A stretch of 64,000 bases of DNA, taken from the NCBI RefSeq assembly GCF_001767295.1, contig NZ_CP014944.1:3038001-3102000 (forward strand). The letters are read 5' to 3'. The notes beneath the pieces are model-generated. The model was not told the origin of the DNA and did no database searches. It worked only from the letters and a program-made list of their open reading frames with translations. Below, piece by piece: positions 1 to 64,000 of the stretch (positions are counted from its first letter, which is position 1; each line of letters opens with the position of its first letter). Source of the stretch: Colwellia sp. PAMC 20917 (lineage in GTDB: Bacteria > Pseudomonadota > Gammaproteobacteria > Enterobacterales > Alteromonadaceae). The position numbers and the translations under genes are program-made.

Positions 1-173
1 CCGTGAGTATTCAGCTAATAAAATATTACGTGTGAAATAATTGGCTTTAATGACCTTATTTATATGTATGTTGTTGAAGATAATAATGGCTGTTCTTTAG
101 GAGCCTGATCATTAGTCAGTTATAATTATAGCCAATAGATTTAATCATATAATGTTAAATAGTAAGGGAAGTT
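1..173. other. Leading intergenic segment
   Basis: AT-rich sequence before the first gene, without a visible ORF. The ribosome site AAGGGAA is at its end. Confidence 0.3.
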
Positions 174-1475
174 GTGCGATTTTTAAGTATATATGCTGTG
201 TTGTTGCTAACAGCATGTAGTGCTAATGACCAAGGTGAATTGGAAGTAAAAGCCAATACTTGTGATATAGACTACACAAGGTATCAAGCAACAGTTACCG
301 GATATTGCCAAGAAAGCGAAGCAATATTACCATTAGAAATTCCAACCATAGAAAAATCGATAGTATTGCGTTCAATTACATCAATCCCTGAGGTATTTTG
401 GTATAGCACTAAGATGAAATACTCGCTGATAAAGCAAACCGAACAAGCGCCACTAGTTTTTGTGATTGCTGGCACTGGCGCAAGTTATAACAGTGAAAAG
501 ATGATCAGTTTACAAAAAACTTTGTTTCAACAAGGCTATCATGTTATTTCGCTTTCATCGCCGACATATTCTAACTTTATTATTAATTTAGACTCATCTA
601 CAGATTTTCCTGGGGTGTTAGAACAAGATGCTAAAAACCTTTATGGCATCATGCAAAAAGTTTATCAACAAGTCATCACTGAAAATGAGGTTGTCGCAAC
701 GACATTCTCATTAACTGGCTATAGTCTAGGGGGGGCTCACTCAGCTTATGTTGCTAAACTTGATGAAAGTGAGCAGATTTTTAATTTTGAAAAAGTTGTG
801 CTAATAAATCCACCCGTAAGTTTATATAATTCAGTTAACATTCTTGATAGCTATTTAAATTTAAAAGAAAATGGTCCTGATGCTGCGGAAACTATGCTTG
901 ATGATATATTTTTAGGTTTTGCTAATAGTTATGCAGAACAAGAATCATCTTCGTTTTCGCAAAGCGCTATTTATGCTTTATTCAAAGATGCTCAGTTATC
1001 AGAAGAACAATTAAAACTGTTAATCGGTGCATCATTTAGGATGTCGTCGACGGATATGCTGTTTGCATTAGATGTTAGTTATAACGTCGGCGGTATTATT
1101 TATAAAAATCATCAAATTGATAAATTTGAAAGTATTACCCACTCAATGTATCGAGCCAGTGTTATTACTTTTAAGGACTACTTTGAAAAAGTGCTCGTGC
1201 CTTGGCAACAAGAAAGTGAAGCTGATTTAACGCGTGAGGCACTTATTGCACGACTGGGACTGAGAAATATAGAAAGTTATTTACGTAATTCCACAAAAAT
1301 AAGTCTAGTAACCAATGCGGATGACATTATTTTAGCTGAAGGTGAAGTGGAGTATTTACAAGACGTTTTTGGCGCAAGGGCAAAAATATTCCCGCGTGGC
1401 GGACACTGTGGAAACATTGATAGAGCGAGTTTTGTTGCTTACATGAATAGCCAATTCCAAGGTATTCAACAATGA
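174..1475 (+). CDS. Alpha/beta-hydrolase-like lipoprotein upstream of mlaA
   Basis: A 433-residue predicted lipoprotein. It starts at GTG with a good ribosome site (AAGGGAA) just upstream, then has a short hydrophobic stretch ending in the lipobox LTAC, with the lipid Cys at residue 15. The body reads like a serine alpha/beta hydrolase: a GTGAS loop that could form the oxyanion hole, a nucleophile elbow GYSLGGAHS, a later Asp in NADD and a C-terminal GGHCG that could supply the catalytic His. No named family was recognised. Its stop overlaps the start of mlaA, so the two are translationally coupled. A role in outer-membrane lipid handling is an inference from that coupling; the substrate is unknown. 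Confidence 0.8.
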   Translation: MRFLSIYAVLLLTACSANDQGELEVKANTCDIDYTRYQATVTGYCQESEAILPLEIPTIEKSIVLRSITSIPEVFWYSTKMKYSLIKQTEQAPLVFVIAGTGASYNSEKMISLQKTLFQQGYHVISLSSPTYSNFIINLDSSTDFPGVLEQDAKNLYGIMQKVYQQVITENEVVATTFSLTGYSLGGAHSAYVAKLDESEQIFNFEKVVLINPPVSLYNSVNILDSYLNLKENGPDAAETMLDDIFLGFANSYAEQESSSFSQSAIYALFKDAQLSEEQLKLLIGASFRMSSTDMLFALDVSYNVGGIIYKNHQIDKFESITHSMYRASVITFKDYFEKVLVPWQQESEADLTREALIARLGLRNIESYLRNSTKISLVTNADDIILAEGEVEYLQDVFGARAKIFPRGGHCGNIDRASFVAYMNSQFQGIQQ

Positions 1476-2227
1476 TGGCGTTTTATAATTCACTGATAAA
1501 AAATAGCGCTATTATTTTGATTACTTTACTTTACGGCTGTTCATCAGTACCCAAGTTAGAAGGTAATGTTGAAGCGCCTCGAGTGAAGTTGTCTTTAGCC
1601 TATCAAAAAATAGCGGTTACTAATCAATATGACGATCCTTGGGAAGGGTTTAATCGACGTATGTATTACTTTAATGCAAAAGCAGACGAATACATACTCT
1701 TACCTGTTGTAGCTGGTTATAAAGCGATAACACCTGACTTTGTTGAAAGAGCGGTTAGTAATTTTTTTAGAAACCTAGGAGAATTTACTGTTTTTATCAA
1801 CGCACTTTTACAAGGTAAACCTAGTGTTGGCGTTGAAACTTTTGGTCGTTTTGCGGTAAATACCACTCTTGGTCTTTTTGGTGTATTTGATGTGGCAACG
1901 AAAATAGGTCTAGATGAACAAAATGAAGACTTTGGTCAAACACTCGGTGTATGGGGGGTTGCCCCAGGACCTTATTTAGTTTTGCCTTTACTAGGGCCAT
2001 CTTCGTTACGTGATACTTTCGGGGTAGGAATTGATATGCTTGCTTTGCAATTCGTCATTGATGAATTAGGTGTCAGTGGTGATGAAGAGATATTATTGAC
2101 CTTTTTACGCAGTATTGATACGCGCGCTAATTTACCCTTTAGGTATTATGCCTCAGGTTCAGCTTTCGAGTATGAGCGTTTAAAAGTTCTTTATATGAAA
2201 TATAGAGAAATTCAAATAGCCCGATAA
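1472..2227 (+). CDS. mlaA: MlaA (VacJ) outer-membrane lipoprotein of the Mla phospholipid pathway
   Basis: A 251-residue lipoprotein with lipobox LYGC at its N-terminus. The family core is plain: DPWEGFNRRMYYFN near residue 55, then the conserved FFRNLGE and GRFAVNTTLG segments, EDFGQTLGVWG, GPYLVLPLLGPSS and the RDTFG motif. MlaA removes mislocalised phospholipid from the outer leaflet of the outer membrane and passes it to periplasmic MlaC. Length matches the family (about 250). The ATG overlaps the stop of the upstream hydrolase lipoprotein (ATGATGG), and a second ATG three bases on is an equal start. The other mla genes are not in this window. An acyltransferase for phospholipid synthesis lies 115 bases downstream. 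Confidence 0.95.
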   Translation: MMAFYNSLIKNSAIILITLLYGCSSVPKLEGNVEAPRVKLSLAYQKIAVTNQYDDPWEGFNRRMYYFNAKADEYILLPVVAGYKAITPDFVERAVSNFFRNLGEFTVFINALLQGKPSVGVETFGRFAVNTTLGLFGVFDVATKIGLDEQNEDFGQTLGVWGVAPGPYLVLPLLGPSSLRDTFGVGIDMLALQFVIDELGVSGDEEILLTFLRSIDTRANLPFRYYASGSAFEYERLKVLYMKYREIQIAR

Positions 2228-2341
2228 TTTCCATTAGATAAATAATAGCTGTTTACCCCCATTTTGGTTAATAAAAATGAGTTTTGTAGTCGAACATCTA
2301 TAAGGTATACTGCGCCGATATATAATAATTAGGATGTAAAT

Positions 2342-3082
2342 TTGTTAGCCATAATTCGCTTTATTGTCATGACACTAGCTTTAGTCTTTATTTGTTGTGC
2401 TGCTTGTATTTATAGTATTTTACGACCCTTTCATCGTAATAATGTCTTTCATACCTCGCATTATTTGAGTAAGGTTTCGACACTTTTAGGGCTAACTATC
2501 GAGGTTAGAATACCCGAAAGTATTAAAGATATTGGGCCAGCAGTTTATATATGTAACCACCAAAATAGCTACGATATTTTTACTGTTAGTGCAGCTGTTC
2601 AGCCTTCTACGGTTAGCGTAGGTAAAAAAAGTTTAAAGTGGATCCCTTTTTTCGGCCAAATGTATTGGTTAACGGGTAACATTTTAATTGATCGTTCAAA
2701 TTCAAGCAAAGCCATTAATACCATAGCGTTAACTGCAAAAAAGATTACTGAAAAAGAGTTGTCTGTGTGGTTGTTTCCAGAAGGAACTAGAAGTAATGGT
2801 AAAGGTTTGCTGCCTTTTAAAACCGGCGCATTTCGAACCGCGCAACAAGCAAATGTACCTATTATTCCTGTTTGTGTTAGTAATTTACACGGCAAGATAA
2901 AATTAGGTCGTTGGAACAACGGTAAATTGATTATTGAGCTATTGGAGCCTATATATTTTAATAACCAAGCTAAAGAAAGTATTAGAGAAGTCGCTAACAC
3001 CGCCCATAAAAGTATGCTTGTGAAAATTGCTGAGCTCAGTAAAGAGTCTGGAAACGAGCTAATCCTAAAAAATAAAGTTTAA
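2342..3082 (+). CDS. plsC: 1-acyl-sn-glycerol-3-phosphate acyltransferase (PlsC family)
   Basis: A 246-residue acyltransferase that would make phosphatidic acid from lysophosphatidic acid at the inner membrane. The N-terminal 25 residues form a membrane segment. The HX4D catalytic motif is NHQNSYD (His73, Asp78), and the substrate-binding FPEGTRSNG motif lies near residue 145. The proposed start is TTG with AGGATG upstream; an in-frame ATG ten codons on would still leave part of the hydrophobic helix. It is followed after 11 bases by rraB. E. coli PlsC is about the same length. A paralogue specific for another acyl acceptor cannot be excluded. Confidence 0.9.
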   Translation: MLAIIRFIVMTLALVFICCAACIYSILRPFHRNNVFHTSHYLSKVSTLLGLTIEVRIPESIKDIGPAVYICNHQNSYDIFTVSAAVQPSTVSVGKKSLKWIPFFGQMYWLTGNILIDRSNSSKAINTIALTAKKITEKELSVWLFPEGTRSNGKGLLPFKTGAFRTAQQANVPIIPVCVSNLHGKIKLGRWNNGKLIIELLEPIYFNNQAKESIREVANTAHKSMLVKIAELSKESGNELILKNKV

Positions 3083-3093
3083 AAATAGAGATC

Positions 3094-3447
3094 ATGATGA
3101 TAGATGAAGATTTGCAACAATGGCAAGATCACACCAATAATTTAGTGAATGCCCTTATCGAAGATGGTACCAACGAAGAGGTACATCACACTATTGAGCA
3201 TCATTTTTCTAGTACAGATTTTGATCTGCTAGAAAAAGCGGCTATTACCGCTTTTAAAATGGGTTTAGAAATAGAAGACCCTGAAGAAGCTGAGCTAGAA
3301 AATGGTGATAAAGTTTTCGCTTTTGATATTATTACTGAACAACCGCTCGATGAAGAGATTATTTTCGAAGAGACTAAAAAAATGTTTGAGTTAGCCAATC
3401 TTTGTAAAGTTGATTATGATGGTTGGGGAACTTATTTCGAAGAATAA
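3094..3447 (+). CDS. rraB: RraB, protein inhibitor of RNase E
   Basis: A 117-residue acidic protein matching RraB (YjgD), which binds RNase E and modulates mRNA decay. It shares with the E. coli protein the TIEHHFSS segment, LEKAAITAFKMG, a DPEE acidic patch and the conserved C-terminal VDYDGWGTYFE. It lacks the long acidic tail of the E. coli protein (138 residues) and ends directly at the EE after that motif. ATG codons at 3094 and 3097 are both possible starts. It lies 11 bases after plsC, so it is probably co-transcribed with it. Confidence 0.93.
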   Translation: MMIDEDLQQWQDHTNNLVNALIEDGTNEEVHHTIEHHFSSTDFDLLEKAAITAFKMGLEIEDPEEAELENGDKVFAFDIITEQPLDEEIIFEETKKMFELANLCKVDYDGWGTYFEE

Positions 3448-3486
3448 CCGTTAAAGCTACATTAATAATTTTACAAGGACTTACTG

Positions 3487-3645
3487 ATGGGATGGTTAGA
3501 AAGACTACTTAATCCGGCGACACTAGCATTATTAATACCCATTGTTGCTATTGTTGGCGCTTTTTCTGTTAATGCATTGAAAGCGCATCATAGACACCAA
3601 GAGCGAATAGAAAAAATTAAGCAGGGTCTTGATCCAGATAGCTAA
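3487..3645 (+). CDS. Small single-span membrane protein, 52 residues
   Basis: An ATG with AAGGAC six bases upstream opens a 52-codon frame. The protein has a short amphipathic start (MGWLERLLNP), one hydrophobic helix at about residues 11-29, then a basic His-rich linker (KAHHRHQER) and the tail IEKIKQGLDPDS. Small proteins of this layout, ending in a similar IxxGxDPD tail, are known to me from other marine gammaproteobacteria but have no assigned role. It follows rraB by 39 bases and precedes a strong hairpin terminator, so it likely ends that transcript. The function is unknown. Confidence 0.7.
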   Translation: MGWLERLLNPATLALLIPIVAIVGAFSVNALKAHHRHQERIEKIKQGLDPDS

Positions 3646-3680
3646 TATTAAGAATTTAATAAGATTAACAGTAAAGCCTA

Positions 3681-3713
3681 AAAAAAAGCAAAGTCTTAGT
3701 ACTTTGCTTTTTT
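3681..3713. terminator. Bidirectional hairpin terminator
   Basis: A perfect stem (AAAAAGCAAAGT with its complement, loop CTTAGT) is flanked by an A-run on one side and a T-run on the other. It lies after the small membrane protein and faces the 3' end of the minus-strand FecR-like gene, so it can serve both strands. Confidence 0.8.
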
Positions 3714-3771
3714 AGTAAATGAGATAATACTTTTAAAAAAGGTCTTCGGTGTCAGCCTAGAAATGACCGCT

Positions 3772-4623
3772 TTAGTGATTTTTTTCGTTGCTTAGGCTTA
3801 AACGAATGATGTTATTATTTACTTTTTCGAATTGAACATTAAAGTTGTTTTTTAAAGATTCAAGCAGCCCATCGATATCGTTCGCTTTAAAGTAACCTGA
3901 GACCTTTGTTTGGGTGAGTTTACTATCAATGATTTCAAACTTTATGGTGGTATAACGACTAACTTCAGTTAAAGCTTCATCTAAGGGTTGACCATTAAAA
4001 ACTAACATACCTTGTTGCCAAGCGAGTACTCGCTGAATTTGCTCAAAAGACATTCTTTTATTCGCGGTGTAGGCACTATTTTCTATGGTGGCAATTTCAC
4101 CTGACGCAATTACTACACCAGGTAAACGTTCTGTTGTTAACCTTGTTTGTTGTTTCACTAATTGATCAATAGGCTGGTATGACTCGCTAATTAAAACACG
4201 GCCTTCGGTCACAACAAGCTCGATATCTTTGTTTGATTTTTTTTCTATATTAAAAATAGTCCCTAAGGCGGTAAACGATCTTTCACCCACCCTGACCATA
4301 AAGGGTCGACTTTTGTCTTTAGTAACATCAAAGCTTGCTTCGCCTTTTATAAGCGTTAATAAGCGCATTTTTTTTGAAAAACTGACTTCGACTAGGCTAT
4401 TGGTGTTGAGCTTAACTCTTGAACCATCAGAGAGCGAGAATCGAGCTTGCTGACCAATGCTGGTTTGCAATGTGCTTACCTCCGCAAATTGTTGTTCATT
4501 ATCGTTTTGAGTAAATGTTGTGATGTTATTAACTAAGTTACTGGCAATTATCAATATAAATGCAAGGCTTGCTAACATGGTGTATTTAATAAACCTTGGA
4601 GTGACGTTATTATAGCGAGCCAT
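3772..4623 (-). CDS. FecR-like protein lacking the usual N-terminal domain, no partner sigma gene
   Basis: A 283-residue protein when started at the ATG at 4623; a TTG at 4671 would add 16 residues. It has a short cytoplasmic start, one membrane helix near residues 14-33, a FecR domain (GQQARFSLSDGSRVKLN, then GEASFDV and FTALGTIFN), and a C-terminal secretin/TonB-short-N-like domain (DUF4974: GQPLDEALTEVSRYTTIKFEI). FecR proteins normally begin with a cytoplasmic anti-sigma segment (DUF4880) and sit next to an ECF sigma factor and a TonB receptor. Neither the N-terminal segment nor those genes is present here. It may be a relic or a stand-alone periplasmic sensor. Confidence 0.75.
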   Translation of the reverse strand: MARYNNVTPRFIKYTMLASLAFILIIASNLVNNITTFTQNDNEQQFAEVSTLQTSIGQQARFSLSDGSRVKLNTNSLVEVSFSKKMRLLTLIKGEASFDVTKDKSRPFMVRVGERSFTALGTIFNIEKKSNKDIELVVTEGRVLISESYQPIDQLVKQQTRLTTERLPGVVIASGEIATIENSAYTANKRMSFEQIQRVLAWQQGMLVFNGQPLDEALTEVSRYTTIKFEIIDSKLTQTKVSGYFKANDIDGLLESLKNNFNVQFEKVNNNIIRLSLSNEKNH

Positions 4624-4879
4624 TATTATTCTTATTATTATATTTTGAAAATAGTGTAGGTTAAAAAACAAACAATAACAATAAGGTCAAACTAGTCGTT
4701 TATAAAATACTTTATTGTATTCATCAGACATTATAACTTGTGGTTCCAATTGCAAAAGTGGCTAAATAACAGGTAACAAATAAGGTGGAATTGATTGATT
4801 AGCAGGTCGTGTCGCCTTTAATATAAGTAACAACTTTATTTTACCCGTTTATAAGTCCCACCAAAGGCAACAGCAGGAG

Positions 4880-5980
4880 TCAACTTATGGCGAGGGCACA
4901 ATCAGAGGTTATTTTATTCAGTTTTTTACGATCTTTATGTAACAACTGATAAAGGTTAAGCTGATTTTTAGCACGTTCTAGATTATGACTTTGATGCTTA
5001 ACATGAAAGTAATTATCGCCATCTAGATAATCAGTTAAGAATCGAACGCCGAGCATAAAAGGTAATAATTGTGCACCAATCGTTAAGCTTTGTCGTTCAA
5101 GTGCCGACATTTTGTCACCAAAAGCTTCTATGTAGCCTTGCGCTAGCGCGCTGTAAATATCAAATCTAACGGCCATCTTGGTTAAATCTTTGCCATCTTC
5201 AGGTAAATTTGAACAGCAAGTTCTTACCATGTCACCAAAGTCATGCATAAGATATCCTTGCATGCAGGTATCTAAATCAATGACAGCCAGTGGTTGGTTG
5301 GATTTAGCACAAAATAATAAATTGTTAATTTTAGTATCGTTATGGGTAACTTGCAGCGGAAGTTGTTGAGTAAGGCTAGCGACTTCATCAATAAAAACTT
5401 GCTGTGCAAAACAAAAATCAATGAGTGCTTGGCATGAAGATAAACGCTGCTTAGCATTGGTCTCAACTACCGTTTTTAAATCATTCATTCGTTTAGATAA
5501 ATTATGAAAGTCAGGAATAGTTTCGGTTAATGACGTTGCAGAAAAATCACTTAATGCTGCCGTAAACTTAGCAAAAGCTGAGCCAACCTGTCGTGCTTGT
5601 AGGGGGTTTTCAACTTCTTCAACAGTAAAACAGTTGGGTATATAGCCAATAGCGCGCCAATACTCTTTGTGTTCATCAATAACAAAAGGTTGTTTATCGA
5701 TAGTTGGTATTTGCCATATTGGCGATAGCGAATATAAATTCTGCTGCTTTTTTGCTAATAAATGTAGGTTAATCAATTCAGCATTATTAATGACGTCTTC
5801 TGGCTTTTTGAAAACGTTTTTGTTTATTCGTTGTAAAACAAAATTATCGTTAATATTCCGCACTAAGTAAGTGCTATTAATTAAGCCATTTCCTAAAGGA
5901 GATACGCTACATTGATCAACAGAACATCGATAGTTCGTTAGCACTTGTTTTAGGAGGTTGTTATTAACAACTTTACTCAT
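4880..5980 (-). CDS. APH-fold sugar kinase, NahK-like
   Basis: A 366-residue aminoglycoside-phosphotransferase-fold kinase. The N-terminus resembles N-acetylhexosamine 1-kinase (FVLQRINKNVFKKPEDVI). The catalytic loop THNDTKINNLLF carries the phosphotransfer Asp and metal-binding Asn, and the DxD metal motif is VIDLDTCMQGYLMHDFGD. These proteins phosphorylate small sugars or amino alcohols; an N-acetylhexosamine substrate is an inference from N-terminal similarity. It is a single gene between the FecR-like gene and the kinase of the two-component operon, with over 200 bases on each side. A homoserine or choline kinase relative is the main alternative. Confidence 0.75.
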   Translation of the reverse strand: MSKVVNNNLLKQVLTNYRCSVDQCSVSPLGNGLINSTYLVRNINDNFVLQRINKNVFKKPEDVINNAELINLHLLAKKQQNLYSLSPIWQIPTIDKQPFVIDEHKEYWRAIGYIPNCFTVEEVENPLQARQVGSAFAKFTAALSDFSATSLTETIPDFHNLSKRMNDLKTVVETNAKQRLSSCQALIDFCFAQQVFIDEVASLTQQLPLQVTHNDTKINNLLFCAKSNQPLAVIDLDTCMQGYLMHDFGDMVRTCCSNLPEDGKDLTKMAVRFDIYSALAQGYIEAFGDKMSALERQSLTIGAQLLPFMLGVRFLTDYLDGDNYFHVKHQSHNLERAKNQLNLYQLLHKDRKKLNKITSDCALAIS

Positions 5981-6289
5981 AGTTATTTACTGCTAGTGTT
6001 TAGTTTTGAAAAATAAAAAACAAAATAGTCCTTTATTTTAAAAGGGTTTAGTTAATTTTATCAAGATGAAATCAGGCGGTATACTAATAGAAAGTTATAA
6101 ATATAGGAAGTTAAAGCTTTAGCATTACTCATATTTACCGTAAGTAGGGACGGGAATTAACTTAATAGGGTTCTTATACAAAATTGCAGTCACCGCTTAA
6201 TCATTCTTTCTGTAAATGATAACGATAATAGCATACTCATTTTATTATGATCACACCTTGTGTTGGTAGCAAAGTATTGTAAATGATTA
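5981..6289. other. Intergenic region with a possible Fur-like site
   Basis: This 309-base gap lies upstream of the NahK-like gene and downstream of the histidine kinase. It has no convincing ORF or terminator. At 6216-6234 the sequence AATGATAACGATAATAGCAT partly fits the repeated GATAAT pattern of Fur sites. That is suggestive only. Confidence 0.3.
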
Positions 6290-7600
6290 TTATTTTTCTA
6301 TTTGACTCTGCGGTGGAAAGAGTAGAATAAATCGTGCCCCTGATAAATGAAGACCTGCAATGACTTTAATGGTTCCTTGGTGCCAGTCCATCACTTTAGC
6401 GCTAATAGCAAGCCCTAAACCAAAGTGTCCTTGCTCTCGTGAACGTGAACTATCAAGTTTTATAAAAGGTGAAAAAATGACGTCTCGTTTATCTTTTGGA
6501 ATACCTTTGCCGTCATCTTCTACCGCAATGGAAAACCCCTGCTGGGTTAGCTCTAACGATAATATGACTTGTGAATTGGCATGCTGAATAGCATTACTGA
6601 CTAAGTTTAATGCGGCGCGATAACACCAATGAAAGTCTAAAGAATAGAATTTCTCTATGCTTAACGACTGACAAGTTAATTTAATATTATGTTGCTCTGC
6701 TAATGATTGACAGTCGCTGGTCACGAGCTCAATGAGGTTATTGACATCAATTAATTCGGTATTTAAATGAAAGCTCTGTCGTTCCATACCCGCATAGTCA
6801 AGAAATGCAGTTGTCATATCTTCCATGCGGGTCAATTCGTTTTCCATACGCAAAAGATAGTTATTTTTTTTGTTTAAATCATCACAGTCTAATGCTGCTT
6901 CAACGCCAAACCGCAGGCATGACATAGGTGTGCGAATATCATGAGAAATACTGCGGGCAAGAATTTTATTGTCAGCAACCAACTTCTCTATGCGCGCCGC
7001 CATATTATTAAAGCTGCTTTCTAAGGTGTTTATATAAGACAAACGGTTATAAGGAACACGTATTGATAGATCGCCAGCGCCAATTTTGGCAGCGGCAAAT
7101 GTCAGTAAATAAAGGCGACGAGTCAATGGCAACAGCCACAGCAGTAAAATACCACAAATCCCTAGATAGAGGATCAAGGTGAAAAGTAGATTTTCTTGTT
7201 CATTTTCTGACACCATAGGTGGTAATTGTAAATGTATCAGCGTTTGTGGATACAAGGATATCTTTCTTAATAAATAGGCATCATCTTGAGAGGCGAGTAA
7301 TAAACCACCCGGTTGTGAGAGTTGTGCCAGTAAAGAGGGGGGCAGGGCAATGTTATCTGTACTTTCAAGTGAAACATTGACTTGAAAGTTTTTTGCTAAT
7401 TGATTGGTTTTTTCTAATAATCCATCAGCTTTTATGCTTGATAACTGTTGCTCAAAACCATCAATGAGTTTTTGGTAAACCACTAACTCTGTATTTTCAT
7501 GTTCATTACCTTGTTTTGCGACCAGTTTATCTAGTCCCCAACTTATAATGAATAATGCCCCCAACACGGCAACTACCATACTGATATACAAGCGTTTCAT
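6290..7600 (-). CDS. Membrane sensor histidine kinase of the mipA/DUF3019 operon
   Basis: A 436-residue EnvZ-class kinase. It has an N-terminal membrane helix, a periplasmic sensor of about 110 residues, a second helix (LLFTLILYLGICGILLLWLLP), a HAMP linker, then HisKA with phospho-acceptor His220 (SISHDIRTPM). The ATPase domain has the N box (NAIQHA), G1 (EDDGKGIP) and G2 (GLGLAIS). It follows the response regulator by three bases on the same strand, so they are a pair. The upstream operon members (MipA/OmpV-like porin, DUF3019 protein) are the likely targets or sensors. The ligand is not evident. Confidence 0.9.
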   Translation of the reverse strand: MKRLYISMVVAVLGALFIISWGLDKLVAKQGNEHENTELVVYQKLIDGFEQQLSSIKADGLLEKTNQLAKNFQVNVSLESTDNIALPPSLLAQLSQPGGLLLASQDDAYLLRKISLYPQTLIHLQLPPMVSENEQENLLFTLILYLGICGILLLWLLPLTRRLYLLTFAAAKIGAGDLSIRVPYNRLSYINTLESSFNNMAARIEKLVADNKILARSISHDIRTPMSCLRFGVEAALDCDDLNKKNNYLLRMENELTRMEDMTTAFLDYAGMERQSFHLNTELIDVNNLIELVTSDCQSLAEQHNIKLTCQSLSIEKFYSLDFHWCYRAALNLVSNAIQHANSQVILSLELTQQGFSIAVEDDGKGIPKDKRDVIFSPFIKLDSSRSREQGHFGLGLAISAKVMDWHQGTIKVIAGLHLSGARFILLFPPQSQIEK

Positions 7601-7603
7601 TTT

Positions 7604-8299
7604 TTATTCAGCCCACGCATCGGCAACAAATAAATAGCCTTTACCCCAAACAGTTTTAAATTTTTGTGGTTTTTGTGGATCGTCTTTAAATATTTTCCGT
7701 AGTGTTGAAAGCATCACATCAAAACGGCGATCTTGTCCGTCATATTCGCGGCTTTTTAACGCTTTAAATACAGTGTCTCTGTCAACCACTTCGCCAGCAT
7801 GGCTAGCAAGAAAAGTTAAAAAGGCAAATAAACTGGTCGATAACTCTACCTCTTCATTTTTATAGGTGACGCGCTTAGCTTCACCATTAATAATGAGTGA
7901 ACCGAAGGTTATTATTTGTGTAGATGACTCGGTTGGCGCGCTATGCTTAAGCGCACCCGTTATTCTTGCTAGTAGGGCGCGTGGACGAACAGGTTTTATT
8001 ACGTAGTCATTGGCACCAGCCTCTAAGCCTATAACTTCATCAAACTCATCTGCTCTGGCTGTGAGCATTATTATTGGTAACTGGCTTTCTTGGCGAATCA
8101 AACGGCATACTTCAATGCCATTCAAACCAGGTAACATAATATCGAGTAATACCAATTGTGGTTGAAATTTTGCCATGGCGGCCATAACTAAGTCACCACG
8201 AGCGACATGATCAACCACAAAGTTTTGTTCGCGAAGATATTCACAAACCCAATCAGCTAAGGTTAAATCATCTTCTACTAATAAGATTCGACTGGTCAT
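7604..8299 (-). CDS. OmpR-family response regulator
   Basis: A 231-residue regulator. The receiver domain has acidic residues LVEDD at the start, phospho-Asp53 in LVLLDIMLPG, the conserved Thr/Ala in MLTARAD and a Lys in YVIKPVRPR. A winged-helix DNA-binding domain follows (VVDRDTVFKALKSREYDGQDRRFDVMLSTLRKIF with KTVWGKGYLF at the end), typical of OmpR/PhoB. It lies directly before the histidine kinase and 31 bases after the DUF3019 gene, so the four genes from mipA form one transcription unit. Confidence 0.93.
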   Translation of the reverse strand: MTSRILLVEDDLTLADWVCEYLREQNFVVDHVARGDLVMAAMAKFQPQLVLLDIMLPGLNGIEVCRLIRQESQLPIIMLTARADEFDEVIGLEAGANDYVIKPVRPRALLARITGALKHSAPTESSTQIITFGSLIINGEAKRVTYKNEEVELSTSLFAFLTFLASHAGEVVDRDTVFKALKSREYDGQDRRFDVMLSTLRKIFKDDPQKPQKFKTVWGKGYLFVADAWAE

Positions 8300-8330
8300 T
8301 TTTTTATCCTTATTACAGCTAACGTTAGCA

Positions 8331-8801
8331 TTAAAATATACGCCAGCGACGTTTTCTTGGGGTTGCTTCGTGTACCCAGCTTACTTCTACTGCGGTTTCT
8401 GCAATAACTTGCTTGTCTTTAGAGGACATCAGCTGGAATTCAATTTTCTTATTTGATTCAAAATTAAAAATAATTTCGTTGCCATTGCTACTTTTCCAGC
8501 ATTTTATGTTTTGCTGAACTTTTCGTGCTGTTTTTTCTGGTTTAATCAACAGACAATAATCTTGTTTAATATCGCTAGACCAGTTTATTTTTACGTTAGC
8601 GTAACAGGTTCTACCATATCGCAAAGCAATACAGTTCGCAGGTTGTGCTGAAATGCTCACGTGATTTTCTGGCGATTTTTCGAACTGCTGAACTTGTTTC
8701 TCCTGTGTTATTTCTGCGGCGACACTAAACGTCGAACCCGCGAATAAACAGCTTAGTAATAACCACTTTTTAGCAAGTCCTTTGCTAAATTTAAAAGACA
8801 T
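8331..8801 (-). CDS. DUF3019 periplasmic protein
   Basis: A 156-residue protein with a signal peptide (hydrophobic LLLSCLFAGSTFSVAAE). The mature part starts with ISAQPANCIALRYGRTCYANVKINW, a signature of DUF3019 proteins that accompany MipA and a two-component system in marine gammaproteobacteria. Four Cys in the mature part (Ala-Asn-Cys, Thr-Cys-Tyr, Asp-Tyr-Cys, Lys-Cys-Trp) could form two disulfides. It ends in a very basic tail (ATPRKRRWRIF). Its start overlaps the mipA stop by 11 bases. The function is unproven; a periplasmic accessory to the sensor kinase is a reasonable inference. Confidence 0.8.
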   Translation of the reverse strand: MSFKFSKGLAKKWLLLSCLFAGSTFSVAAEITQEKQVQQFEKSPENHVSISAQPANCIALRYGRTCYANVKINWSSDIKQDYCLLIKPEKTARKVQQNIKCWKSSNGNEIIFNFESNKKIEFQLMSSKDKQVIAETAVEVSWVHEATPRKRRWRIF

Positions 8802-9654
8802 AAAGTACCCCTAACATCACTTGTGTTAAGTGTTGCTGACCAATTAGAGGACTATCATTATAAGAGGCAGAATAATAACTTTGAGTTACACCACCATTAA
8901 ACGACCACTTTTGAGAGATAGGGTAGCGAGCAAATACTTCTAATTGTGCTTTATAACTGCTACCGGGTTTATAAAAAGAACGCATATCTGAAACTTCATT
9001 TTTATTAACACCGACAAAGTAATCAGTCACTTGTGATGAATAGTGGGTAAGACCTGCGCCAAGATAAATATCCCAATTTCTATAAGGGAGCAACTTGCTA
9101 TAAAAGATATCAGCAACCCAACCATCGGTGATAAGTGCGGCGACATCAACCGATAAAATAGCATCTTCATAAAAGTGGGAATAACGAAAGCCTAACCCTT
9201 CACCCGAGTCTCTTTCTTGTAAACCGAGTAAAGTGGCGATACCAGAGTCGCTATTTTTTATTAATTCTTTAGGCTGATAACCCTGTACATAAGTTTTGGT
9301 GATAATATCGAGCTCCCAATTGTCTTCAACAATGAGTTCGTAGCCTATTTCACCTCCTAGCGTGACAGCATCAGAGCGACGATGATTTGATTGGATAAAA
9401 AAACCTTTGTAATAAACATCAATTAACAGTGAAATATTAAGGTAATCTTCAAATTCTGATGGCTCAACCCCCATTAATTGACTCTGTTGATAAATACCTG
9501 AGATCCCACCCATAACTTGCCAGCTGAATGTTTTATCAAAGACCGTAGTTTCATTTTCATGTTGTGGATCAGCAGCTAAAGCGGGTACTGATATAAATGT
9601 CAGTAATAAAAACAACAGTTGATAGGTACTTTTCATTAAGTTTTTACTCAACAT
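8791..9654 (-). CDS. MipA/OmpV-family outer-membrane protein
   Basis: A 287-residue protein with a signal peptide (cleavage likely after VPALA) and alternating aromatic beta strands to a C-terminal Phe (MLGVLYVF), as expected of an outer-membrane barrel. Features of the MipA/OmpV family are the early VMGGISGIYQ strand, GGEIGYELIVEDNWELD and GLGFRYSHFYEDA. It is first in a minus-strand operon with DUF3019, a response regulator and a kinase. Some MipA homologues act in antibiotic or osmotic responses; which applies here is not visible. A weaker alternative start is the Met at residue 7. Confidence 0.88.
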   Translation of the reverse strand: MLSKNLMKSTYQLLFLLLTFISVPALAADPQHENETTVFDKTFSWQVMGGISGIYQQSQLMGVEPSEFEDYLNISLLIDVYYKGFFIQSNHRRSDAVTLGGEIGYELIVEDNWELDIITKTYVQGYQPKELIKNSDSGIATLLGLQERDSGEGLGFRYSHFYEDAILSVDVAALITDGWVADIFYSKLLPYRNWDIYLGAGLTHYSSQVTDYFVGVNKNEVSDMRSFYKPGSSYKAQLEVFARYPISQKWSFNGGVTQSYYSASYNDSPLIGQQHLTQVMLGVLYVF

Positions 9655-10145
9655 TATTTGCAGCCTATTAAGCGATCGGTCATTGAAAGATGATTGTTCA
9701 TGATTCTTCGATAAATTCTTTTTATTTTTATATAACTAAATGTTAACAAATGTAAGCAAATTTTGTCAGACATATGCGTTTGAAAAATGTTTAAAAATTG
9801 TAAGCAAGTAAATATGTATAACTATCGAGTAAAGTAAAATTGCTGCTTAGCGTATCAGCAGTAAATCAAAAGTAACGAAGGGTAAACCCGGATACTAATG
9901 GAATGAAAGAAGGGTATCTCCTCGCGGAGCACTATCGTAAAAGTCATTATATTCAGATATTTATTACCCAGTTTTTAATTTTTTTTGTTTTGGGCTAAGG
10001 CTTGATTTATGTGGCGTTGTATCCTTAGGTGCTATTTCTTTAGTGAAAATACAAAGTTAACACTACTTTTTATAAATTTGTCTAGGTGAATATAGTGTTA
10101 ATCGCTTAAAATAAAAAATAATATAACCACTGTACCAGCGAAGAT
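9655..10145. other. Divergent intergenic region between mipA and argR with predicted hairpins
   Basis: This 491-base gap has no ORF. The half nearest mipA is very AT-rich. From 9841 to 9945 the plus strand has several short potential hairpins: TGCTG with CAGCA, GGG-TAAA-CCC, GATAC with GTATC, and CTCC-TCGC-GGAG. They suggest a structured leader or small RNA. I could not match them to a known riboswitch class. Confidence 0.35.
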
Positions 10146-10616
10146 ATGATTTCTAGCCGTAAAAAAAATGAAGCAGAATTAGTTTTAGCATTTAAATCCT
10201 TATTAAAAGATCAATGCTACGGTTCACAAAGTCAGCTCGCTGAAGCTTTAGATAAGCAAGGTTTTAAAAACATGTCACAAGCGAAAATATCTCGTTTGTT
10301 GTCAAAACTTGGCGCAGTTAAAATGCGTAACGCCAATACTGAAGTTGTTTATATTTTACCTGATGAGCTTGCAGTACCTAAATCAAAGCAATCTATTCAG
10401 TCAGTTGTGGTCAGTGTTAAGCATAATAATATGCAAATAATTTTGAAAACCGGTATTGGTGGTGCGCCATTGATTTCGAGAATGCTAGACAGTTTAGGTG
10501 AACCCGCCGGAATTTTAGGCACATTAGCTGGCGATGATACTATCTTTATTGCCCCGATAGATATTAATAGAATCGATGAAATCACCCAACAAATTAAAGA
10601 TTTATTAGATGTATAG
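10146..10616 (+). CDS. argR: ArgR, arginine-responsive transcriptional repressor
   Basis: A 156-residue protein, the same length as E. coli ArgR. The N-terminal winged helix has GSQSQLAEALDKQGF and the recognition segment MSQAKISRLLSKLGAVKMRNA. The C-terminal domain has the arginine-binding, hexamer-forming GTLAGDDTIFIAP. With arginine it represses arginine biosynthesis genes and acts in recombination at cer-like sites. It is monocistronic here, with a strong terminator behind it; in many relatives it stands beside mdh, which is absent from this window. Arginine is a building block of cyanophycin, whose genes lie about 32 kb away, but no direct link is visible. Confidence 0.95.
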   Translation: MISSRKKNEAELVLAFKSLLKDQCYGSQSQLAEALDKQGFKNMSQAKISRLLSKLGAVKMRNANTEVVYILPDELAVPKSKQSIQSVVVSVKHNNMQIILKTGIGGAPLISRMLDSLGEPAGILGTLAGDDTIFIAPIDINRIDEITQQIKDLLDV

Positions 10617-10637
10617 TTAACTAGGTTGACTTAGCAT

Positions 10638-10669
10638 AAAAGAGGGCAACAATTATGTTGCCCTCTTTT
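10638..10669 (+). terminator. argR terminator
   Basis: A perfect 12-base stem AAAGAGGGCAAC with loop AATTAT and complement GTTGCCCTCTTT, followed by T residues. It begins 22 bases after the argR stop. Confidence 0.9.
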
Positions 10670-10707
10670 ATTTTGTGTTGTTTAATATTTTCAATACGTT
10701 AGTTCAT

Positions 10708-10749
10708 GTGACACTGATGTTGTCATATGACATTTAGGGGTACTGTCAC
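10708..10749. promoter_or_regulatory. Nested palindrome, candidate operator
   Basis: TGTCATATGACA (10721-10732) is a perfect 12-base palindrome. It is flanked almost symmetrically by GTGACA (10708-10713) and TGTCAC (10744-10749), giving four TGTCA-type half sites. It sits 75 bases upstream of the tail-anchored protein gene whose partner is an XRE-type regulator. Autoregulation is an inference. Confidence 0.4.
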
Positions 10750-10823
10750 CTCAATGACGCAGACGTTATTACCGAAAAAAGTTTTACTGGCCTCACACCA
10801 ATAAGACTAACTAAGGCAACATC

Positions 10824-11309
10824 ATGGAAAATAATGCAGAAAACACGACAAAGAAAAACTCAGAAAAAAATATACCACCGAATATGACAACGGCTAAACG
10901 AGATTTGGAAGGTACGATAAGTTTTCGCAAGGGTTTCAACTATAGCTTTATTGAAGGTGACCATACGGTTTACTTAAATTGCTCAGCGGTTAATGGTAAA
11001 GAGCGACTTTATGTTGATGATGTATTAGTCTCTGGAAAATGGTCGTTTAGACGTAAATCAATTCATCATTTTTCTATTGGTGCAGACTCTTATGAAGTTG
11101 AATTACATGTTGTTAATATGTTTACCGGTGAAACTCACTGTACGTTAATCAAAAATGATGTCCATGTAAAAACACTTAAAAAAGCGCTAAAGAAAAGTCT
11201 TCAACTCAGTAAAGATAAACTCTGGTGGTTCATCCCAAGTTGCTTTGTAGCCGGTGCACTTTGTGGTTTTTTAGCCGTTAACGTTTTATTTATGTTGTTT
11301 GGTGAATAA
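10824..11309 (+). CDS. Unrecognised tail-anchored protein paired with an XRE regulator
   Basis: A 161-residue protein I do not recognise. It starts at ATG with AAGG nine bases upstream. The first 30 residues are polar and Asn/Lys-rich. A central beta-rich region follows (residues about 30-115, with FNYSFIEGDHTVYLNCSAV and HFSIGADSYEVELHV), then a basic stretch (KTLKKALKKSL). One membrane helix lies at the extreme C-terminus (FVAGALCGFLAVNVLFMLF). One base separates its stop from the ATG of an XRE-family regulator that also ends in a membrane helix, so the two are almost certainly co-expressed and may meet in the membrane. Confidence 0.75.
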   Translation: MENNAENTTKKNSEKNIPPNMTTAKRDLEGTISFRKGFNYSFIEGDHTVYLNCSAVNGKERLYVDDVLVSGKWSFRRKSIHHFSIGADSYEVELHVVNMFTGETHCTLIKNDVHVKTLKKALKKSLQLSKDKLWWFIPSCFVAGALCGFLAVNVLFMLFGE

Positions 11310-11310
11310 G

Positions 11311-11625
11311 ATGGATGTTAATGCCAAAAAAATTAAAGAGCTTCGCACGGCCAAAGGTTGGACCCAACAACATTTAGCTGATGCCTGCGCTATTAGCTTA
11401 AGAACGGTGCAACGCGTAGAACGTTACGGTAATGCTTCTCAAGATACGGTACTTGGACTCGCGTCGGTTTTTGAAATAGCACAAACTGAGATAGTTTTAC
11501 TTGAAGCGCTTGATGAAGCGTTTTCAGATGAAGAAGACAATAGTTTTAACCCAAATATGCAAATATTATTTGCGGCGTTATTTGGCGCAATGGCTGGTGC
11601 ACTCATCATGTTTTTCGTTAAGTAA
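11311..11625 (+). CDS. XRE-family regulator with C-terminal membrane anchor
   Basis: A 104-residue protein when started at the ATG at 11311, one base after the preceding stop. Residues 5-58 form an XRE helix-turn-helix (IKELRTAKGWTQQHLADACAISLRTVQRVERYG). An acidic linker (SDEEDNS) follows, then one hydrophobic helix at the C-terminus (ILFAALFGAMAGALIMFFV). DNA-binding plus membrane anchoring suggests a membrane-tethered regulator responding to its partner or to membrane state. A GTG four codons upstream would overlap the previous gene and is less likely. Its probable operator is the palindrome ahead of the partner gene. Confidence 0.8.
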   Translation: MDVNAKKIKELRTAKGWTQQHLADACAISLRTVQRVERYGNASQDTVLGLASVFEIAQTEIVLLEALDEAFSDEEDNSFNPNMQILFAALFGAMAGALIMFFVK

Positions 11626-11633
11626 TTACCAGC

Positions 11634-11664
11634 AGATAAAAAGGATTACCGATCCTTTTTATCT
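11634..11664. terminator. Bidirectional terminator between the XRE gene and galM
   Basis: A perfect 13-base stem AGATAAAAAGGAT and complement with loop TACCG. It lies nine bases after the XRE gene stop and just beyond the 3' end of minus-strand galM, and the stem itself supplies A/T-rich flanks on both strands. Confidence 0.75.
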
Positions 11665-11676
11665 GTGATCTTCATT

Positions 11677-12783
11677 TTAAAGACATGAAAAAACCCAGCG
11701 AGTCTTACTATAAAAATCTGCTTCAGGGGTCAATAGCACATTGTCGATAGAGCAACCTTTGTGCAAGCTATTAGCGCGTTGGGTTTCTAAACAAAGTGCA
11801 GCGCGTGACTGGTATCGGCAGTGGTCTTTACCTACTTGGCTACCGTCAATATAATTGGCGGTATATAAAATTAAGCTAGGTTGGTCTGAATAAATACTTA
11901 GGCAACGCCCAGAGTATTTTTCGACAGCTTGTGCTGCAAGCACTTCCCCCGCTAAAGATTCTTTATTTAAAAGCCAATAATTGTCATAACCCAAGCCAAT
12001 TTTTATTTGTTCATCTTCACCGTTTATTTCATCGCCCAAAGTACGTAAGTCTGTAGCGTTGGTAAAATCATGAACCGTTCCAGCAACCGGTCTTTTTTCA
12101 CCTGTCGGATAGACACGTTCACACATAGGTAAAAAATGGTCAGCATTAATATAAACTTGATGATCTAAAATATTACCACTGTTATGTCCCGCTAAATTAA
12201 AATAACTGTGTTGCGTTAAATTAACTAAGGTGGCTTTATCGGTACTGGCAAAATACTCAAGGGTGAATTGGTTATCGTCATCTAAAGTATAAATTACTTT
12301 GAAGTTAACGGTGCCGGGAAAACCTTCTTCGCCATCAGGGCTAGTATAAGTGAGCGCTACACTTGCCGAGCTGTTATTTTGAAATGTATTGGCCTGCCAT
12401 AATTGCTTGTTAAGGGCTTTTTTTCCTCCATGAAGTTGGCTGTCAGGAGCATTTAAGGCCAGCTGAAAAGTTTCATCAGCAATACTGAAAGTCCCTTGCT
12501 TAATTCTACCAGCGTAGCGACCAATTAGGGCGCCTAGATAATAAGGGTCGTGTTCGTAGCTTTCAATGTTATCGTAACCTAAAACGATATCAGCAATAAT
12601 ACCCTTGTTATCTTGCGTGTTAATGGCGGTAATTATGCCGCCAAAGTTAGTAATACTGATCCGAGTCCCAAGGTTGTTTTGTAGGGTAAAAAGTTGTGTC
12701 GATTCACCCGTGGATAATTGACCAAAATCAGCGTTTGTTAGTCGTCTAACCTTACTTTTATTGACTAAATGTTCTTTCACCAA
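11677..12783 (-). CDS. galM: Aldose 1-epimerase (mutarotase)
   Basis: A 368-residue enzyme interconverting alpha and beta anomers of aldohexoses such as galactose. Family motifs are an early NFGGIITAI, GRYAGRIKQGTF, QLHGG (catalytic His), the NLTQHSYFNLAGH motif carrying the second catalytic His, DHFLPM, and near the end SIYSDQPSLILYTAN with a late catalytic Glu in ALCLETQ. Length is normal (about 340-380). No other Leloir-pathway gene is beside it. An inverted repeat TCAATA-GATCA-TATTGA lies about 32 bases upstream of its start. The N-terminus could begin later, but ATG at 12783 has an AGGGAGA ribosome site close by. Confidence 0.92.
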   Translation of the reverse strand: MVKEHLVNKSKVRRLTNADFGQLSTGESTQLFTLQNNLGTRISITNFGGIITAINTQDNKGIIADIVLGYDNIESYEHDPYYLGALIGRYAGRIKQGTFSIADETFQLALNAPDSQLHGGKKALNKQLWQANTFQNNSSASVALTYTSPDGEEGFPGTVNFKVIYTLDDDNQFTLEYFASTDKATLVNLTQHSYFNLAGHNSGNILDHQVYINADHFLPMCERVYPTGEKRPVAGTVHDFTNATDLRTLGDEINGEDEQIKIGLGYDNYWLLNKESLAGEVLAAQAVEKYSGRCLSIYSDQPSLILYTANYIDGSQVGKDHCRYQSRAALCLETQRANSLHKGCSIDNVLLTPEADFYSKTRWVFSCL

Positions 12784-13103
12784 AAATCTCCCTGCATATA
12801 CCGCTATCTTCTCATCAATAGATCATATTGAAGCTAAATGTTTAAGCAAATAAAAATTGTAATGTTTTTTAGTTTACGGTTTGGCGGTTAAATAAAAACA
12901 ACATCAGTATTGCATAAATTATTATTTATAATCTATTTTTCAATAGCTTGTTTTATTATTAAAGATAACTTCATTAGTAGGGCTAAAGTATTTTGTTATT
13001 AAAACACAATAAACTTCACTTACACTCCATCATCTTTCTCTCGTTAATAGCAGCAAATTTTGGCTGCCCAAAAAAATAAGTCCTGTCACATAGTCAAATT
13101 AAG
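12784..13103. other. AT-rich intergenic region upstream of galM
   Basis: This 320-base gap holds the galM promoter region and the 3' side of the AraC gene. The only structure noted is the imperfect palindrome TCAATA-GATCA-TATTGA at 12815-12831, which could be an operator. No ORF or clear terminator was seen. Confidence 0.3.
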
Positions 13104-13925
13104 TTAGCGTGTTTGTTCAAGCCACTGCTTTGGGGATATTCCCAGTTTTTTTCTAAATACCCGTGCTAATGCCGAGCCATTTTCATAACCAACGGCATTA
13201 GCCACTAATGCCACAGATTTATCTTGTTTTAGTAAGCCTTTAGCCACAACAATACGCCAATCAATTAAATAATCTCCTGGACTTTGACCAACAGTACATT
13301 TAAAAATATCTGCAAATTTTGAACGGGACATCATTGCAAGCTCAGACATTTCTTCTAAGCTCCACTGTTGCTGTGGCGTATTATGAATAGCTAATAATAC
13401 CCTCGAGACTTGAGGGTGGGCCAATCCTGCGAGTAATCCATGCTGCATAATATTATTATCGAGTACATGGCGAAGTACATGAATAAGAAAGATATTGGTT
13501 AACGAATTAATCATAGGAAGTCGTCCACATCGTTCGTGAAATGCTTCTTCGAATAACCAATCTGCAGTTTGTTTCAGTTTTTCGTCTTCGCCAAGTGTAA
13601 AGAACATTCTCGCAGGCAGAGCATTAGCGATGGGGTTAGAGGAGCTTTCGTTATAGATGATGTTAGCACAAACTAATTCAGGAGGATTATGCTCACTACC
13701 AATAATACGATGAGCATGAGGTGTTGGGAAAAATAACACGGTCGGTTCATTAATTAATTGAGGTTTACCCCGCTCATCAATCAGCGTTAACTCTCCACTG
13801 CGAAGTAAATGCAAGTGTCCCTGATTTTGCTCGCGATTAAAATGACTAATACCACATAAATTTCCGGTAAAGAAAACCTCAGTATTCATCGAAAAGCGTT
13901 GCAAAATGACTGAAAGTTGATCCAT
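13104..13925 (-). CDS. AraC-family regulator with cupin sensor, divergent from the bufferin cassette
   Basis: A 273-residue regulator. The N-terminal half resembles the cupin_6 sensor of AraC proteins (HLLRSGELTLID, then FFPTPHAHRII). The C-terminal half has two AraC helix-turn-helix units (WSLEEMSELAMMSRSKFADIFKCTVGQSPGDYL, then VALVANAVGYENGSALARVFRKKLGISPKQW). It is transcribed away from the YHS gene with 163 bases between the two starts, so it is the natural candidate to control the cassette. Conserved His residues in the cupin part could bind metal, but this is not shown by the sequence. Confidence 0.85.
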   Translation of the reverse strand: MDQLSVILQRFSMNTEVFFTGNLCGISHFNREQNQGHLHLLRSGELTLIDERGKPQLINEPTVLFFPTPHAHRIIGSEHNPPELVCANIIYNESSSNPIANALPARMFFTLGEDEKLKQTADWLFEEAFHERCGRLPMINSLTNIFLIHVLRHVLDNNIMQHGLLAGLAHPQVSRVLLAIHNTPQQQWSLEEMSELAMMSRSKFADIFKCTVGQSPGDYLIDWRIVVAKGLLKQDKSVALVANAVGYENGSALARVFRKKLGISPKQWLEQTR

Positions 13926-14088
13926 TTTATCTCTCTTTATACCTATTCTGGACGATTGGGTTCAAAGTTAGGACTATCTCATTCCTTTTAGGTAATTGAA
14001 AGGCCTATATTATCAACCAAGGAAACATCCTTATTAATAAACAAACCTTGAACATGACACAGTAAAAATTAAATACTGGAGCAAAAAA

Positions 14089-14574
14089 ATGAAAATTTCA
14101 ACATTGATAAAATCTACCTTCGCGACTTCTGCCTTATTAGTTAGCAGTTTAAGTTTTGCGGCGAATATTGAAGTAAATGCCAATGGCAATGATTTAGCGA
14201 TTAAAGGCTATGATACGGTATCTTATTTTACTAAAGGCTCACCAACGAAAGGCTCAGATCAATTCACTGCAGCTTACAACGGCGCTATTTACCAGTTTTC
14301 TACGGCAGATAATCGTGACCTTTTTAAATCTGAACCCAGTAAATATGCACCACAGTACGGTGGTTTCTGTGCTTTTGGCGTTACGATGAATAAAAAGTTT
14401 GATACCGATCCTATGGCCTGGCATATCCGTGGCGACAAATTATATTTAAACCTCAATAAAGACGTGCAAAAAAAATGGGTAACAGATATTCCGGGTTACA
14501 TTGAAACAGCTCAGACCAATTGGACCGATATTAAAGGCTTAACAGAAGCGCAAATTGAAAAAATTTACGACTAA
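14089..14574 (+). CDS. Secreted YHS-domain protein heading the bufferin cassette
   Basis: A 161-residue protein with a signal peptide (KSTFATSALLVSSLSFAAN). The mature protein carries a YHS domain: GYDTVSYFTKGSPTKGSDQF, then YNGAIYQFSTADNRDLF and the Cys-containing YAPQYGGFCAFGV. YHS domains occur in metal-handling proteins, including some copper and heavy-metal ATPases, where the Cys is metal-linked. The gene begins the plus-strand set thioredoxin - bufA1 - bufB - bufC - doxX, with 21 bases or so to the next gene. A periplasmic role in copper or other metal handling together with the RiPP is inferred from context. Confidence 0.88.
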   Translation: MKISTLIKSTFATSALLVSSLSFAANIEVNANGNDLAIKGYDTVSYFTKGSPTKGSDQFTAAYNGAIYQFSTADNRDLFKSEPSKYAPQYGGFCAFGVTMNKKFDTDPMAWHIRGDKLYLNLNKDVQKKWVTDIPGYIETAQTNWTDIKGLTEAQIEKIYD

Positions 14575-14598
14575 TATCCACCCATTAGGTAAGGCTTG

Positions 14599-14916
14599 AT
14601 GATGAAAAAACTAGCAATAGATGACTCAATTGATGATCTATTATCTCAGCATCAATATTCACTGTTATATTTTACTGCTTCATGGTGTGGGCCTTGTAAA
14701 ACAATGGCTCCCATCGTTGAGGAAGTCTCTGACCTGATGAAGAATAGATTTAACACGATTAAAATTGATGTCGATAGTATGGCAAGTGTAGCCGCTGATT
14801 ATGGTATACGTAGTGTACCAACGCTGATGTTGGTGAAAAATAAAGTAATTATGGATCAACGTGTAGGTGGGTTACCACCACAACAATTAATACAATGGTT
14901 AGAGCAACAAACCTAG
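14599..14916 (+). CDS. Thioredoxin-family protein
   Basis: A 105-residue single-domain thioredoxin with the redox motif WCGPCK (Cys30 and Cys33) and the cis-Pro motif SVPT near residue 75. There is no signal peptide, so it is cytoplasmic. ATG codons at 14599 and 14602 are both possible, served by AAGG just upstream; a TTG three bases earlier is less likely. The identity of WCGPCK points to a general disulfide reductase, and its place directly before bufA1 suggests it keeps precursor cysteines reduced for the modifying enzyme. That role is inferred. Confidence 0.88.
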   Translation: MMKKLAIDDSIDDLLSQHQYSLLYFTASWCGPCKTMAPIVEEVSDLMKNRFNTIKIDVDSMASVAADYGIRSVPTLMLVKNKVIMDQRVGGLPPQQLIQWLEQQT

Positions 14917-14946
14917 TTGCTCATTTAAACAATAATAGGATAAATC

Positions 14947-15231
14947 ATGAATAATAAATTATTAGTAAGTGCAGCACTAGCTGCAGTAATTTCGACAGGT
15001 ATTGTTGCACCAGCAGAAGCAGCAGATAAGAAAGAAAAATGTTATGGCGTAGCAAAAGCGGCACAAAATGATTGTGCAAATTTAGCGGGTACCCATTCAT
15101 GTGCCGGTCAGTCAAAGGTTGATAACGATAAGGGTGAATGGAAGCTAGTAACAAAAGGCACTTGCTCAACACTTGGCGGACTATCAAAAGCAGATGCTAA
15201 AAAACTTTATAAAGCAACGAAAGGCGCTTAA
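14947..15231 (+). CDS. bufA1: BufA1-type bufferin precursor (DUF2282)
   Basis: A 94-residue precursor with an N-terminal signal peptide (hydrophobic to about residue 22, cleavage likely after PAEA). The mature part has the four conserved cysteines of DUF2282: Cys32 in KCYG, Cys43 in DCAN, Cys52 in SCAG and Cys73 in TCS. DUF2282 members are bufferin precursors, RiPPs modified on Cys by an MNIO enzyme and reported to bind copper. The modifying enzyme bufB starts three bases after the stop and bufC follows, the classic order. The ATG has AGGA seven bases upstream. Which cysteines are modified here cannot be read from sequence. Confidence 0.92.
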   Translation: MNNKLLVSAALAAVISTGIVAPAEAADKKEKCYGVAKAAQNDCANLAGTHSCAGQSKVDNDKGEWKLVTKGTCSTLGGLSKADAKKLYKATKGA

Positions 15232-15234
15232 ATA

Positions 15235-16113
15235 ATGAGTATGTCGGTATTAAACAGTAATGTAATGATAGGCGTTGGTCTAAGGCACCCTCATTTTACC
15301 GACATATTAACTCAACCCAAACAGGTTGATTTTATTGAAGTACATTCGGAGAACTTTTTTGGTCAAGGCGGCGCTGCGTTATCTGTACTTAAACAAGTTA
15401 GAGAAAAATACCCAGTCAGTTTGCATTCAACGTCAATGGGGCTTGGCTCTGTACAGAATATTCCGCAGCATTACCTGGATCGTTTGAAAAAATTAACGGA
15501 AAATATTGACCCGTTTCTTATGTCTGAACATGCCTGTTTTACTTGGGGACAGCAACAAGGGCAAGTTATTCACAGTGGTGATCTGTTACCGATTGCCCAT
15601 ACTCAGCAGACGTTAGCCACGATGTGCGAACAAGTTGAAAAAGTACAAGATTTTTTAGGGCGGGAACTTATCATTGAAAATGTTTCTGCTTATATAAAGT
15701 TTGATGAAAGCCATCTTTCAGAGGCTGAATTTTTAGCGCAGCTCTATCAACGTACGGGGGCAAAAATATTGTTAGATATTAATAACATTGCCGTTAATAG
15801 TGTGAATTTTGATAACAGCGATATTCAGCAATCTATCACTGATTATATGAATGAATTACCCGTGGCGAGTGTGGCACAAATTCACTTAGCCGGTTGTAGC
15901 ATACCTTTGGTCGGAGAGTTGACCATTGATGATCATGCTTGCCCCGTTTCTGATGAAGTTTGGTTAGGCTATAAAAAAGCGCTAACCCGTTTTGGGGCAC
16001 TGCCGACACTTATTGAATGGGATAGCGACTTGCCCGAGTGGTCAGTACTGGTTGCTGAAGCTAAAAAAGCGCGTGATATTGCCGATGCGGTATTAGTGAG
16101 AAAGAGCACATGA
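15235..16113 (+). CDS. bufB: BufB, MNIO (DUF692) peptide-modifying enzyme
   Basis: A 292-residue DUF692 protein of the multinuclear non-heme iron-dependent oxidase family. Motifs are IGVGLRHPHF at the start, VDFIEVHSENFFG, the SLHSTSMGLG strand with a metal-ligand His, a SEHACFTW segment, LIIENVSAY, and LDINNIAVNS. A further IHLAGC segment and LIEWDSDLP follow near the end. MNIO enzymes oxidise cysteines of precursor peptides. Its substrate is plausibly BufA1, encoded three bases upstream. Its TGA overlaps the bufC ATG (ATGA), so translation is coupled. Length is typical (about 280-300). Confidence 0.93.
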   Translation: MSMSVLNSNVMIGVGLRHPHFTDILTQPKQVDFIEVHSENFFGQGGAALSVLKQVREKYPVSLHSTSMGLGSVQNIPQHYLDRLKKLTENIDPFLMSEHACFTWGQQQGQVIHSGDLLPIAHTQQTLATMCEQVEKVQDFLGRELIIENVSAYIKFDESHLSEAEFLAQLYQRTGAKILLDINNIAVNSVNFDNSDIQQSITDYMNELPVASVAQIHLAGCSIPLVGELTIDDHACPVSDEVWLGYKKALTRFGALPTLIEWDSDLPEWSVLVAEAKKARDIADAVLVRKST

Positions 16114-16937
16114 GTGAACAACCTGAAACTGAACTAAGCATTAATCAACCAGCTAGAAATGAGCCCAATAAAAGTCTTCAGCAAATATTGCTAGACGTTA
16201 TTTGGCATGAAGGTTCAACCGTTTTAGAACAATGTGGTTTTGATGCTAAAGGTATTAACATTTATCGACGAAACTTACTGGCTAACGCTCAACGAGCATT
16301 AACGATTAGTTTTCCAACAGTATTTGAATTGTTAGATAGTGATATTGGCGAAGACCTAGTTTATCAATTTTTAAGGAAATCGCCACCAGACCAAGGCGAC
16401 TGGGCTCTATGGGGAGAAAATTTTTCTCACTTTTTAGAAACAACAAAAATAGCTATGATTTATCCTTATATTTCTGATTGCTCTGCTCTAGATTGGCACA
16501 TTCATTGTGCATTAAATGGTCGTGATCAGACCTTGGTACAAACGTCATTGCAAGTGCTTGGTGAAAGTGAACCTAAGGATATTTTTATTGAATTTAATCA
16601 GAATGTGCGTGTGTTGAAAACAGCATTTCCATTAGAAGATATTTTTTATGCACACCATCATGAAGATGAACTTCAACGAAAAATGGCAATGAATAATGCA
16701 AAGCAAGCACTATCAGTAAAACCTTTAGAACAATTTGTGATGGTTTACCGTCCCGAATATCAGCCCAAAGTAACAACATTAACTATCAATGAAGGTCGTT
16801 TTATCAATGACTTACTGGCTGGTAAATCATTAGAACAAGCCCTTAATGCGGTTAATCATGACAACGAATTTTCATTTGAACAATGGCTGATTAGTGCTAT
16901 TGAACGTAACTTAATTTATTATTTTAAAGAGAAATAA
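16110..16937 (+). CDS. bufC: BufC (DUF2063), partner protein of the MNIO enzyme
   Basis: A 275-residue protein of the DUF2063 family. The N-terminal domain is recognisable from IYRRNLLANAQRALTISFPTVFELL, which matches the family pattern YRxNxxxxxxxxLxxxFPxxxxLL. In bufferin and related clusters this partner helps the MNIO enzyme recognise its precursor. Its start overlaps the bufB stop by four bases, and doxX begins two bases after its own stop. The central and C-terminal parts are divergent. No catalytic motif is seen. Confidence 0.88.
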   Translation: MSEQPETELSINQPARNEPNKSLQQILLDVIWHEGSTVLEQCGFDAKGINIYRRNLLANAQRALTISFPTVFELLDSDIGEDLVYQFLRKSPPDQGDWALWGENFSHFLETTKIAMIYPYISDCSALDWHIHCALNGRDQTLVQTSLQVLGESEPKDIFIEFNQNVRVLKTAFPLEDIFYAHHHEDELQRKMAMNNAKQALSVKPLEQFVMVYRPEYQPKVTTLTINEGRFINDLLAGKSLEQALNAVNHDNEFSFEQWLISAIERNLIYYFKEK

Positions 16938-16939
16938 CC

Positions 16940-17422
16940 ATGGATACTTTACAAAATCTATTTTTACAAACCAGCCTTTTTTATCGTAATGTTGCCAGTA
17001 AAATTAGTATGTTAGAACCCGTCGCATTGTTAGCTGCGCGTTTTTATGTTGCTTGGGCCTTTTTCGCCTCGGGATTAACAAAGCTCAGAGATTGGGAGAG
17101 TACACTGATGTTATTTGAATATGAATATCAAGTACCTGTATTACCGTTTGAATTAGCCGCTTATTTAGGTACCGGTGCAGAAATTATTTTACCCTTGTTA
17201 TTAATGGCTGGATTAGCGAGTCGATTTTCTGCTTTAGGTTTGTTTTTTGTTAATATTGTTGCTGTGATAAGTTTAGAAGATATTGCGCCAGTTGCTTATG
17301 CTGAACATGTATTATGGGGAGTATTACTCGCATTGGTTGTTATCTTTAATGGTGGGCGTTTTGCGTTAGACCGACTCGTTGAAAAACAGTTATTCAATGG
17401 CAAAGTTTCAACAGTCTCATAG
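16940..17422 (+). CDS. DoxX-family membrane protein
   Basis: A 160-residue protein with four predicted membrane helices. The DoxX start is clear: LAARFYVAWAFFASGLTKLRDW, then YLGTGAEIILPLLLMAGLASRFSALGLF and a final helix before the basic tail. DoxX proteins commonly close bufferin and other MNIO clusters. They are thought to act in thiol or redox balance at the membrane, but no biochemical role is settled here. It starts two bases after bufC, so it belongs to the same transcript. Confidence 0.88.
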   Translation: MDTLQNLFLQTSLFYRNVASKISMLEPVALLAARFYVAWAFFASGLTKLRDWESTLMLFEYEYQVPVLPFELAAYLGTGAEIILPLLLMAGLASRFSALGLFFVNIVAVISLEDIAPVAYAEHVLWGVLLALVVIFNGGRFALDRLVEKQLFNGKVSTVS

Positions 17423-17476
17423 GTAATTTATTTAACTATAATCATCAATGATAAGTAATACCGGGAAATATTTGTA

Positions 17477-18190
17477 ATGACGATACCTATTCCTCATTGC
17501 CCGAGCCGCTTCCTTCTCGGTGATGCAGCGGCACTCATTACTCTTGATGCTTTTATTGATATTCAATGCCCACATTCTCGCACTACCTGGCCAACGTTAC
17601 TGGCAGTGTCTGAACATTATAAAGATAAGCCTGTTAGTCTTAGAGTGCATTTAATCACCCTGAGTAATCACCGACAGGCTTGGGATATGAGTTTAGGGCT
17701 ATTTGCATTAGCACAGGATGTCGCCAGTAAGCTTATGATTTAAAATCATTTATATTTGAGCGACAAGCAAAATTTTATAATGATAAGTTTTTACATAAGT
17801 CTCACTATGATTTAATTCAATTGATTGATCACTGGTATGCAGATGAACCGACTCAGTCAGGTGGGAAGAATTCAGGTCCAGATCCCTATGAACATTTACT
17901 TGCTGCTTTAGGCACTTGCACGGCAATGACCATTCGTGTGTATGCCGACCATAAAAAAATACCGCTTCAGCACGATGAAGTTTCTTTATCCCACGAGCGT
18001 CATTATTTAAATGATGTAGACAAAGCGTCAGAGCATGATCAAAAGATAGAATCATTACTCCACAAAGTTCAGTTGTTTGGGCTGTTAAGTGATAATGAAA
18101 AAAACGATTAATGGAAATAGCTGACCGTTGTCCTGTGCATCGAACATTGCACAATAATCCGCAAATATTAACGGTATTGATTGATGGTTA
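17477..18190 (+). pseudogene. Decayed DsbA-like / OsmC-like hybrid
   Basis: The first 88 codons (17477-17743) encode the N-terminus of a DsbA-like thioredoxin-fold protein with a CPHS active-site motif (FIDIQCPHSRTTW) and then stop. The next frame continues that domain ([18 protein letters not shown]) and at about 17815 runs without a break into the middle of an OsmC-like protein ([38 protein letters not shown]). It stops at 18111, but a third frame carries the expected OsmC end ([15 protein letters not shown]) to about 18190. One extra base near 17728 and one in the A-run at 18088-18094 would restore a single frame. The OsmC N-terminus and DsbA C-terminus are both missing, so a deletion fusion is likely. 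Confidence 0.7.
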
Positions 18191-18286
18191 GGCTAATGTA
18201 TCTAAGTTTATGTACCTAAGTTTATCTACCTGAGATTAATGCCATTAAATGGTCACCCCTGTGTCTCATAACTTGTTACTCAGTAA

Positions 18287-18520
18287 TTAGTCATGAGTCA
18301 GACACCAAAAGCTAAAGGTGTTATCTTGTGCTTCTTTAGCCTTGTTTATTTGATTGGTGTTATATTTACCAATAAAAAAATCATAAGGTATATAGCAATA
18401 GCCTTGGTCGCCAAATTCTTTACCCTGTGAATTTCTAACAATAAAGTGCTGCGCCGGCGCATTATACTCAACCGGTAGTAAGGCATGACCATCGAGGCTA
18501 ATTTCATTTTTTGCTGGCAT
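18287..18520 (-). CDS. Hypothetical 77-residue protein
   Basis: A 77-residue frame on the opposite strand to its neighbours, beginning MPAKNEISLDGHALLPVEYN and ending FSFWCLTHD. The composition is globular and soluble, without signal peptide or membrane helix, and contains two Cys. I do not recognise the family. No strong ribosome site precedes its ATG, although a TTGACA lies on the same strand about 22 bases upstream. It lies between the decayed hybrid and the large sensor gene, with no shadow gene in other frames, which favours it being real. Confidence 0.45.
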   Translation of the reverse strand: MPAKNEISLDGHALLPVEYNAPAQHFIVRNSQGKEFGDQGYCYIPYDFFIGKYNTNQINKAKEAQDNTFSFWCLTHD

Positions 18521-18639
18521 AGTAATTAATTGAATTTCTTGTCAAGTGATAATTTTAATTATAACTTGTTGATGTCACACTTTATATTTAAGCTACATAC
18601 CAGCTTACTTGAATCATTATTTATAAAAAGAAGAAACAA

Positions 18640-21600
18640 ATGCGCGGCTTAATTCAATTATTTTCCCTCATCATATTATGTGCTACGTCGCTACACAGCT
18701 ATGCAGAAAACTCGCAGTATAGTTTTGATCACTTCTCTCGTGACCAAGGGTTATCACAAGCATCAGTACAAGCTCTATATCACGATAAACAAGGCTTTAT
18801 TTGGGCTGGAACTACTGATGGTCTTAATCGCTTTGACGGTTATCAATTTACAGTGTACCGCAGCAATAGCGATAAATTTGATAGTTTATCTAATAATAAT
18901 GTGTTGTCGATTACCCAAGACAGCAATGAAAATTTATGGTTTGGAACAGTAAGCGGCTTAAATAGGTTTAATAAAAGTACGGAGTCATTTACTACATTTC
19001 TACATGACAACAAGCAAAATAATAGTTTGAGTAACAATATGGTTCAAACATTGACTGCTGATAAGTTTGGTAGCGTATGGGTTGGCACCAAAAATGGATT
19101 AAATAAATTTAATGGCGAAAGCTTTACTCTATTCTCCCACCAGAGTGAAGAAAATAATGCCTTACGAAACAATATTCTAGCTATTCTAGAAGATAGCAAC
19201 AATGATTTATGGCTGGGTACGCAAGGTGGACTTAGTTTTTTTGATGTGAAAGCTAAGACGCTGAACGCTGTGAAAGTAGATCTTAAAGAGCAAAGTATCA
19301 CCAGCCTTTTAGAATATGACGATAATACATTATGGTTGGGTACTGAAAATGGTTTGTATTTATACCACAAGAAAAACGGTTTGCTTAGTGATCACAAAAC
19401 ATTAATTAATCAACTTGCTAGTAGCCATATTACCTCATTTTTACTACGGAATAATAATGACTTATGGATAACGACTAGGAATAAGGGGATTTATCGTTAT
19501 AACCTCATCAGCAAAAGTATTGAGCATCTGCAATCAGACAAGAAAAAACCTGATAGCCTAATCGACAATGATATCAGGGCCATTATTAATGATAATGCAA
19601 ATAACTTATGGATAGGTACATATATTAATGGTATTGATAAATATGACGTATCTAGAGAACAATTTAACCATAAAGTACAAGATGTAACAAAAAAAAATCA
19701 CTTGCAAGGCAGTGCTTTTTTTCACTTCTTGGAACACTCTACCGATAAATTATTAATTTCAACGTATCAATCAGGGTTAAATGAATATGACAAAACGACT
19801 GGCCAATATCATCAATATTTACATGATCCAACCAATAATAATAGCATAGGAGCGAATGCGGTTACTTGGTTAATCAATGATGAAAAACAAGGTGTTTGGG
19901 TGGGTACCGTTGGTGGTGGTTTAAATCTTTTTGATGTTAAAACAAAAGTTTTTACCCGCTTTATACATAACCCTGATGATCCAAACAGTATTAGCCATAA
20001 TAATATATTACCTATTTTTCAAGAAAATGAGCATACGTTATGGATAGGTACTTGGGGCGGCGGCCTCAATAAATTTGATACGCGCACTAAAAAGTTTACT
20101 CGCTTTATGCACGATCCTAACAATATAAATTCTTTGTCAGGTAATAATATATGGGCGATACATAAAGACGATAAAGGCTTTCTTTGGCTCGGCACTATGT
20201 TTAGTGGCTTGAATAAGTTTGACCCTAAAACGAATACTTTTACGCACTTTAAGCATGACCCAAAAAATGACAATACCCTTAGTGATCAATTTGTTGATGC
20301 AATTCATCAAACGAGCGACGGTATTTTATGGTTGGGGACTTCAAATGGTTTAAATAAATTTGACCCATTAACAGAAAATTTCACCCATTATAAAGAAAAA
20401 CATGGCCTTGCCAGTACTGCAATTTATGGCATCCTAGAAGATGAACAAGGTCACTTATGGTTGAGTACGACTAATGGCTTGTCACGCTTTAATCCAGAAA
20501 CAGAAAATTTTAAAAACTATGATGTTACCGATGGACTTCAATCAAAGGAGTTTGCCACGCTTTCATATTACAAAAGCAAATCGGGTGAGTTTTTCTTTGG
20601 TGGCGTCAATGGTTATAACCATTTTTATCCACAAGATATTAAAGACGACACCAGGTTACCAAACATTGTTCTAACCAATTTTTTGGTACATAACGAAACG
20701 GTTAAAGTGGGCTTATATGAAGAAAGTGGCAATAAAAATGATCAGCCATTTATGCTTGATGCTGTCATCAATGAATTAACACAACTAACGTTAACTCACC
20801 TTGAAAAACTGATCACTTTTGAATTTTCAGCTCTCCACTTTTCTGAGCCGATGAGTAATAAATATGCTTACACACTTGAAGGTTTTGATGAGAAATGGGT
20901 TTATACCGATGCAAAAAACCGTCGTGCTACTTACACCAATCTACCGGCAGGTGATTATGTATTTCGAGTAAAAGCCAGTAATGGCGACGGCTATTGGAAT
21001 GAACAAGGAAAGTCGTTAAACGTTACAGTATTACCAGCACCCTGGCTTTCTTGGTGGGCGTTCAGCCTTTATTTTATTATCGTTGTTGGCTTATTAGTCG
21101 CTTTTAATTATCGTTTGAATTATCAACGCTTAAAAGAACAGGCTATTAATATTCATTTAACCCGTGTTGATAAATTAAAAGATGAATTTCTAGCGAATAC
21201 TTCTCATGAGTTGCGCACTCCTTTAAACGGTATTATTGGTTTAGCCGAGTCATTAATTGACGGCGTTGCTGGGCAATTGCCGGAAAAAGCGAATCATGAC
21301 TTATCTATGGTGGTGGCGAGTGGTCGACGGTTATCAAACTTAGTGAATGATATCTTAGATTTTTCAAAATTAAAAAATCATGGTTTACAAATATACACCT
21401 CTGCAATTGATATTAACAGTATGGTTGATGTGGTCTTTACTTTATCTCGAGCTACATTAAAAACAAAAAACATCAAACTAATTAATAATATTGCTAAAGA
21501 TTTCCCTGCGGTCAAAGCTGATGAGGACCGTTTGCAGCAAATTCTTTTTAATTTAGTCGGCAATGCCATTAAGTTTACCCCATCAGGTACCGTGACTATT

Positions 21601-24600
21601 TCTGCGCAATTAGTGGGCAATAGCCATACCGATGAACAGCAATTTGTTTGTATTGATATTAGTGATACTGGGATTGGTATTGCAACAGAAAATTTGGCGA
21701 CTATTTTTAAATCATTTGAACAAGTTACCGGTAACGAGACACGTTCTGCAAATGGCACAGGTTTAGGCTTAGCGGTTTCTAAACAGCTTGTTGAGTTACA
21801 TGGCGGTACTATAACGGTAAGCTCGACACAGAATAAAGGCAGCATATTTAGTTTTACGCTTCCAATTTACGATATAAGTGATAGTGAATTAAGTGAACTT
21901 ATCGCCGTGGGTGATGCAAACCATGAGCAAACTAAGCAGCAGTTATCACGGTTACAGGCCTTAGATGACACGATTGACTACTTTCCTGTTGAGACTTTAT
22001 CATCAAAAGAGAACACGACTAATAAAGAGAATAATGATTTTCGAGTATTAATCGTTGATGACGATCCGATTAACCGTCAAGTGTTAAATAATTATTTATT
22101 GCCGCTGAATTATCAGCTTTTTCAAGCTCACGGTGGTCAGCAAGCTTTAGCACTTATTGAACAAGCGAGTGAAGGCTTGTTGGCAGGGGAGCGTCCGTTT
22201 GATTTAATTTTACTTGATATTATGATGCCAAAAGTTTCAGGTTATGAAGTCTGTCGAAAACTTCGAGAAAAATATTCAGTTAATGAATTACCAGTGATCT
22301 TTTTAACGGCTAAAAACCAAGTCGTTGACTTAGTTGAAAGTTTTTCTGCTGGCGGTAATGATTATTTAACTAAACCCATTTCAAAATACGAACTATTATC
22401 GCGTGTTGAAACGCATTTAACCTTGCTCGATATTAACCGAAGTTTAGAAACGAAAGTCGCTGAGCGTACCGTCGAACTCGAATATGCGATGCAAGCAAAA
22501 GGTGAATTTTTGGCAAAAATGAGTCATGAAATTCGCACACCGATGAATGCTATTATTGGTTTAGGTTATTTAACTCTGAAAACTGATTTAAATCCCCATC
22601 AAAAAGACTTAATTAGCAAAACTCAAGACGCTTCTCAAGCGCTTTTAGGGCTAATTAACGATATTCTAGACTTCTCCAAAATTGAAGCCGGTAAAATGTC
22701 AGTAGAGTCGGTGACAATGAATATGGGGGGCTTAATTAAGAAAACCAATAATATTTGTGCGTTGCGTGCTCATGCTAAAGATTTAGAGCTTATTGTTAAA
22801 GTACATAGTAATGTGCCGAAGCATATCAAGTCTGATCCGGTGCGCCTGCAGCAAATTTTAGTGAACTTAGTGAGTAATGCCATTAAGTTTACCGAACAAG
22901 GACATATCCTTATTGAAGTCGGTCTGGCTAAACAGTCATTAATGGCTGATGACAGTAATCAGCTAACGCTTGAATTTAGTGTGAGTGATACGGGTATCGG
23001 TCTCGAACAATCAACAATGAATAACCTCTTTCAGTCGTTCACCCAAGCCGACAGTTCAATTACCCGAAAATTTGGTGGCACAGGTTTAGGCTTATCCATT
23101 TGTAAAGAGCTAAGTGGTTTGATGGGCGGTGAAATTTGGGTTGAGAGTACGTTAGGAGAAGGCAGTAAATTTAGCTTTAATATTGTCTGTGAAAAAAGCG
23201 ATTTACCGGGCAATGAGCTGATAAATATTGACGCTATTAAAGGACTTAATATTTTAGTGGTGGATGATAATGAGCTTTGCTTGAATGTTATTACTGAGTT
23301 GTTACAAGAGTTTCATTGTCAAATTACCGCCGTAGCCAGCGCAGAAACAGCATTAGCATTGTTAGCAACAGCAAAAAGTAATAATAAATCTTATGATGTG
23401 GTTATTACTGATTGGCGTATGCCTAAAATGGACGGTATTGCTTTTGCTAAAGCGATACAAGATGATAAAAATCAATATAACGTTCGAGCAGTGTTAATGG
23501 TAACGGCATTTGATAAAAGTGATGCCATGCCGTTAGCACATTCATCGGGTATTGATGGCTTCTTAGAGAAACCTGTTAATGCCAGCTTGCTATTAGAGGC
23601 GATGATGGACGTATTAAAAATCTCCCCTGATGAAGATTTTTACAGTATAAAAAATGCAAGTTTAATGGACTTTTCAACAACCGACATATTATTGGTTGAA
23701 GATAATGAGTTAAACCAACAGGTCGTCTTAGGGTTTTTAGAAGATACCCAGGCGAATGTTGATGTTGCAGAAAATGGCCTTATCGCCTTAGATAAATTAG
23801 CCAATAAAAGCTATGACTTAGTTTTGATGGACATTCAAATGCCTGAAATGGATGGGGTAACGGCCACACAAGAAATTAGAAAACAAGCCCAATTTGAAAA
23901 ACTGCCTATTATCGCTATGACAGCTCACGCGATGCCAGATGAACTCAATAAATGTTTGGCAGCTGGTATGAATGAATATTTTACTAAACCGATTGACCCT
24001 AACGCGTTATTTAGTTTAATGGCAAAATACTTGAGTGATAAAATTAATGCCGTGGTAAACAAATCTGTCGATATTAAAGAAAAAAATCTTGATGTTACTG
24101 AGTTAATTTCGGATAACTCCGAAAAAACGTTAATGGATCGCATTGCACAACTGAGTTGTTTAAACAGTAAAAAAGCCTTGCTGGCGATGGGTGGCAGACA
24201 GCACATTTATCAAAAACTCGTTATCAACTTTCATAAAAGTACCCTAAAAATCCCCCAAAAAATGGAGCAAGCTTACCAAGATAAAGATGTTGAAAGTCTA
24301 TATCGAATGGTTCATTCTTTGAAATCGAATGCCGCTTATATTGGTGCCACCTGTTTAGCTGAGTTATCAGCAGAGCTAGAAGGAAAAATAAAAGAGCAAC
24401 CTGAGCACTGTTTATCACTCATGAGACAACTAATAACAGAACACCAGACGATATTATCAGCCTTAGCGACCTTGACTAGTAGCAATACAGATTCGTTATT
24501 AACTGATGAGCCTAAAAAGGCCATTAACAAAGAGCTACTACTCGTACTGTTAAATTCTATTGTCGACTTACTTAAGAAAGAAGATGCGGAAGTCGAAGAC

Positions 24601-24741
24601 TTATTACCGCAGTTACTCGAATATACCCGAGGAAGTGACCTCGTTGAACTTGTTGATAATATTGTCGAATTAGTTGAAGATGTCGAATACGCTAGCGCAT
24701 TAAACCGTATCGGAGCATTAAGGAATAAACTTGTCTATTAA
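18640..24741 (+). CDS. Giant hybrid sensor kinase: propeller sensor, two kinase modules, three receivers, Hpt
   Basis: A 2033-residue protein. The order is signal peptide (to about residue 22), about 14 periplasmic two-component propeller repeats (WxGTxxGLNKFD type), a Y_Y_Y domain near 740-800, and one membrane helix (SLYFIIVVGLLVAFNY). Next come HisKA with His856, an ATPase domain, and a receiver with Asp1193. A second HisKA follows with His1296 and its own ATPase, then two receivers (Asp1591 and Asp1731) and a C-terminal Hpt domain with His1892 (VHSLKSNAAYIG). The periplasmic part resembles sensors of polysaccharide or sugar breakdown. Two complete kinases in one chain with a built-in phosphorelay is unusual. 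The REC-GGDEF gene 83 bases downstream is the likely output partner. Confidence 0.93.
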   Translation: MRGLIQLFSLIILCATSLHSYAENSQYSFDHFSRDQGLSQASVQALYHDKQGFIWAGTTDGLNRFDGYQFTVYRSNSDKFDSLSNNNVLSITQDSNENLWFGTVSGLNRFNKSTESFTTFLHDNKQNNSLSNNMVQTLTADKFGSVWVGTKNGLNKFNGESFTLFSHQSEENNALRNNILAILEDSNNDLWLGTQGGLSFFDVKAKTLNAVKVDLKEQSITSLLEYDDNTLWLGTENGLYLYHKKNGLLSDHKTLINQLASSHITSFLLRNNNDLWITTRNKGIYRYNLISKSIEHLQSDKKKPDSLIDNDIRAIINDNANNLWIGTYINGIDKYDVSREQFNHKVQDVTKKNHLQGSAFFHFLEHSTDKLLISTYQSGLNEYDKTTGQYHQYLHDPTNNNSIGANAVTWLINDEKQGVWVGTVGGGLNLFDVKTKVFTRFIHNPDDPNSISHNNILPIFQENEHTLWIGTWGGGLNKFDTRTKKFTRFMHDPNNINSLSGNNIWAIHKDDKGFLWLGTMFSGLNKFDPKTNTFTHFKHDPKNDNTLSDQFVDAIHQTSDGILWLGTSNGLNKFDPLTENFTHYKEKHGLASTAIYGILEDEQGHLWLSTTNGLSRFNPETENFKNYDVTDGLQSKEFATLSYYKSKSGEFFFGGVNGYNHFYPQDIKDDTRLPNIVLTNFLVHNETVKVGLYEESGNKNDQPFMLDAVINELTQLTLTHLEKLITFEFSALHFSEPMSNKYAYTLEGFDEKWVYTDAKNRRATYTNLPAGDYVFRVKASNGDGYWNEQGKSLNVTVLPAPWLSWWAFSLYFIIVVGLLVAFNYRLNYQRLKEQAINIHLTRVDKLKDEFLANTSHELRTPLNGIIGLAESLIDGVAGQLPEKANHDLSMVVASGRRLSNLVNDILDFSKLKNHGLQIYTSAIDINSMVDVVFTLSRATLKTKNIKLINNIAKDFPAVKADEDRLQQILFNLVGNAIKFTPSGTVTISAQLVGNSHTDEQQFVCIDISDTGIGIATENLATIFKSFEQVTGNETRSANGTGLGLAVSKQLVELHGGTITVSSTQNKGSIFSFTLPIYDISDSELSELIAVGDANHEQTKQQLSRLQALDDTIDYFPVETLSSKENTTNKENNDFRVLIVDDDPINRQVLNNYLLPLNYQLFQAHGGQQALALIEQASEGLLAGERPFDLILLDIMMPKVSGYEVCRKLREKYSVNELPVIFLTAKNQVVDLVESFSAGGNDYLTKPISKYELLSRVETHLTLLDINRSLETKVAERTVELEYAMQAKGEFLAKMSHEIRTPMNAIIGLGYLTLKTDLNPHQKDLISKTQDASQALLGLINDILDFSKIEAGKMSVESVTMNMGGLIKKTNNICALRAHAKDLELIVKVHSNVPKHIKSDPVRLQQILVNLVSNAIKFTEQGHILIEVGLAKQSLMADDSNQLTLEFSVSDTGIGLEQSTMNNLFQSFTQADSSITRKFGGTGLGLSICKELSGLMGGEIWVESTLGEGSKFSFNIVCEKSDLPGNELINIDAIKGLNILVVDDNELCLNVITELLQEFHCQITAVASAETALALLATAKSNNKSYDVVITDWRMPKMDGIAFAKAIQDDKNQYNVRAVLMVTAFDKSDAMPLAHSSGIDGFLEKPVNASLLLEAMMDVLKISPDEDFYSIKNASLMDFSTTDILLVEDNELNQQVVLGFLEDTQANVDVAENGLIALDKLANKSYDLVLMDIQMPEMDGVTATQEIRKQAQFEKLPIIAMTAHAMPDELNKCLAAGMNEYFTKPIDPNALFSLMAKYLSDKINAVVNKSVDIKEKNLDVTELISDNSEKTLMDRIAQLSCLNSKKALLAMGGRQHIYQKLVINFHKSTLKIPQKMEQAYQDKDVESLYRMVHSLKSNAAYIGATCLAELSAELEGKIKEQPEHCLSLMRQLITEHQTILSALATLTSSNTDSLLTDEPKKAINKELLLVLLNSIVDLLKKEDAEVEDLLPQLLEYTRGSDLVELVDNIVELVEDVEYASALNRIGALRNKLVY

Positions 24742-24824
24742 TCGGCTCAAGGGCAAGTGAGTATGAGTGGGTCAAGTTTGGCTTGATTATTATCTGTTTT
24801 AAAAGAAAAAGTTGATAGCGGAAA

Positions 24825-25736
24825 ATGAAAACTTTAGAGCAAATCATTTTAATTGTTGATGACGATAAAGCAAACCGTAAAATGCTAAAAGAGTTGTTGC
24901 AGGAACAAGCAAAAATTATTTTTGCGAAAAATGGTAAACAAGCCAGAGAACTTGCTAGAAAACATCTTCCTGATCTTATCTTATTAGATGTGATTATGCC
25001 TGATATTTCTGGTTTTGAGGTCATCGATTCTTTGAAAAATGACCCTGAAACAATGAATGTTTCGGTCATTTTTATCACAGGTTTAGCTAATGATGATGAC
25101 GAAGAGCGTGGTTTTAATTTAGGTGGCTGTGATTATATCTATAAGCCCTTTAAACCCAACATTGTTATTGCTCGCGTGATGATGCATTTAGAATTAATTC
25201 GCCAACGTAAAATGTTAGATGAAATTGCTCATATTGACGCCTTAACTGGGGTTAATAACCGGCGTAAGATGGATCTTGTTTTAAAAGATGAAGTTGCAGC
25301 AAATAAATATGAGCATACCAATCTACTCGTGGCAATTCTCGATATAGATTACTTTAAACAATATAATGATGGCTACGGTCATGGCGCTGGCGATGTTGCT
25401 TTAAGGCAAGTCGGACAGGCGCTTCGTGAGATCTGTGTACGACCACGAGACTTTATCGCACGCTATGGTGGTGAAGAATTTGTTATTATCTTACCTGATT
25501 GTGATAAAGCGGGCGCTGAAATTATGCTCAGTAATATTGCTCAAGCGATCAAAGATAAAAAAATTAAACATCAGTATTCTAGTGTGTCGCCACAATTAAC
25601 CGTCAGTGTTGGTGCTGTGGTGGTTAAGTCATCTCAGTCTGTTGTTGTCGCTAATGTTATGCAAAAAGCGGACAGTTTACTCTATCAGGCGAAAAACAAT
25701 GGCCGTAATCAATACTGTCTTGCTGAACTGAACTAG
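24825..25736 (+). CDS. REC-GGDEF response regulator, diguanylate cyclase
   Basis: A 303-residue response regulator. The N-terminal receiver has the acidic IVDDDKANRK and phospho-Asp55 (LILLDVIMPDISG). The GGDEF domain follows with the active motif GGEEF (residues 215-219) and an allosteric I-site RPRD at 206-209, exactly five residues before it. It should therefore make cyclic di-GMP from two GTP when phosphorylated and be inhibited by its product. It lies 83 bases after the giant hybrid kinase on the same strand and is a likely target of its Hpt domain. The last nine codons fall within the first copy of a 107-base tandem repeat. Confidence 0.93.
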   Translation: MKTLEQIILIVDDDKANRKMLKELLQEQAKIIFAKNGKQARELARKHLPDLILLDVIMPDISGFEVIDSLKNDPETMNVSVIFITGLANDDDEERGFNLGGCDYIYKPFKPNIVIARVMMHLELIRQRKMLDEIAHIDALTGVNNRRKMDLVLKDEVAANKYEHTNLLVAILDIDYFKQYNDGYGHGAGDVALRQVGQALREICVRPRDFIARYGGEEFVIILPDCDKAGAEIMLSNIAQAIKDKKIKHQYSSVSPQLTVSVGAVVVKSSQSVVVANVMQKADSLLYQAKNNGRNQYCLAELN

Positions 25737-26033
25737 GCAAACTCTTTATCAACAGCGCCAGATGTTTGTTAACTTTCGGCGCAAGAAATAAAACACCCAT
25801 GGCGTTATAATTTAATCACTTTCTGCTGAGCTGAACGAACTTGGCAAACTGTTTATCAATAGCACCAGATGTTTGTTAACTTTTCGCGAAAGAAATAAAA
25901 TACATTTGGCGTTATAATTTAATCACTGTCTTGTTGAACTGAACTGAACGAGCTAGGCAACTGTTTATCAACAGCGCCAGATCTTTGTTAACTTTTCGCG
26001 CAAGAAATAAAACACATTCGGCATTATCATTTA
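25711..26033. repeat. Three imperfect tandem copies of a 103-113 base unit
   Basis: Copies at about 25711-25813, 25814-25920 and 25921-26033. Shared blocks in each are GGCAAACTGTTTATCAACAG, CCAGATGTTTGTTAACTTTT, then CAAGAAATAAAACACA and GGCGTTATAATTT. Copy 1 starts inside the 3' coding end of the diguanylate cyclase gene (its last codons and stop), so the unit includes gene tail plus downstream sequence. The copies differ by many substitutions, so the duplication is old. The gap to degS holds nothing else. Confidence 0.85.
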
Positions 26034-26041
26034 TTTAAGGG

Positions 26042-27091
26042 CTAATTTTTTGTCTTTTCAGAAATAGTGACAGATACTTCTATTAACTGTTTCTTTCGTA
26101 TTAATTTAAAAGGTAATACGCTGCCAGGTTGAGTTTCAGCCACAATATCTTGTGCTTGTATAAATGAACTAATGGCGACATTATTAATCTGATAAACGAT
26201 ATCACCCGGTTGTAAGCCAGCTCTAAAGGCAGGGCTGTTCTTTTCAACGCCAGCAATAGTAAAACCTTTAAAGTTGTTTGGTAGCGAGTTGATACTTACG
26301 CCTAAGTAGCCACGTATTACCCGACCATTAGCAATTATTTTTCGCATCACTTTATGGGCGAGTGAATAAGGAACGGCAAAAAATATTCCCTGAATATTCC
26401 TTTCCGTATCAATGAACTTTCTTGAGTTAATACCTACCAACTCGCCATTAGTATTAATAAGCGCGCCGCCGGAATTACCATCATTGATGGCCGCGTCCAT
26501 TTGTAATAATTCTAAATAATTAATGACACTTAAACCGCTACGACCTGTGGCACTAATCACGCCCTGAGTCACTGTTTGTCCTAAATTTAGTGGATTACCT
26601 ATCGCTAAAACAACATCACCAGCAAGTGATTGTAAATCAGCTCTTTGTGGAATAACCGGTAGGTTAGCCGTGTCTACTTTAAGAACGGCTAAATCAGTAT
26701 AAGTATCATAACCAATAAGTTCTGCAGAAAAACGTTGGCCATTTTGCAGATCAACATTAATTAAATCAGCATTTTGTACGACGTGAAAATTGGTTAATAT
26801 ATAGCCGTTAGAATCCATGATAACGCCAGAACCTAAGCGGGTAGACCTTCTTGCTTTTGCACCATAGACAGGGCTAGTGCTTATATCTTCTGAATAGATG
26901 TTAACAACTGCAGGACTGGCAGTGCTTACTGCTTTTGCATAAGATAATGGTTGTTGCTGTGGTTGATTGTTTTGCAGTACTTGCAAAGTGTTGTTACGTA
27001 ATTCTGGCACTAACAGAAGTAAAGTGACAGCTATCATCACGCCATAACTGGCTGGACGAACAATGTATTTTATTAGGTTTATTATGTTCAA
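26042..27091 (-). CDS. degS: DegS, membrane-anchored site-1 protease
   Basis: A 349-residue serine protease with one N-terminal membrane helix (YGVMIAVTLLLLVPEL), a trypsin-like domain and a single PDZ domain. The catalytic triad is visible: His in LTNFHVVQNAD, Asp in YTDLAVLKVD, Ser in INDGNSGGALIN. The PDZ domain has RGYLGVSIN and the AGLQPGDIVYQIN signature. DegS senses misfolded outer-membrane proteins and cuts RseA to release sigma-E. It is downstream of degQ on the same strand, as in other gammaproteobacteria, but a terminator-like hairpin lies between them, so it may have its own promoter. Confidence 0.93.
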   Translation of the reverse strand: MNIINLIKYIVRPASYGVMIAVTLLLLVPELRNNTLQVLQNNQPQQQPLSYAKAVSTASPAVVNIYSEDISTSPVYGAKARRSTRLGSGVIMDSNGYILTNFHVVQNADLINVDLQNGQRFSAELIGYDTYTDLAVLKVDTANLPVIPQRADLQSLAGDVVLAIGNPLNLGQTVTQGVISATGRSGLSVINYLELLQMDAAINDGNSGGALINTNGELVGINSRKFIDTERNIQGIFFAVPYSLAHKVMRKIIANGRVIRGYLGVSINSLPNNFKGFTIAGVEKNSPAFRAGLQPGDIVYQINNVAISSFIQAQDIVAETQPGSVLPFKLIRKKQLIEVSVTISEKTKN

Positions 27092-27165
27092 AATTAATTT
27101 TTATGATGAGTGTTTAATATCGCTAGCATAGCATAGGTCTGCTTTAATCTTATAGTTTGAAAAAT

Positions 27166-27189
27166 AAAAAAGGCTCATAAAGAGCCTTT
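27166..27189 (-). terminator. Terminator between degQ and degS
   Basis: On the minus strand, AAAGGCTC and GAGCCTTT form an 8-base stem with a five-base loop, followed by a T-run. It lies 29 bases after the degQ stop. Confidence 0.75.
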
Positions 27190-27217
27190 AGATAAGTCTA
27201 ATATCACCCCTGCGGCA

Positions 27218-28573
27218 TTAGCGGATCATTAAGAACAATGTGCTATTACCTCTGACAATATTGAGCGCAAAAACCCCTTTGTTATCATTTAAGTAGCTGC
27301 GTAGTTCACCTATAGACTTTATACGTGTGCGGTTTATTCCACTGATCACGTCTCCTCTTTGTAAGCCAATAGCGGCGGCGGGACTTTCTTCTTCTACTGA
27401 CTTAATATCAATACCTTGATCACTCGTACTATTTTGAAGTTCAGCGCCATCTAACATTCTGTGAATGCTTGCGGCCTCTACTTTTGCTGTTTCTTGTTTT
27501 TTAAGCGTAACGTCATAAGTCTTTTCTGAACCGTCTTTTTTGATGACTGTTAACTCAACAGACTTGCCTGCGCCAATCGAGCCAATCTTTCCTCGAATGG
27601 CAGCAAACGTTTTTACCACTTTTCCGTTTACTTTGGTAATTACATCACCAGACTCAATACCGGCATCGGCAGCAGCAGAATCAGCAATGACTTGCTCGAT
27701 AAAGCCACCTTGGCTTGACTCGAGTTCTAGTGCCTTCGCGATTTCACCATTCACACTTCGGCCTAACACGCCAAGTACACCGCGGCGAACTTCGCCAAAC
27801 TCAATTAATTGTTTAACAATGTTATCGACCATATTACTGGGTATGGCAAAGCCAATACCCACATTGCCACCATTAGGGCCTAATATCGCGGTATTAATGC
27901 CAACAAGTTTACCGTGTAAGTTAATGAGTGCTCCACCCGAATTACCGCTGTTAATGGCCGCATCAGTTTGAATAAAGTCTTCGTAATTCTGCGCGTTTAA
28001 TCCGCTACGTCCTAAGGCACTTATAATACCTGAAGTGACGGTTTGACCTAAACCAAAAGGGCTACCAATGGCAACAGCAAAATCTCCAACTCGTATATTA
28101 TCTGAGTCAGCTAACTTTACTTCAATTAAATCTTCAGCGTCTATTTGCAGTAAAGCGATATCACTACTGGCATCAGAACCAATTTTCTTGGCGGTGATTT
28201 GACGACCGTCTTTTAACGTTATTTGAATTTCATCAGCTTCATTGATGACATGATTATTAGTGACTATGTAGCCTTGTGCAGCATCAATAATCACCCCTGA
28301 GCCTAAACCTCGAAATTCACGTTTTCTTGCTTGGTTTTGTTGAGGATTTCCAAAGAAAAACTTTAAAGCATCGGGTACTTTAGATTTATCTTCGTGGGTA
28401 CCGGTAACCGAAATTAGCACGACACCCGGAGTGACCTTCTCTAGCATCGGCGCTAAACTTGGTAACTGTTGGCCACTAACGGAAAAAGGTAAATTGGCTT
28501 GGACGGGCAAACTTGCCAAGGCAAGAGAGCCGGAAAGAAGAATACTTGTTGCTAAAACAGACAGTTTTTTCAT
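27218..28573 (-). CDS. degQ: DegQ/DegP-type periplasmic serine protease and chaperone
   Basis: A 451-residue Do-family protease with a signal peptide (cleavage after LPVQA) and two PDZ domains. The catalytic residues are His in VTNNHVINEAD, Asp in SSDIALLQID and Ser in INSGNSGGALIN. The first PDZ starts at RRGVLGVLGR; the second, shorter one is near GIDIKSVEEESPAAAIGLQRGD. Its length and short LA loop region are closer to DegQ (about 455) than DegP (about 474). It degrades or refolds misfolded periplasmic proteins. Gene order degQ-degS with zapG upstream is the conserved one. Confidence 0.93.
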   Translation of the reverse strand: MKKLSVLATSILLSGSLALASLPVQANLPFSVSGQQLPSLAPMLEKVTPGVVLISVTGTHEDKSKVPDALKFFFGNPQQNQARKREFRGLGSGVIIDAAQGYIVTNNHVINEADEIQITLKDGRQITAKKIGSDASSDIALLQIDAEDLIEVKLADSDNIRVGDFAVAIGSPFGLGQTVTSGIISALGRSGLNAQNYEDFIQTDAAINSGNSGGALINLHGKLVGINTAILGPNGGNVGIGFAIPSNMVDNIVKQLIEFGEVRRGVLGVLGRSVNGEIAKALELESSQGGFIEQVIADSAAADAGIESGDVITKVNGKVVKTFAAIRGKIGSIGAGKSVELTVIKKDGSEKTYDVTLKKQETAKVEAASIHRMLDGAELQNSTSDQGIDIKSVEEESPAAAIGLQRGDVISGINRTRIKSIGELRSYLNDNKGVFALNIVRGNSTLFLMIR

Positions 28574-28664
28574 AAAAGAGACAACCTTCTTATAAACATA
28601 AATGATTAATGTAATTTTATACTTAACTAAAGACCTATGCTGTGTGCGTTAGTTCCAAAGAACA

Positions 28665-29120
28665 TCAGCCTACATTTGTAACACTTTGTTTCTTGTCGGC
28701 AAAAAGTCCACTCGCTTGACCTGAATAGTCAAGTGGTGGTTCTGTGCTTGTTTCTTCATTCTTACGTTCAGCTCGGCTATGACGTAATGACACTGTTTGT
28801 GCAAGTTGTTCTTGTGTTTCTTTCGAGAAAAAAGGCATGCCATCAACGTCTGAAGGTGTTGCTTGCTTTAATAATTGCGTACTTTTTTCCATTTGCAACA
28901 TGGCTGTTTGGCAAGTGCTATTCATTTTGTCCAACAGTATTGTTGAATCATCTAAATGTTCTGCAACATCGAGTTTATATTGCGCTAAAGCGGCTTCACT
29001 ATTACTAACGCGTTCACTAAGTTTCTGATTGTCCTGGACTGATGCAGATAAAAAACGACTAGCAACAAAACCTATTGCCGCACCAACTAATAAAAGAAAA
29101 ATTGCTAAAACTATATCCAT
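28665..29120 (-). CDS. zapG: ZapG (YhcB, DUF1043), cell-division associated membrane protein
   Basis: A 151-residue protein with an N-terminal membrane helix (MDIVLAIFLLLVGAAIGFVASRFL), a coiled-coil segment (about residues 30-90) and a polar C-terminus. The helix followed by SAS..QDNQKLSERV matches DUF1043/YhcB, which links cell division, envelope growth and peptidoglycan synthesis. It lies between degQ and divergent zapE, the conserved place in gammaproteobacteria. E. coli YhcB is slightly shorter (about 132). Confidence 0.88.
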   Translation of the reverse strand: MDIVLAIFLLLVGAAIGFVASRFLSASVQDNQKLSERVSNSEAALAQYKLDVAEHLDDSTILLDKMNSTCQTAMLQMEKSTQLLKQATPSDVDGMPFFSKETQEQLAQTVSLRHSRAERKNEETSTEPPLDYSGQASGLFADKKQSVTNVG

Positions 29121-29296
29121 AGTGTCAAACCCTCGTTATATTCAATAAAATTAGTAAAAATATGGGAACTTATTTTGTATAATAGCGCTTCTGTTCGCGC
29201 TTACCTAATGAATATGATTGCGAATTTGTTAATTTCAAGAAAATATTCCATTAGTCCTGTAAAGACTTTGTGAAACAAAATATAAGTGGCCAATAA

Positions 29297-30412
29297 ATGA
29301 TCAAGCTTTCACCTCTAGATAAGTATAATGAAGATTTAACCCGTGATGATTTTTTACATGACGATGCGCAGGAAAATGCGGTAAAAAACTTACAGAGGCT
29401 CTATGAAGATCTTCAAAATAAACCCTTACCCGTTGAAGGATTTAAGAAAGTGCTTAATCGCTGGAAGCGCATTGTTGCTTCATCTGAAACCAAAACCATA
29501 CAAGGACTTTATTTTTGGGGTGGCGTTGGTCGAGGGAAAACTTATTTAGTTGACACCTTTTATGATTGTTTGCCTTTTGAAAATAAAATGCGTGTTCACT
29601 TTCATCGCTTTATGCACCGTGTTCATCAAGAATTAAAAACATTAACCGGGCAAGCTGACCCATTGAAAATAATTGCCAAACGTTTTGCTGATGAAACCTG
29701 CATTATTTGTTTTGATGAATTTTTTGTTTCCGACATTACCGATGCAATGATCCTTGGCGCTTTGTTTGAAGAATTATTTGCACATAATGTTACTTTAGTG
29801 GCAACGTCAAATATTATACCTGACGGTCTGTACCGTAATGGTTTGCAACGCGAACGTTTTTTACCCGCCATTAAACTCATCAATAAACATTGTGATGTGG
29901 TAAATGTCGATAGCGGTATTGATTACCGTTTGCGAACCCTAGAGCAAGCCGAGATTTACCATGCTCCACTTGATGCAGAGGCAAGTGAAAACCTGACGCA
30001 ATATTTTATTCAATTGTCGGTCAAACCAGGTAAAAAAGATGTTGAAGTTAAAATAAATAACCGCTCATTATCGACGATTGAAGAGTCGGACGGTATTGTG
30101 CACTTTGACTTTTCGGTGTTGTGTGAATCCGCGCGTAGCCAAACTGACTATATGGAAATAAGTCGTTTGTATCACACGGTATTATTAGCCAATGTCAAAC
30201 AAATGAGTGTCGATCGTGAAGATGCGGCCCGTCGATTTATAGCCTTGGTTGATGAATTTTATGAGCGTAATGTAAAATTAATTATTTCTGCTGAAGTCGA
30301 AATGGAAAATTTATACAGCCACGGTGGTTTGGAATTTGAGTTCAAACGTTGTTTGAGTCGTTTACAAGAAATGCAGTCACATGATTATTTAGCAAGTAAG
30401 CACTTACCTTAG
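29297..30412 (+). CDS. zapE: ZapE, AFG1-type ATPase of cell division
   Basis: A 371-residue P-loop ATPase. The Walker A motif is GGVGRGKT (about residues 75-82) and the Walker B motif is CIICFDEFFVSDITDA. It continues with VATSNIIPDGLYRNGLQRERFLPAI and the family C-terminal FEFKRCLSRLQEM. ZapE binds FtsZ and is important under low oxygen or high temperature. It is divergent from zapG with 176 bases between, as in relatives. Length agrees with E. coli ZapE (375). Confidence 0.95.
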   Translation: MIKLSPLDKYNEDLTRDDFLHDDAQENAVKNLQRLYEDLQNKPLPVEGFKKVLNRWKRIVASSETKTIQGLYFWGGVGRGKTYLVDTFYDCLPFENKMRVHFHRFMHRVHQELKTLTGQADPLKIIAKRFADETCIICFDEFFVSDITDAMILGALFEELFAHNVTLVATSNIIPDGLYRNGLQRERFLPAIKLINKHCDVVNVDSGIDYRLRTLEQAEIYHAPLDAEASENLTQYFIQLSVKPGKKDVEVKINNRSLSTIEESDGIVHFDFSVLCESARSQTDYMEISRLYHTVLLANVKQMSVDREDAARRFIALVDEFYERNVKLIISAEVEMENLYSHGGLEFEFKRCLSRLQEMQSHDYLASKHLP

Positions 30413-30444
30413 TGAGATAGTTTGCTCTACTTAAAGATAATTAT

Positions 30445-30475
30445 AAAAATGCCGATTTAGCGATCGGCATTTTTT
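30445..30475 (+). terminator. zapE terminator
   Basis: A perfect stem AAAAATGCCGAT with loop TTAGCG and complement ATCGGCATTTTT. It starts 33 bases after the zapE stop and ends in a T-run. Confidence 0.88.
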
Positions 30476-30691
30476 ATGGCAACTTTACCCTTAGCTTTTC
30501 CAACCACAGCAAGCCAAAGTGTAAAATGTTATCAAAAATCGGTAGTCTCTCCTTAGACAATTGCGCTACTTGCTTAAATTACGGCGATTAAAAATGTGAT
30601 TCATTACTAGCTAGCGATTGTATTCGTGATAAAAGTTTAAAAAAAGTGCAATTGATTGTGATTTATAGGTGATCTTAGTAGATAACTTCTG

Positions 30692-30697
30692 TATAAT
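30692..30697 (+). promoter_or_regulatory. rplM promoter -10 element
   Basis: A TATAAT in the context TTCTGTATAATCCGCGC, followed by a GC-rich start region typical of ribosomal promoters. No clear -35 hexamer was found. It lies about 160 bases before rplM, leaving a leader that may be regulatory. Confidence 0.5.
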
Positions 30698-30699
30698 CC

Positions 30700-30858
30700 G
30701 CGCTCCCTGCGTTACAAATGCCTACTGTTTTTGACTTTTGTGAAAAGTAGTGGCGATGGACTCGATACTCGAAGGGGTAGAGCGTGGTCTTTTTAACCGG
30801 TGATGCTAATTCTTAGCATTCATCATTTAAAGTAACATAATAAATATTGGGTTTTTTA
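30700..30858 (+). promoter_or_regulatory. rplM 5' leader with hairpin
   Basis: The untranslated leader holds a perfect hairpin ATGCTAA-TTC-TTAGCAT at 30803-30819, about 40 bases before the rplM start. In E. coli L13 represses its own mRNA through a leader structure; a similar role here is inferred. The rest of the gap from 30476 holds no ORF. Confidence 0.35.
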
Positions 30859-31287
30859 ATGAAAACTTTTGTAGCAAAACCAGAAAGCGTACAACGCGAA
30901 TGGTTCTTAGTGGACGCCGAAGATAAGACTTTAGGACGTATCGCTACTGAAATTGCAACCCGTTTACGCGGCAAGCATAAAGCAGAATATACTCCTCACG
31001 TAGATACTGGCGATTACATCGTTGTTATTAACGCTGAGAAAGTGAAAGTAACTGGTAATAAAGCGAAGGGTAAAATTTACTACTCGCATACAGAATTCCC
31101 AGGCGGTCTTAAGCAAATTAGTTTTGAAAAACTAATTGAAAAAGCTCCAGAGCGTGTTTTAGAATTCGCAGTTAAAGGTATGTTACCTAAAGGTCCTTTA
31201 GGTCGTGAAATGTTCCGTAAGCTTAAAGTTTACGCGGGCACTGAACATAAGCATACTGCACAACAACCACAACTTTTGGAGCTTTAA
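30859..31287 (+). CDS. rplM: 50S ribosomal protein L13
   Basis: A 142-residue protein, the usual length of L13. The start is the ATG of [10 protein letters not shown]; an upstream in-frame ATG adds four residues that do not belong to the family. Motifs are [45 protein letters not shown], and the C-terminal [22 protein letters not shown]13 binds 23S rRNA early in 50S assembly. It is followed by rpsI three bases on, the universal order. Confidence 0.97.
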
Positions 31288-31290
31288 GCA

Positions 31291-31683
31291 ATGGCTGATA
31301 ATCAATATTACGGTACTGGTCGTCGCAAGAGCTCAACTGCTCGTGTGTTCATGAAAGCTGGTAACGGTGCAATTACAATTAACAAGCGTGACATTTCTGT
31401 ATACTTTAGTCGTCCAACGGCTCGTATGGTTGTTCGTCAACCATTAGAATTAGTTGAAATGTTAGAAAAGTTTGACTTTAACATCACTGTTGTTGGTGGT
31501 GGTATTTCTGGTCAAGCTGGCGCAATTCGTCACGGTATTACTCGTGCATTAATGGAGTTCGATGAAACTTTACGTGGTTCTCTACGTGTAGCTGGTTTCG
31601 TAACTCGTGATGCTCGTAAAGTTGAACGTAAGAAAGTTGGTTTACACAAGGCTCGTAAAAAGCCACAATTTTCAAAACGTTAA
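31291..31683 (+). CDS. rpsI: 30S ribosomal protein S9
   Basis: A 130-residue protein, the standard S9 length. It has the N-terminal [15 protein letters not shown], central [21 protein letters not shown] and the basic C-terminal tail [14 protein letters not shown], whose last Arg reaches the decoding-site tRNA. It is the second gene of the rplM-rpsI operon and ends at a clear hairpin terminator. Confidence 0.97.
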
Positions 31684-31703
31684 TATTTACCTTATACGTT
31701 TTC

Positions 31704-31731
31704 AAAAAACCGACTTTATGTCGGTTTTTTT
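31704..31731 (+). terminator. rpsI terminator
   Basis: The stem AAAAAACCGAC with loop TTTATG and complement TCGGTTTTTT, 20 bases after the rpsI stop. Confidence 0.88.
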
Positions 31732-32249
31732 ATATCTGCTATTTAGAAAAATCAGCATCCGCAGTAAGAGTCAATTCGTGGGCTTTTTATTATAAAAGTG
31801 ACCTTAGGTGATAATAAATAATACAGTGCGAGTTCCAACAAAATGGTAAACTTTCAAGGAACAGCAATAAAAATAATATGCGTGAAAATAGTCCTATTAT
31901 TGAGCTGTTTACTGAACACTTTTGATGGTTAGCCATTACACTCAACTATATAAGCATTAAAATAATTTATCAGATAGCGAAAGAGAAACTATTCTTTTGT
32001 GCTTTTTTTGAATAATAATCTTTCGTATTTAGCTGTGTGTCTAAAGTGATAAAGTCAGTGAAATAAAGATATATAACTGATGTTTCGCTTATTTTTACTT
32101 GTAAAAAAGTGCTTATTTCTTTATTATCAGAAAAATTTTTTGTCGCAAGTTTGGGCAAACAATTGGAAAGTATTTCCTCTCGCAACTCGCTGCAGCTGTG
32201 AGAATAATAATTCGAATTTGTTTGAAACAATGTTATTTGGAGATTTTGA
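31732..32249. other. Long intergenic region upstream of petA
   Basis: This 518-base AT-rich gap separates rpsI from the cytochrome bc1 operon and must contain the petA promoter. I saw no convincing ORF, hairpin or repeat. A GGAG ribosome site lies eight bases before petA. Confidence 0.4.
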
Positions 32250-32840
32250 ATGAGCAATGCGCCCGTGAATAACGGCCGTCGACGCTTTTTAACTGCTGCT
32301 ACTTCGGTAGTAGGTGGTGTTGGTGTTGTCGGTTTGGCTGTGCCTTTCATTGGTTCTTGGAACCCTAGTGCTAGAGCGAAAGCTGCAGGTGCTCCGGTTG
32401 AAGTCAATGTTAGTAAAATAGAACCAGGTCAATTAATCCGCGCTGAATGGCGAGGAAAACCTGTGTATGTGGTCCGTAGAACTGAAGAAATATTATCAAC
32501 TTTAGCGGCGCATGACGATCAATTGAAAGACCCAGGTTCAGAAGAGCCTCAACAACCTACTTATGCAGCCAATGCATATCGTTCAATAAAGCCTGAGTTT
32601 ATGGTTGCTTTAGGCGTGTGTACTCACTTAGGTTGTGCTCCTACTCACCACCAAGGCGATTTTGAAGAGTTTGTTGAAGGTGTAAAAGACGGTTTCTTTT
32701 GTCCTTGTCACGGTTCTAAATTCGATATGGCTGGTCGTGTTTTTCAAAGCGTTCCTGCACCAACAAACTTGGTGGTTCCTGAGCATTCATTCCCAACAGC
32801 AGACACCTTATTAATTGGTGTTAGCGCAGGAGAAGCATAA
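32250..32840 (+). CDS. petA: Rieske iron-sulfur subunit of cytochrome bc1
   Basis: A 196-residue protein. The N-terminus has a twin-arginine segment (NNGRRRFLTAATSVVGGVGVVGLAVPFIG) that is both Tat signal and membrane anchor. The [2Fe-2S] ligands lie in CTHLGCAP and CPCHGSKFD, followed by the Pro-rich VPAPTNLVVP. It carries electrons from ubiquinol to cytochrome c1 on the periplasmic side. Its stop overlaps the start of petB by one base, giving a coupled petABC operon. Confidence 0.96.
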   Translation: MSNAPVNNGRRRFLTAATSVVGGVGVVGLAVPFIGSWNPSARAKAAGAPVEVNVSKIEPGQLIRAEWRGKPVYVVRRTEEILSTLAAHDDQLKDPGSEEPQQPTYAANAYRSIKPEFMVALGVCTHLGCAPTHHQGDFEEFVEGVKDGFFCPCHGSKFDMAGRVFQSVPAPTNLVVPEHSFPTADTLLIGVSAGEA

Positions 32841-34105
32841 TGTTAGCTAATTTAATGGCGTGGATTGACAAACGTTTACCGTTAACCGACGCGGTAAACA
32901 AGCATGCTGGTCAATACCCTGCACCTAAAAACTTTAATTTTTGGTATGTCTTTGGTGTTTTAGCGAGTGTCGTACTCGTCAATCAATTGTTAACGGGTGT
33001 TTGGTTAACAATGAGTTATGAGCCATCAGGTGAAGGTGCGTTCGCTTCTGTAGAATACATCATGCGTGATGTTGATTACGGCTGGTTACTTCGCTATATG
33101 CATTCTACAGGCGCGTCAGCGTTCTTTGTTGTTGTTTATATGCATATGTTCCGTGGCATGATGTACGGTTCATACCAAAAGCCTCGTGAGTTACTTTGGA
33201 TCTTCGGTATGTTGATCTTCTTAGTGCTTATGGCTGAAGCTTTCATGGGTTACTTATTACCTTGGGGTAATATGTCTTATTGGGGCGCGCAGGTTATTAT
33301 TTCTCTGTTTGGTGCTATTCCAATTATAGGTGATGACTTAACTCTCTGGATACGTGGTGATTACGTTATATCAGGTGCTACCTTAAACCGTTTCTTTGCT
33401 TTACACGTTATTGCAATGCCACTGGTTTTAGTTGTATTAGTTTTCTTACATATTCTTGCACTTCATGAAGTGGGTTCGAACAATCCTGAAGGCACAGATA
33501 TTAAAAAACCTAAAGGTAGTGTGCCATTAGAAGAGCAAAGTAAATTTACTTTTCATGAACAATATACTAAAAAATACGATATCGTCGATGCGATCCCGTT
33601 CCACCCTTACTACACAGTTAAAGATTTAGTGGCGATTGTTATCTTCTTAATCATTTTCTCTTGGGTAATGTTTTTCAACCCTGAAGGTGGTGGCTACTTT
33701 ATGGAAGCGCCAAATTTTGAACCTGCAAATGGTTTGAAAACACCAGAACATATTGCACCGGTTTGGTATTTTGGTCCTTTCTATACCATTTTACGTGTTA
33801 TCCCTGATAAGTTATTAGGGGCAGTTGGTATGTTTTCTGCGATCATTGTCTTATTCTTATTACCTTGGTTTGACCGTGGTACAGTGAAATCTATCAAATT
33901 CCGTTGTACTGCTCATACGGTTAACTTAGCGCAATTTGTTATTTGTTTTATTGCTTTGGGTATTTTAGGTACATTGCCATCAACACCGGTCTATAACTTA
34001 ATTGGTACCATGGCTACGTTTGGTTATTTTGGTTTCTTTCTTGCCTTATGGGTATACAGTAAGAACGAAAAAACTAAGCCAGTTCCAGAGAGGGTTTCAG
34101 GATAA
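32840..34105 (+). CDS. petB: Cytochrome b subunit of the bc1 complex
   Basis: A 421-residue protein with eight or more membrane helices. The haem-ligand His pairs are in the second and fourth helices (for example the LLRYMHSTGASAFFVVVYMHMFRG and FFALHVIAMPLVLVVLVFLHILALHE segments), with the quinol-site PEWY-type motif here as PVWYFGPFYTILR. GYLLPWGNMSYWGAQV is the classic cytochrome b signature. It lies between petA and petC with one-base overlaps on both sides. Confidence 0.96.
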   Translation: MLANLMAWIDKRLPLTDAVNKHAGQYPAPKNFNFWYVFGVLASVVLVNQLLTGVWLTMSYEPSGEGAFASVEYIMRDVDYGWLLRYMHSTGASAFFVVVYMHMFRGMMYGSYQKPRELLWIFGMLIFLVLMAEAFMGYLLPWGNMSYWGAQVIISLFGAIPIIGDDLTLWIRGDYVISGATLNRFFALHVIAMPLVLVVLVFLHILALHEVGSNNPEGTDIKKPKGSVPLEEQSKFTFHEQYTKKYDIVDAIPFHPYYTVKDLVAIVIFLIIFSWVMFFNPEGGGYFMEAPNFEPANGLKTPEHIAPVWYFGPFYTILRVIPDKLLGAVGMFSAIIVLFLLPWFDRGTVKSIKFRCTAHTVNLAQFVICFIALGILGTLPSTPVYNLIGTMATFGYFGFFLALWVYSKNEKTKPVPERVSG

Positions 34106-34818
34106 TGAATAAATTTATTAGAGCTTTTACTTTTGGAATTTTTGCGCTAGTACCTATGCTCACACTTGCTGCTAGCAGCGGTGTTCATTTAGACAAAGCC
34201 GGTAATGATTTAAGTGACAAAGAGTCACTTAAACGTGGTTTTCAATCTTACATTAATTATTGTTTAGGTTGTCACCAGTTACAGTACCAAAGATACAATC
34301 GTACTTTTGAGGATTTAGGTATTAGTGAAGCCGATGGTATTGCTAATTATATGTATACGGGTGAAAAAGTCGGTGATCATATTACTAATACTATGCCAGC
34401 AAAAGATGCGGCTAAATGGTTTGGTAATACACCACCTGATTTAACGTTAATGGCGCGTTTAAAACCAGGGCCTGATTATATTTATACCTACTTACGTTCT
34501 TTCTACGTTGATCCTGAACGTCCCTTTGGCGTTAATAACACCGTATTAAAAAATGCGGGTATGCCACATGTTTTACAGGGTTTACAAGGTGTTCGTACGA
34601 TGGACGAAAATGGTAATCTCAGTGAAGCAACGGGGGGTTCTATGACCGTTGAAGAGTACGATGCCTTTGCTCGTGATTTAGCCAATTTCTTAGAGTACAC
34701 CGGTGAGCCAAGTAAGCTTAAGCGTGAAGCTATGGGATATTGGGTAATAGGTTTCTTATTTATTTTCCTTATTTTTGCTTACTTACTTAAAGTTGAATAT
34801 TGGAAGGATGTACACTAA
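34105..34818 (+). CDS. petC: Cytochrome c1 subunit of the bc1 complex
   Basis: A 237-residue protein with a signal peptide (cleavage after LTLAA), a c-type haem site CLGCHQ near residue 53, and a single C-terminal membrane helix (MGYWVIGFLFIFLIFAYLL) followed by KVEYWKDVH. The axial Met is expected in the GGSMTVEEYD region. Length is normal for proteobacterial cytochrome c1. It ends the petABC operon and is followed 85 bases later by sspA. Confidence 0.95.
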   Translation: MNKFIRAFTFGIFALVPMLTLAASSGVHLDKAGNDLSDKESLKRGFQSYINYCLGCHQLQYQRYNRTFEDLGISEADGIANYMYTGEKVGDHITNTMPAKDAAKWFGNTPPDLTLMARLKPGPDYIYTYLRSFYVDPERPFGVNNTVLKNAGMPHVLQGLQGVRTMDENGNLSEATGGSMTVEEYDAFARDLANFLEYTGEPSKLKREAMGYWVIGFLFIFLIFAYLLKVEYWKDVH

Positions 34819-34903
34819 CAATTATTGTTAATGTACAGCGTTTTATTTATGGGGGGCTTTGGCCCCCTTTGTTAGTTTTTTATTACAGATTTTTGGAGGC
34901 ATT

Positions 34904-35542
34904 ATGGCCGTAGCAGCAAACAAGCGTTCAGTGATGAATTTATATTCTCATGCTGATGATATGTATAGTCATCAAACACGCATCGTACTCGCTGAAAAAG
35001 GTGTTGGCGTTGATATCCACTTAGTTGATTTGGCTAACTTACCAGAAGATTTACTCGACTTAAATCCCTATGGCACAGTACCGACGTTAATTGATCGTGA
35101 ATTAGCATTATACGAAGCATCAATTATTATTGAATACTTAGATGAGCGTTTTCCTCATCCACCATTAATGCCAGTTTATCCGGTATCACGTGGTCGTAGC
35201 CGTTTGATGATGCATCGTGTAGAACAAGATTGGTACAGTCTAGCAAAAATAATTATGAGTGGCCCAGCAGACGCTGCAAGCAAAGCTCGTCAAGAACTTA
35301 AAGAAAGCTTGTTAAGTGTAGCGCCAATTTTAAATGAAGCGCCTTACTTTATGAGTGAAGAATTCAGTTTAGTTGACTGTTACTTAGCACCACTATTATG
35401 GCGTTTACCTGCTTTAGGTATTGAACTTGATGGTGAAGGCTCTAAAGAATTTAAAGGTTACATGCTGAAGTTATTCGAACGTGAGTCATTTCAAGCATCG
35501 TTAACTGAAGAAGAACGTGAAATACGTTTAGGTATGTTTTAG
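34904..35542 (+). CDS. sspA: Stringent starvation protein A
   Basis: A 212-residue glutathione-transferase-fold protein that binds RNA polymerase and alters transcription in starvation. The start is the ATG with TGGAGG just upstream; an upstream in-frame start adds 15 hydrophobic residues that do not fit. Motifs are RSVMNLYSHADDMYSHQTRIVLAEKG, LNPYGTVPTLIDRELALYEASIIIEYLDERFPHPPLMP and the family's MMHRVEQDWY. It precedes sspB, and the order petABC-sspA-sspB is conserved in gammaproteobacteria. Confidence 0.95.
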   Translation: MAVAANKRSVMNLYSHADDMYSHQTRIVLAEKGVGVDIHLVDLANLPEDLLDLNPYGTVPTLIDRELALYEASIIIEYLDERFPHPPLMPVYPVSRGRSRLMMHRVEQDWYSLAKIIMSGPADAASKARQELKESLLSVAPILNEAPYFMSEEFSLVDCYLAPLLWRLPALGIELDGEGSKEFKGYMLKLFERESFQASLTEEEREIRLGMF

Positions 35543-35544
35543 CC

Positions 35545-36012
35545 TTGATATCTCCAGAGATGACCTCTAACAAGCCTTATATAGTGAGAGCTTTTTATCA
35601 GTGGATTTCTGATAACGACCTTACACCATATATTGCTGTAGATACGAGTGTCTATGGTGTGTTAGTTCCAACAGCTTATGTGACTGATGGGCAAATTGTG
35701 CTCAATGTTTCAATGTCAGCCGTTGGTTCTATTTCTCTTGCTGATCATGCCATTGAAGTAAGCGCACGTTTTGGCGGTAAGCTTGAACAACTTGTCGTGC
35801 CTTACGGTGCTATTAGTGCTATTTATGCAAAAGAAAATGGTGCAGGGACATCGCTTGCGATTGAACACCCTGAACCAGAACTTGATAAAGAAATAAGTCC
35901 AGTAAAGCCAGTAGGTTTATCTAGTGTCTCTTCAGATAAGAGCAGCACTTCAAAAACCAAGTCTGAAACGGGCTCAGCGAAAGGTAAGCCTAGCTTAAAA
36001 GTGATCAAGTAA
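35545..36012 (+). CDS. sspB: SspB, adaptor for the ClpXP protease
   Basis: A 155-residue adaptor that delivers ssrA-tagged proteins to ClpXP. The core is clear: KPYIVRAFYQWISDNDLTPYIAVDT near the start, then IVLNVSMSAVGS and a YGAISAIYAKENG strand. A flexible Ser/Lys-rich linker leads to the ClpX-binding C-terminal motif GKPSLKVIK. The TTG at 35545 gives an N-terminus of the same length as E. coli SspB; an ATG at 35560 is the alternative. It follows sspA by two bases. Confidence 0.93.
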   Translation: MISPEMTSNKPYIVRAFYQWISDNDLTPYIAVDTSVYGVLVPTAYVTDGQIVLNVSMSAVGSISLADHAIEVSARFGGKLEQLVVPYGAISAIYAKENGAGTSLAIEHPEPELDKEISPVKPVGLSSVSSDKSSTSKTKSETGSAKGKPSLKVIK

Positions 36013-36109
36013 TTACTACAGGCACCATAACTGTTGTTGGTATATTAGCTGTTATGCTGAAATTGTTTTAAATTGATTTCAGTCGTCATTATGGCAAGCG
36101 GTAAATAAT

Positions 36110-36147
36110 AAAAAAGCTTCACAAGTATTAACTTGAGAAGCTTTTTT
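36110..36147. terminator. Bidirectional terminator between sspB and dolP
   Basis: AAAAAGCTTC-A-CAAGT, loop ATTA, then ACTTG-A-GAAGCTTTTT: two stacked stems broken by one A-A mismatch, flanked by A- and T-runs. It lies between the convergent sspB and dolP genes. Confidence 0.8.
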
Positions 36148-36175
36148 TATGAGCGCTATGGTAAGTCACTTATCG

Positions 36176-36745
36176 TTAAATGTATTCAAATATTTTGAAT
36201 ACACGATTGACGCCGCTAACATTACGGGCTATCTCTACGGCTTCATTAGCTTGCGCTTGTGTTATTAAGCCCATTAAAAATACTTCGCCATTTTCAGTAA
36301 CTACTTTAATATTAGTCGCATCGATGTTGTCACTGCCAAAAAGAGCCGCTTTAACCTTAGACGTTAACCAAACATCGTTACTTCTGGTCGTAATAGAAGT
36401 GGTATTACTGATACGAATTTGATTATGTAGCTGAACAACTTGTTTAACTTCATTAATCGACTTTATCGCCAGATCGCGTAAATAGGTATTGGGCACTTGC
36501 CCGATAACTAAGACACTACCGTTAACACTGATCACTTGAATATTAGTGTTGTCTGCGAGGGCTTGATGTTTGCCAAGCTTAGCATTCGCCTCAAATTCAA
36601 TTTTTTGGTCGTCCAACTGTGTACCAATACTACGCTCATCGGTAGCAGCAGATGCTCCTCCGACAATAGTAACAACAGCAGCAGCAACGCACCCTTGCAA
36701 AAGTAAAATACTTGCTAGGGTTATTAATAATTTTTTTCGCATCAT
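36176..36745 (-). CDS. dolP: DolP (YraP), BON-domain outer-membrane lipoprotein
   Basis: A 189-residue lipoprotein when started at the ATG at 36745 (a second ATG at 36742 also fits). The lipobox is LLQGC (Cys near residue 18). Two BON domains follow: one around DLAIKSINEVKQVVQLHNQIRIS and one from VWLTSKVKAALFGSDNIDATNIKVVTENGEVFLMG to VNRVFKIFEYI. DolP supports outer-membrane integrity and the assembly machinery for outer-membrane proteins. It starts just after diaA, so the four genes lpoA-yraN-diaA-dolP are one unit. Confidence 0.93.
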   Translation of the reverse strand: MMRKKLLITLASILLLQGCVAAAVVTIVGGASAATDERSIGTQLDDQKIEFEANAKLGKHQALADNTNIQVISVNGSVLVIGQVPNTYLRDLAIKSINEVKQVVQLHNQIRISNTTSITTRSNDVWLTSKVKAALFGSDNIDATNIKVVTENGEVFLMGLITQAQANEAVEIARNVSGVNRVFKIFEYI

Positions 36746-36746
36746 A

Positions 36747-37355
<609 letters not shown>

Positions 37356-37364
37356 TTATTGACT

Positions 37365-37757
37365 CTAAAAGGCGTTTTTTAGCCAGGTAATATCGAGATT
37401 GTTTATATTACCTTGTAAAGCAATAACATCAAATCGACAAGAAGTATTATATTCGTTTAAACCACATTGTTGCAGATAAATTGCAGCTGTTTTCCTAATT
37501 TTTTGCTCTTTTTTCGTTGATATTGCTGAAATAGCACCACCAAACGACATCGAAGCACGATATTTTACTTCGACAAAGACATAAGTGTCAGCATCTTTGA
37601 CGATTATATCAATTTCACCTAACCGGCAGGTGAAGTTTTTTTCTTCGATAATTAAGCCTTGTGCCACCAAAAAATCTCCCGCGTACCTTTCGGTAATATC
37701 ACCGGTTTTTTTAGTCGTAACTGGCTTAGTCCATGGCAATTTCAGCGACCTCACCAT
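37365..37757 (-). CDS. yraN: YraN family protein (UPF0102), nuclease-like
   Basis: A 130-residue protein of the UPF0102 family, with a restriction-endonuclease-like core: GDITERYAGDFLVAQGLIIEEKNF, the GEIDIIVKD motif and VFVEVKYRAS (Glu and Lys of a PD-(D/E)xK-like site). The real function is unproven. Its start overlaps the 3' end of lpoA by about 30 bases, as in other species. The first 15 residues are more variable, so a later start is possible. Confidence 0.9.
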   Translation of the reverse strand: MVRSLKLPWTKPVTTKKTGDITERYAGDFLVAQGLIIEEKNFTCRLGEIDIIVKDADTYVFVEVKYRASMSFGGAISAISTKKEQKIRKTAAIYLQQCGLNEYNTSCRFDVIALQGNINNLDITWLKNAF

Positions 37758-39603
37758 CTTGATATATACCCCACAATAAGCTTCGCGTTAGGGTATTATT
37801 ACTGTTTAATTTTAATATACCGGTTTGACCATAATGACGAACATAAGGTTTTTGTTTCATTAGGGGCAGTTTGTCGACTAAATATAGGCTGTCATAACCC
37901 ATGGCAAAGATGCGTTGTAAAGAGTCACTGCGACTTGGCCAAAGCGTTTTACTCAAATCAGCTAATTGAGCATTTTGTTGTTGGCTACTTAACAGCCAAG
38001 GCATTTCGGTAAAAATAAGGTTACGAAGATCGTTATGCTTACTTGAATCTTGTTTACTGCTATGACTGCGAGAGCTAGCATAAACTGGAATAATAGTAGC
38101 AAAAGGGCTGGTATTAACATCAATGTACGGTTTTAGTAATTTTGTTTGTGCCGGTGAACCCACTAAGTAAAACATATCAATATCACGGCGATTTCTTGGT
38201 TCTGAATCGATACTCTGTTTTACTCTTATTTTTAAATCCTTGATACGCGCTTGGCTACTATCGACCTCTAAGCTAGCCTTGAGTTGCTCTTGCATCATTT
38301 TGCCTTTTTCGAAATAAACCACTTCAGGAGCATAGCCGTTAATCAGTTGCCATTGTTTGCCAAAGGCTCGGGCAATTCTTTTACTGGCGGTATCTTGATG
38401 ACTGAGTATGACTGGTGAGCGATAATTTTTACGACTCAATGTTGTTGCTGCTTGGTAAGCTTCGTCTTCTGGGCGCATCGACAGAATGAATTGCTCTGTG
38501 CTCCGTTGCTCAACTTTTGGGGTGTTAAGTAATAAGCTAGGTAGCAAAATTTCACCTTGGGCAAGGAACTTATCGACATTATTTTTAAGCAAAGGGCCAA
38601 TAATAAAATGACTATTTAAGGCGATTAGCTGCTCATTTAATAAGGTCCAATCAAGTGTATCAGCATCGATAAAGGATAAGTTTTTATTGGGAATATTACT
38701 ATAAGCGGCTAGGATCCCTTGCTGGGCTGCTTTTCCTGCAGACGATTGTTTACCTGAAAGGGGTAAAATAACCGCAATATTTTCAATAAGTGCTTGTGGG
38801 CTTTGTTCTGTTATTTTTAATGTTTCAATAATCGCTTGTGCGGGATGCGCAGAAAAATCACCTTGCCACTGACTTAAGTAAGCATCAAAACGGTTAATAT
38901 CACCACCAAATTTATGCGCATAAGTTAATAGTTGTTGCCAACCTTTAATATAAGGCGGGTCAAGCGCTGCTAATTGGCTGACTTGCCAAGTAGACAGTAA
39001 ACTTAATGCTTGCCATAGTTCATAAATATCATCAACGTCTGTATTTGAACTGCTGAAAAACCAATGCAATTTAGCGTTGACCGCACTAATTTCTAATGCT
39101 CTACGCTGCTGTATATCAGCCAGTAAGAAGTAGTAGTACTCGCGATGTATAACGTTATTATCGGTTGAAATCTTATTAGCAACTTCAAGCTGCTTAAAGG
39201 CTAATTCAACCTCACTTAGCTTAAGTAAACTCTCTGCGCTTACCAATGCTAAGCGGTACTTGTCTTGTGCATTGTCAGTTAGTGCTATGAGCTGCTGAGA
39301 TAACCATAGTGCTTGATTATAACTTTCCTCACCAATCAGCAATTCACTGGCATCAATAAGTGTGGCTGTTGCTATTTTTACCTCTTGTGTTTGCGCAGCC
39401 AACAGCAACTGTTGTGAGGTTATTTTATTATTGGCACTCGCTAATGGTTGATTTCGAGAGTCGATTGCGCCTTTATTGGCAGCAATATTTTTGGAAGTAC
39501 CACAACTTGTCAATAATGTCGTTGTTAGTAGAGCGACAGAAAAGAGTGTAGTAATGCGATAAAAAGTGCTTTTTTTAGAAAACAAAAAATTAGTTTGGCT
39601 CAC
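37726..39603 (-). CDS. lpoA: LpoA, lipoprotein activator of penicillin-binding protein 1A
   Basis: A 625-residue lipoprotein with lipobox LLTSC near residue 34. The N-terminal part (to about 260) is helical, with tetratricopeptide-like segments. The C-terminal part is a periplasmic-binding-protein-like fold starting at NIAVILPLSGKQSSAGKAAQQGILAAY and continuing with FAMGYDSLYLVDKLPLMKQ. LpoA activates PBP1A from the outer membrane. E. coli LpoA is 678 residues, so this one has shorter variable parts. It is divergent from rsmI with 76 bases between the starts, the conserved arrangement. Confidence 0.93.
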   Translation of the reverse strand: MSQTNFLFSKKSTFYRITTLFSVALLTTTLLTSCGTSKNIAANKGAIDSRNQPLASANNKITSQQLLLAAQTQEVKIATATLIDASELLIGEESYNQALWLSQQLIALTDNAQDKYRLALVSAESLLKLSEVELAFKQLEVANKISTDNNVIHREYYYFLLADIQQRRALEISAVNAKLHWFFSSSNTDVDDIYELWQALSLLSTWQVSQLAALDPPYIKGWQQLLTYAHKFGGDINRFDAYLSQWQGDFSAHPAQAIIETLKITEQSPQALIENIAVILPLSGKQSSAGKAAQQGILAAYSNIPNKNLSFIDADTLDWTLLNEQLIALNSHFIIGPLLKNNVDKFLAQGEILLPSLLLNTPKVEQRSTEQFILSMRPEDEAYQAATTLSRKNYRSPVILSHQDTASKRIARAFGKQWQLINGYAPEVVYFEKGKMMQEQLKASLEVDSSQARIKDLKIRVKQSIDSEPRNRRDIDMFYLVGSPAQTKLLKPYIDVNTSPFATIIPVYASSRSHSSKQDSSKHNDLRNLIFTEMPWLLSSQQQNAQLADLSKTLWPSRSDSLQRIFAMGYDSLYLVDKLPLMKQKPYVRHYGQTGILKLNSNNTLTRSLLWGIYQDGEVAEIAMD

Positions 39604-39679
39604 CAGCGATAAATCCGTACTTTATTAGTTAGCTTTATAATAAACTTCATCTTCATCAGTCTCAACTTAAGTATTCATT

Positions 39680-40528
39680 ATGTCGTCAGTATTTGTAGAA
39701 TCAGGCACGCTTTACATCGTCGCCACACCCATCGGAAATTTAACCGACATCAGTCAACGCGCACTTGATGTGTTAACTCATGTGGATATTATTGCCTGTG
39801 AAGATACTCGCCATACTCAAAGATTATTATCTGCTTATTCTATCAAAAACAAAACTTTATCATTACATGACCATAATGAACGCCAACGTCAAGACTATGT
39901 AGCTACACTTTTACAAGAAGGAAAAAGCATTGCACTGGTTTCAGATGCCGGAACCCCCTTAATCAGTGATCCTGGTTTTCATTTGGTTCGCCATTGCCGA
40001 CAACTTAATTTACCTGTTTCTCCTATTCCGGGAGCTTGTGCAGCAATTGCTGCTCTATCTGTCGCGGGTTTACCCACAGATCGTTTCTCTTTTGAAGGTT
40101 TTTTACCTTCAAAAACCGGTGCTAGGCAAGCAACATTAGCGAACTTGCTTGAAGAACCTCGCACTATGGTGTTCTATGATGCGCCACGTAGAGCCATTGA
40201 TACCGTTGAAGATATTGTCAAAGTATTGGGGGGTGAACGTCAGGTGGTTATTTCTCGTGAGTTAACAAAAACGTTCGAGACCGTCCACTCAGATACTGCT
40301 GAAAACTTACTAGCTTGGTTAAAAGAAGATCCAAATCAACTGAAAGGTGAAATGGTTTTAATCATAGAAGGCAAAAAAATTGATGCGAACGCTATTCCAG
40401 CAAAGGCTATTGCTACGCTGAAATTACTGTTAGCGGAAATGAAGCCAAAGACAGCCTGTGCGATCACCGCTGAAATATACGGAGTAAAAAAGAACGCTTT
40501 GTATGAAATAGCCCTTGAAATGAAGTAA
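39680..40528 (+). CDS. rsmI: RsmI, 16S rRNA 2'-O-ribose C1402 methyltransferase
   Basis: A 282-residue SAM-dependent methyltransferase of the tetrapyrrole-methylase fold. Motifs are GTLYIVATPIGNLTDISQRAL, IIACEDTRHTQRLL, the Gly/Asp-rich LVSDAGTPLISDPGFHLV, SPIPGACAAIAALS and LTKTFET. The Cm modification at 1402 tunes start-codon fidelity. It is divergent from lpoA, and rnpB follows 80 bases downstream on the same strand. Confidence 0.95.
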   Translation: MSSVFVESGTLYIVATPIGNLTDISQRALDVLTHVDIIACEDTRHTQRLLSAYSIKNKTLSLHDHNERQRQDYVATLLQEGKSIALVSDAGTPLISDPGFHLVRHCRQLNLPVSPIPGACAAIAALSVAGLPTDRFSFEGFLPSKTGARQATLANLLEEPRTMVFYDAPRRAIDTVEDIVKVLGGERQVVISRELTKTFETVHSDTAENLLAWLKEDPNQLKGEMVLIIEGKKIDANAIPAKAIATLKLLLAEMKPKTACAITAEIYGVKKNALYEIALEMK

Positions 40529-40573
40529 TTTACGCTTTATTTATTAGTGGTCAGTAACTAAATATATTATCAA

Positions 40574-40602
40574 TTGGCTATCGGTAAAAATTAAGGTAAA
40601 AT
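40574..40602 (+). promoter_or_regulatory. rnpB promoter
   Basis: A -35 box TTGGCT and a -10 box TAAAAT separated by 17 bases, placing the RNA start a few bases on, near the 5' end of the RNase P RNA. Confidence 0.65.
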
Positions 40603-40609
40603 GCGCGCC

Positions 40610-41012
40610 GAGTTGACCAGACAATCGCTGCTTTATTCTTGTATCAGATGTGTAAACTGAAGATATAGGTATGAGGGGGAGGAAAGTCCGGGCTCCAATG
40701 AGCAGGGTGCCAGGTAACGCCTGGGCGGCGTGAGCCGACGACAAGTGCAGCAGAGAGAAGACCGCCGATGGTTGTTCTTAGGAACTTCACAGGTAAGGCT
40801 GAAAGGGTGCGGTAAGAGCGCACCGGATTGCTGGTAACAGTAATTGCAGGGTAAACTCCACCCGGAGCAAGACCAAATAGGGTTTCATATGGCGTGGCTC
40901 GCGTTGAAACCGGGTAGGTTGCTTGAGCCTTAGAGCGATTTAAGGCCTAGACGAATGATTGTCACTCTTTTTCGAAAGAGATACAAAACCCGGCTTATGT
41001 GGTCAACTCAAC
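40610..41012 (+). ncRNA. rnpB: RNase P RNA, bacterial class A
   Basis: The catalytic RNA that matures tRNA 5' ends. The 5' GAGTTGACC and 3' GGTCAACTC pair to form P1. The conserved core AGGAAAGTCCGGGCTCC is at 40680-40696. The downstream half has GGGTAAACTCCACC, AGACCAAATAGG, GGCGTGGCTCGCG, CCGGGTAGGTTGCTTGAG and the terminal CCCGGCTTATG. Size of about 400 nucleotides is normal for gammaproteobacteria. A promoter lies just upstream and a strong terminator follows. Confidence 0.96.
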
Positions 41013-41023
41013 TATTCTAGTGA

Positions 41024-41058
41024 CCGCTTGATTATTTAAATAATAATCAAGCGGTTTT
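41024..41058 (+). terminator. rnpB terminator
   Basis: A perfect 13-base stem CCGCTTGATTATT, loop TAAAT, and its complement, followed by TTTT. It starts 12 bases after the end of the RNase P RNA. Confidence 0.85.
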
Positions 41059-41368
41059 CTAAAATCCTTTCATATCAATCTATGCAATTCCAAATAATGT
41101 AATAGCGTTAGCTACAGGAAACGGAACGGCTTTCTATGCTGTTTAATTGACGCATTATCTTAATCTTCGAAATACTTGAGTACCTAGAAATAAGCTAGCA
41201 ATTGAACGTGTTAAAGTAACCTGTCTTTTTTGATTCCAATATCATTGGTTGTCGGCTTAATTTTTGTTAATCTTATTCTTGTCACTCACCGCTTGCTATA
41301 AATACTAGGCAGGCTAGAGTAAACAACATTAAGGTAATAGTTAACATGCCCAACCAAGCCATTTTGCG
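41059..41368. other. Intergenic region upstream of the ABC1 kinase gene
   Basis: A 310-base gap with no ORF of note. I saw no clear promoter or repeat, though the region must contain the start of transcription for the ABC1 kinase. Confidence 0.3.
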
Positions 41369-42715
41369 ATGACCGACAAACGTAAAGAGCGGAAAGTACC
41401 TTCCGGAAGAATGGCTCGTCTCGCTAAGTTGGGCGGTTTGGCCTCAGCGGTTGCCGGCAATATTGTTAAAGGAGCTACAAAACAAATGCTCAGTGGACAA
41501 CGTCCATCATTAACTGAGTCCTTACGTAATATTGACAACGCTATATCTATCACCAAGCGTTTAGCACATATGCGCGGCGCGGCGATGAAACTTGGTCAAC
41601 TACTCTCCATGGATGCCGGTGAATTACTGCCTATCGAATGGGAACCTATTCTTTCAAGATTACGCCAAGAAGCTGACCCTATGCCTAAGGCGCAACTACT
41701 GAAAACCTTGGCTGCATCTTGGTCAAAAGACTGGCATCAACAATTTAGTTATTTTTCATTTACCCCCATCGCATCGGCAAGTATTGGTCAGGTTCATCGG
41801 GCAACACTAAAGGATGGTCGTCAGTTGGCGATTAAGGTCCAGTACCCGGGTGTTAGAGAAAGCATTGACAGTGATATTGATAACGTCATGAATTTATTAA
41901 AACTCAGTGGCGTTTTACCTAAACATATTGATTTGACTAGCGTGCTCGCTGAAGCAAAAGCACAGCTTAAAGCTGAAGCTAATTATTTGCAGGAGGCTGA
42001 ATTTCTTAACATTTATCGTGAAAATCTGGGTAACGATCCTCGCTTTATTGTGCCCTTTGTTGTTGACGAGCTAACGGACAAAAATATACTGACGATGGAA
42101 TATATCGAAGGTTCTCCCATCACTGATATTAGTAACATGAGTGCTGGTATTGTTGATTTAGTCTGTAGCCAATTAATGGATTTAACTTACCAAGAGCTAT
42201 TTACGCATAAACTTATGCAAAGTGATCCCAACTTTGCTAATTTCTTGTATCAGAGCGATACACAAAAAATAGTGTTACTTGATTTTGGCGCTTGCCGGCA
42301 GCTTTCTCAACATACTTCAATACATTATCTTGCTATGGCTGATGCTATGCAGCGTCAAGACAATAACGACATGCGTTCAGCTCTGTATTCGCTTGGCTTA
42401 GTTGACAATAATATGAGTGATACCGCGATAGATATTGTGGTAAAGACGTGTTTTGAAGCTAGTTATTGTTTACAAAGTAATACGGGCTACAACTTAAAAA
42501 AACAGCAACTGATTAAGCGAATTAGAGAGGTTAGTATGCCATTAATTACCGATAAAACAGCGATAGCATCTCCGATATTTGAAGTTGCATTAGTCAATCG
42601 TAAAATTACCGGTATGATATTGCTAGCCAATAAGTTAGGTGCAACACTCGATTTTAAAAGCGCACTTGCTCCTTATTTACTGGAAAGCGCAAAGCAATTA
42701 AACGATGAAACCTAA
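41369..42715 (+). CDS. ABC1/AarF-family atypical kinase
   Basis: A 448-residue ABC1 kinase-like protein. The KxGQ motif is MRGAAMKLGQLLSMD near residue 70, followed by FTPIASASIGQVHRATLKDGRQLAIKVQYPG with the A-rich loop and catalytic Lys, MEYIEGSP, the QSDPNFANFLY catalytic loop and VLLDFGACRQL metal motif. It has no C-terminal membrane helices like UbiB, and is shorter (448 against about 546), so it is a paralogue rather than UbiB. ABC1 proteins act in quinone or lipid metabolism. It is monocistronic here; a small AAAACAGC/GCTGTTTT hairpin lies at 42729-42748. Confidence 0.88.
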   Translation: MTDKRKERKVPSGRMARLAKLGGLASAVAGNIVKGATKQMLSGQRPSLTESLRNIDNAISITKRLAHMRGAAMKLGQLLSMDAGELLPIEWEPILSRLRQEADPMPKAQLLKTLAASWSKDWHQQFSYFSFTPIASASIGQVHRATLKDGRQLAIKVQYPGVRESIDSDIDNVMNLLKLSGVLPKHIDLTSVLAEAKAQLKAEANYLQEAEFLNIYRENLGNDPRFIVPFVVDELTDKNILTMEYIEGSPITDISNMSAGIVDLVCSQLMDLTYQELFTHKLMQSDPNFANFLYQSDTQKIVLLDFGACRQLSQHTSIHYLAMADAMQRQDNNDMRSALYSLGLVDNNMSDTAIDIVVKTCFEASYCLQSNTGYNLKKQQLIKRIREVSMPLITDKTAIASPIFEVALVNRKITGMILLANKLGATLDFKSALAPYLLESAKQLNDET

Positions 42716-42852
42716 CACAATCGATTTTCAAAACAGCAACTGCTGTTTTAGTCTTTTAAAAGTAAACTTTAGTAACCGCCTGAGCTATTTTTAAATCACT
42801 CAGCGGCTTTCTAAAGTTCTCTATTATTCAATTTTATTGATGATTTTATGGT

Positions 42853-44604
42853 TTACGACATACCTGCTGTTTGATTTGTCTTTTTAGTTAATAACTCGAT
42901 CACTTTATTTCGTTCAGATAAAACGATTAACAGGGCTAAATCATTAGCTGACAGTTGATTAACAATCTGTTGCGCCCCTTGATAAGGACCCTCTGCAAAA
43001 TAGATGTTATCGGCAGACATACCACTTTCAATCGCTACTTTAGCTATTAAATTTGATATTTCACCAAGCTCTCTTCCTCTTAAGTACTCGACAGTTTCGG
43101 CCGCAACCAAGATATCAGGTTTCATTTTTAAGGCTGATTTTGTCATTTTAATCATATCGTCATTGCTGCGATCACCGGCATGACTAAGCATCAAAAACTT
43201 TCGTGATGCTGGTATATTGGCCATGGTCAGTGCCATGGCATTCATACCATGAACATTGTGGGCAAAATCCATAATTACCGAAGCGCCATTGAGTTTAAAT
43301 TGGTTACCGCGGCCTGGATTATCGTCAACATTACTTGAAAAGTTTTGCAAGGCAAGACCAATCACTGCGCTATCTATGTGCAAGCTCTTAGCTAAAGCGG
43401 TTGCCCCTAAGGCATTTTGAACATTATGTTGGGCAGCGCCGTTTAATGTCATCGGTATATCGTTAACGGCAACGATCATCGATTCAAGGCGCTCGCCAGT
43501 GCTGGTTTTTTCTGTACAATAAAAAATTGCGCCGTCACGGATGAAACAAATAGCACCACCAATGGCTTTATGCTGTTGAAGAACGGGATTATTTTCATTT
43601 AATGAAAACCAACATTTATTAACGGTTAATGTTGGTGCAAGTGCTGTTAAATAAGGATCATCAGCATTGAGTACTAATACACCGCTGGTTAGCGCTTTTG
43701 CAACAACCGCTTTGGTTTGTGCAAGCCCTGCTACGGTATTGATACCATATTGCCCTAAGTGGTCTTCAGCTATGTTGGTAATTAATGCGGCATCAACGTG
43801 ATCTATGGGCAGGCCACGGCGCAATATTCCGCCGCGCGCGACTTCTAGAATGGCTGTTTCGGTTTCTGGATGTCGAAGTAACATTCGTGCACCACCGGGT
43901 CCTGAATAATCACCATAATCTATTATTTTTTCGCCAACACGAATAAAGTCAGTCGAGGTGACACCGCAACATTTATTAGACTGTTTAATAATTTCAGACA
44001 TGATACGCACGGTGGTTGATTTTCCGTTAGTGCCAGTGACCAATGCAATAGGAATTGATTGGTAGTGTTGCCAATTGAGCTGCGTTGGATCTGGTAATGA
44101 TGTCACCGGCCAGCGTTGACAGCTTTTACCGTAACCTAACGAAAATTCATCATCATCAACTAAATAATCGACATGATTTTTTATGGCTAAATCTATTAAG
44201 TTAAGCAGAGCAGGGTTAGCCTCTTCGGCAATCATTTGTTTAAGACGAGTGACGGTTTTATCCATTTCTTGTTGATGAGTGTCACTTATACTGCCGGTTA
44301 AAATTTTACTACACGCAAAATCCCATGCGGCTTCGTTGACATCGCAAGATGCATACAGGGCATCCATTGGCGCACTTATCGCAAGGCTTATGCCGTCTTC
44401 AAAAATACGATAACACGTAGATTCATCTTGCCAATCGACTGCTGCCAATAACTGATTAACGTAAATTAACCATTGATCAACGACTGTTTGCTTATCGATG
44501 CCTGAGACAAAAGCATCAATAATCGCGCCCGATTTATTCCATAATAAGCTTTTGCCGGTAAGTCGTCGCTGGTCATCTAATGTTAAGGTTATAGTGTTAT
44601 TCAT
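42853..44604 (-). CDS. CphA'-type cyanophycin synthetase-like Mur ligase
   Basis: A 583-residue Mur-ligase-type protein without an ATP-grasp domain. The N-terminal 180 residues are unlike named domains. The Mur-ligase core has the P-loop LVTGTNGKSTTVRIMSEI, the LEVARGGILRRGLPIDH segment shared with CphA, the ITNIAEDHLGQYGI motif, VLNADDP and a late DFAHNVHGMNAM. Several proteobacteria carry a second, short cyanophycin synthetase next to cphA, and some short forms polymerise beta-Asp-Arg dipeptides. This one follows cphA by about 280 bases on the same strand. Its exact reaction is not readable from sequence. Confidence 0.8.
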   Translation of the reverse strand: MNNTITLTLDDQRRLTGKSLLWNKSGAIIDAFVSGIDKQTVVDQWLIYVNQLLAAVDWQDESTCYRIFEDGISLAISAPMDALYASCDVNEAAWDFACSKILTGSISDTHQQEMDKTVTRLKQMIAEEANPALLNLIDLAIKNHVDYLVDDDEFSLGYGKSCQRWPVTSLPDPTQLNWQHYQSIPIALVTGTNGKSTTVRIMSEIIKQSNKCCGVTSTDFIRVGEKIIDYGDYSGPGGARMLLRHPETETAILEVARGGILRRGLPIDHVDAALITNIAEDHLGQYGINTVAGLAQTKAVVAKALTSGVLVLNADDPYLTALAPTLTVNKCWFSLNENNPVLQQHKAIGGAICFIRDGAIFYCTEKTSTGERLESMIVAVNDIPMTLNGAAQHNVQNALGATALAKSLHIDSAVIGLALQNFSSNVDDNPGRGNQFKLNGASVIMDFAHNVHGMNAMALTMANIPASRKFLMLSHAGDRSNDDMIKMTKSALKMKPDILVAAETVEYLRGRELGEISNLIAKVAIESGMSADNIYFAEGPYQGAQQIVNQLSANDLALLIVLSERNKVIELLTKKTNQTAGMS

Positions 44605-44885
44605 GGCATACCAATTTGATTAAATTTATTCCCAACGCAGCGCTGTTAGGAAAGTGAGAAGAAGGTAAAGCTGTATCAATATAATTGTTCACTTTGAGAC
44701 AGTTTTGTTAGGTTATTATTTGTATGACAAGCTCGATGATGATTTCAAAAACTAATACGCAGCTTTATTGGTTTAACAATAGGCTGCGCTAGTTTATGCC
44801 GCTAGGTTATGTTGGTAACACATCGCCTAGCGAGGTTAAGCTTATTCATCTTCAGTTAATGGTAAATAACTGCATTAACTTGGTT

Positions 44886-47705
44886 TTAATCACTTTCTTC
44901 TTCTATGGTTGAAACAATGCGAACACCTCGATCATCCTTAACTAACTTCATGCCTGATTCTAGTATAAAGGGATCAGGTTCATCGGTGTTTAACATCGAA
45001 ACAACGGTATGCACGGGTTTTGTTACTGTTTCTGCTGAATTATCTTCACTACCGTTAAAATTAATGATTTGCTTCCAACAACGGGTAATCGCATCACCAA
45101 ATACAATCACTAAATCATCTTTATTTGCCATCGATAAGGCTTTTTCAGTAGCAGTGACCTCGTCAGGTATCATCAAGATATTGTCTTCGCTAATGCCTTG
45201 TGCTTTTAACGTCGCAGCTAACATTTGCGGCACTTCATCACTTCCACGTCCGCGAAGATTGTCATCGGCGCGACAGATATATAAATCAAAATGTCCAGCG
45301 GCTGCTTTGGCGATGTTTTCAATATCTTCATCGCGGCGATCACCCGGTGCGGCTAATACCACAATACGCTTACCATTAACGTCTAATTTAGTCGCTAATT
45401 CGCTCATATGGCGAACACCATCGGCGTTGTGAGCATAATCTAAAATAACTCTAAAAGGATGTTCATCAAAGACGTTCATTCGCCCCGGTGCTTGATAGAA
45501 GGTGGTGTTGAACGTTCTTAATCCTTGCTGAATCGCATCAAGTGGTTTATCTAGAGAATAGGCGAGGGCAGCGGCAAACATCGCATTTTGTACGTTATGA
45601 GTGGCTTTACCTTCAAGTGTTGCAGGAATTAAATGTGTCCAAAGTAATGGGATATGCGCACCGTTATCAAAGATGGTGATCATTTCACCATTGATACCTT
45701 TTTCAAGCACCACGGCACGCCCACCCGCGCGAATGTGCTCTCTGACTAAACCATGTCCTGAATTCATAGTCACATAACATAAATGTTTTGCTTGAGTATG
45801 GTCGGCCATTTTTAAACAAAGTGGGTCGTCGGCATTAAGTATGACCGCGTCTTTGGCTACTTCAACGACAATACGTTTAATTTCAGCAAGTTGTTCTAGG
45901 GTATCAACACCTTTTAAGCCTAAATGATCGGGTTGAACATTAATGCAGGCGGCAACATTACTTTCTCTATAACCTAAACCTGAGCGAACGATGCCACCAC
46001 GGGCAGTTTCAAGAACAGCAATATCAACCGAAGGATCTCTTAAGACAATTTGTGATGCAACGGGGCCGGTCATATCGCCTTTTACCGATAAAAGACCATC
46101 AACATAAACACCATCAGTTGATGTCATCCCCACCACATGCCCTGCTGTTTTTAAAATGTGCGAAAGCATTCGTGAGGTTGTTGTTTTACCGTTAGTACCT
46201 GTAATGCCGGCAATAGGGATACAAGTGGGTGTATTAGGTGGAAATAGCATATCAATAACTTTGCCAGCAACATCCCGAGGTTTGCCATGGCTGGGTGCAA
46301 CATGCATACGAAAACCTGGCGCGGCATTGACTTCAACGATACCGCCGCCGATATCTTTATATGATTGAGTAATGTCAGAGGTCAAAAAATCAACACCGCC
46401 AACGTCAAGACCAACGGCTTTTATCGCTCGTTCAGCCATCACTTTATTGTCAGGGTGAACTACATCAGTCATATCTATCGCTGTGCCGCCCGTTGATAAA
46501 TTAGCGGTTGAACGTAAATAGAAAATTTCGCCTTCAGGTAATACGGTATCTACGCTATAGCCAGCTTCTTCAACTAAACGGGTTGCTTGTGAGTCCATTT
46601 CGAGTTGAGTAAGCACTTTTTCATGGCCAACACCCCGACGCGGGTCTTCATTTACAATATCGATTAATTGCGTAATGGTGTGTTTATTGTCACCAACAAC
46701 ATGACCCGGTACGCGTTTTGCGACAGCAACAAGTTCGCCATTAACAACAAGCATTCGATGATCTAAACCGGTTAAAAATGACTCAACTAAAACAGCTCTA
46801 CTGGTGCCTTGTTCGCGGGCAAAATCAAATGCAGTATTAATTTGCTCGTCAGTGGTTAAATCGATAGAGACGCCACGGCCATGGTTAGCATTTAAGGGTT
46901 TAAGTACAACCGGTAAGCCAATACGTTTTGCTGCTCTTATGGCATCTTTGGCAGAATAAACCATTTGTTGTCTAGGCACAGGTAAACCGAGATCATTTAA
47001 TAAATTGTGGGTGTCTTCTTTATCACAAGATATTTCAACAGCAATATGATTCGTTTGGCTAGTAATGGTCGCTTGAATGCGCTGTTGGTATTTACCATGA
47101 CCAAATTGTACTAAGCTGTACTGATTTAAACGTAGCCATGGGATATGACGTTCTTCGGCTGCCGTTATTAAAGATTGAGTGCTGGGACCAAATTCTTTGC
47201 GCTGTGCATAACGAATAAAGTTTGATAGCTCTTCAGCAAAATCGAAATCGGCTTCTAATTTTGTTTGTAGTTGTGCTTGAATATTTACTGGCATCACTGA
47301 GATAAGCAGGTTTCTGGCAAGTTCAGCAGCAGCTAATCCAACATCTCGTTGTTTGTACTGAAAGACCATATCATATTGACCAACTTCGCCATTGCCTCTG
47401 GTTTTGCCAAAAGTAACTTCAGTACCGGCCATGCATTGCAGTTCTAAGGTTGCATGTTCCCATATGTGAGCTATCCAAGTACCTTCATCTTCTTGCAAGC
47501 GCCTAATAAAACCGCCAGATTCGCCGTATGAACAGCCATGCTCTTTTAAACCGGGTAAGGCTTCAATTAAGCCATCAATGAATTCTTTACCTAATTTTAC
47601 CGAAGGGTATTGCTCTAATATGCCAACATCAACAGCGTGTCGAATAACAGGGAAATGGGCGTAAACATTAGGGCCAACATAAACATTACTTGTTAATATT
47701 TTCAT
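44886..47705 (-). CDS. cphA: Cyanophycin synthetase
   Basis: A 939-residue enzyme that builds the Asp-Arg polymer cyanophycin from Asp, Arg and ATP. The N-terminal domain (to about 160) begins ILTSNVYVGPNVYAHFPVI and includes the GGFIRRLQEDEGTWIAHIWEH helix. An ATP-grasp domain follows (LGLPVPRQ, PVVLKPLNANHGRGV, GGGIVEVNAAPGFRMH). The Mur-ligase domain has the P-loop IAGITGTNGKTTTSRML and DYAHNADGVRHM. It ends in an acidic tail that makes it longer than the common 870-900 residues. It lies upstream of the CphA'-type gene and downstream of cphB on the same strand. Confidence 0.96.
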   Translation of the reverse strand: MKILTSNVYVGPNVYAHFPVIRHAVDVGILEQYPSVKLGKEFIDGLIEALPGLKEHGCSYGESGGFIRRLQEDEGTWIAHIWEHATLELQCMAGTEVTFGKTRGNGEVGQYDMVFQYKQRDVGLAAAELARNLLISVMPVNIQAQLQTKLEADFDFAEELSNFIRYAQRKEFGPSTQSLITAAEERHIPWLRLNQYSLVQFGHGKYQQRIQATITSQTNHIAVEISCDKEDTHNLLNDLGLPVPRQQMVYSAKDAIRAAKRIGLPVVLKPLNANHGRGVSIDLTTDEQINTAFDFAREQGTSRAVLVESFLTGLDHRMLVVNGELVAVAKRVPGHVVGDNKHTITQLIDIVNEDPRRGVGHEKVLTQLEMDSQATRLVEEAGYSVDTVLPEGEIFYLRSTANLSTGGTAIDMTDVVHPDNKVMAERAIKAVGLDVGGVDFLTSDITQSYKDIGGGIVEVNAAPGFRMHVAPSHGKPRDVAGKVIDMLFPPNTPTCIPIAGITGTNGKTTTSRMLSHILKTAGHVVGMTSTDGVYVDGLLSVKGDMTGPVASQIVLRDPSVDIAVLETARGGIVRSGLGYRESNVAACINVQPDHLGLKGVDTLEQLAEIKRIVVEVAKDAVILNADDPLCLKMADHTQAKHLCYVTMNSGHGLVREHIRAGGRAVVLEKGINGEMITIFDNGAHIPLLWTHLIPATLEGKATHNVQNAMFAAALAYSLDKPLDAIQQGLRTFNTTFYQAPGRMNVFDEHPFRVILDYAHNADGVRHMSELATKLDVNGKRIVVLAAPGDRRDEDIENIAKAAAGHFDLYICRADDNLRGRGSDEVPQMLAATLKAQGISEDNILMIPDEVTATEKALSMANKDDLVIVFGDAITRCWKQIINFNGSEDNSAETVTKPVHTVVSMLNTDEPDPFILESGMKLVKDDRGVRIVSTIEEESD

Positions 47706-47952
47706 TATATGTCCAAAAATCAGGTGATTAGAATTATTATTATGTGTACCTACAAGTTGAACCTTTTGTCGAAAAAAGGGTGCAACAAAATATAATATGA
47801 CAATTATTGGGAGGAATAAATCACGGTGATATTGAACTGAATATGTGCACAGGTTCTATTTATGTGCATATGTTGAGTTACAAACCGAGAAGTTTCAACG
47901 CATTACACTTAAGATCTTTATAAGATCGAATAGAAGTAAAAAATTGCCATAA

Positions 47953-47982
47953 AAAAATAATGGTATACCAAAAAGATACCAT
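47953..47982 (-). terminator. Candidate terminator for the iadA-cphB transcript
   Basis: On the minus strand, ATGGTATC and its near-complement GGTATACCAT (47960-47982) enclose a T-rich loop, followed by a TATTTTTTT run. The stem is AT-rich, so its strength is uncertain. Confidence 0.45.
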
Positions 47983-48139
47983 GGTTTTACTAATAGACAA
48001 GACAATTTTTTTCTAAACTTGCTAATGATTAAATGCGTAAGGAAAGTCAGCCAAAAAGTTATGGTGAATAGTGTCGTAGAAAAGTGTTTTTTTATTCGGG
48101 TTCAATGAAAAAGAAGCGGCGTTTGTGAGCCTTTTAAAT

Positions 48140-48180
48140 AGATTTGCCCATAAATAATGTGTTTATTTATGGGCAAATCT
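48140..48180. repeat. Perfect 18-base inverted repeat downstream of cphB
   Basis: AGATTTGCCCATAAATAA (48140-48157) and its exact complement (48163-48180) with a five-base loop TGTGT. It starts 28 bases after the cphB stop on the minus strand. No T-run follows on either strand, so it may be an mRNA-stabilising hairpin rather than a terminator. Confidence 0.7.
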
Positions 48181-48208
48181 TAGCTCAGCTTATTGGTATC
48201 TAAAAAGA

Positions 48209-49035
48209 CTAAACGGCTTTAGGTGATGCGACTCGAGTATTTAAACAATAAGTATCACCGTGGCTAAGCATATGAAGTTTTAACCCTATCAAGGTGATAG
48301 AGTCTCCTGTACGAGCTTCAGCCATTGAACTGTGCTGCAAATCAGAAGGGTCAACTACCGTAATACTTCCATGTCCAACTACTTCTAGTAACCCGTCTGG
48401 CGCAATAAAGGCCGCGGTATTTTCACAAATTCCTAATCCTGAAGCAAAAGGATTATATGAAACAGCAGAAAGTAGACGTCCTAAACGATTACGTTGACTG
48501 AAATGTTGATCTAAAAGTACTTTACTTATCAAACCTAAGCCAGGAGCAAAAGTTACACCTTGCTCATTAGGTAATGCACCCGTAGAGCCACCTGCAATCA
48601 TATGCTCAGGCATAATAGCTGCACCTGCAGATGTTCCTGCAACATGCACACCTTCAGAATTTAATTTTCTTATACTCTGTGCAACCGAAGTACCGCCTAA
48701 TATAGTTGACAAGCGTAATTGATTACCACCGGTAATAAAAATACCTGTTGCGTTTTCAAGTGCGACTAAATAATCTTCGCGCTCAGCGTCTTCTCTGCTA
48801 TTTATCGGTAAAGATATCGCATTTTTGACATTGAGATTACGAAAAATAACTTCATAATTTGGCCCAGTCTCAGCAAGCTGTGACGCGGTTGGAATAATCA
48901 CTATATTGGCATTTTCATCGCCACATAACTCTACAAAACGTTGTAGAATTATTGGGTCATCAACACGCTCTTCTGCCCCCCGATTGGAATTATAAATCCC
49001 CTTTGCTGACCATCAGCAATTTTTGCTGGACACAT
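48209..49035 (-). pseudogene. cphB: Cyanophycinase with a single-base frameshift in a G-run
   Basis: Cyanophycinase (peptidase family S51) cuts cyanophycin to beta-Asp-Arg. From the ATG at 49035 (AGAGGTAGGT upstream) the frame reads MCPAKIADGQQRGFIIPIGG, then is lost at a run of six G (48976-48981 as C on the plus strand). With one more G it continues AEERVDDPIILQRFVELCGD and joins the intact 230-codon frame (MIIPTASQLAE by its alternative GTG start). That frame has the nucleophile elbow AGTSAGAAIMPEHM. The restored protein would be about 275 residues, the normal length. It begins nine bases after iadA. Sequence error, phase variation and real loss are all possible. Confidence 0.85.
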
Positions 49036-49043
49036 ACCTACCT

Positions 49044-50216
49044 CTACTCAAAAGTTCCACTTACTACTGTTGTGTTGTCACGTTTATGCCAACGACCTTT
49101 TATCATCACGTCAGTAATTTCAAATTTGTTGTTAAGTACGAGCATATCGGCATCGTTATTACGTACTATTTTTCCTTTACTGTGTAAACGTAACAACGTA
49201 GCTACGTTGCTAGTAAACATCGGTAAAATACTTTCAAGCGCAATATTCTTTCTTAATGTTGCTTGTAATGTTTCCAGTAATGTACTGGCTCGGCCAAAGT
49301 CCATGTGTTGTAATTCGCCTTGTTGATCAAAACAAGGTAAACAACCACCACCGTCTGAACTGACGGTTATTTTGTCCAAGGGTAAACCTCTTTGTACGGC
49401 TATCTCTATGGCATCGCATGCCTCTAAACCAGGCTCTGCTGTGCCTTCAGGGAAAGCGGTAATATCGATATAACAGCCATGCGCTAATAATTTGCAACTG
49501 TCTTCAAATAATGGCTTATTTCGATTAACGTGCGTCGGATTAAAGACACGGGCAGGAATTTCTGTCTCACTAATCGCTCGCTCTATTAATTCAAGACGCC
49601 GTTCACCATCACCGAGATGAAAATGAATAATACCGGCTTTGCCTGTCAATAAACCCGCAACATGTGCTTCACTTGCTAGTTTAATCACTTCTTCAAAAGT
49701 TGGTTGGCTTGAACGATGATCACTAATAGCAAACTCACCAATACCAATAACCGGCTCTAAAAAAGTAATATCTGCTTTTGCGCTACCAATTAACGTTGTT
49801 AACGGATAATGATAACCACCGGTCCAACAATATGCCGACATGCCTTCTTCACGGAGTCCGTAAACTTTGCTTATCAGGTTGGCAATACTTCGTGTGGTGT
49901 CATCTGTACCTAAAAGTCCAACAACGGTTGTCACACCCACTTGGGTAAATTCTGAAAGAGAAACTGGGGGAACTTGTGTTGAAAAACCTGCTTCACCACC
50001 ACCACCGGTAATATGAGCATGACTGTCGATAAAACCTGGTACTAGGTATGCGCCATTAAAATCGATAACTTCTACCGGCCAGTTATCAGGGATATTATGG
50101 TCGGCATTATCGGATACATCAAAAATATCAGCGATTTTTCCACCGGCAATCAGCACATCTTTAATACCCATAGGAGTAGGGTTATAAAGGTTTACGTTTT
50201 TTAATAATGAAATCAT
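49044..50216 (-). CDS. iadA: Isoaspartyl dipeptidase
   Basis: A 390-residue amidohydrolase, exactly the length of E. coli IadA. The start is the ATG of MISLLKNVNLYNP; a longer frame upstream adds 48 unrelated residues. Metal and catalytic motifs are VPGFIDSHAHITGGGGE, TGKAGIIHFHLGDGERRL, FNPTHVNRNKPLFE and VSSDGGGCLPCFD. It hydrolyses beta-aspartyl dipeptides, here very probably the beta-Asp-Arg released by cyanophycinase, whose gene starts nine bases downstream. The pair gives a full route from cyanophycin to free Asp and Arg. Confidence 0.95.
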   Translation of the reverse strand: MISLLKNVNLYNPTPMGIKDVLIAGGKIADIFDVSDNADHNIPDNWPVEVIDFNGAYLVPGFIDSHAHITGGGGEAGFSTQVPPVSLSEFTQVGVTTVVGLLGTDDTTRSIANLISKVYGLREEGMSAYCWTGGYHYPLTTLIGSAKADITFLEPVIGIGEFAISDHRSSQPTFEEVIKLASEAHVAGLLTGKAGIIHFHLGDGERRLELIERAISETEIPARVFNPTHVNRNKPLFEDSCKLLAHGCYIDITAFPEGTAEPGLEACDAIEIAVQRGLPLDKITVSSDGGGCLPCFDQQGELQHMDFGRASTLLETLQATLRKNIALESILPMFTSNVATLLRLHSKGKIVRNNDADMLVLNNKFEITDVMIKGRWHKRDNTTVVSGTFE

Positions 50217-50620
50217 AGGTTTAGGGTAAGGCTTTATAAATGACGGGCAAGTATAGACTATTCTATACCTAGTCCTAAGGGTTGCAACTATAACATAGCT
50301 AGAATTTCTCAGCCAACTACATTTGTAAACGAAAGGTTTAAATACTGTTTTACCAAGCATTTAAATCTATAGCGCATTGATAAGGTTTACGAAAGTGAGA
50401 CTAATCCATCGCCTAAACTAACGGTAGCTTTTAACGTTTTAATCGTTTGATAAATGTATGAGGGATTTACGTGAAGAAGGTCTGAGCTTAATATAAATAG
50501 CTAGCCCCTAACACTGGGTTAGAGGCACTATTATCGTTAACAAAAAAGTGTTAACTAGGTATAGCTTTAGCTAAAAGTTTGGCACTTTTATGCGTGGTAG
50601 CATTTTTAATGAAAAAGCGT
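50217..50620. other. Intergenic region between iadA and proA
   Basis: This 404-base gap holds the iadA promoter region and the 3' end of proA. On the minus strand a GCCTCTAAC and GTTAGGGGC pair at about 50503-50526 could form a weak proA terminator hairpin. Nothing else was recognised. Confidence 0.3.
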
Positions 50621-51892
50621 TTAAGGACGAGTTTGCCCTTGACCCGCAACACGGTATTTAAAAATGGTCAGCTGCTCTAAACCAACGGGTCCACGTGCAT
50701 GTACTTTACCGGTCGCAATACCAATTTCAGCGCCCATGCCAAACTCACCACCATCAGCAAACTGAGTTGAGGCGTTATGCATCACCACGGCAGAATCGAC
50801 AGAACGCATAAACGTTTCCGCGATTTCCGCATTTTCAGTGATAATAGCATCGGTATGTTTAGAAGAATGCTCTTCAATAAAATCAAGCGCTTCATCTAAT
50901 CCAGATACTACTTTAACCGATAAAATCGCATCAAGGTATTCAGTATCCCAATCGGCATCAGTTGCAACATTAATACGGGGATCGCAGGCTTGAGCCGCAA
51001 CATCGCCACGAATTTCACAACCCGCTAAGGTGTCTACGAGTTGTGGTAAAAATTCTTTTGCTATTGCTTGGTCTAACACTAAACTTTCAGTTGCACCACA
51101 AACACCGGTTCTGCGTAACTTGGCATTTTTAATAATACTGAGTGCTTTGGTCAAGTCCGCGTCTTTATCAACATAAATATGGTTATTGCCATCTAAGTGT
51201 AACAAGGTTGGTACTTGAGCTTCGTTTCTGACTAGCTCGACTAAACCTCGGCCACCACGAGGAATAACTAAATCAACATAATCTGCACAGCGCAGTAAAG
51301 CAGCAACGGCAGAGCGGTCATCGGTGTCAACCAGTTGTATACAGTTAGCCGGTAAGCCAGCCGCACGTAGCCCCGTTGCCATACACTCAACAATAATACG
51401 TGTCGAATTTAAGCTTTCAGAGCCGCCACGTAAAATGACCGTATTACCTGACTTAAGACATAACGCGCCAGCATCTGCGCCAACATTAGGACGTGATTCA
51501 TAAATCATCCCAATAACACCAATAGGTGTTGCTACACGGGTTATTTTAAGACCATTTGGACGGTCAAATTCGGCTAATACTCGACCGACAGGATCGGCTA
51601 GCTTGGCAATGTCTTCTAGCGCGACAGCCATACCTTCAACTCTTTCAGGGTTAAGCTCTAATCGGTCTACAAAAGAATCGGCTTTGCCGGCTTTTTTAAC
51701 GCTTAAAACATCGAGTGCGTTTGCTTTTAGCAGTGCGTCCATATTTTCACGAAGCGCATTTGCGGCAATAGTTAATGCTTTGTTTTTTTGTTCTGTCGTT
51801 GCACAGGCAAGTACTTTGGCCGCGGCTTTTGCTTGCTTACCAAGCGTGGTGATCATTGTTTCTATATCAGTATTCTTAGAGGTATTTGACAT
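50621..51892 (-). CDS. proA: Gamma-glutamyl phosphate reductase
   Basis: A 423-residue aldehyde-dehydrogenase-fold enzyme that reduces gamma-glutamyl phosphate to glutamate semialdehyde with NADPH in proline synthesis. Motifs are [46 protein letters not shown], the active-site Cys in [16 protein letters not shown] and [28 protein letters not shown]. Length is standard (417 in E. coli). It lies downstream of proC on the minus strand with 185 bases between, rather than with proB. Confidence 0.96.
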
Positions 51893-52077
51893 TAATTTTT
51901 ATCCTTTTACTTGTTCATTTAACGCTAAACTGTTTGATCAACTTTTTTACTTGAATGATATTAACTTTTATTTTTATCGCTGATATTAATATCAAAAGCA
52001 ATAATAAAAGTTCAGTTTAAAGAATTTAGGGTTTTCATCAAAAATGTTTGAGTGCGTCATTGCTGACTGGGCTAAAG

Positions 52078-52857
52078 TTAGCGCAAGGCTACCGCACGTT
52101 GATAAGCCGATAAAACTGTTGAGTCAAATAGAGACGCTAACTGTTCATCTTGCATAAGCGCACTTAATCCTGCCGCTGTTGTACCATTTTTACTGGTTAC
52201 TGAGTTTCGCAAAGTCTCGGCATCATCTTTACTCGTTAAGGCCAACTCCATCGAACCACTGAGTGTATTCAATACCAACTCTCTTGCAGTTTGCGGCGAA
52301 AAGCCGAGTTTAATTGCCGACTCTATCCAACAACGTGCTAGTTCAAAGGCATAACCAGGACCACTTCCAGCGACTGCTGTTACTCGGTCTAGCTCGTCTT
52401 CGCTGGTTGTTAAGTGTGTATAACCAACAGCATTGGTTAACGCTACAGCGTTTTTAATTTGAGCCGCACTACAACGAGAGTTTGCGAAAAGTCCGCTAAC
52501 GCCTCTACCAATTTTTGCGGGTAGATTTGGCATAACGCGAACAATAGCTTGTTCGCCAATCAGTTGCTCTATTGAAGAAACCGAGTAGCCAGCAGCGATA
52601 GAAATAATGCAACCCGAATCAGCAAGATGACGACGATAGCTTGGTAATATTTTTTCAATAAGCTGTGGTTTAATCGCAATAACGATAATGTCGAAACGTT
52701 GATCAGCTAGCTCTTCAATGGCTTGTTTGACGATAACATTCTGCGGTGCTTTAACTAATGAGGGATTAATAATAGTGATGGTGTGATTTGTAGAGGTTGC
52801 CCAACGAGTCAATAAAGAACCGCCCATTTTACCACAACCAATCATAAGTAATGACAT
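52078..52857 (-). CDS. proC: Pyrroline-5-carboxylate reductase
   Basis: A 259-residue enzyme for the last step of proline synthesis. The NAD(P)-binding start is MSLLMIGCGKMGGSLLTRWA, followed by FDIIVIAIKPQLIEKIL, IVRVMPNLPAKIGRGVSGLFAN and the family signature region VAGSGPGYAFELARCW with a C-terminal VTSKNGTTAAGLSAL. The length is a little short (269 in E. coli) but all motifs are present. It is divergent from proB with 382 bases between. Confidence 0.95.
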   Translation of the reverse strand: MSLLMIGCGKMGGSLLTRWATSTNHTITIINPSLVKAPQNVIVKQAIEELADQRFDIIVIAIKPQLIEKILPSYRRHLADSGCIISIAAGYSVSSIEQLIGEQAIVRVMPNLPAKIGRGVSGLFANSRCSAAQIKNAVALTNAVGYTHLTTSEDELDRVTAVAGSGPGYAFELARCWIESAIKLGFSPQTARELVLNTLSGSMELALTSKDDAETLRNSVTSKNGTTAAGLSALMQDEQLASLFDSTVLSAYQRAVALR

Positions 52858-53239
52858 GAAACTCCTGTTGTTTTTTAGCTTACATTGAATGAAATGCAGA
52901 TCGTTTTGCAGGTGTTCAGTACGAACTTTTTAAAATCCGACAATATATTTTTCAAAACGTTGATTTTAAGTTCAATTGAAAAATTATCTTTTTTAGTATA
53001 TGATATCCGCACTCATTTGTCGATTGCCGTCAAATTCTAACGTTTTTACCAACGTTTCAGCAATTTTTTATCTATTACTTTTAACGCGGTCAACCGCAGA
53101 TAAATTTATGTTATCAGTAATAAGCAATAATTCTAATACGACAATAAAATATCACGAAAATAGCTGCAATTTGTTGAATCAATTTTGTGAATGATTCAAC
53201 GCTACTATTTATTTTAATTAATCAGAGCACGGAGTAATT
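52858..53239. promoter_or_regulatory. Divergent proC/proB region with a proB promoter and long leader
   Basis: A strong promoter facing proB is seen: -35 TTGAAA at 52976-52981 and -10 TATGAT at 52999-53004, spacer 17. The start would lie near 53011, leaving a leader of about 230 bases. The proB ribosome site GGAG lies five bases before its TTG. A 64-codon frame in the leader begins inside the -10 box, so it is not translated from this promoter. No known riboswitch was matched. Confidence 0.6.
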
Positions 53240-54418
53240 TTGCCCTCATTTGAACAACAAAAAACTGATAAATCTTCTCGAAGCAAGCCACGTATCGTTA
53301 TTAAAGTGGGTTCGAGTCTCTTAGCAAATGTTAAAAATTTAACACCTAGTTTTGCTTTCATGCATGGTCTGTTAAGTGACATCTCTTTGTTACGCGAGCA
53401 AGGCTACGAAGTTGTACTGACCTCTTCTGGTTCAGTCGCATTAGGTCTAAATACGGTTGGTTGCACTATTGAAAATGCTAGTGTGCAAGATAAGCAAGCG
53501 GCTGCCGCTTGTGGACAACCCATCTTAATGCATGCCTACAAGCAAATTGCACTTGAGTATGGTTTTGATATAGCACAGGTTTTAGTTACCTTAGATGATT
53601 TAGAAAATAGACGTCGCTTTCTCAATATTAAAAATACCGTTCATCGCCTGATAAAACAAGGCGTAATGCCTATCGTCAACGAAAATGATACGGTGACTAC
53701 AGAAGAAATTCGCGTCGGAGATAATGACAGACTTGCTGCTAAAGTCGCTCAAATGATTGGCGCAGAGTATTTGTTTATTCTTACCTGTATCGATGGCGTG
53801 TATGACCGAGACCCTTCAGAAGAAGGCGCAGTTTTTGTCGACTCTATCGAAGATGTTAGTAGTTATATGGAAGCGGCAAGCGGCACCAGCTCTTTAGGTA
53901 CCGGTGGCATGCTAACTAAACTACAAGCGGCCAATATGGCGCAAAATGCTGGTTGTACAACCATTATTTCGAGAGGGACGATGGAAGCGCCTGTTACCGG
54001 AATATTGCACGGTGATCGCAGACACACTAAGTGTATTGCTCACTCATCACCTTCATCAGCATGGAATATCTGGCTAACTGACCGTTTACAAATGGCCGGT
54101 AGTTTAGTGATAAAACAAGAAGTTGCTGATGCATTATTTGGCGGTGACGAAGGATTTACCTGTCACGATGTTGTTTCAATACATGGCAACTTCGAGCGCG
54201 CAGATGTGCTTCACGTCTACGACGAAAAAGGTGAAGAAATAGCACGTGGTTTGTGTAACTTCTCATCGGATGAAACAGCCATTATTGCTAGTCGTCCAGA
54301 CGAAACGGTGCAAAATATCCTTGGGTATAGCGCTTCACAACGATTGATCAATAGTGAAAACTTGGTCGTCTTAAGTGAACATCATCTTTCTTGGGATGAA
54401 CCTGTTCAAGATGATTAA
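53240..54418 (+). CDS. proB: Glutamate 5-kinase with PUA domain
   Basis: A 392-residue enzyme for the first step of proline synthesis. The kinase domain has RIVIKVGSSLLANV, TSSGSVALGLNTVG, PIVNENDTVTTEEIRVGDNDRLAAKVA and GTGGMLTKLQAANMAQNAGC. A C-terminal PUA domain follows from about residue 290 (SLVIKQEVADALFGGDEGF). The start is TTG with a good ribosome site. It is about 25 residues longer than E. coli ProB (367), split between a polar N-terminal extension and the C-terminal tail. The kinase is usually feedback-inhibited by proline. Confidence 0.95.
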   Translation: MPSFEQQKTDKSSRSKPRIVIKVGSSLLANVKNLTPSFAFMHGLLSDISLLREQGYEVVLTSSGSVALGLNTVGCTIENASVQDKQAAAACGQPILMHAYKQIALEYGFDIAQVLVTLDDLENRRRFLNIKNTVHRLIKQGVMPIVNENDTVTTEEIRVGDNDRLAAKVAQMIGAEYLFILTCIDGVYDRDPSEEGAVFVDSIEDVSSYMEAASGTSSLGTGGMLTKLQAANMAQNAGCTTIISRGTMEAPVTGILHGDRRHTKCIAHSSPSSAWNIWLTDRLQMAGSLVIKQEVADALFGGDEGFTCHDVVSIHGNFERADVLHVYDEKGEEIARGLCNFSSDETAIIASRPDETVQNILGYSASQRLINSENLVVLSEHHLSWDEPVQDD

Positions 54419-54430
54419 TTGATTAAATGA

Positions 54431-54459
54431 CCTCTGCAGTAATGCAGAGGTTTTTTTTT
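54431..54459 (+). terminator. proB terminator
   Basis: The stem CCTCTGCA, loop GTAA, complement TGCAGAGG, then nine T. It lies 12 bases after the proB stop. Confidence 0.9.
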
Positions 54460-54672
54460 ATCACTTAAATACACTCGTCATTATTACCTATTCAGTGTTA
54501 GCCTCAGCTAACCGACTCAACTATGATTTTCTGTAAACCCTGCTTTTATCAATTAGTGGCCGATTAACTGCCTGACTACATCGAGTTACACCCGCATATA
54601 ATAACTTAACGATGTTGATCTAATCGCTAAGCTAATTCGTATATAGTTTTTTTGAATCTTCGAATTATATCT

Positions 54673-56019
54673 ATGAAACGTTCCTTATACTGGGTGACTA
54701 ACGATCTTCGTCTCAATGACAACATTGCACTTAACTTAGCCAGCCAAAGCGAACAATTACTTTGTGTTTATGTCGTTGATAAAAAGTGGTTCGAGCCAAA
54801 GAACTATCAATCTAAACCTTTGGGTGATAAACGCTGGCACTTCTTACAGGGGTGTTTGAGTGATTTTAATCAAAGTTTATTAGCATTAGATCAACAACTT
54901 TACATTGTTTACGGAGACACATTGTCGAGTTTAACCGCGCTCTGTGAAAAATATGATATTACCGATGTTATTACCACACGTCTTCCTGGCACATATGAAA
55001 ACAGTTTAATTGATGAGCTCGGTCGGCGTTTGCCCGAAGCGGATATTCATCAGGTCGATCAATTTACGTTATTCCCACATCACATTTTACCCTTTGAACT
55101 TGAGCAACTCCCGATAAGTTATTCTAAGTTTAGAAAGGTGATGGCTGATATTAGCATCGCTGATGTTGCACCCAGCACTCAATCTTTGCCCAGTATGTTT
55201 GTTAATATGCCTTCACCAACAATTTTTAGGCCATCGTGGTTACCTAACACACCTTATCAAAGGGCAAAGTGTGGTTATAATTTTGAGGGTGGTGAAACTG
55301 CCGGTTTAAAACAACTTAGTCGTTATTTTTCATCGGCTTTACCGGCTGATTATAAACAGGTTAGAAATAATTTAGACGGCTGGAATAATAGCAGTAAGTT
55401 ATCGGCTTGGTTAAATTATGGCTGTATCTCTGCACGGCAAGTAAACCGCTCCATTACTGATTTTGAAGAGCAGCAAGGGGAAAATAGTTCAACACAATGT
55501 CTATATTTAGAATTATTATGGCGCGAATACTTCCAGTGGTTACATTTTAAAGTCGGTGTAAAAACCTACCAATTTAAAGGTTTGGCTGAACATCCACCCT
55601 TAACTTCATTTTATCCTGAGCGTTTTAATAAATGGTGCTTAGGTCAAACTCCTTATCCGCTTGTTAATGCCTGTATGAATGAATTAATGACCACAGGTTA
55701 TATAAGTAATCGAGCCCGTCAAATTGTAGCCAGTTGTTTGGTTAACGAACTCAGTGTTGATTGGCGATTTGGCGCGGCTTGGTTTGAAGAGCAGCTAATG
55801 GATTATGATGCTGGAGTTAATTGGGGTAATTGGCAGTATATTGCGGGTGTCGGCGTTGACCCTAGAGGTGGCAGACATTTCAATATTGAAAAGCAAACAG
55901 CACTGTATGACCCTGATGGAGTTTATCAGGCTAAGTGGCTTACTCGAGATGATTACTCGAGTAAGCCACTTGATTCTGTCGACGCTTCTGATTGGCCGGT
56001 GCAACCGCTAAATGACTAA
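54673..56019 (+). CDS. Cryptochrome DASH photolyase-like flavoprotein
   Basis: A 448-residue cryptochrome/photolyase protein. The start is the ATG of MKRSLYWVTNDLRLNDN; a TTG seven codons earlier is unlikely. DASH features are TRLPGTYENSLIDELGRRLP, DQFTLFPHHILPFELEQLPISYSKFRK and the FAD-domain end ANVNWGNWQY-type segment (here GVNWGNWQYIAGVGVDPRGG), followed by HFNIEKQTALYDPDGVYQAKWL. DASH proteins repair pyrimidine dimers in single-stranded DNA or sense light. It overlaps the next photolyase gene by eight bases, so the two are coupled. Confidence 0.93.
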   Translation: MKRSLYWVTNDLRLNDNIALNLASQSEQLLCVYVVDKKWFEPKNYQSKPLGDKRWHFLQGCLSDFNQSLLALDQQLYIVYGDTLSSLTALCEKYDITDVITTRLPGTYENSLIDELGRRLPEADIHQVDQFTLFPHHILPFELEQLPISYSKFRKVMADISIADVAPSTQSLPSMFVNMPSPTIFRPSWLPNTPYQRAKCGYNFEGGETAGLKQLSRYFSSALPADYKQVRNNLDGWNNSSKLSAWLNYGCISARQVNRSITDFEEQQGENSSTQCLYLELLWREYFQWLHFKVGVKTYQFKGLAEHPPLTSFYPERFNKWCLGQTPYPLVNACMNELMTTGYISNRARQIVASCLVNELSVDWRFGAAWFEEQLMDYDAGVNWGNWQYIAGVGVDPRGGRHFNIEKQTALYDPDGVYQAKWLTRDDYSSKPLDSVDASDWPVQPLND

Positions 56020-57568
56020 GACACTTATTGAAGAAACACCGATGAATACTGCGGTAAATGTTGTTTGGCTGAAACGTGATTTACGGCTCAGTGATCATCA
56101 ACCTTTAGTGCAAGCGATTAAATCGGGTCAAACCTTGCTTTACTACGTCTTTGAACCGCTACTTATAAATGATCCTCATTATGATGAGCGGCATTGGCGT
56201 TTTGTTTGGCAATCTATTGCTGATATGAATAGTCAGCTAGCCGCTTTTAATTCACGGGTATATTTGTATTTTGGTGATGCAATAGCGGGCTTAATTGAAA
56301 TCAATAACGTCTTTAAAATAAGCGGGTTGTTTAGCCACGAAGAAGTGGGTTTACTATCGACCTTTGAGAGAGATAAATCGGTACAACAGTGGTGCCAAGC
56401 ACAAGATATAGTTTGGAATGAGAGTCAATTTGGTGCAGTAAGTCGTGGCAAAAAAAATAGAATTGATTGGGACAAACACTGGCACCAAGTGATGAAAGCC
56501 CCGCTGGAACAAGCCAAACTGTCGGATGATGTTCTAGCGAGTTGCACATTAATAGATAAGCTATTTTTCTGCAGTTTTCCAATATCATGGTCAATAACGG
56601 ATGACTTTATGCTTAAAGGTGGTGAGCTTTGGGCGCAAAGAACCCTGCAATCCTTCTTAAAGGGTCGTGGTAAGGGGTATCATTTTGATATCTCTAAACC
56701 GCAAGCAAGTCGTAAAAGTTGCTCTCGGTTGTCACCTTATCTAGCCTGGGGCAATATAAGTTTAAGAGAGTTCTATCAAACTATTTTGATAACAAGATCA
56801 GAGCGGGGTTGGAAACGACCAATAGACGCGCTGGCTTCTCGGCTACATTGGCATTGTCACTTTATTCAAAAATTTGAAAGTGAACATCAAATGCAATGGC
56901 GACCCGTGAATAAAGCCTATAATGACTTAATGTATCCAGATATTCATTGTGGACTGAGTGTTGAAGAACGACTAGATAAATGGAAAACTGCGCAAACAGG
57001 TTATCCATTAGTTGACGCTTGTATGCGTTGTTTAGAGCAAACTGGCTATATAAATTTTCGTATGCGGGCGATGCTAGTGAGTTTTTTATGCCATCATTTA
57101 CTGGTGGATTGGCGATTAGGCGTTACCCATTTAGCACAATTATTTCTTGATTTTGAACCTGGCATTCATTACCCACAATTTCAAATGCAGTCTGGTGTTA
57201 CTGGTACTAATATCATAAGGGTTTATAACCCGGTTAAGCAATCATTAGAGAAAGATAGTCATGGTGAATTCCTGAGAAAATGGTTACCTGAATTAGTTGA
57301 GTTACCCAATGAAGTTATTCATACACCCTGGTTATTGTCACCCATGGAACAACAGCTTTATCAATGCCAATTAGGTGATGATTATCCATCTCCTATGGTT
57401 GATATCAACGAAACAGGCAAGATCGCTCGCGATTTACTGTGGGGCTTTCGTCAACGATTTACCACCAAAAAAGAAGGGCAACGTATTGTAGCTAAACATG
57501 TTAGAGGTAATAAAAAAATATCCAAAGCTAAAAAACCTCAACAGTTAAAAATTGCAGAAAGTGACTAA
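56012..57568 (+). CDS. FAD-binding deoxyribodipyrimidine photolyase-family protein
   Basis: A 518-residue photolyase-family protein. It has the antenna-domain start NVVWLKRDLRLSDHQPL, the unusual FSHEEVGLLSTFERDKSVQQW segment and QFGAVSRGKKNRIDW linker. The FAD-binding part has GKGYHFDISKPQASRKSCSRLSPYLAWGNISLREFYQ, LASRLHWHCHF, TGYPLVDACMRCLEQTGYINFRMRAMLVSFL and LDFEPGIHYPQFQMQSGVTG. It is distinct from the DASH and Fe-S types beside it. It lacks an obvious match to a classic E. coli PhrB end. ATG at 56012 overlaps the DASH gene; ATG at 56042 is also possible. Confidence 0.85.
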   Translation: MTKTLIEETPMNTAVNVVWLKRDLRLSDHQPLVQAIKSGQTLLYYVFEPLLINDPHYDERHWRFVWQSIADMNSQLAAFNSRVYLYFGDAIAGLIEINNVFKISGLFSHEEVGLLSTFERDKSVQQWCQAQDIVWNESQFGAVSRGKKNRIDWDKHWHQVMKAPLEQAKLSDDVLASCTLIDKLFFCSFPISWSITDDFMLKGGELWAQRTLQSFLKGRGKGYHFDISKPQASRKSCSRLSPYLAWGNISLREFYQTILITRSERGWKRPIDALASRLHWHCHFIQKFESEHQMQWRPVNKAYNDLMYPDIHCGLSVEERLDKWKTAQTGYPLVDACMRCLEQTGYINFRMRAMLVSFLCHHLLVDWRLGVTHLAQLFLDFEPGIHYPQFQMQSGVTGTNIIRVYNPVKQSLEKDSHGEFLRKWLPELVELPNEVIHTPWLLSPMEQQLYQCQLGDDYPSPMVDINETGKIARDLLWGFRQRFTTKKEGQRIVAKHVRGNKKISKAKKPQQLKIAESD

Positions 57569-57574
57569 GTTATC

Positions 57575-57721
57575 ATGCATAAAAAATTAACGTTACCCGA
57601 GAAAAATTGCCAGACTTGTAAAAAGAATTTCTTTTGGCGTAAAAAATGGCAAGCGTGTTGGGAAGATGTCCGCTATTGCTCTGAGCGTTGCCGACGAAGT
57701 AAAAATGACAGCATCAGCTAA
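57575..57721 (+). CDS. DUF2256 zinc-finger-like mini-protein
   Basis: A 48-residue protein with four Cys in two pairs: [10 protein letters not shown] and RYCSERCRR, separated by a [12 protein letters not shown] segment that holds a fifth. This is the DUF2256 pattern, usually found beside photolyase genes. The CxxC spacing suggests a zinc site. It begins six bases after the preceding photolyase stop and precedes the Fe-S photolyase by 51 bases. No function is known; a role with the photolyases is inferred from this constant neighbourhood. Confidence 0.85.
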
Positions 57722-57772
57722 AATAATTATGTATAGATCAATTCAAAGTTAAATGTAAAGTAAGGTAAATTA

Positions 57773-59323
57773 ATGAAGGCGAAACATCTTAGGCTAATAT
57801 TAGGCGATCAACTTAATGTTATGCACAGCTGGTTTGAACGGGTCGATAGCGATGTTGTTTATGTCATCGCAGAGCTTTATCAAGAAGCTAATTATACTAA
57901 GCACCACAGTCAGAAGATAACAGCGTTTTTTGCTGCTATGGATAATTTTGCTCAAACTCTGGAGAGTAAAGGGCATCAGGTTTGCTATTTAACCTTAGAT
58001 GAAACAGCAAAATATCAAGATTTACCTGCTTTGATCGCCACATTAGTGACCACTTATGCCAGTGAAGACTTTAGTTTTATGCGTCCTGATGAATATCGAT
58101 TGCGCGCGCAATTAAGCGAGATGTCAGCTCAATTATCGGTACCTGTCTATGAAGTCGACAGTGAACACTTTTTATTACCCTTTGATGAACTCGCTGATCA
58201 TTTTAAAGCCGCTACCCACGTAAGAATGGAAAATTTTTATCGTTTTATGCGCAAGCGCTTTGCTATTTTAATGAATGGCGCCAAGCCTGAAGGTGATGCT
58301 TGGAATTTTGATGCGAATAATCGTCAATCTTTTAAAAAAACCGATCTTAAATTTATCCCTAAACCACTGGTCTTTGACAACCCAGCAAGTGATTATTTAC
58401 AACGGATAAAACATCATAAGATTGACACGATAGGGCGTGAATCTGAGCATGTTGCTTATCCTATTAATCGCCAACAATCGCTAGAATTATTAACGTTCTT
58501 TTGCGAACATCAGTTAGAAAACTTTGGTAATTTTCAAGATGCGATGACTGTAGCCTCACCTTATGCTTGGAGTTTGTACCACTCGCGGCTGAGTTTTTCA
58601 TTGAACTGTAAAATGCTTAATCCGCTTGAGGTCATTGAAACGGCTTTGGCTGCCTATCAAGCATCAGCAGGTAAAATAACCTTAGCGCAAATCGAAGGTT
58701 TTGTTAGACAAATATTAGGCTGGCGCGAATATGTTAGAGGTATGTATTGGGCTAATATGCCTAATTATGCCGAGCAGAATTTTTTAGAGGCAAAGCGTGA
58801 TTTACCCGCTTTCTTCTGGAACGCTAATACTAAAATGCAGTGCTTAAGAAGTGCAATCTCGCAATCACTCAAACATGCCTATGCTCACCATATTCAACGA
58901 TTGATGATCACCGGCAACTTTGCTTTACTGGCGGGTATAACGCCTAGCCAAGTCGATGATTGGTATTTAGGTATCTACATTGACGCGATTGAATGGGTAG
59001 AATTACCGAATACCCGCAGCATGGCACTTTTTGCTGACGGTGGTTGGATAGCGACAAAACCTTATGCGGCTAGTGGTAATTATGTCAATAAAATGAGTGA
59101 TTATTGCAAAGGTTGCCATTACAACGTTAAAGAAAAAGTGGGCGCCAATGCCTGCCCATTAAACAGTTTGTATTGGAATTTTATTGATCAAAATTATGAT
59201 AAGTTTGCTGGCAATCATAGAATGAGTTTCCCTATTCGTAACTGGGATAAAATGGAGCCTGCGAAAAAAATTGAAATTAGAGAGCACGCAACACAGTTAT
59301 TGAATAATCTAGATAATTTATAG
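57773..59323 (+). CDS. Fe-S bacterial cryptochrome/(6-4)-type photolyase (PhrB-like)
   Basis: A 516-residue deoxyribodipyrimidine photolyase-related protein. It starts KAKHLRLILGDQLNVMHSWF, and its FAD part has QILGWREYVRGMYWANMPNY and HHIQRLMITGNFALLAG. Four Cys at 357, 445, 448 and 461 (KMQCLRS, SDYCKGCHY, ANACPL) align in spacing with the [4Fe-4S] ligands of Agrobacterium PhrB (350, 438, 441, 454). It is thus a (6-4) photolyase or light sensor of the FeS-BCP class. It is preceded by the DUF2256 gene and followed by a TIGR03643 gene. Confidence 0.93.
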   Translation: MKAKHLRLILGDQLNVMHSWFERVDSDVVYVIAELYQEANYTKHHSQKITAFFAAMDNFAQTLESKGHQVCYLTLDETAKYQDLPALIATLVTTYASEDFSFMRPDEYRLRAQLSEMSAQLSVPVYEVDSEHFLLPFDELADHFKAATHVRMENFYRFMRKRFAILMNGAKPEGDAWNFDANNRQSFKKTDLKFIPKPLVFDNPASDYLQRIKHHKIDTIGRESEHVAYPINRQQSLELLTFFCEHQLENFGNFQDAMTVASPYAWSLYHSRLSFSLNCKMLNPLEVIETALAAYQASAGKITLAQIEGFVRQILGWREYVRGMYWANMPNYAEQNFLEAKRDLPAFFWNANTKMQCLRSAISQSLKHAYAHHIQRLMITGNFALLAGITPSQVDDWYLGIYIDAIEWVELPNTRSMALFADGGWIATKPYAASGNYVNKMSDYCKGCHYNVKEKVGANACPLNSLYWNFIDQNYDKFAGNHRMSFPIRNWDKMEPAKKIEIREHATQLLNNLDNL

Positions 59324-59451
59324 GCTCATGAGTTAGCGCTGGCTAGATAGGCAGACCTTCAGTTAATGGATAAAAGTTAGGCGCTAATGGTCTTTATTTA
59401 TCAGTGGCGCGTATAACGGTTATGTTTATTTATTACCTTTAGGATCCTTTT

Positions 59452-59703
59452 ATGCAATTTTCTATGGATGAAGAGTCAAGAATTATAGAAATGGCTTGGG
59501 AAGATAGAACACCATTTGAAGCAATAGAACATCAGTTTAGTTTGCAAGAGCCTGATGTTATTAAGTTTATGCGTAGTCACTTAAAACCTAGAAGCTTTAG
59601 ATTATGGCGAGAAAGAGTAAGTGGACGCTCAACCAAGCATGTAAAATTAAGAAGTCCTGACGTATCGAGAGGATACTGCCCAACGCAATATAAACAACGT
59701 TGA
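59452..59703 (+). CDS. TIGR03643 family small protein
   Basis: An 83-residue basic protein. The N-terminal half is MDEESRIIEMAWEDRTPFEAIEHQFSLQEPDVIKFMRSHLKP and the C-terminal half is Arg/Lys-rich (SFRLWRERVSGRSTKHVKLR). This matches TIGR03643, a family that travels with DUF2256 and photolyase-like genes. The function is unknown. The start ATG has AGGAT-type ribosome site close upstream. It closes the photolyase group, with a strong terminator behind it. Confidence 0.85.
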   Translation: MQFSMDEESRIIEMAWEDRTPFEAIEHQFSLQEPDVIKFMRSHLKPRSFRLWRERVSGRSTKHVKLRSPDVSRGYCPTQYKQR

Positions 59704-59730
59704 TGACAGCTATATAAAAAAATATCAATA

Positions 59731-59757
59731 AAAAGGGCATCTTATGATGCCCTTTTT
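59731..59757. terminator. Bidirectional terminator between the TIGR03643 gene and putA
   Basis: AAAAGGGCATC, loop TTAT, GATGCCCTTTT, flanked by A- and T-rich sequence. It serves the convergent TIGR03643 and putA genes. Confidence 0.88.
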
Positions 59758-59813
59758 CGTTTGATTTGTAAGTAATGACCCATAACGGGTCATACTTTTT
59801 AGGCAATCAGTTG

Positions 59814-62800
59814 TTAATCTTCTTCAACTAAGGTCATCAGCGATGTATTACCACCTGATGCCGTCGTATCAATACTAATCGTTTTCTCGGTTAATAGACG
59901 CTGGATCAAATTATCGAAATATTCTGAACTGATCACTGGCAATATCGCCCCTTGACGTTCAGCTAATTTTTCACTGATAAAGTGCTTACGATCACAATGG
60001 CTGTCGACCACAACACCTGACAAGGCAGGGTGCGCTAACATCGTTGATAAGTGGCGTAAACGTGCAACCTGAAAAACACCTTCATCGGCACCCGTAGAGA
60101 GGAACTTGTCTCTAAAGGCGATGGCTTCATCATAATACAAATCAGAAACAACACTCACAACGGTATTACCGGTAGCCAACGCCGTTACAATAGATAGTAC
60201 CCAGAAGTGAAAGCTCACTGTCGCATCGGCAAAACAGATAATATTACCGCGGTTTTCCAAATACAACACATTAGACTCACCTGTTGGTCCTGGTAAGAAT
60301 GTTGGCTTTTTCAAACGCTTTTCAATATCAATCAATTGTGAACGAGCGCCTTTTAAGGTCAGATTTAAATCGTCGGCTAAATCATCAACAATATCAATAT
60401 GCGCAATTTTGGCTAACAGCTGACGAACACAAGAAAGACGGGTATTTAACTCTGTTAAGCGCCAGCCTTTTTCTGCTGCATTTGCCTTGTCCATAAACAA
60501 AGTTGAGGCTTTATCTGATTCTGCATCACCGTCTAATGCTTCTACCTGTGAAGGTAGTAAGTTAAATTGTTCGGCATCTGGCGTAGCTTTTTCAATAACT
60601 AAACGTGTTAAGTAATTGGGTCCACCTGCTTTTGGTCCTGTACCTGAAAGACCACGGCCACCAAAAGGTTGGACACCAACAATGGCGCCAATCATATTAC
60701 GGTTAATATAAACATTCCCCGCGCGTGACAACTTAGCTAAATCAAAGGCACGGTGTTCAATACGCGTATGAATACCCATAGTTAAACCAAAACCTGTACC
60801 ATTAATTTTATCGATAACCGCTTCTATTTCATTGCCTTTAAAACGTACAATGTGCACACAAGGGCCAAAGACTTCTTTTTTAAGGACGCTAATATCTTTA
60901 ATTTCATAAAGACGAGGCGCAAAAAAGAAATGCTCGTTACCTGCCACTTCAGCTGATATTTCACACTGATATAATAATTGACCATGGGTTTGCATATAGT
61001 CACTGTGTGCATTGAGCGCGCTGAGGGCTTTTTCATCAATTACTGGGCCGATATCTGTGCTTAAATATTCTGGGTTACCGACATGTAATTCTGCTAAGGC
61101 ACCCTTAAGCATAGTAATGACATTATCAGCGATGTCTTCTTGTAAAAATAATACACGAAGCGCAGAACAGCGCTGACCTGCCGATTGAAATCCTGAAGAA
61201 ATAACATCGTCAACAACTTGCTCAGGCAAGGCAGTTGAGTCAACTATCATACAATTTTGTCCACCGGTTTCAGCGATGAAAGGGACTTGATCGCCACCTC
61301 TATCAGCCAAGGTTTGTGAAATTATTGTCCCTGTTTCAGTGGAACCTGTAAACATAACGGTTTGAATACGACTGTCTGGCACAATAACACTGCCCACTTC
61401 GCTGCCGCGAGCAATAACCGCTTGCACAACACCTTCAGGTAGTCCAACCGACTCCATCAGTTCAATGGTGCGCAAGGCAATTAAACTCGTTTGTTCAGCA
61501 GGTTTTGCTAATACGGTATTACCGGTAGCGATTGCCGCAGCAACTTGCCCTAAAAATATCGCTAATGGGAAATTCCATGGGCTGATACACAGTACTACAC
61601 CACGAGCTTCTAAGCGTTCATCTTCTTCGAGTTCAATCGCTTGGTTAGCATAATAACGACAAAAATCGACGGCTTCTCTGACTTCATCAATACCATCTTG
61701 CGCAATTTTACCCGCTTCTTTAATACATAAGGCGATAAGTTCGTCCATATGGCGTTCAAGAATATCGGCAACGCGACATAACAAATCGGCACGTTCAGAT
61801 ACCGGTGTTTTCGACCACGAAGCAAATGTTGCTTGTGCGGTGTCGATCATTGCCAGCATGTCATCTTTAGTGTGGTGTTGATGGAAACCTATGACTTCAC
61901 TATGGTTGGCGGGGTTTTTAACCGCTACCGAGCCTGCAGGTACATCATTTTCATTGATGTGATGATCGGTAAACCAGTTATCTAATGACAATTTTAACGG
62001 CGCTATAGCATTAATATCGGTTAAGTCTAGCCCTTTAGAATTATCACGGCCCAGACCTTTCGCATCATGATACAAGGCGATAGGTTTAACTATTTGCTGG
62101 TTATATTTATCTTTTAAGCGCTGGGTCTTTTCAACGGGATCGCCCAATAAAGATTCGACTGGCTGAGACTCATCAACGATAGCATTAACAAAAGAAGAGT
62201 TAGCGCCGTTTTCTAATAAACGACGGACTAAGTAAGCTAATAGCTCTTCATGATGACCAACAGGTGCGTAAATTCGACATTGAATATTTTCACTTGAGAC
62301 AATTTGGTCATACAAAGAATCGCCCATGCCATGTAAACATTGGAACTCAAAACCTTCTTTATCATCGCCAGCTAGCTCAACAATGGTTGCCGCGGTGTAA
62401 GCATTATGCGTAGCAAACTGTGGATAGATGCTATCTCTGTATTCCAGTAATTTATTGGCACAGGCGTGGTAAGAAACATCGGTAGAAGACTTACGCGTGA
62501 AAACAGGAAAATGCTGAAGACCATCTTTTTGAGCATTCTTAATTTCAGTATCCCAATAAGCACCTTTAACCAAACGGATCATCATTTTTCGGTTAGCACG
62601 TAGGGTTAAGTCACGTAACCAATCGACGACAAAAAGTGCACGTTTTTGATAAGCTTGTAAAGCCATACCAAAACCTGTCCAATCGCCTAACTCGTTATCA
62701 CTAAAAACCGCTTCAATAATATCAAGTGATATATCTAAGCGTTCAGATTCTTCGGCATCAACGGTTAAACCAATGTTATAACTTTTTGCTTGTAAGCAAA

Positions 62801-63638
62801 GCGCTTTAAGTTTTGGCACAATTTCGGCCATAACGCGGGCTTTGTGGGTAAATTCGTAGCGAGGATGAATGGCTGAAAGCTTAACCGATATACCGGGCAC
62901 TCGGCGAGGATCATTTTTACCCGAGGCGCGAGCAACAGCGCCGATGGCATCAATTGCAACTTGATAAGATTTAAAGTAACGATCTGCATCCGCCATGGTG
63001 CGAGCACCTTCACCGAGCATATCGTAGGAATAGACATAACCTTGTTGTTCTTTAGTGGCAGCACGCGCTGTTGCCGCTTGAATAGTTTCGCCCATCACAA
63101 ACTGCTTACCCATTATTTTCATGGCGTAGTTCATTGACTTACGAATAACTGGCTCGCCTAAGCGACCAATGACTTTTTTCAATAAACCAAAGCTGTCTTT
63201 TTTGCGTTTATCGGCATAATTAACCATAGTGCCGGTAATTAATAAGCCCCATGATGAAGCATTAACAAACAGTGAATCACTGCTGCCTAAATGACTGCTC
63301 CACTGGCCTTGAGAAATTTTGTCACGAATTAAGGCATCTTGAGTATGTTTGTCTGGCACACGTAATAAGGCTTCAGCCAGACACATCAATACCACACCTT
63401 CTTCACTTGAGAGTGAGTACTCTTTTAATAGGGAATCAATTGCGCCATTCCCAGATTGGTCTTCACGAATTTGTAAAACCATTTTGCGAGCTCTTTCCCA
63501 AGCTCTACTTCTAGCACTAACATTAACTTCTGCCACAGGTAGAATATGATCTACTGCTATATTTTCATCAATACGATAAAATTCACGGATTTTCTGACGA
63601 ATTGGGCAGTCTGTGCTAAACGAACCATTAAAAAGCAT
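59814..63638 (-). CDS. putA: Bifunctional proline dehydrogenase / P5C dehydrogenase
   Basis: A 1274-residue enzyme that oxidises proline to glutamate. The N-terminal proline dehydrogenase has the FAD-site segments VMGETIQAATARA, YSYDMLGEGARTMADADRYF, GISVKLSAIHPRYE and LVKGAYWDTEIKNAQ. The P5C dehydrogenase begins near residue 560 and has ISPWNFPLAIFLGQVAAAIATGN, the catalytic AETGGQNCMIVDST and SAGQRCSALRVL, then GGRGLSGTGPKAGGPNYL. About 200 further C-terminal residues form the extra domain of longer PutAs. It has no clear ribbon-helix-helix DNA-binding domain at the N-terminus, unlike E. coli PutA, so it should be enzymatic only. Confidence 0.95.
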   Translation of the reverse strand: MLFNGSFSTDCPIRQKIREFYRIDENIAVDHILPVAEVNVSARSRAWERARKMVLQIREDQSGNGAIDSLLKEYSLSSEEGVVLMCLAEALLRVPDKHTQDALIRDKISQGQWSSHLGSSDSLFVNASSWGLLITGTMVNYADKRKKDSFGLLKKVIGRLGEPVIRKSMNYAMKIMGKQFVMGETIQAATARAATKEQQGYVYSYDMLGEGARTMADADRYFKSYQVAIDAIGAVARASGKNDPRRVPGISVKLSAIHPRYEFTHKARVMAEIVPKLKALCLQAKSYNIGLTVDAEESERLDISLDIIEAVFSDNELGDWTGFGMALQAYQKRALFVVDWLRDLTLRANRKMMIRLVKGAYWDTEIKNAQKDGLQHFPVFTRKSSTDVSYHACANKLLEYRDSIYPQFATHNAYTAATIVELAGDDKEGFEFQCLHGMGDSLYDQIVSSENIQCRIYAPVGHHEELLAYLVRRLLENGANSSFVNAIVDESQPVESLLGDPVEKTQRLKDKYNQQIVKPIALYHDAKGLGRDNSKGLDLTDINAIAPLKLSLDNWFTDHHINENDVPAGSVAVKNPANHSEVIGFHQHHTKDDMLAMIDTAQATFASWSKTPVSERADLLCRVADILERHMDELIALCIKEAGKIAQDGIDEVREAVDFCRYYANQAIELEEDERLEARGVVLCISPWNFPLAIFLGQVAAAIATGNTVLAKPAEQTSLIALRTIELMESVGLPEGVVQAVIARGSEVGSVIVPDSRIQTVMFTGSTETGTIISQTLADRGGDQVPFIAETGGQNCMIVDSTALPEQVVDDVISSGFQSAGQRCSALRVLFLQEDIADNVITMLKGALAELHVGNPEYLSTDIGPVIDEKALSALNAHSDYMQTHGQLLYQCEISAEVAGNEHFFFAPRLYEIKDISVLKKEVFGPCVHIVRFKGNEIEAVIDKINGTGFGLTMGIHTRIEHRAFDLAKLSRAGNVYINRNMIGAIVGVQPFGGRGLSGTGPKAGGPNYLTRLVIEKATPDAEQFNLLPSQVEALDGDAESDKASTLFMDKANAAEKGWRLTELNTRLSCVRQLLAKIAHIDIVDDLADDLNLTLKGARSQLIDIEKRLKKPTFLPGPTGESNVLYLENRGNIICFADATVSFHFWVLSIVTALATGNTVVSVVSDLYYDEAIAFRDKFLSTGADEGVFQVARLRHLSTMLAHPALSGVVVDSHCDRKHFISEKLAERQGAILPVISSEYFDNLIQRLLTEKTISIDTTASGGNTSLMTLVEED

Positions 63639-64000
63639 ATACTCTTCCTCAAAATGACTACATAGCAGCTTGGTGCTATATAGCGATAGTTACAATAGAA
63701 TTTGTTTGTTTAATTCTGATTTGCCTAATTATAAATGTCGCTATAGTACAATACCACCATAGAATGTATTTCCTGGCCAAATAAGATATAAAATATACGG
63801 TATAATATGTGTGATCGCTTAAAAATACTGCTGTTTACGCTAAGTTGCCATGGCATTTACTTAGCATTTACTTGCTATGGTTGAGTTAATATTTAGTGAG
63901 TTTTTTGTATTGCTAAGTCATTTGTTAATGCTGAAATTAAAGCAACCTCTAGCGATTGCTAGCGAGCGGCAAATAGACTTATATTTGTATCGTTTTTTAT
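63639..64000. other. Region upstream of putA
   Basis: These 362 bases at the window end contain the putA promoter region. No ORF, repeat or recognised operator was seen. The next gene lies outside the window. Confidence 0.3.

Follow-up and report, generated by a model that had tools for sequence, protein, structure and literature searches.

A bufferin-type operon in Colwellia sp. PAMC 20917 with a candidate AraC-family switch and an exported YHS-domain protein

The window analyzed here is a 64,000-nucleotide stretch of the marine bacterium Colwellia sp. PAMC 20917 (contig NZ_CP014944.1, positions 3,038,001 to 3,102,000). Seven genes occupy positions 13104-17422, and their coordinates and Pfam/NCBIfam matches agree with what a preliminary description of this DNA had claimed. 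The minus-strand gene at 13104..13925 encodes an AraC-family regulator with a Cupin_6 sensor domain (Pfam Cupin_6 78.6 bits, HTH_18 61.9 bits, and HTH_AraC). It diverges from six plus-strand genes, which encode an exported YHS-domain protein (14089..14574; Pfam YHS 31.1 bits, cut-off 30.3; NCBIfam NF041384), a thioredoxin with a WCGPC motif (14596..14916; Pfam Thioredoxin 82.3 bits), the DUF2282 bufferin precursor BufA1 (14947..15231; Pfam 84.2 bits), the MNIO enzyme BufB (15235..16113; Pfam MbnB_TglH_ChrH 299.7 bits; NF050167 315.7 bits, cut-off 310), the DUF2063 partner protein BufC (16110..16937; PF09836 44.9 bits, cut-off 27.2), and an HvfX-like DoxX membrane protein (16940..17422; PF07681 58.2 bits, cut-off 23.6). 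The gaps between these six genes are 21, 30, 3, -4, and 2 bases and, given the common strand and the short gaps, they probably form one operon. Further downstream, at 17477-18111, there are pieces of DsbA-like and OsmC-like genes that are decayed in appearance.

By its gene content, the cassette is a bufferin unit, as had been proposed: a DUF2282 precursor with four Cys, a BufB-type MNIO, a DUF2063 protein, and DoxX follow one another in tight order within the same probable operon. Bufferins have been described as copper chelators which aid growth under copper stress (PMC12452194). The four core genes are the ones of the bufferin-1 clusters reported there, including the four-Cys precursor with a Sec-like signal (in BufA1 judged from sequence only) and a BufB above the curated cut-off. 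The Cys residues of BufA1 are Cys32, 43, 52, and 73, and the four columns are kept in 82/82 aligned BufA proteins from YHS-bearing loci, several genomes being counted twice. The genome search gave one MNIO match, bufB itself. Against NF050144 of NCBIfam, DoxX scores 52.1 bits, under the cut-off of 80. Beyond the bufferin-1 genes, the locus carries two more genes as well as an AraC regulator that comes with an operator-like site. According to PMC12452194, published clusters carry sigma factor/NrsF genes, and extra conserved genes are found in extremely low proportions only; its main text contains no YHS, thioredoxin, or "regulator". A description of the AraC-YHS-thioredoxin-bufferin module was not found in the literature searched, in line with the earlier view that a module of this kind with its own regulator was not known to be described.

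In a survey of the family, DUF2282 was present in 47 of 147 sampled genomes, at 55 places; the 54 besides that of the window were fetched, and 53 were assessable (L056 gave no bufA ORF). YHS lies directly upstream on the same strand in 33/53 loci, and a thioredoxin stands between it and bufA in 17 of these 33. The AraC gene (over 300 bits) is found in the stretch in 26/33 YHS-bearing loci, divergent and adjacent in 20, versus 0/20 of the loci lacking YHS, three of which end at a contig end just upstream. The same module occurs in named Colwellia, Moritella, Psychromonas, Motiliproteus, Marinobacter, Cellvibrionaceae, and others; one locus (L047) is without MNIO and bufC. The possibility, raised beforehand, that YHS and AraC are random neighbors does not hold, because both are retained beside bufA and have an operator-like site in common with the operon. 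The thioredoxin was not found between YHS and bufA in 16/33 YHS-bearing family loci and by itself could be a weakly linked passenger. WCxxC is present in all 44 thioredoxins counted at YHS-bufA loci. The window copy has no evident signal peptide; its listed start is TTG, and an ATG follows at 14602. It is possibly a reductant of the bufferin precursor.

The YHS protein belongs to NF041384 (156.2 bits, cut-off 70), a family for which, to our knowledge, no function is known. It has an export signal, as judged from its sequence, and a single Cys (Cys94). When Cys are counted from roughly residue 38 onward in proteins over 150 bits, the number is one in 132/132 YHS proteins, both bufferin-linked (77/77) and other (55/55), and no invariant His was seen among 52 aligned proteins. 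The multi-Cys metal-binding domain of the YHS/TRASH type is defined by several Cys ligands; with its one Cys, the window protein was not assigned to it. AraC-YHS pairs occur also without bufferin, two of them in genomes without DUF2282, and for this reason YHS is more than an accessory of bufferin. These three findings speak against the suggestion of the preliminary description that YHS is a second metal binder working with the modified peptide, and a metal-binding partner of BufA1 was rejected as the leading reading. The AlphaFold model (mean pLDDT 90.2) has no fold relative in the PDB by Foldseek at E ≤ 0.001. In a sequence search, matches at E < 0.001 were confined to short stretches of two ciliary proteins (9fqr, 9d2f), and toluene/o-xylene monooxygenase subunits matched weakly (E about 0.09). 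Surveys list YHS members that are selenoproteins (PMC9312934, PMC2398784); no stop codon (Sec) was seen at the YHS Cys position in the loci scanned.

The regulator is the only Cupin_6 protein found in the genome. Of 38 aligned homologues, 34 have Cys at the C24 column and 35 have it at C86. Among 19 module AraCs, chosen one per locus, Cys24 and Cys86 are invariant, as are H37, H39, and H72; H39, H72, and C86 are invariant in 39 AraCs. Both Cys are missing from tandem second AraC copies beside modules (L042 and L045) and from one AraC of genome G053 (L239). The arrangement resembles RclR-rclABC of E. coli, with a divergent Cupin_6 AraC beside stress genes and a sensor domain that has a pair of conserved Cys; RclR is reported to become active when its Cys21 and Cys89 are oxidized (PMC7464077). 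C86 of the window protein aligns with RclR C89; C24 is 3 columns off RclR Cys21. Membership in the RclR family was rejected (82.3 bits versus a cut-off of 400; 23% identity over 240 residues), and RclR was retained as a possible model for the mode of action. The divergent neighbors also differ, being YHS and the bufferin operon rather than rclA, rclB, and rclC. A parallel between DoxX and RclC was dropped, the hhalign profile comparison giving a probability of 1.1%.

The gap between AraC and YHS contains two GGAC halves (13950-13953 and 13971-13974) spaced 21 bp apart, a direct repeat within 13947..13979 on the plus strand that is the probable operator of the divergent genes. A 24-mer EM motif from 39 intergenic regions reached a log-likelihood of 419, against 71-80 in 6 shuffles. 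The 33-bp matrix built from 24 distinct divergent sites scores 46.6 at 13947-13979, a site belonging to its training set, and the next best score in the window is 5.3. The exact 25-mer of the site has a single place in the genome at up to 3 mismatches. A scan of 173 loci (2.08 Mb) at ≥15.0 bits gave 52 matches, 22 of them outside the training loci, versus 0 with the reversed matrix; training and test loci are related and so are not independent. Matrix sites precede YHS where AraC lies elsewhere (L041, L044, L045, L046, L095, L134) and separated doxX genes (L044, L045, L046); some relatives also have them before lipid A deacylases (pagL, lpxR). Through this conserved DNA site, the candidate regulator apparently controls the bufferin operon.

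Divergent AraC-YHS regions fetched later, on previously unused contigs, score ≥15 in 8/13 cases (below 15: L213-L215, L225, L226), and 14/48 divergent AraC-YHS loci fall below 15 though this class includes the training loci (L122, L147, L148, L150, L154-L156, L158-L162, L164, L168). Among the 33 YHS-bufA loci that lack a divergent and adjacent AraC, only 7 score ≥15. A degenerate pattern with ≤2 mismatches had 22 matches in 48 genomes, of which 21 lie at modules or AraC-YHS pairs and 1 lies before pagL; at 3 mismatches it did no better than the reversed control. The genomes G000, G025, G101, and G095 share a 3-mismatch match, similar in sequence among them, that may represent conserved coding DNA. 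In the rcl locus of E. coli, no matrix site rises above background. Downstream of the repeat, a block at 13980..14033 on the plus strand, whose function is presumed, is conserved in an alignment of 14 AraC-YHS intergenic regions; it contains TATATT (14006-14011), a likely -10 element, and a hairpin-like AAGGA-AACA-TCCTT (14019-14032). A consensus promoter scan listed no plus-strand site between the operator and YHS, and its sites were fewer than in shuffles (7 versus 13.1).

In our judgment it is fairly probable that the locus is an oxidant/copper envelope-stress operon which has its own AraC-family switch and has recruited a bufferin. The retained gene order, the operator-like site, the first Cys of the regulator, and three published results (HOCl induction of the H. 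influenzae cluster discussed below, RclR activation by Cys oxidation, and the aid of bufferins under copper stress) count in its favor. The trigger would most likely be oxidation of Cys24/Cys86 by an oxidant or by a metal that reacts with thiols, for example copper. The triggered AraC would then bind the 21-bp-spaced direct repeat and activate, rather than repress, the YHS promoter; YHS, thioredoxin, BufA1, BufB, BufC, and DoxX would thereby be produced together. BufB and BufC are expected to act on BufA1 prior to its export and, as happens in known bufferins, turn its central Cys into heterocycles of the thiooxazole type that bind copper. The cytoplasmic thioredoxin probably maintains the BufA1 Cys or the switch in a reduced state. 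DoxX and YHS would function at or beyond the inner membrane, YHS being an independent and probably thiol-redox effector for the same stress.

In a narrower reading, which we regard as rather unlikely, the cassette is copper-specific: AraC would be a direct sensor of copper (or of gold/silver), using Cys24, Cys86, and His37/His39/His72, and copper buffering would be the sole task of the entire operon, YHS included. Copper chelation by bufferins (PMC12452194) and the invariance of these five residues in the chosen module AraCs, with H39, H72, and C86 holding in the larger set, are in its favor, and such pathways elsewhere are reportedly induced by excess copper/gold, and also by oxidative stress (PMC13097082). 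However, YHS has no multi-ligand metal motif, the AraC-YHS pair is kept in two genomes without DUF2282, and the operators that some relatives have before lipid A deacylases imply a scope beyond copper buffering. In H. influenzae, moreover, the related HvfABCX/DoxX cluster of a periplasmic protein, COG3220/UPF0276 (MNIO), DUF2063, and DoxX is described as HOCl-induced through the ECF sigma factor RpoE2 (PMC7907618); it differs from the window in this control, and the cited account of the cluster names no YHS, thioredoxin, or AraC genes. A related Microbulbifer MNIO cluster, of another type, is reported as undetected in a copper proteome (PMC12538549).

The regulator might instead be a generic Cupin_6 AraC answering a small organic ligand or a lipid, its stress link being accidental and YHS, thioredoxin, and bufferin being co-expressed for some other purpose. 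The closest PDB neighbors of its AlphaFold model (mean pLDDT 90.4) are ToxT and Rns, some structures of which were solved with fatty acids bound according to their PDB titles, but the TM-scores are only about 0.4. Across five genomes, the second Cys is present in 9/10 other Cupin_6 proteins and thus is a family trait, whereas the first is found in 5/5 of the module type versus only 3/10 of the others, and we hold this explanation to be improbable. Still farther from the data is chance clustering of unrelated stress genes, with YHS, thioredoxin, and AraC as passengers. Bufferin operons do exist without YHS (the 20/53 family loci mentioned above, contig-end cases included), and in a class-wide sample DUF2282 occurs in 97/369 genomes, YHS of the same type (E ≤ 1e-50) in only 5. 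Against this, the gene order is kept across many genera with a common operator-like site, and the surveys speak against passenger status for AraC and YHS, making such an origin highly implausible.

If the oxidant/copper envelope-stress operon is taken as the working reading, the bufferin cluster gains a candidate regulator and an exact candidate operator, and inducers of copper-buffering peptides outside sigma-factor systems become directly testable. The uncharacterized exported YHS family would be tied to the same stress and separated from the peptide, and a common control is predicted for bufferin and DoxX, to which lipid A deacylation is added in some relatives. Since AraC and YHS are paired also without the copper peptide, they probably represent a separate stress system that recruited the bufferin. 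A broader proposal is offered tentatively, as a possibility short of even: the two-Cys Cupin_6 AraC and the single-Cys exported YHS may together form a two-gene system for oxidant/metal envelope stress that is widespread and undescribed, and under whose operator the bufferin operon and doxX, and in some lineages the lipid A deacylase genes pagL/lpxR, were placed in many marine Gammaproteobacteria. On this view, a thiol-sensing regulon would have bufferin as one of its recruited branches, and YHS would be a novel redox effector in the periplasm. The YHS tree, which is unrooted and poorly resolved, with 41 open forks of 112, contains 9 changes of bufferin label and 11 of AraC label; the Psychromonas locus L133, nested in a bufferin-bearing clade, is the sole case that reads as bufferin loss.

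The cassette consists of a gene for an AraC-type regulator with a Cupin_6 domain (13104-13925) and, divergent from it, six plus-strand genes for a YHS protein (14089-14574), a thioredoxin (14596-14916), a DUF2282 precursor (bufA, 14947-15231), an MNIO enzyme (15235-16113), a DUF2063 protein (16110-16937) and DoxX (16940-17422). All the genes that the preliminary description had recognized in 13104-17422 are thus confirmed. The YHS protein and the MNIO exceed the cut-offs of their curated models, NF041384 (156.2 bits against 70) and BufB (315.7 against 310) respectively, and the core genes belong to the bufferin-1 type of cluster. The gaps between the six plus-strand genes measure 21, 30, 3, -4 and 2 bases, for which reason they very probably form one operon. 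MNIO, DUF2282, NF041384 YHS and Cupin_6 each have a single match in this genome. All 82 aligned precursors from YHS-bearing loci have Cys in the four conserved columns; some genomes are represented twice in this alignment. Among the best 80 of 590 named loci, the closest YHS relatives come from an uncultured Colwellia (83% identity) and Moritella dasanensis (81%), which makes a Colwellia-like marine gammaproteobacterium the probable source. Directly after doxX, the stretch 17477-18111 encodes two pieces, one DsbA-like (88 aa) and one OsmC-like (96 aa), which look like decayed copies; their fuller relatives are a 192-aa Thioredoxin_4/DSBA protein directly 3' of doxX in locus L051 and a 404-aa hydrolase-OsmC protein in locus L047.

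The YHS and AraC genes are not random neighbours of the bufferin genes. DUF2282 was found at 55 places in 47 of the 147 genomes of a family sample; the 54 places besides that of the window were fetched and 53 could be assessed, as a 3.7 kb contig (L056) yielded no bufA ORF. YHS lies directly upstream of bufA on the same strand in 33/53 loci, with a thioredoxin between the two in 17 of these 33. An AraC of module type (>300 bits) occurs in the fetched stretch of 26/33 YHS-bearing loci, being divergent and adjacent in 20, versus 0/20 loci without YHS, at least three of which (L035, L043, L071) reach a contig end <400 bp upstream of bufA, where YHS could be missed. Such a regulator is rare where YHS stands apart from bufferin: of 40 such genes sampled, two (L122, L123) have a divergent AraC next to them, but a distant one, and one (L125) has an AraC 2.7 kb off. 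One genome (G047) carries three additional divergent pairs of a Cupin_6 AraC and a distant YHS protein (L235, L238, L241). The YHS-bufferin-AraC module is therefore a real, retained variant of bufferin clusters.

Across 394 genomes sampled from the order, at least 220 bits are reached by 47 YHS places, that of the window included; 26 adjoin DUF2282, 19 have DUF2282 elsewhere in the genome and 2 are in genomes devoid of it. A class-wide sample contains DUF2282 in 97 of 369 genomes and module-type YHS (E <= 1e-50) in 5. The module is therefore a lineage-limited variant. Among the best 80 of 590 named loci it is found in Colwellia, Moritella, Psychromonas, Motiliproteus, Marinobacter, Cellvibrionaceae and Parendozoicomonas, as well as in Methylophaga with no AraC in the stretch; in the same set, Erythrobacter and relatives of Glaciecola have YHS-bufferin without the module AraC in the stretch. 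In Marinobacter the thioredoxin gene follows doxX instead of lying between YHS and bufA (L147:10046-10390, L150:9994-10332), so the association with a thioredoxin reappears in a different place. Two Psychromonas modules have two tandem bufA genes each (L131:7955-8820, L132:7957-8825). One locus, L047:6395-7307, has neither MNIO nor DUF2063 between bufA and doxX; a second locus of its genome G030 (L076) has both, and the L047 precursor may be modified in trans. Short MNIO and DUF2063 remnants lie behind bufA at L042:6509-6974, and the contig has an intact copy (L041) at a distance of about 16 kb.

As the preliminary description had supposed, no account of this module was found in the open-licence papers searched. 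In its accessible parts, the cluster survey PMC12452194 names sigma factors and NrsF and reports extra conserved genes in extremely low proportions; its main text does not contain "YHS", "thioredoxin" or "regulator". PMC13097082 mentions transcriptional regulators, without names in the passages available, and the main text of PMC12538549 makes no mention of YHS, thioredoxin, AraC or regulators.

A new point of this analysis is that the AraC-YHS pair is independent of bufferin. Divergent pairs without bufferin in the fetched stretch were observed in Psychromonas B3M02, Pseudoalteromonas, an Oceanospirillaceae genome, Photobacterium, Vibrio, Marinagarivorans, Thalassospira, a Rhodovibrionaceae genome and Roseateles, and two pair-bearing genomes, G235 and G300, have no DUF2282 match anywhere. 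Bufferin is thus optional, and AraC-YHS is not its accessory. Psychromonas B3M02 reads as a case of bufferin loss with the pair kept, because it nests among bufferin-bearing Psychromonas in a YHS tree that is otherwise weakly resolved.

The AraC-YHS gap contains a candidate operator (13947-13979), likewise new here, and the module is probably co-regulated. An EM motif search of 39 non-redundant AraC-YHS intergenic regions, out of 49 collected, gave log-likelihoods of 192, 278 and 419 for the 12-mer, 18-mer and 24-mer, compared with 27-34, 49-54 and 71-80 (six shuffles for the last) in shuffled sets that preserved base composition, though not dinucleotides, and were run from 25 random starts vs 80 for the real set. 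The putative operator is a direct repeat, with GGAC at 13950-13953 and 13971-13974, spaced by 21 bp or about two helical turns; in a 14-region alignment, conservation extends from it through TATATT (14006-14011) into the leader. The YHS leader also includes a short hairpin-like sequence (14019-14032), kept in several relatives and replaced by other sequence in Psychromonas-like ones. A 33 bp matrix, derived from 24 distinct sites with at least 14/17 consensus matches each, scores 46.6 at the operator and 5.3 at the runner-up in the window. Within the genome, the operator 25-mer occurs once with no other match within 3 mismatches, and a degenerate pattern gives one extra 3-mismatch match, equal to its control.

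Scanning 173 loci (2.08 Mb) with this matrix, at scores rounded to one decimal, returned 52 matches of at least 15.0 bits, 22 of them outside the training loci that supplied its sites; the reversed matrix gave 0 at 15, 1 at 14 and 4 at 12. These 22 include one site inside a DUF2063 gene, on a single contig fetched as L049 and L190, that reaches 15.0 by rounding only, and four members of the EM discovery set absent from the matrix (L076, L138, L145, L151). Never-used sites precede YHS genes whose regulator lies elsewhere (L041, L044 = L142, L045, L046, L095 = L137, L134), with two more just below 15 (L033, 14.8; L163, 14.9), and other never-used sites precede a set-apart doxX (L044 = L142, L045, L046). 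By class, at least 15 bits are reached in 34/48 divergent AraC-YHS loci, training loci included, 7/33 YHS-bufA loci lacking an AraC that is both divergent and adjacent (a single contig accounts for two of the 7), 1/20 bufA loci without YHS (L034, before lpxR) and 2/72 other YHS loci (one contig). A later set of 19 loci added 13 divergent AraC-YHS regions on contigs unused before; these are related to the training set and serve as a consistency test rather than an independent sample. Eight reach 15 bits (L209, L210, L211, L216, L218, L220, L223, L224) and five remain below (L213, L214, L215 at 12.8, L225, L226). Across 48 family genomes, 21 of 22 pattern matches with at most 2 mismatches are at a module or pair, and the other precedes pagL in G084. 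The operator is retained in the DUF2282-less G235 (42.6 bits, the site of training locus L133) and G300 (39.8 bits); the Vibrio and Photobacterium pairs gave no strong match. The operator also persists at L209:4425-4897, where the YHS gene of a pair is broken into two ORFs. Beside the L045 module, a 196-aa ORF without Pfam match (L045:3991-4581) has an operator-like site of 17.6 bits about 70 bp upstream.

An occasional link to lipid A deacylases, suggested by operator matches, is a further new point. The first two matches lay before pagL in G084 and lpxR in G048. Both families were then searched in 49 genomes chosen among those bearing a module or pair; PagL was found in 25 and LpxR in 15, and 53 loci were scanned, three further PagL places yielding no locus. 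Five loci reach at least 12 bits (reversed matrix, 0) and the remaining 48 have no site at that threshold, so such sites are a recurring but minority feature among relatives. Four of the five sites stand ahead of a deacylase gene and on the same strand as it, in four genomes: before pagL at L208:4226 (= L247, 31.9 bits, the G084 site) and L248:1171 (22.9 bits), and before lpxR at L277:1211 (21.6 bits) and L034:4012 (= L278, 27.6 bits, the first-seen lpxR site). The fifth site (L270) belongs to the YHS gene of G067, where pagL is located between the AraC and YHS genes. In G019 and G125, a pagL and the end of the module DUF2063 gene are no more than about 0.6 kb apart. Neither family was found in the genome of the window.

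The YHS protein had been proposed as a second metal binder. Exactly one Cys, counted from about residue 38, is present in 77/77 bufferin-linked and 55/55 other proteins above 150 bits; in 52 aligned proteins Cys94 is invariant and no His is. This pattern, also new in this analysis, argues against a classical multi-ligand metal site; the earlier interpretation is partly supported, in that the module with its own regulator is borne out as retained and probably co-regulated, and the metal-binding role is not supported. The structure model is confident (mean pLDDT 90.2), but no PDB entry matches it at E <= 0.001. A redox role seems a better guess, because selenoprotein YHS members are listed in the consulted parts of two surveys (PMC9312934, PMC2398784), the former considering a redox function very likely for most uncharacterised selenoproteins.

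For the regulator, thiol oxidation is the leading candidate trigger, since the available text of PMC7464077 describes activation of E. coli RclR through oxidation of its two Cys, and that of PMC7907618 describes HOCl induction, via RpoE2, of an MNIO-DUF2063-DoxX cluster in H. influenzae. RclR is the best named NCBIfam match of the window regulator, yet at 82.3 bits against a cut-off of 400, with 23% identity over 240 residues (BLASTP). C86 aligns with RclR Cys89, and C24 is three columns off RclR Cys21. In an alignment of RclR and 38 homologues, a Cys occupies the C24 column in 34 of the homologues and the C86 column in 35; the tandem second copies of L042 and L045 have neither. Both Cys are invariant in 19 module regulators, one chosen per locus with tandem second copies thereby excluded, but His37, His39 and His72 are likewise invariant in these, which would fit copper, the main rival trigger. 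In the 39 regulators of named loci that remain after removal of partial and low-scoring copies, C86 is invariant and C24 is kept in at least 90%. Within five genomes (L237 and L243 excluded), both Cys occur in 5/5 module-type proteins, versus 3/10 for the first and 9/10 for the second in other alignable Cupin_6 proteins. Tandem second AraC copies lacking both sensor Cys stand beside the module regulator at L042:11452-12309, L045:11325-12134 and L239:1108-1953 and are possibly a non-redox partner.
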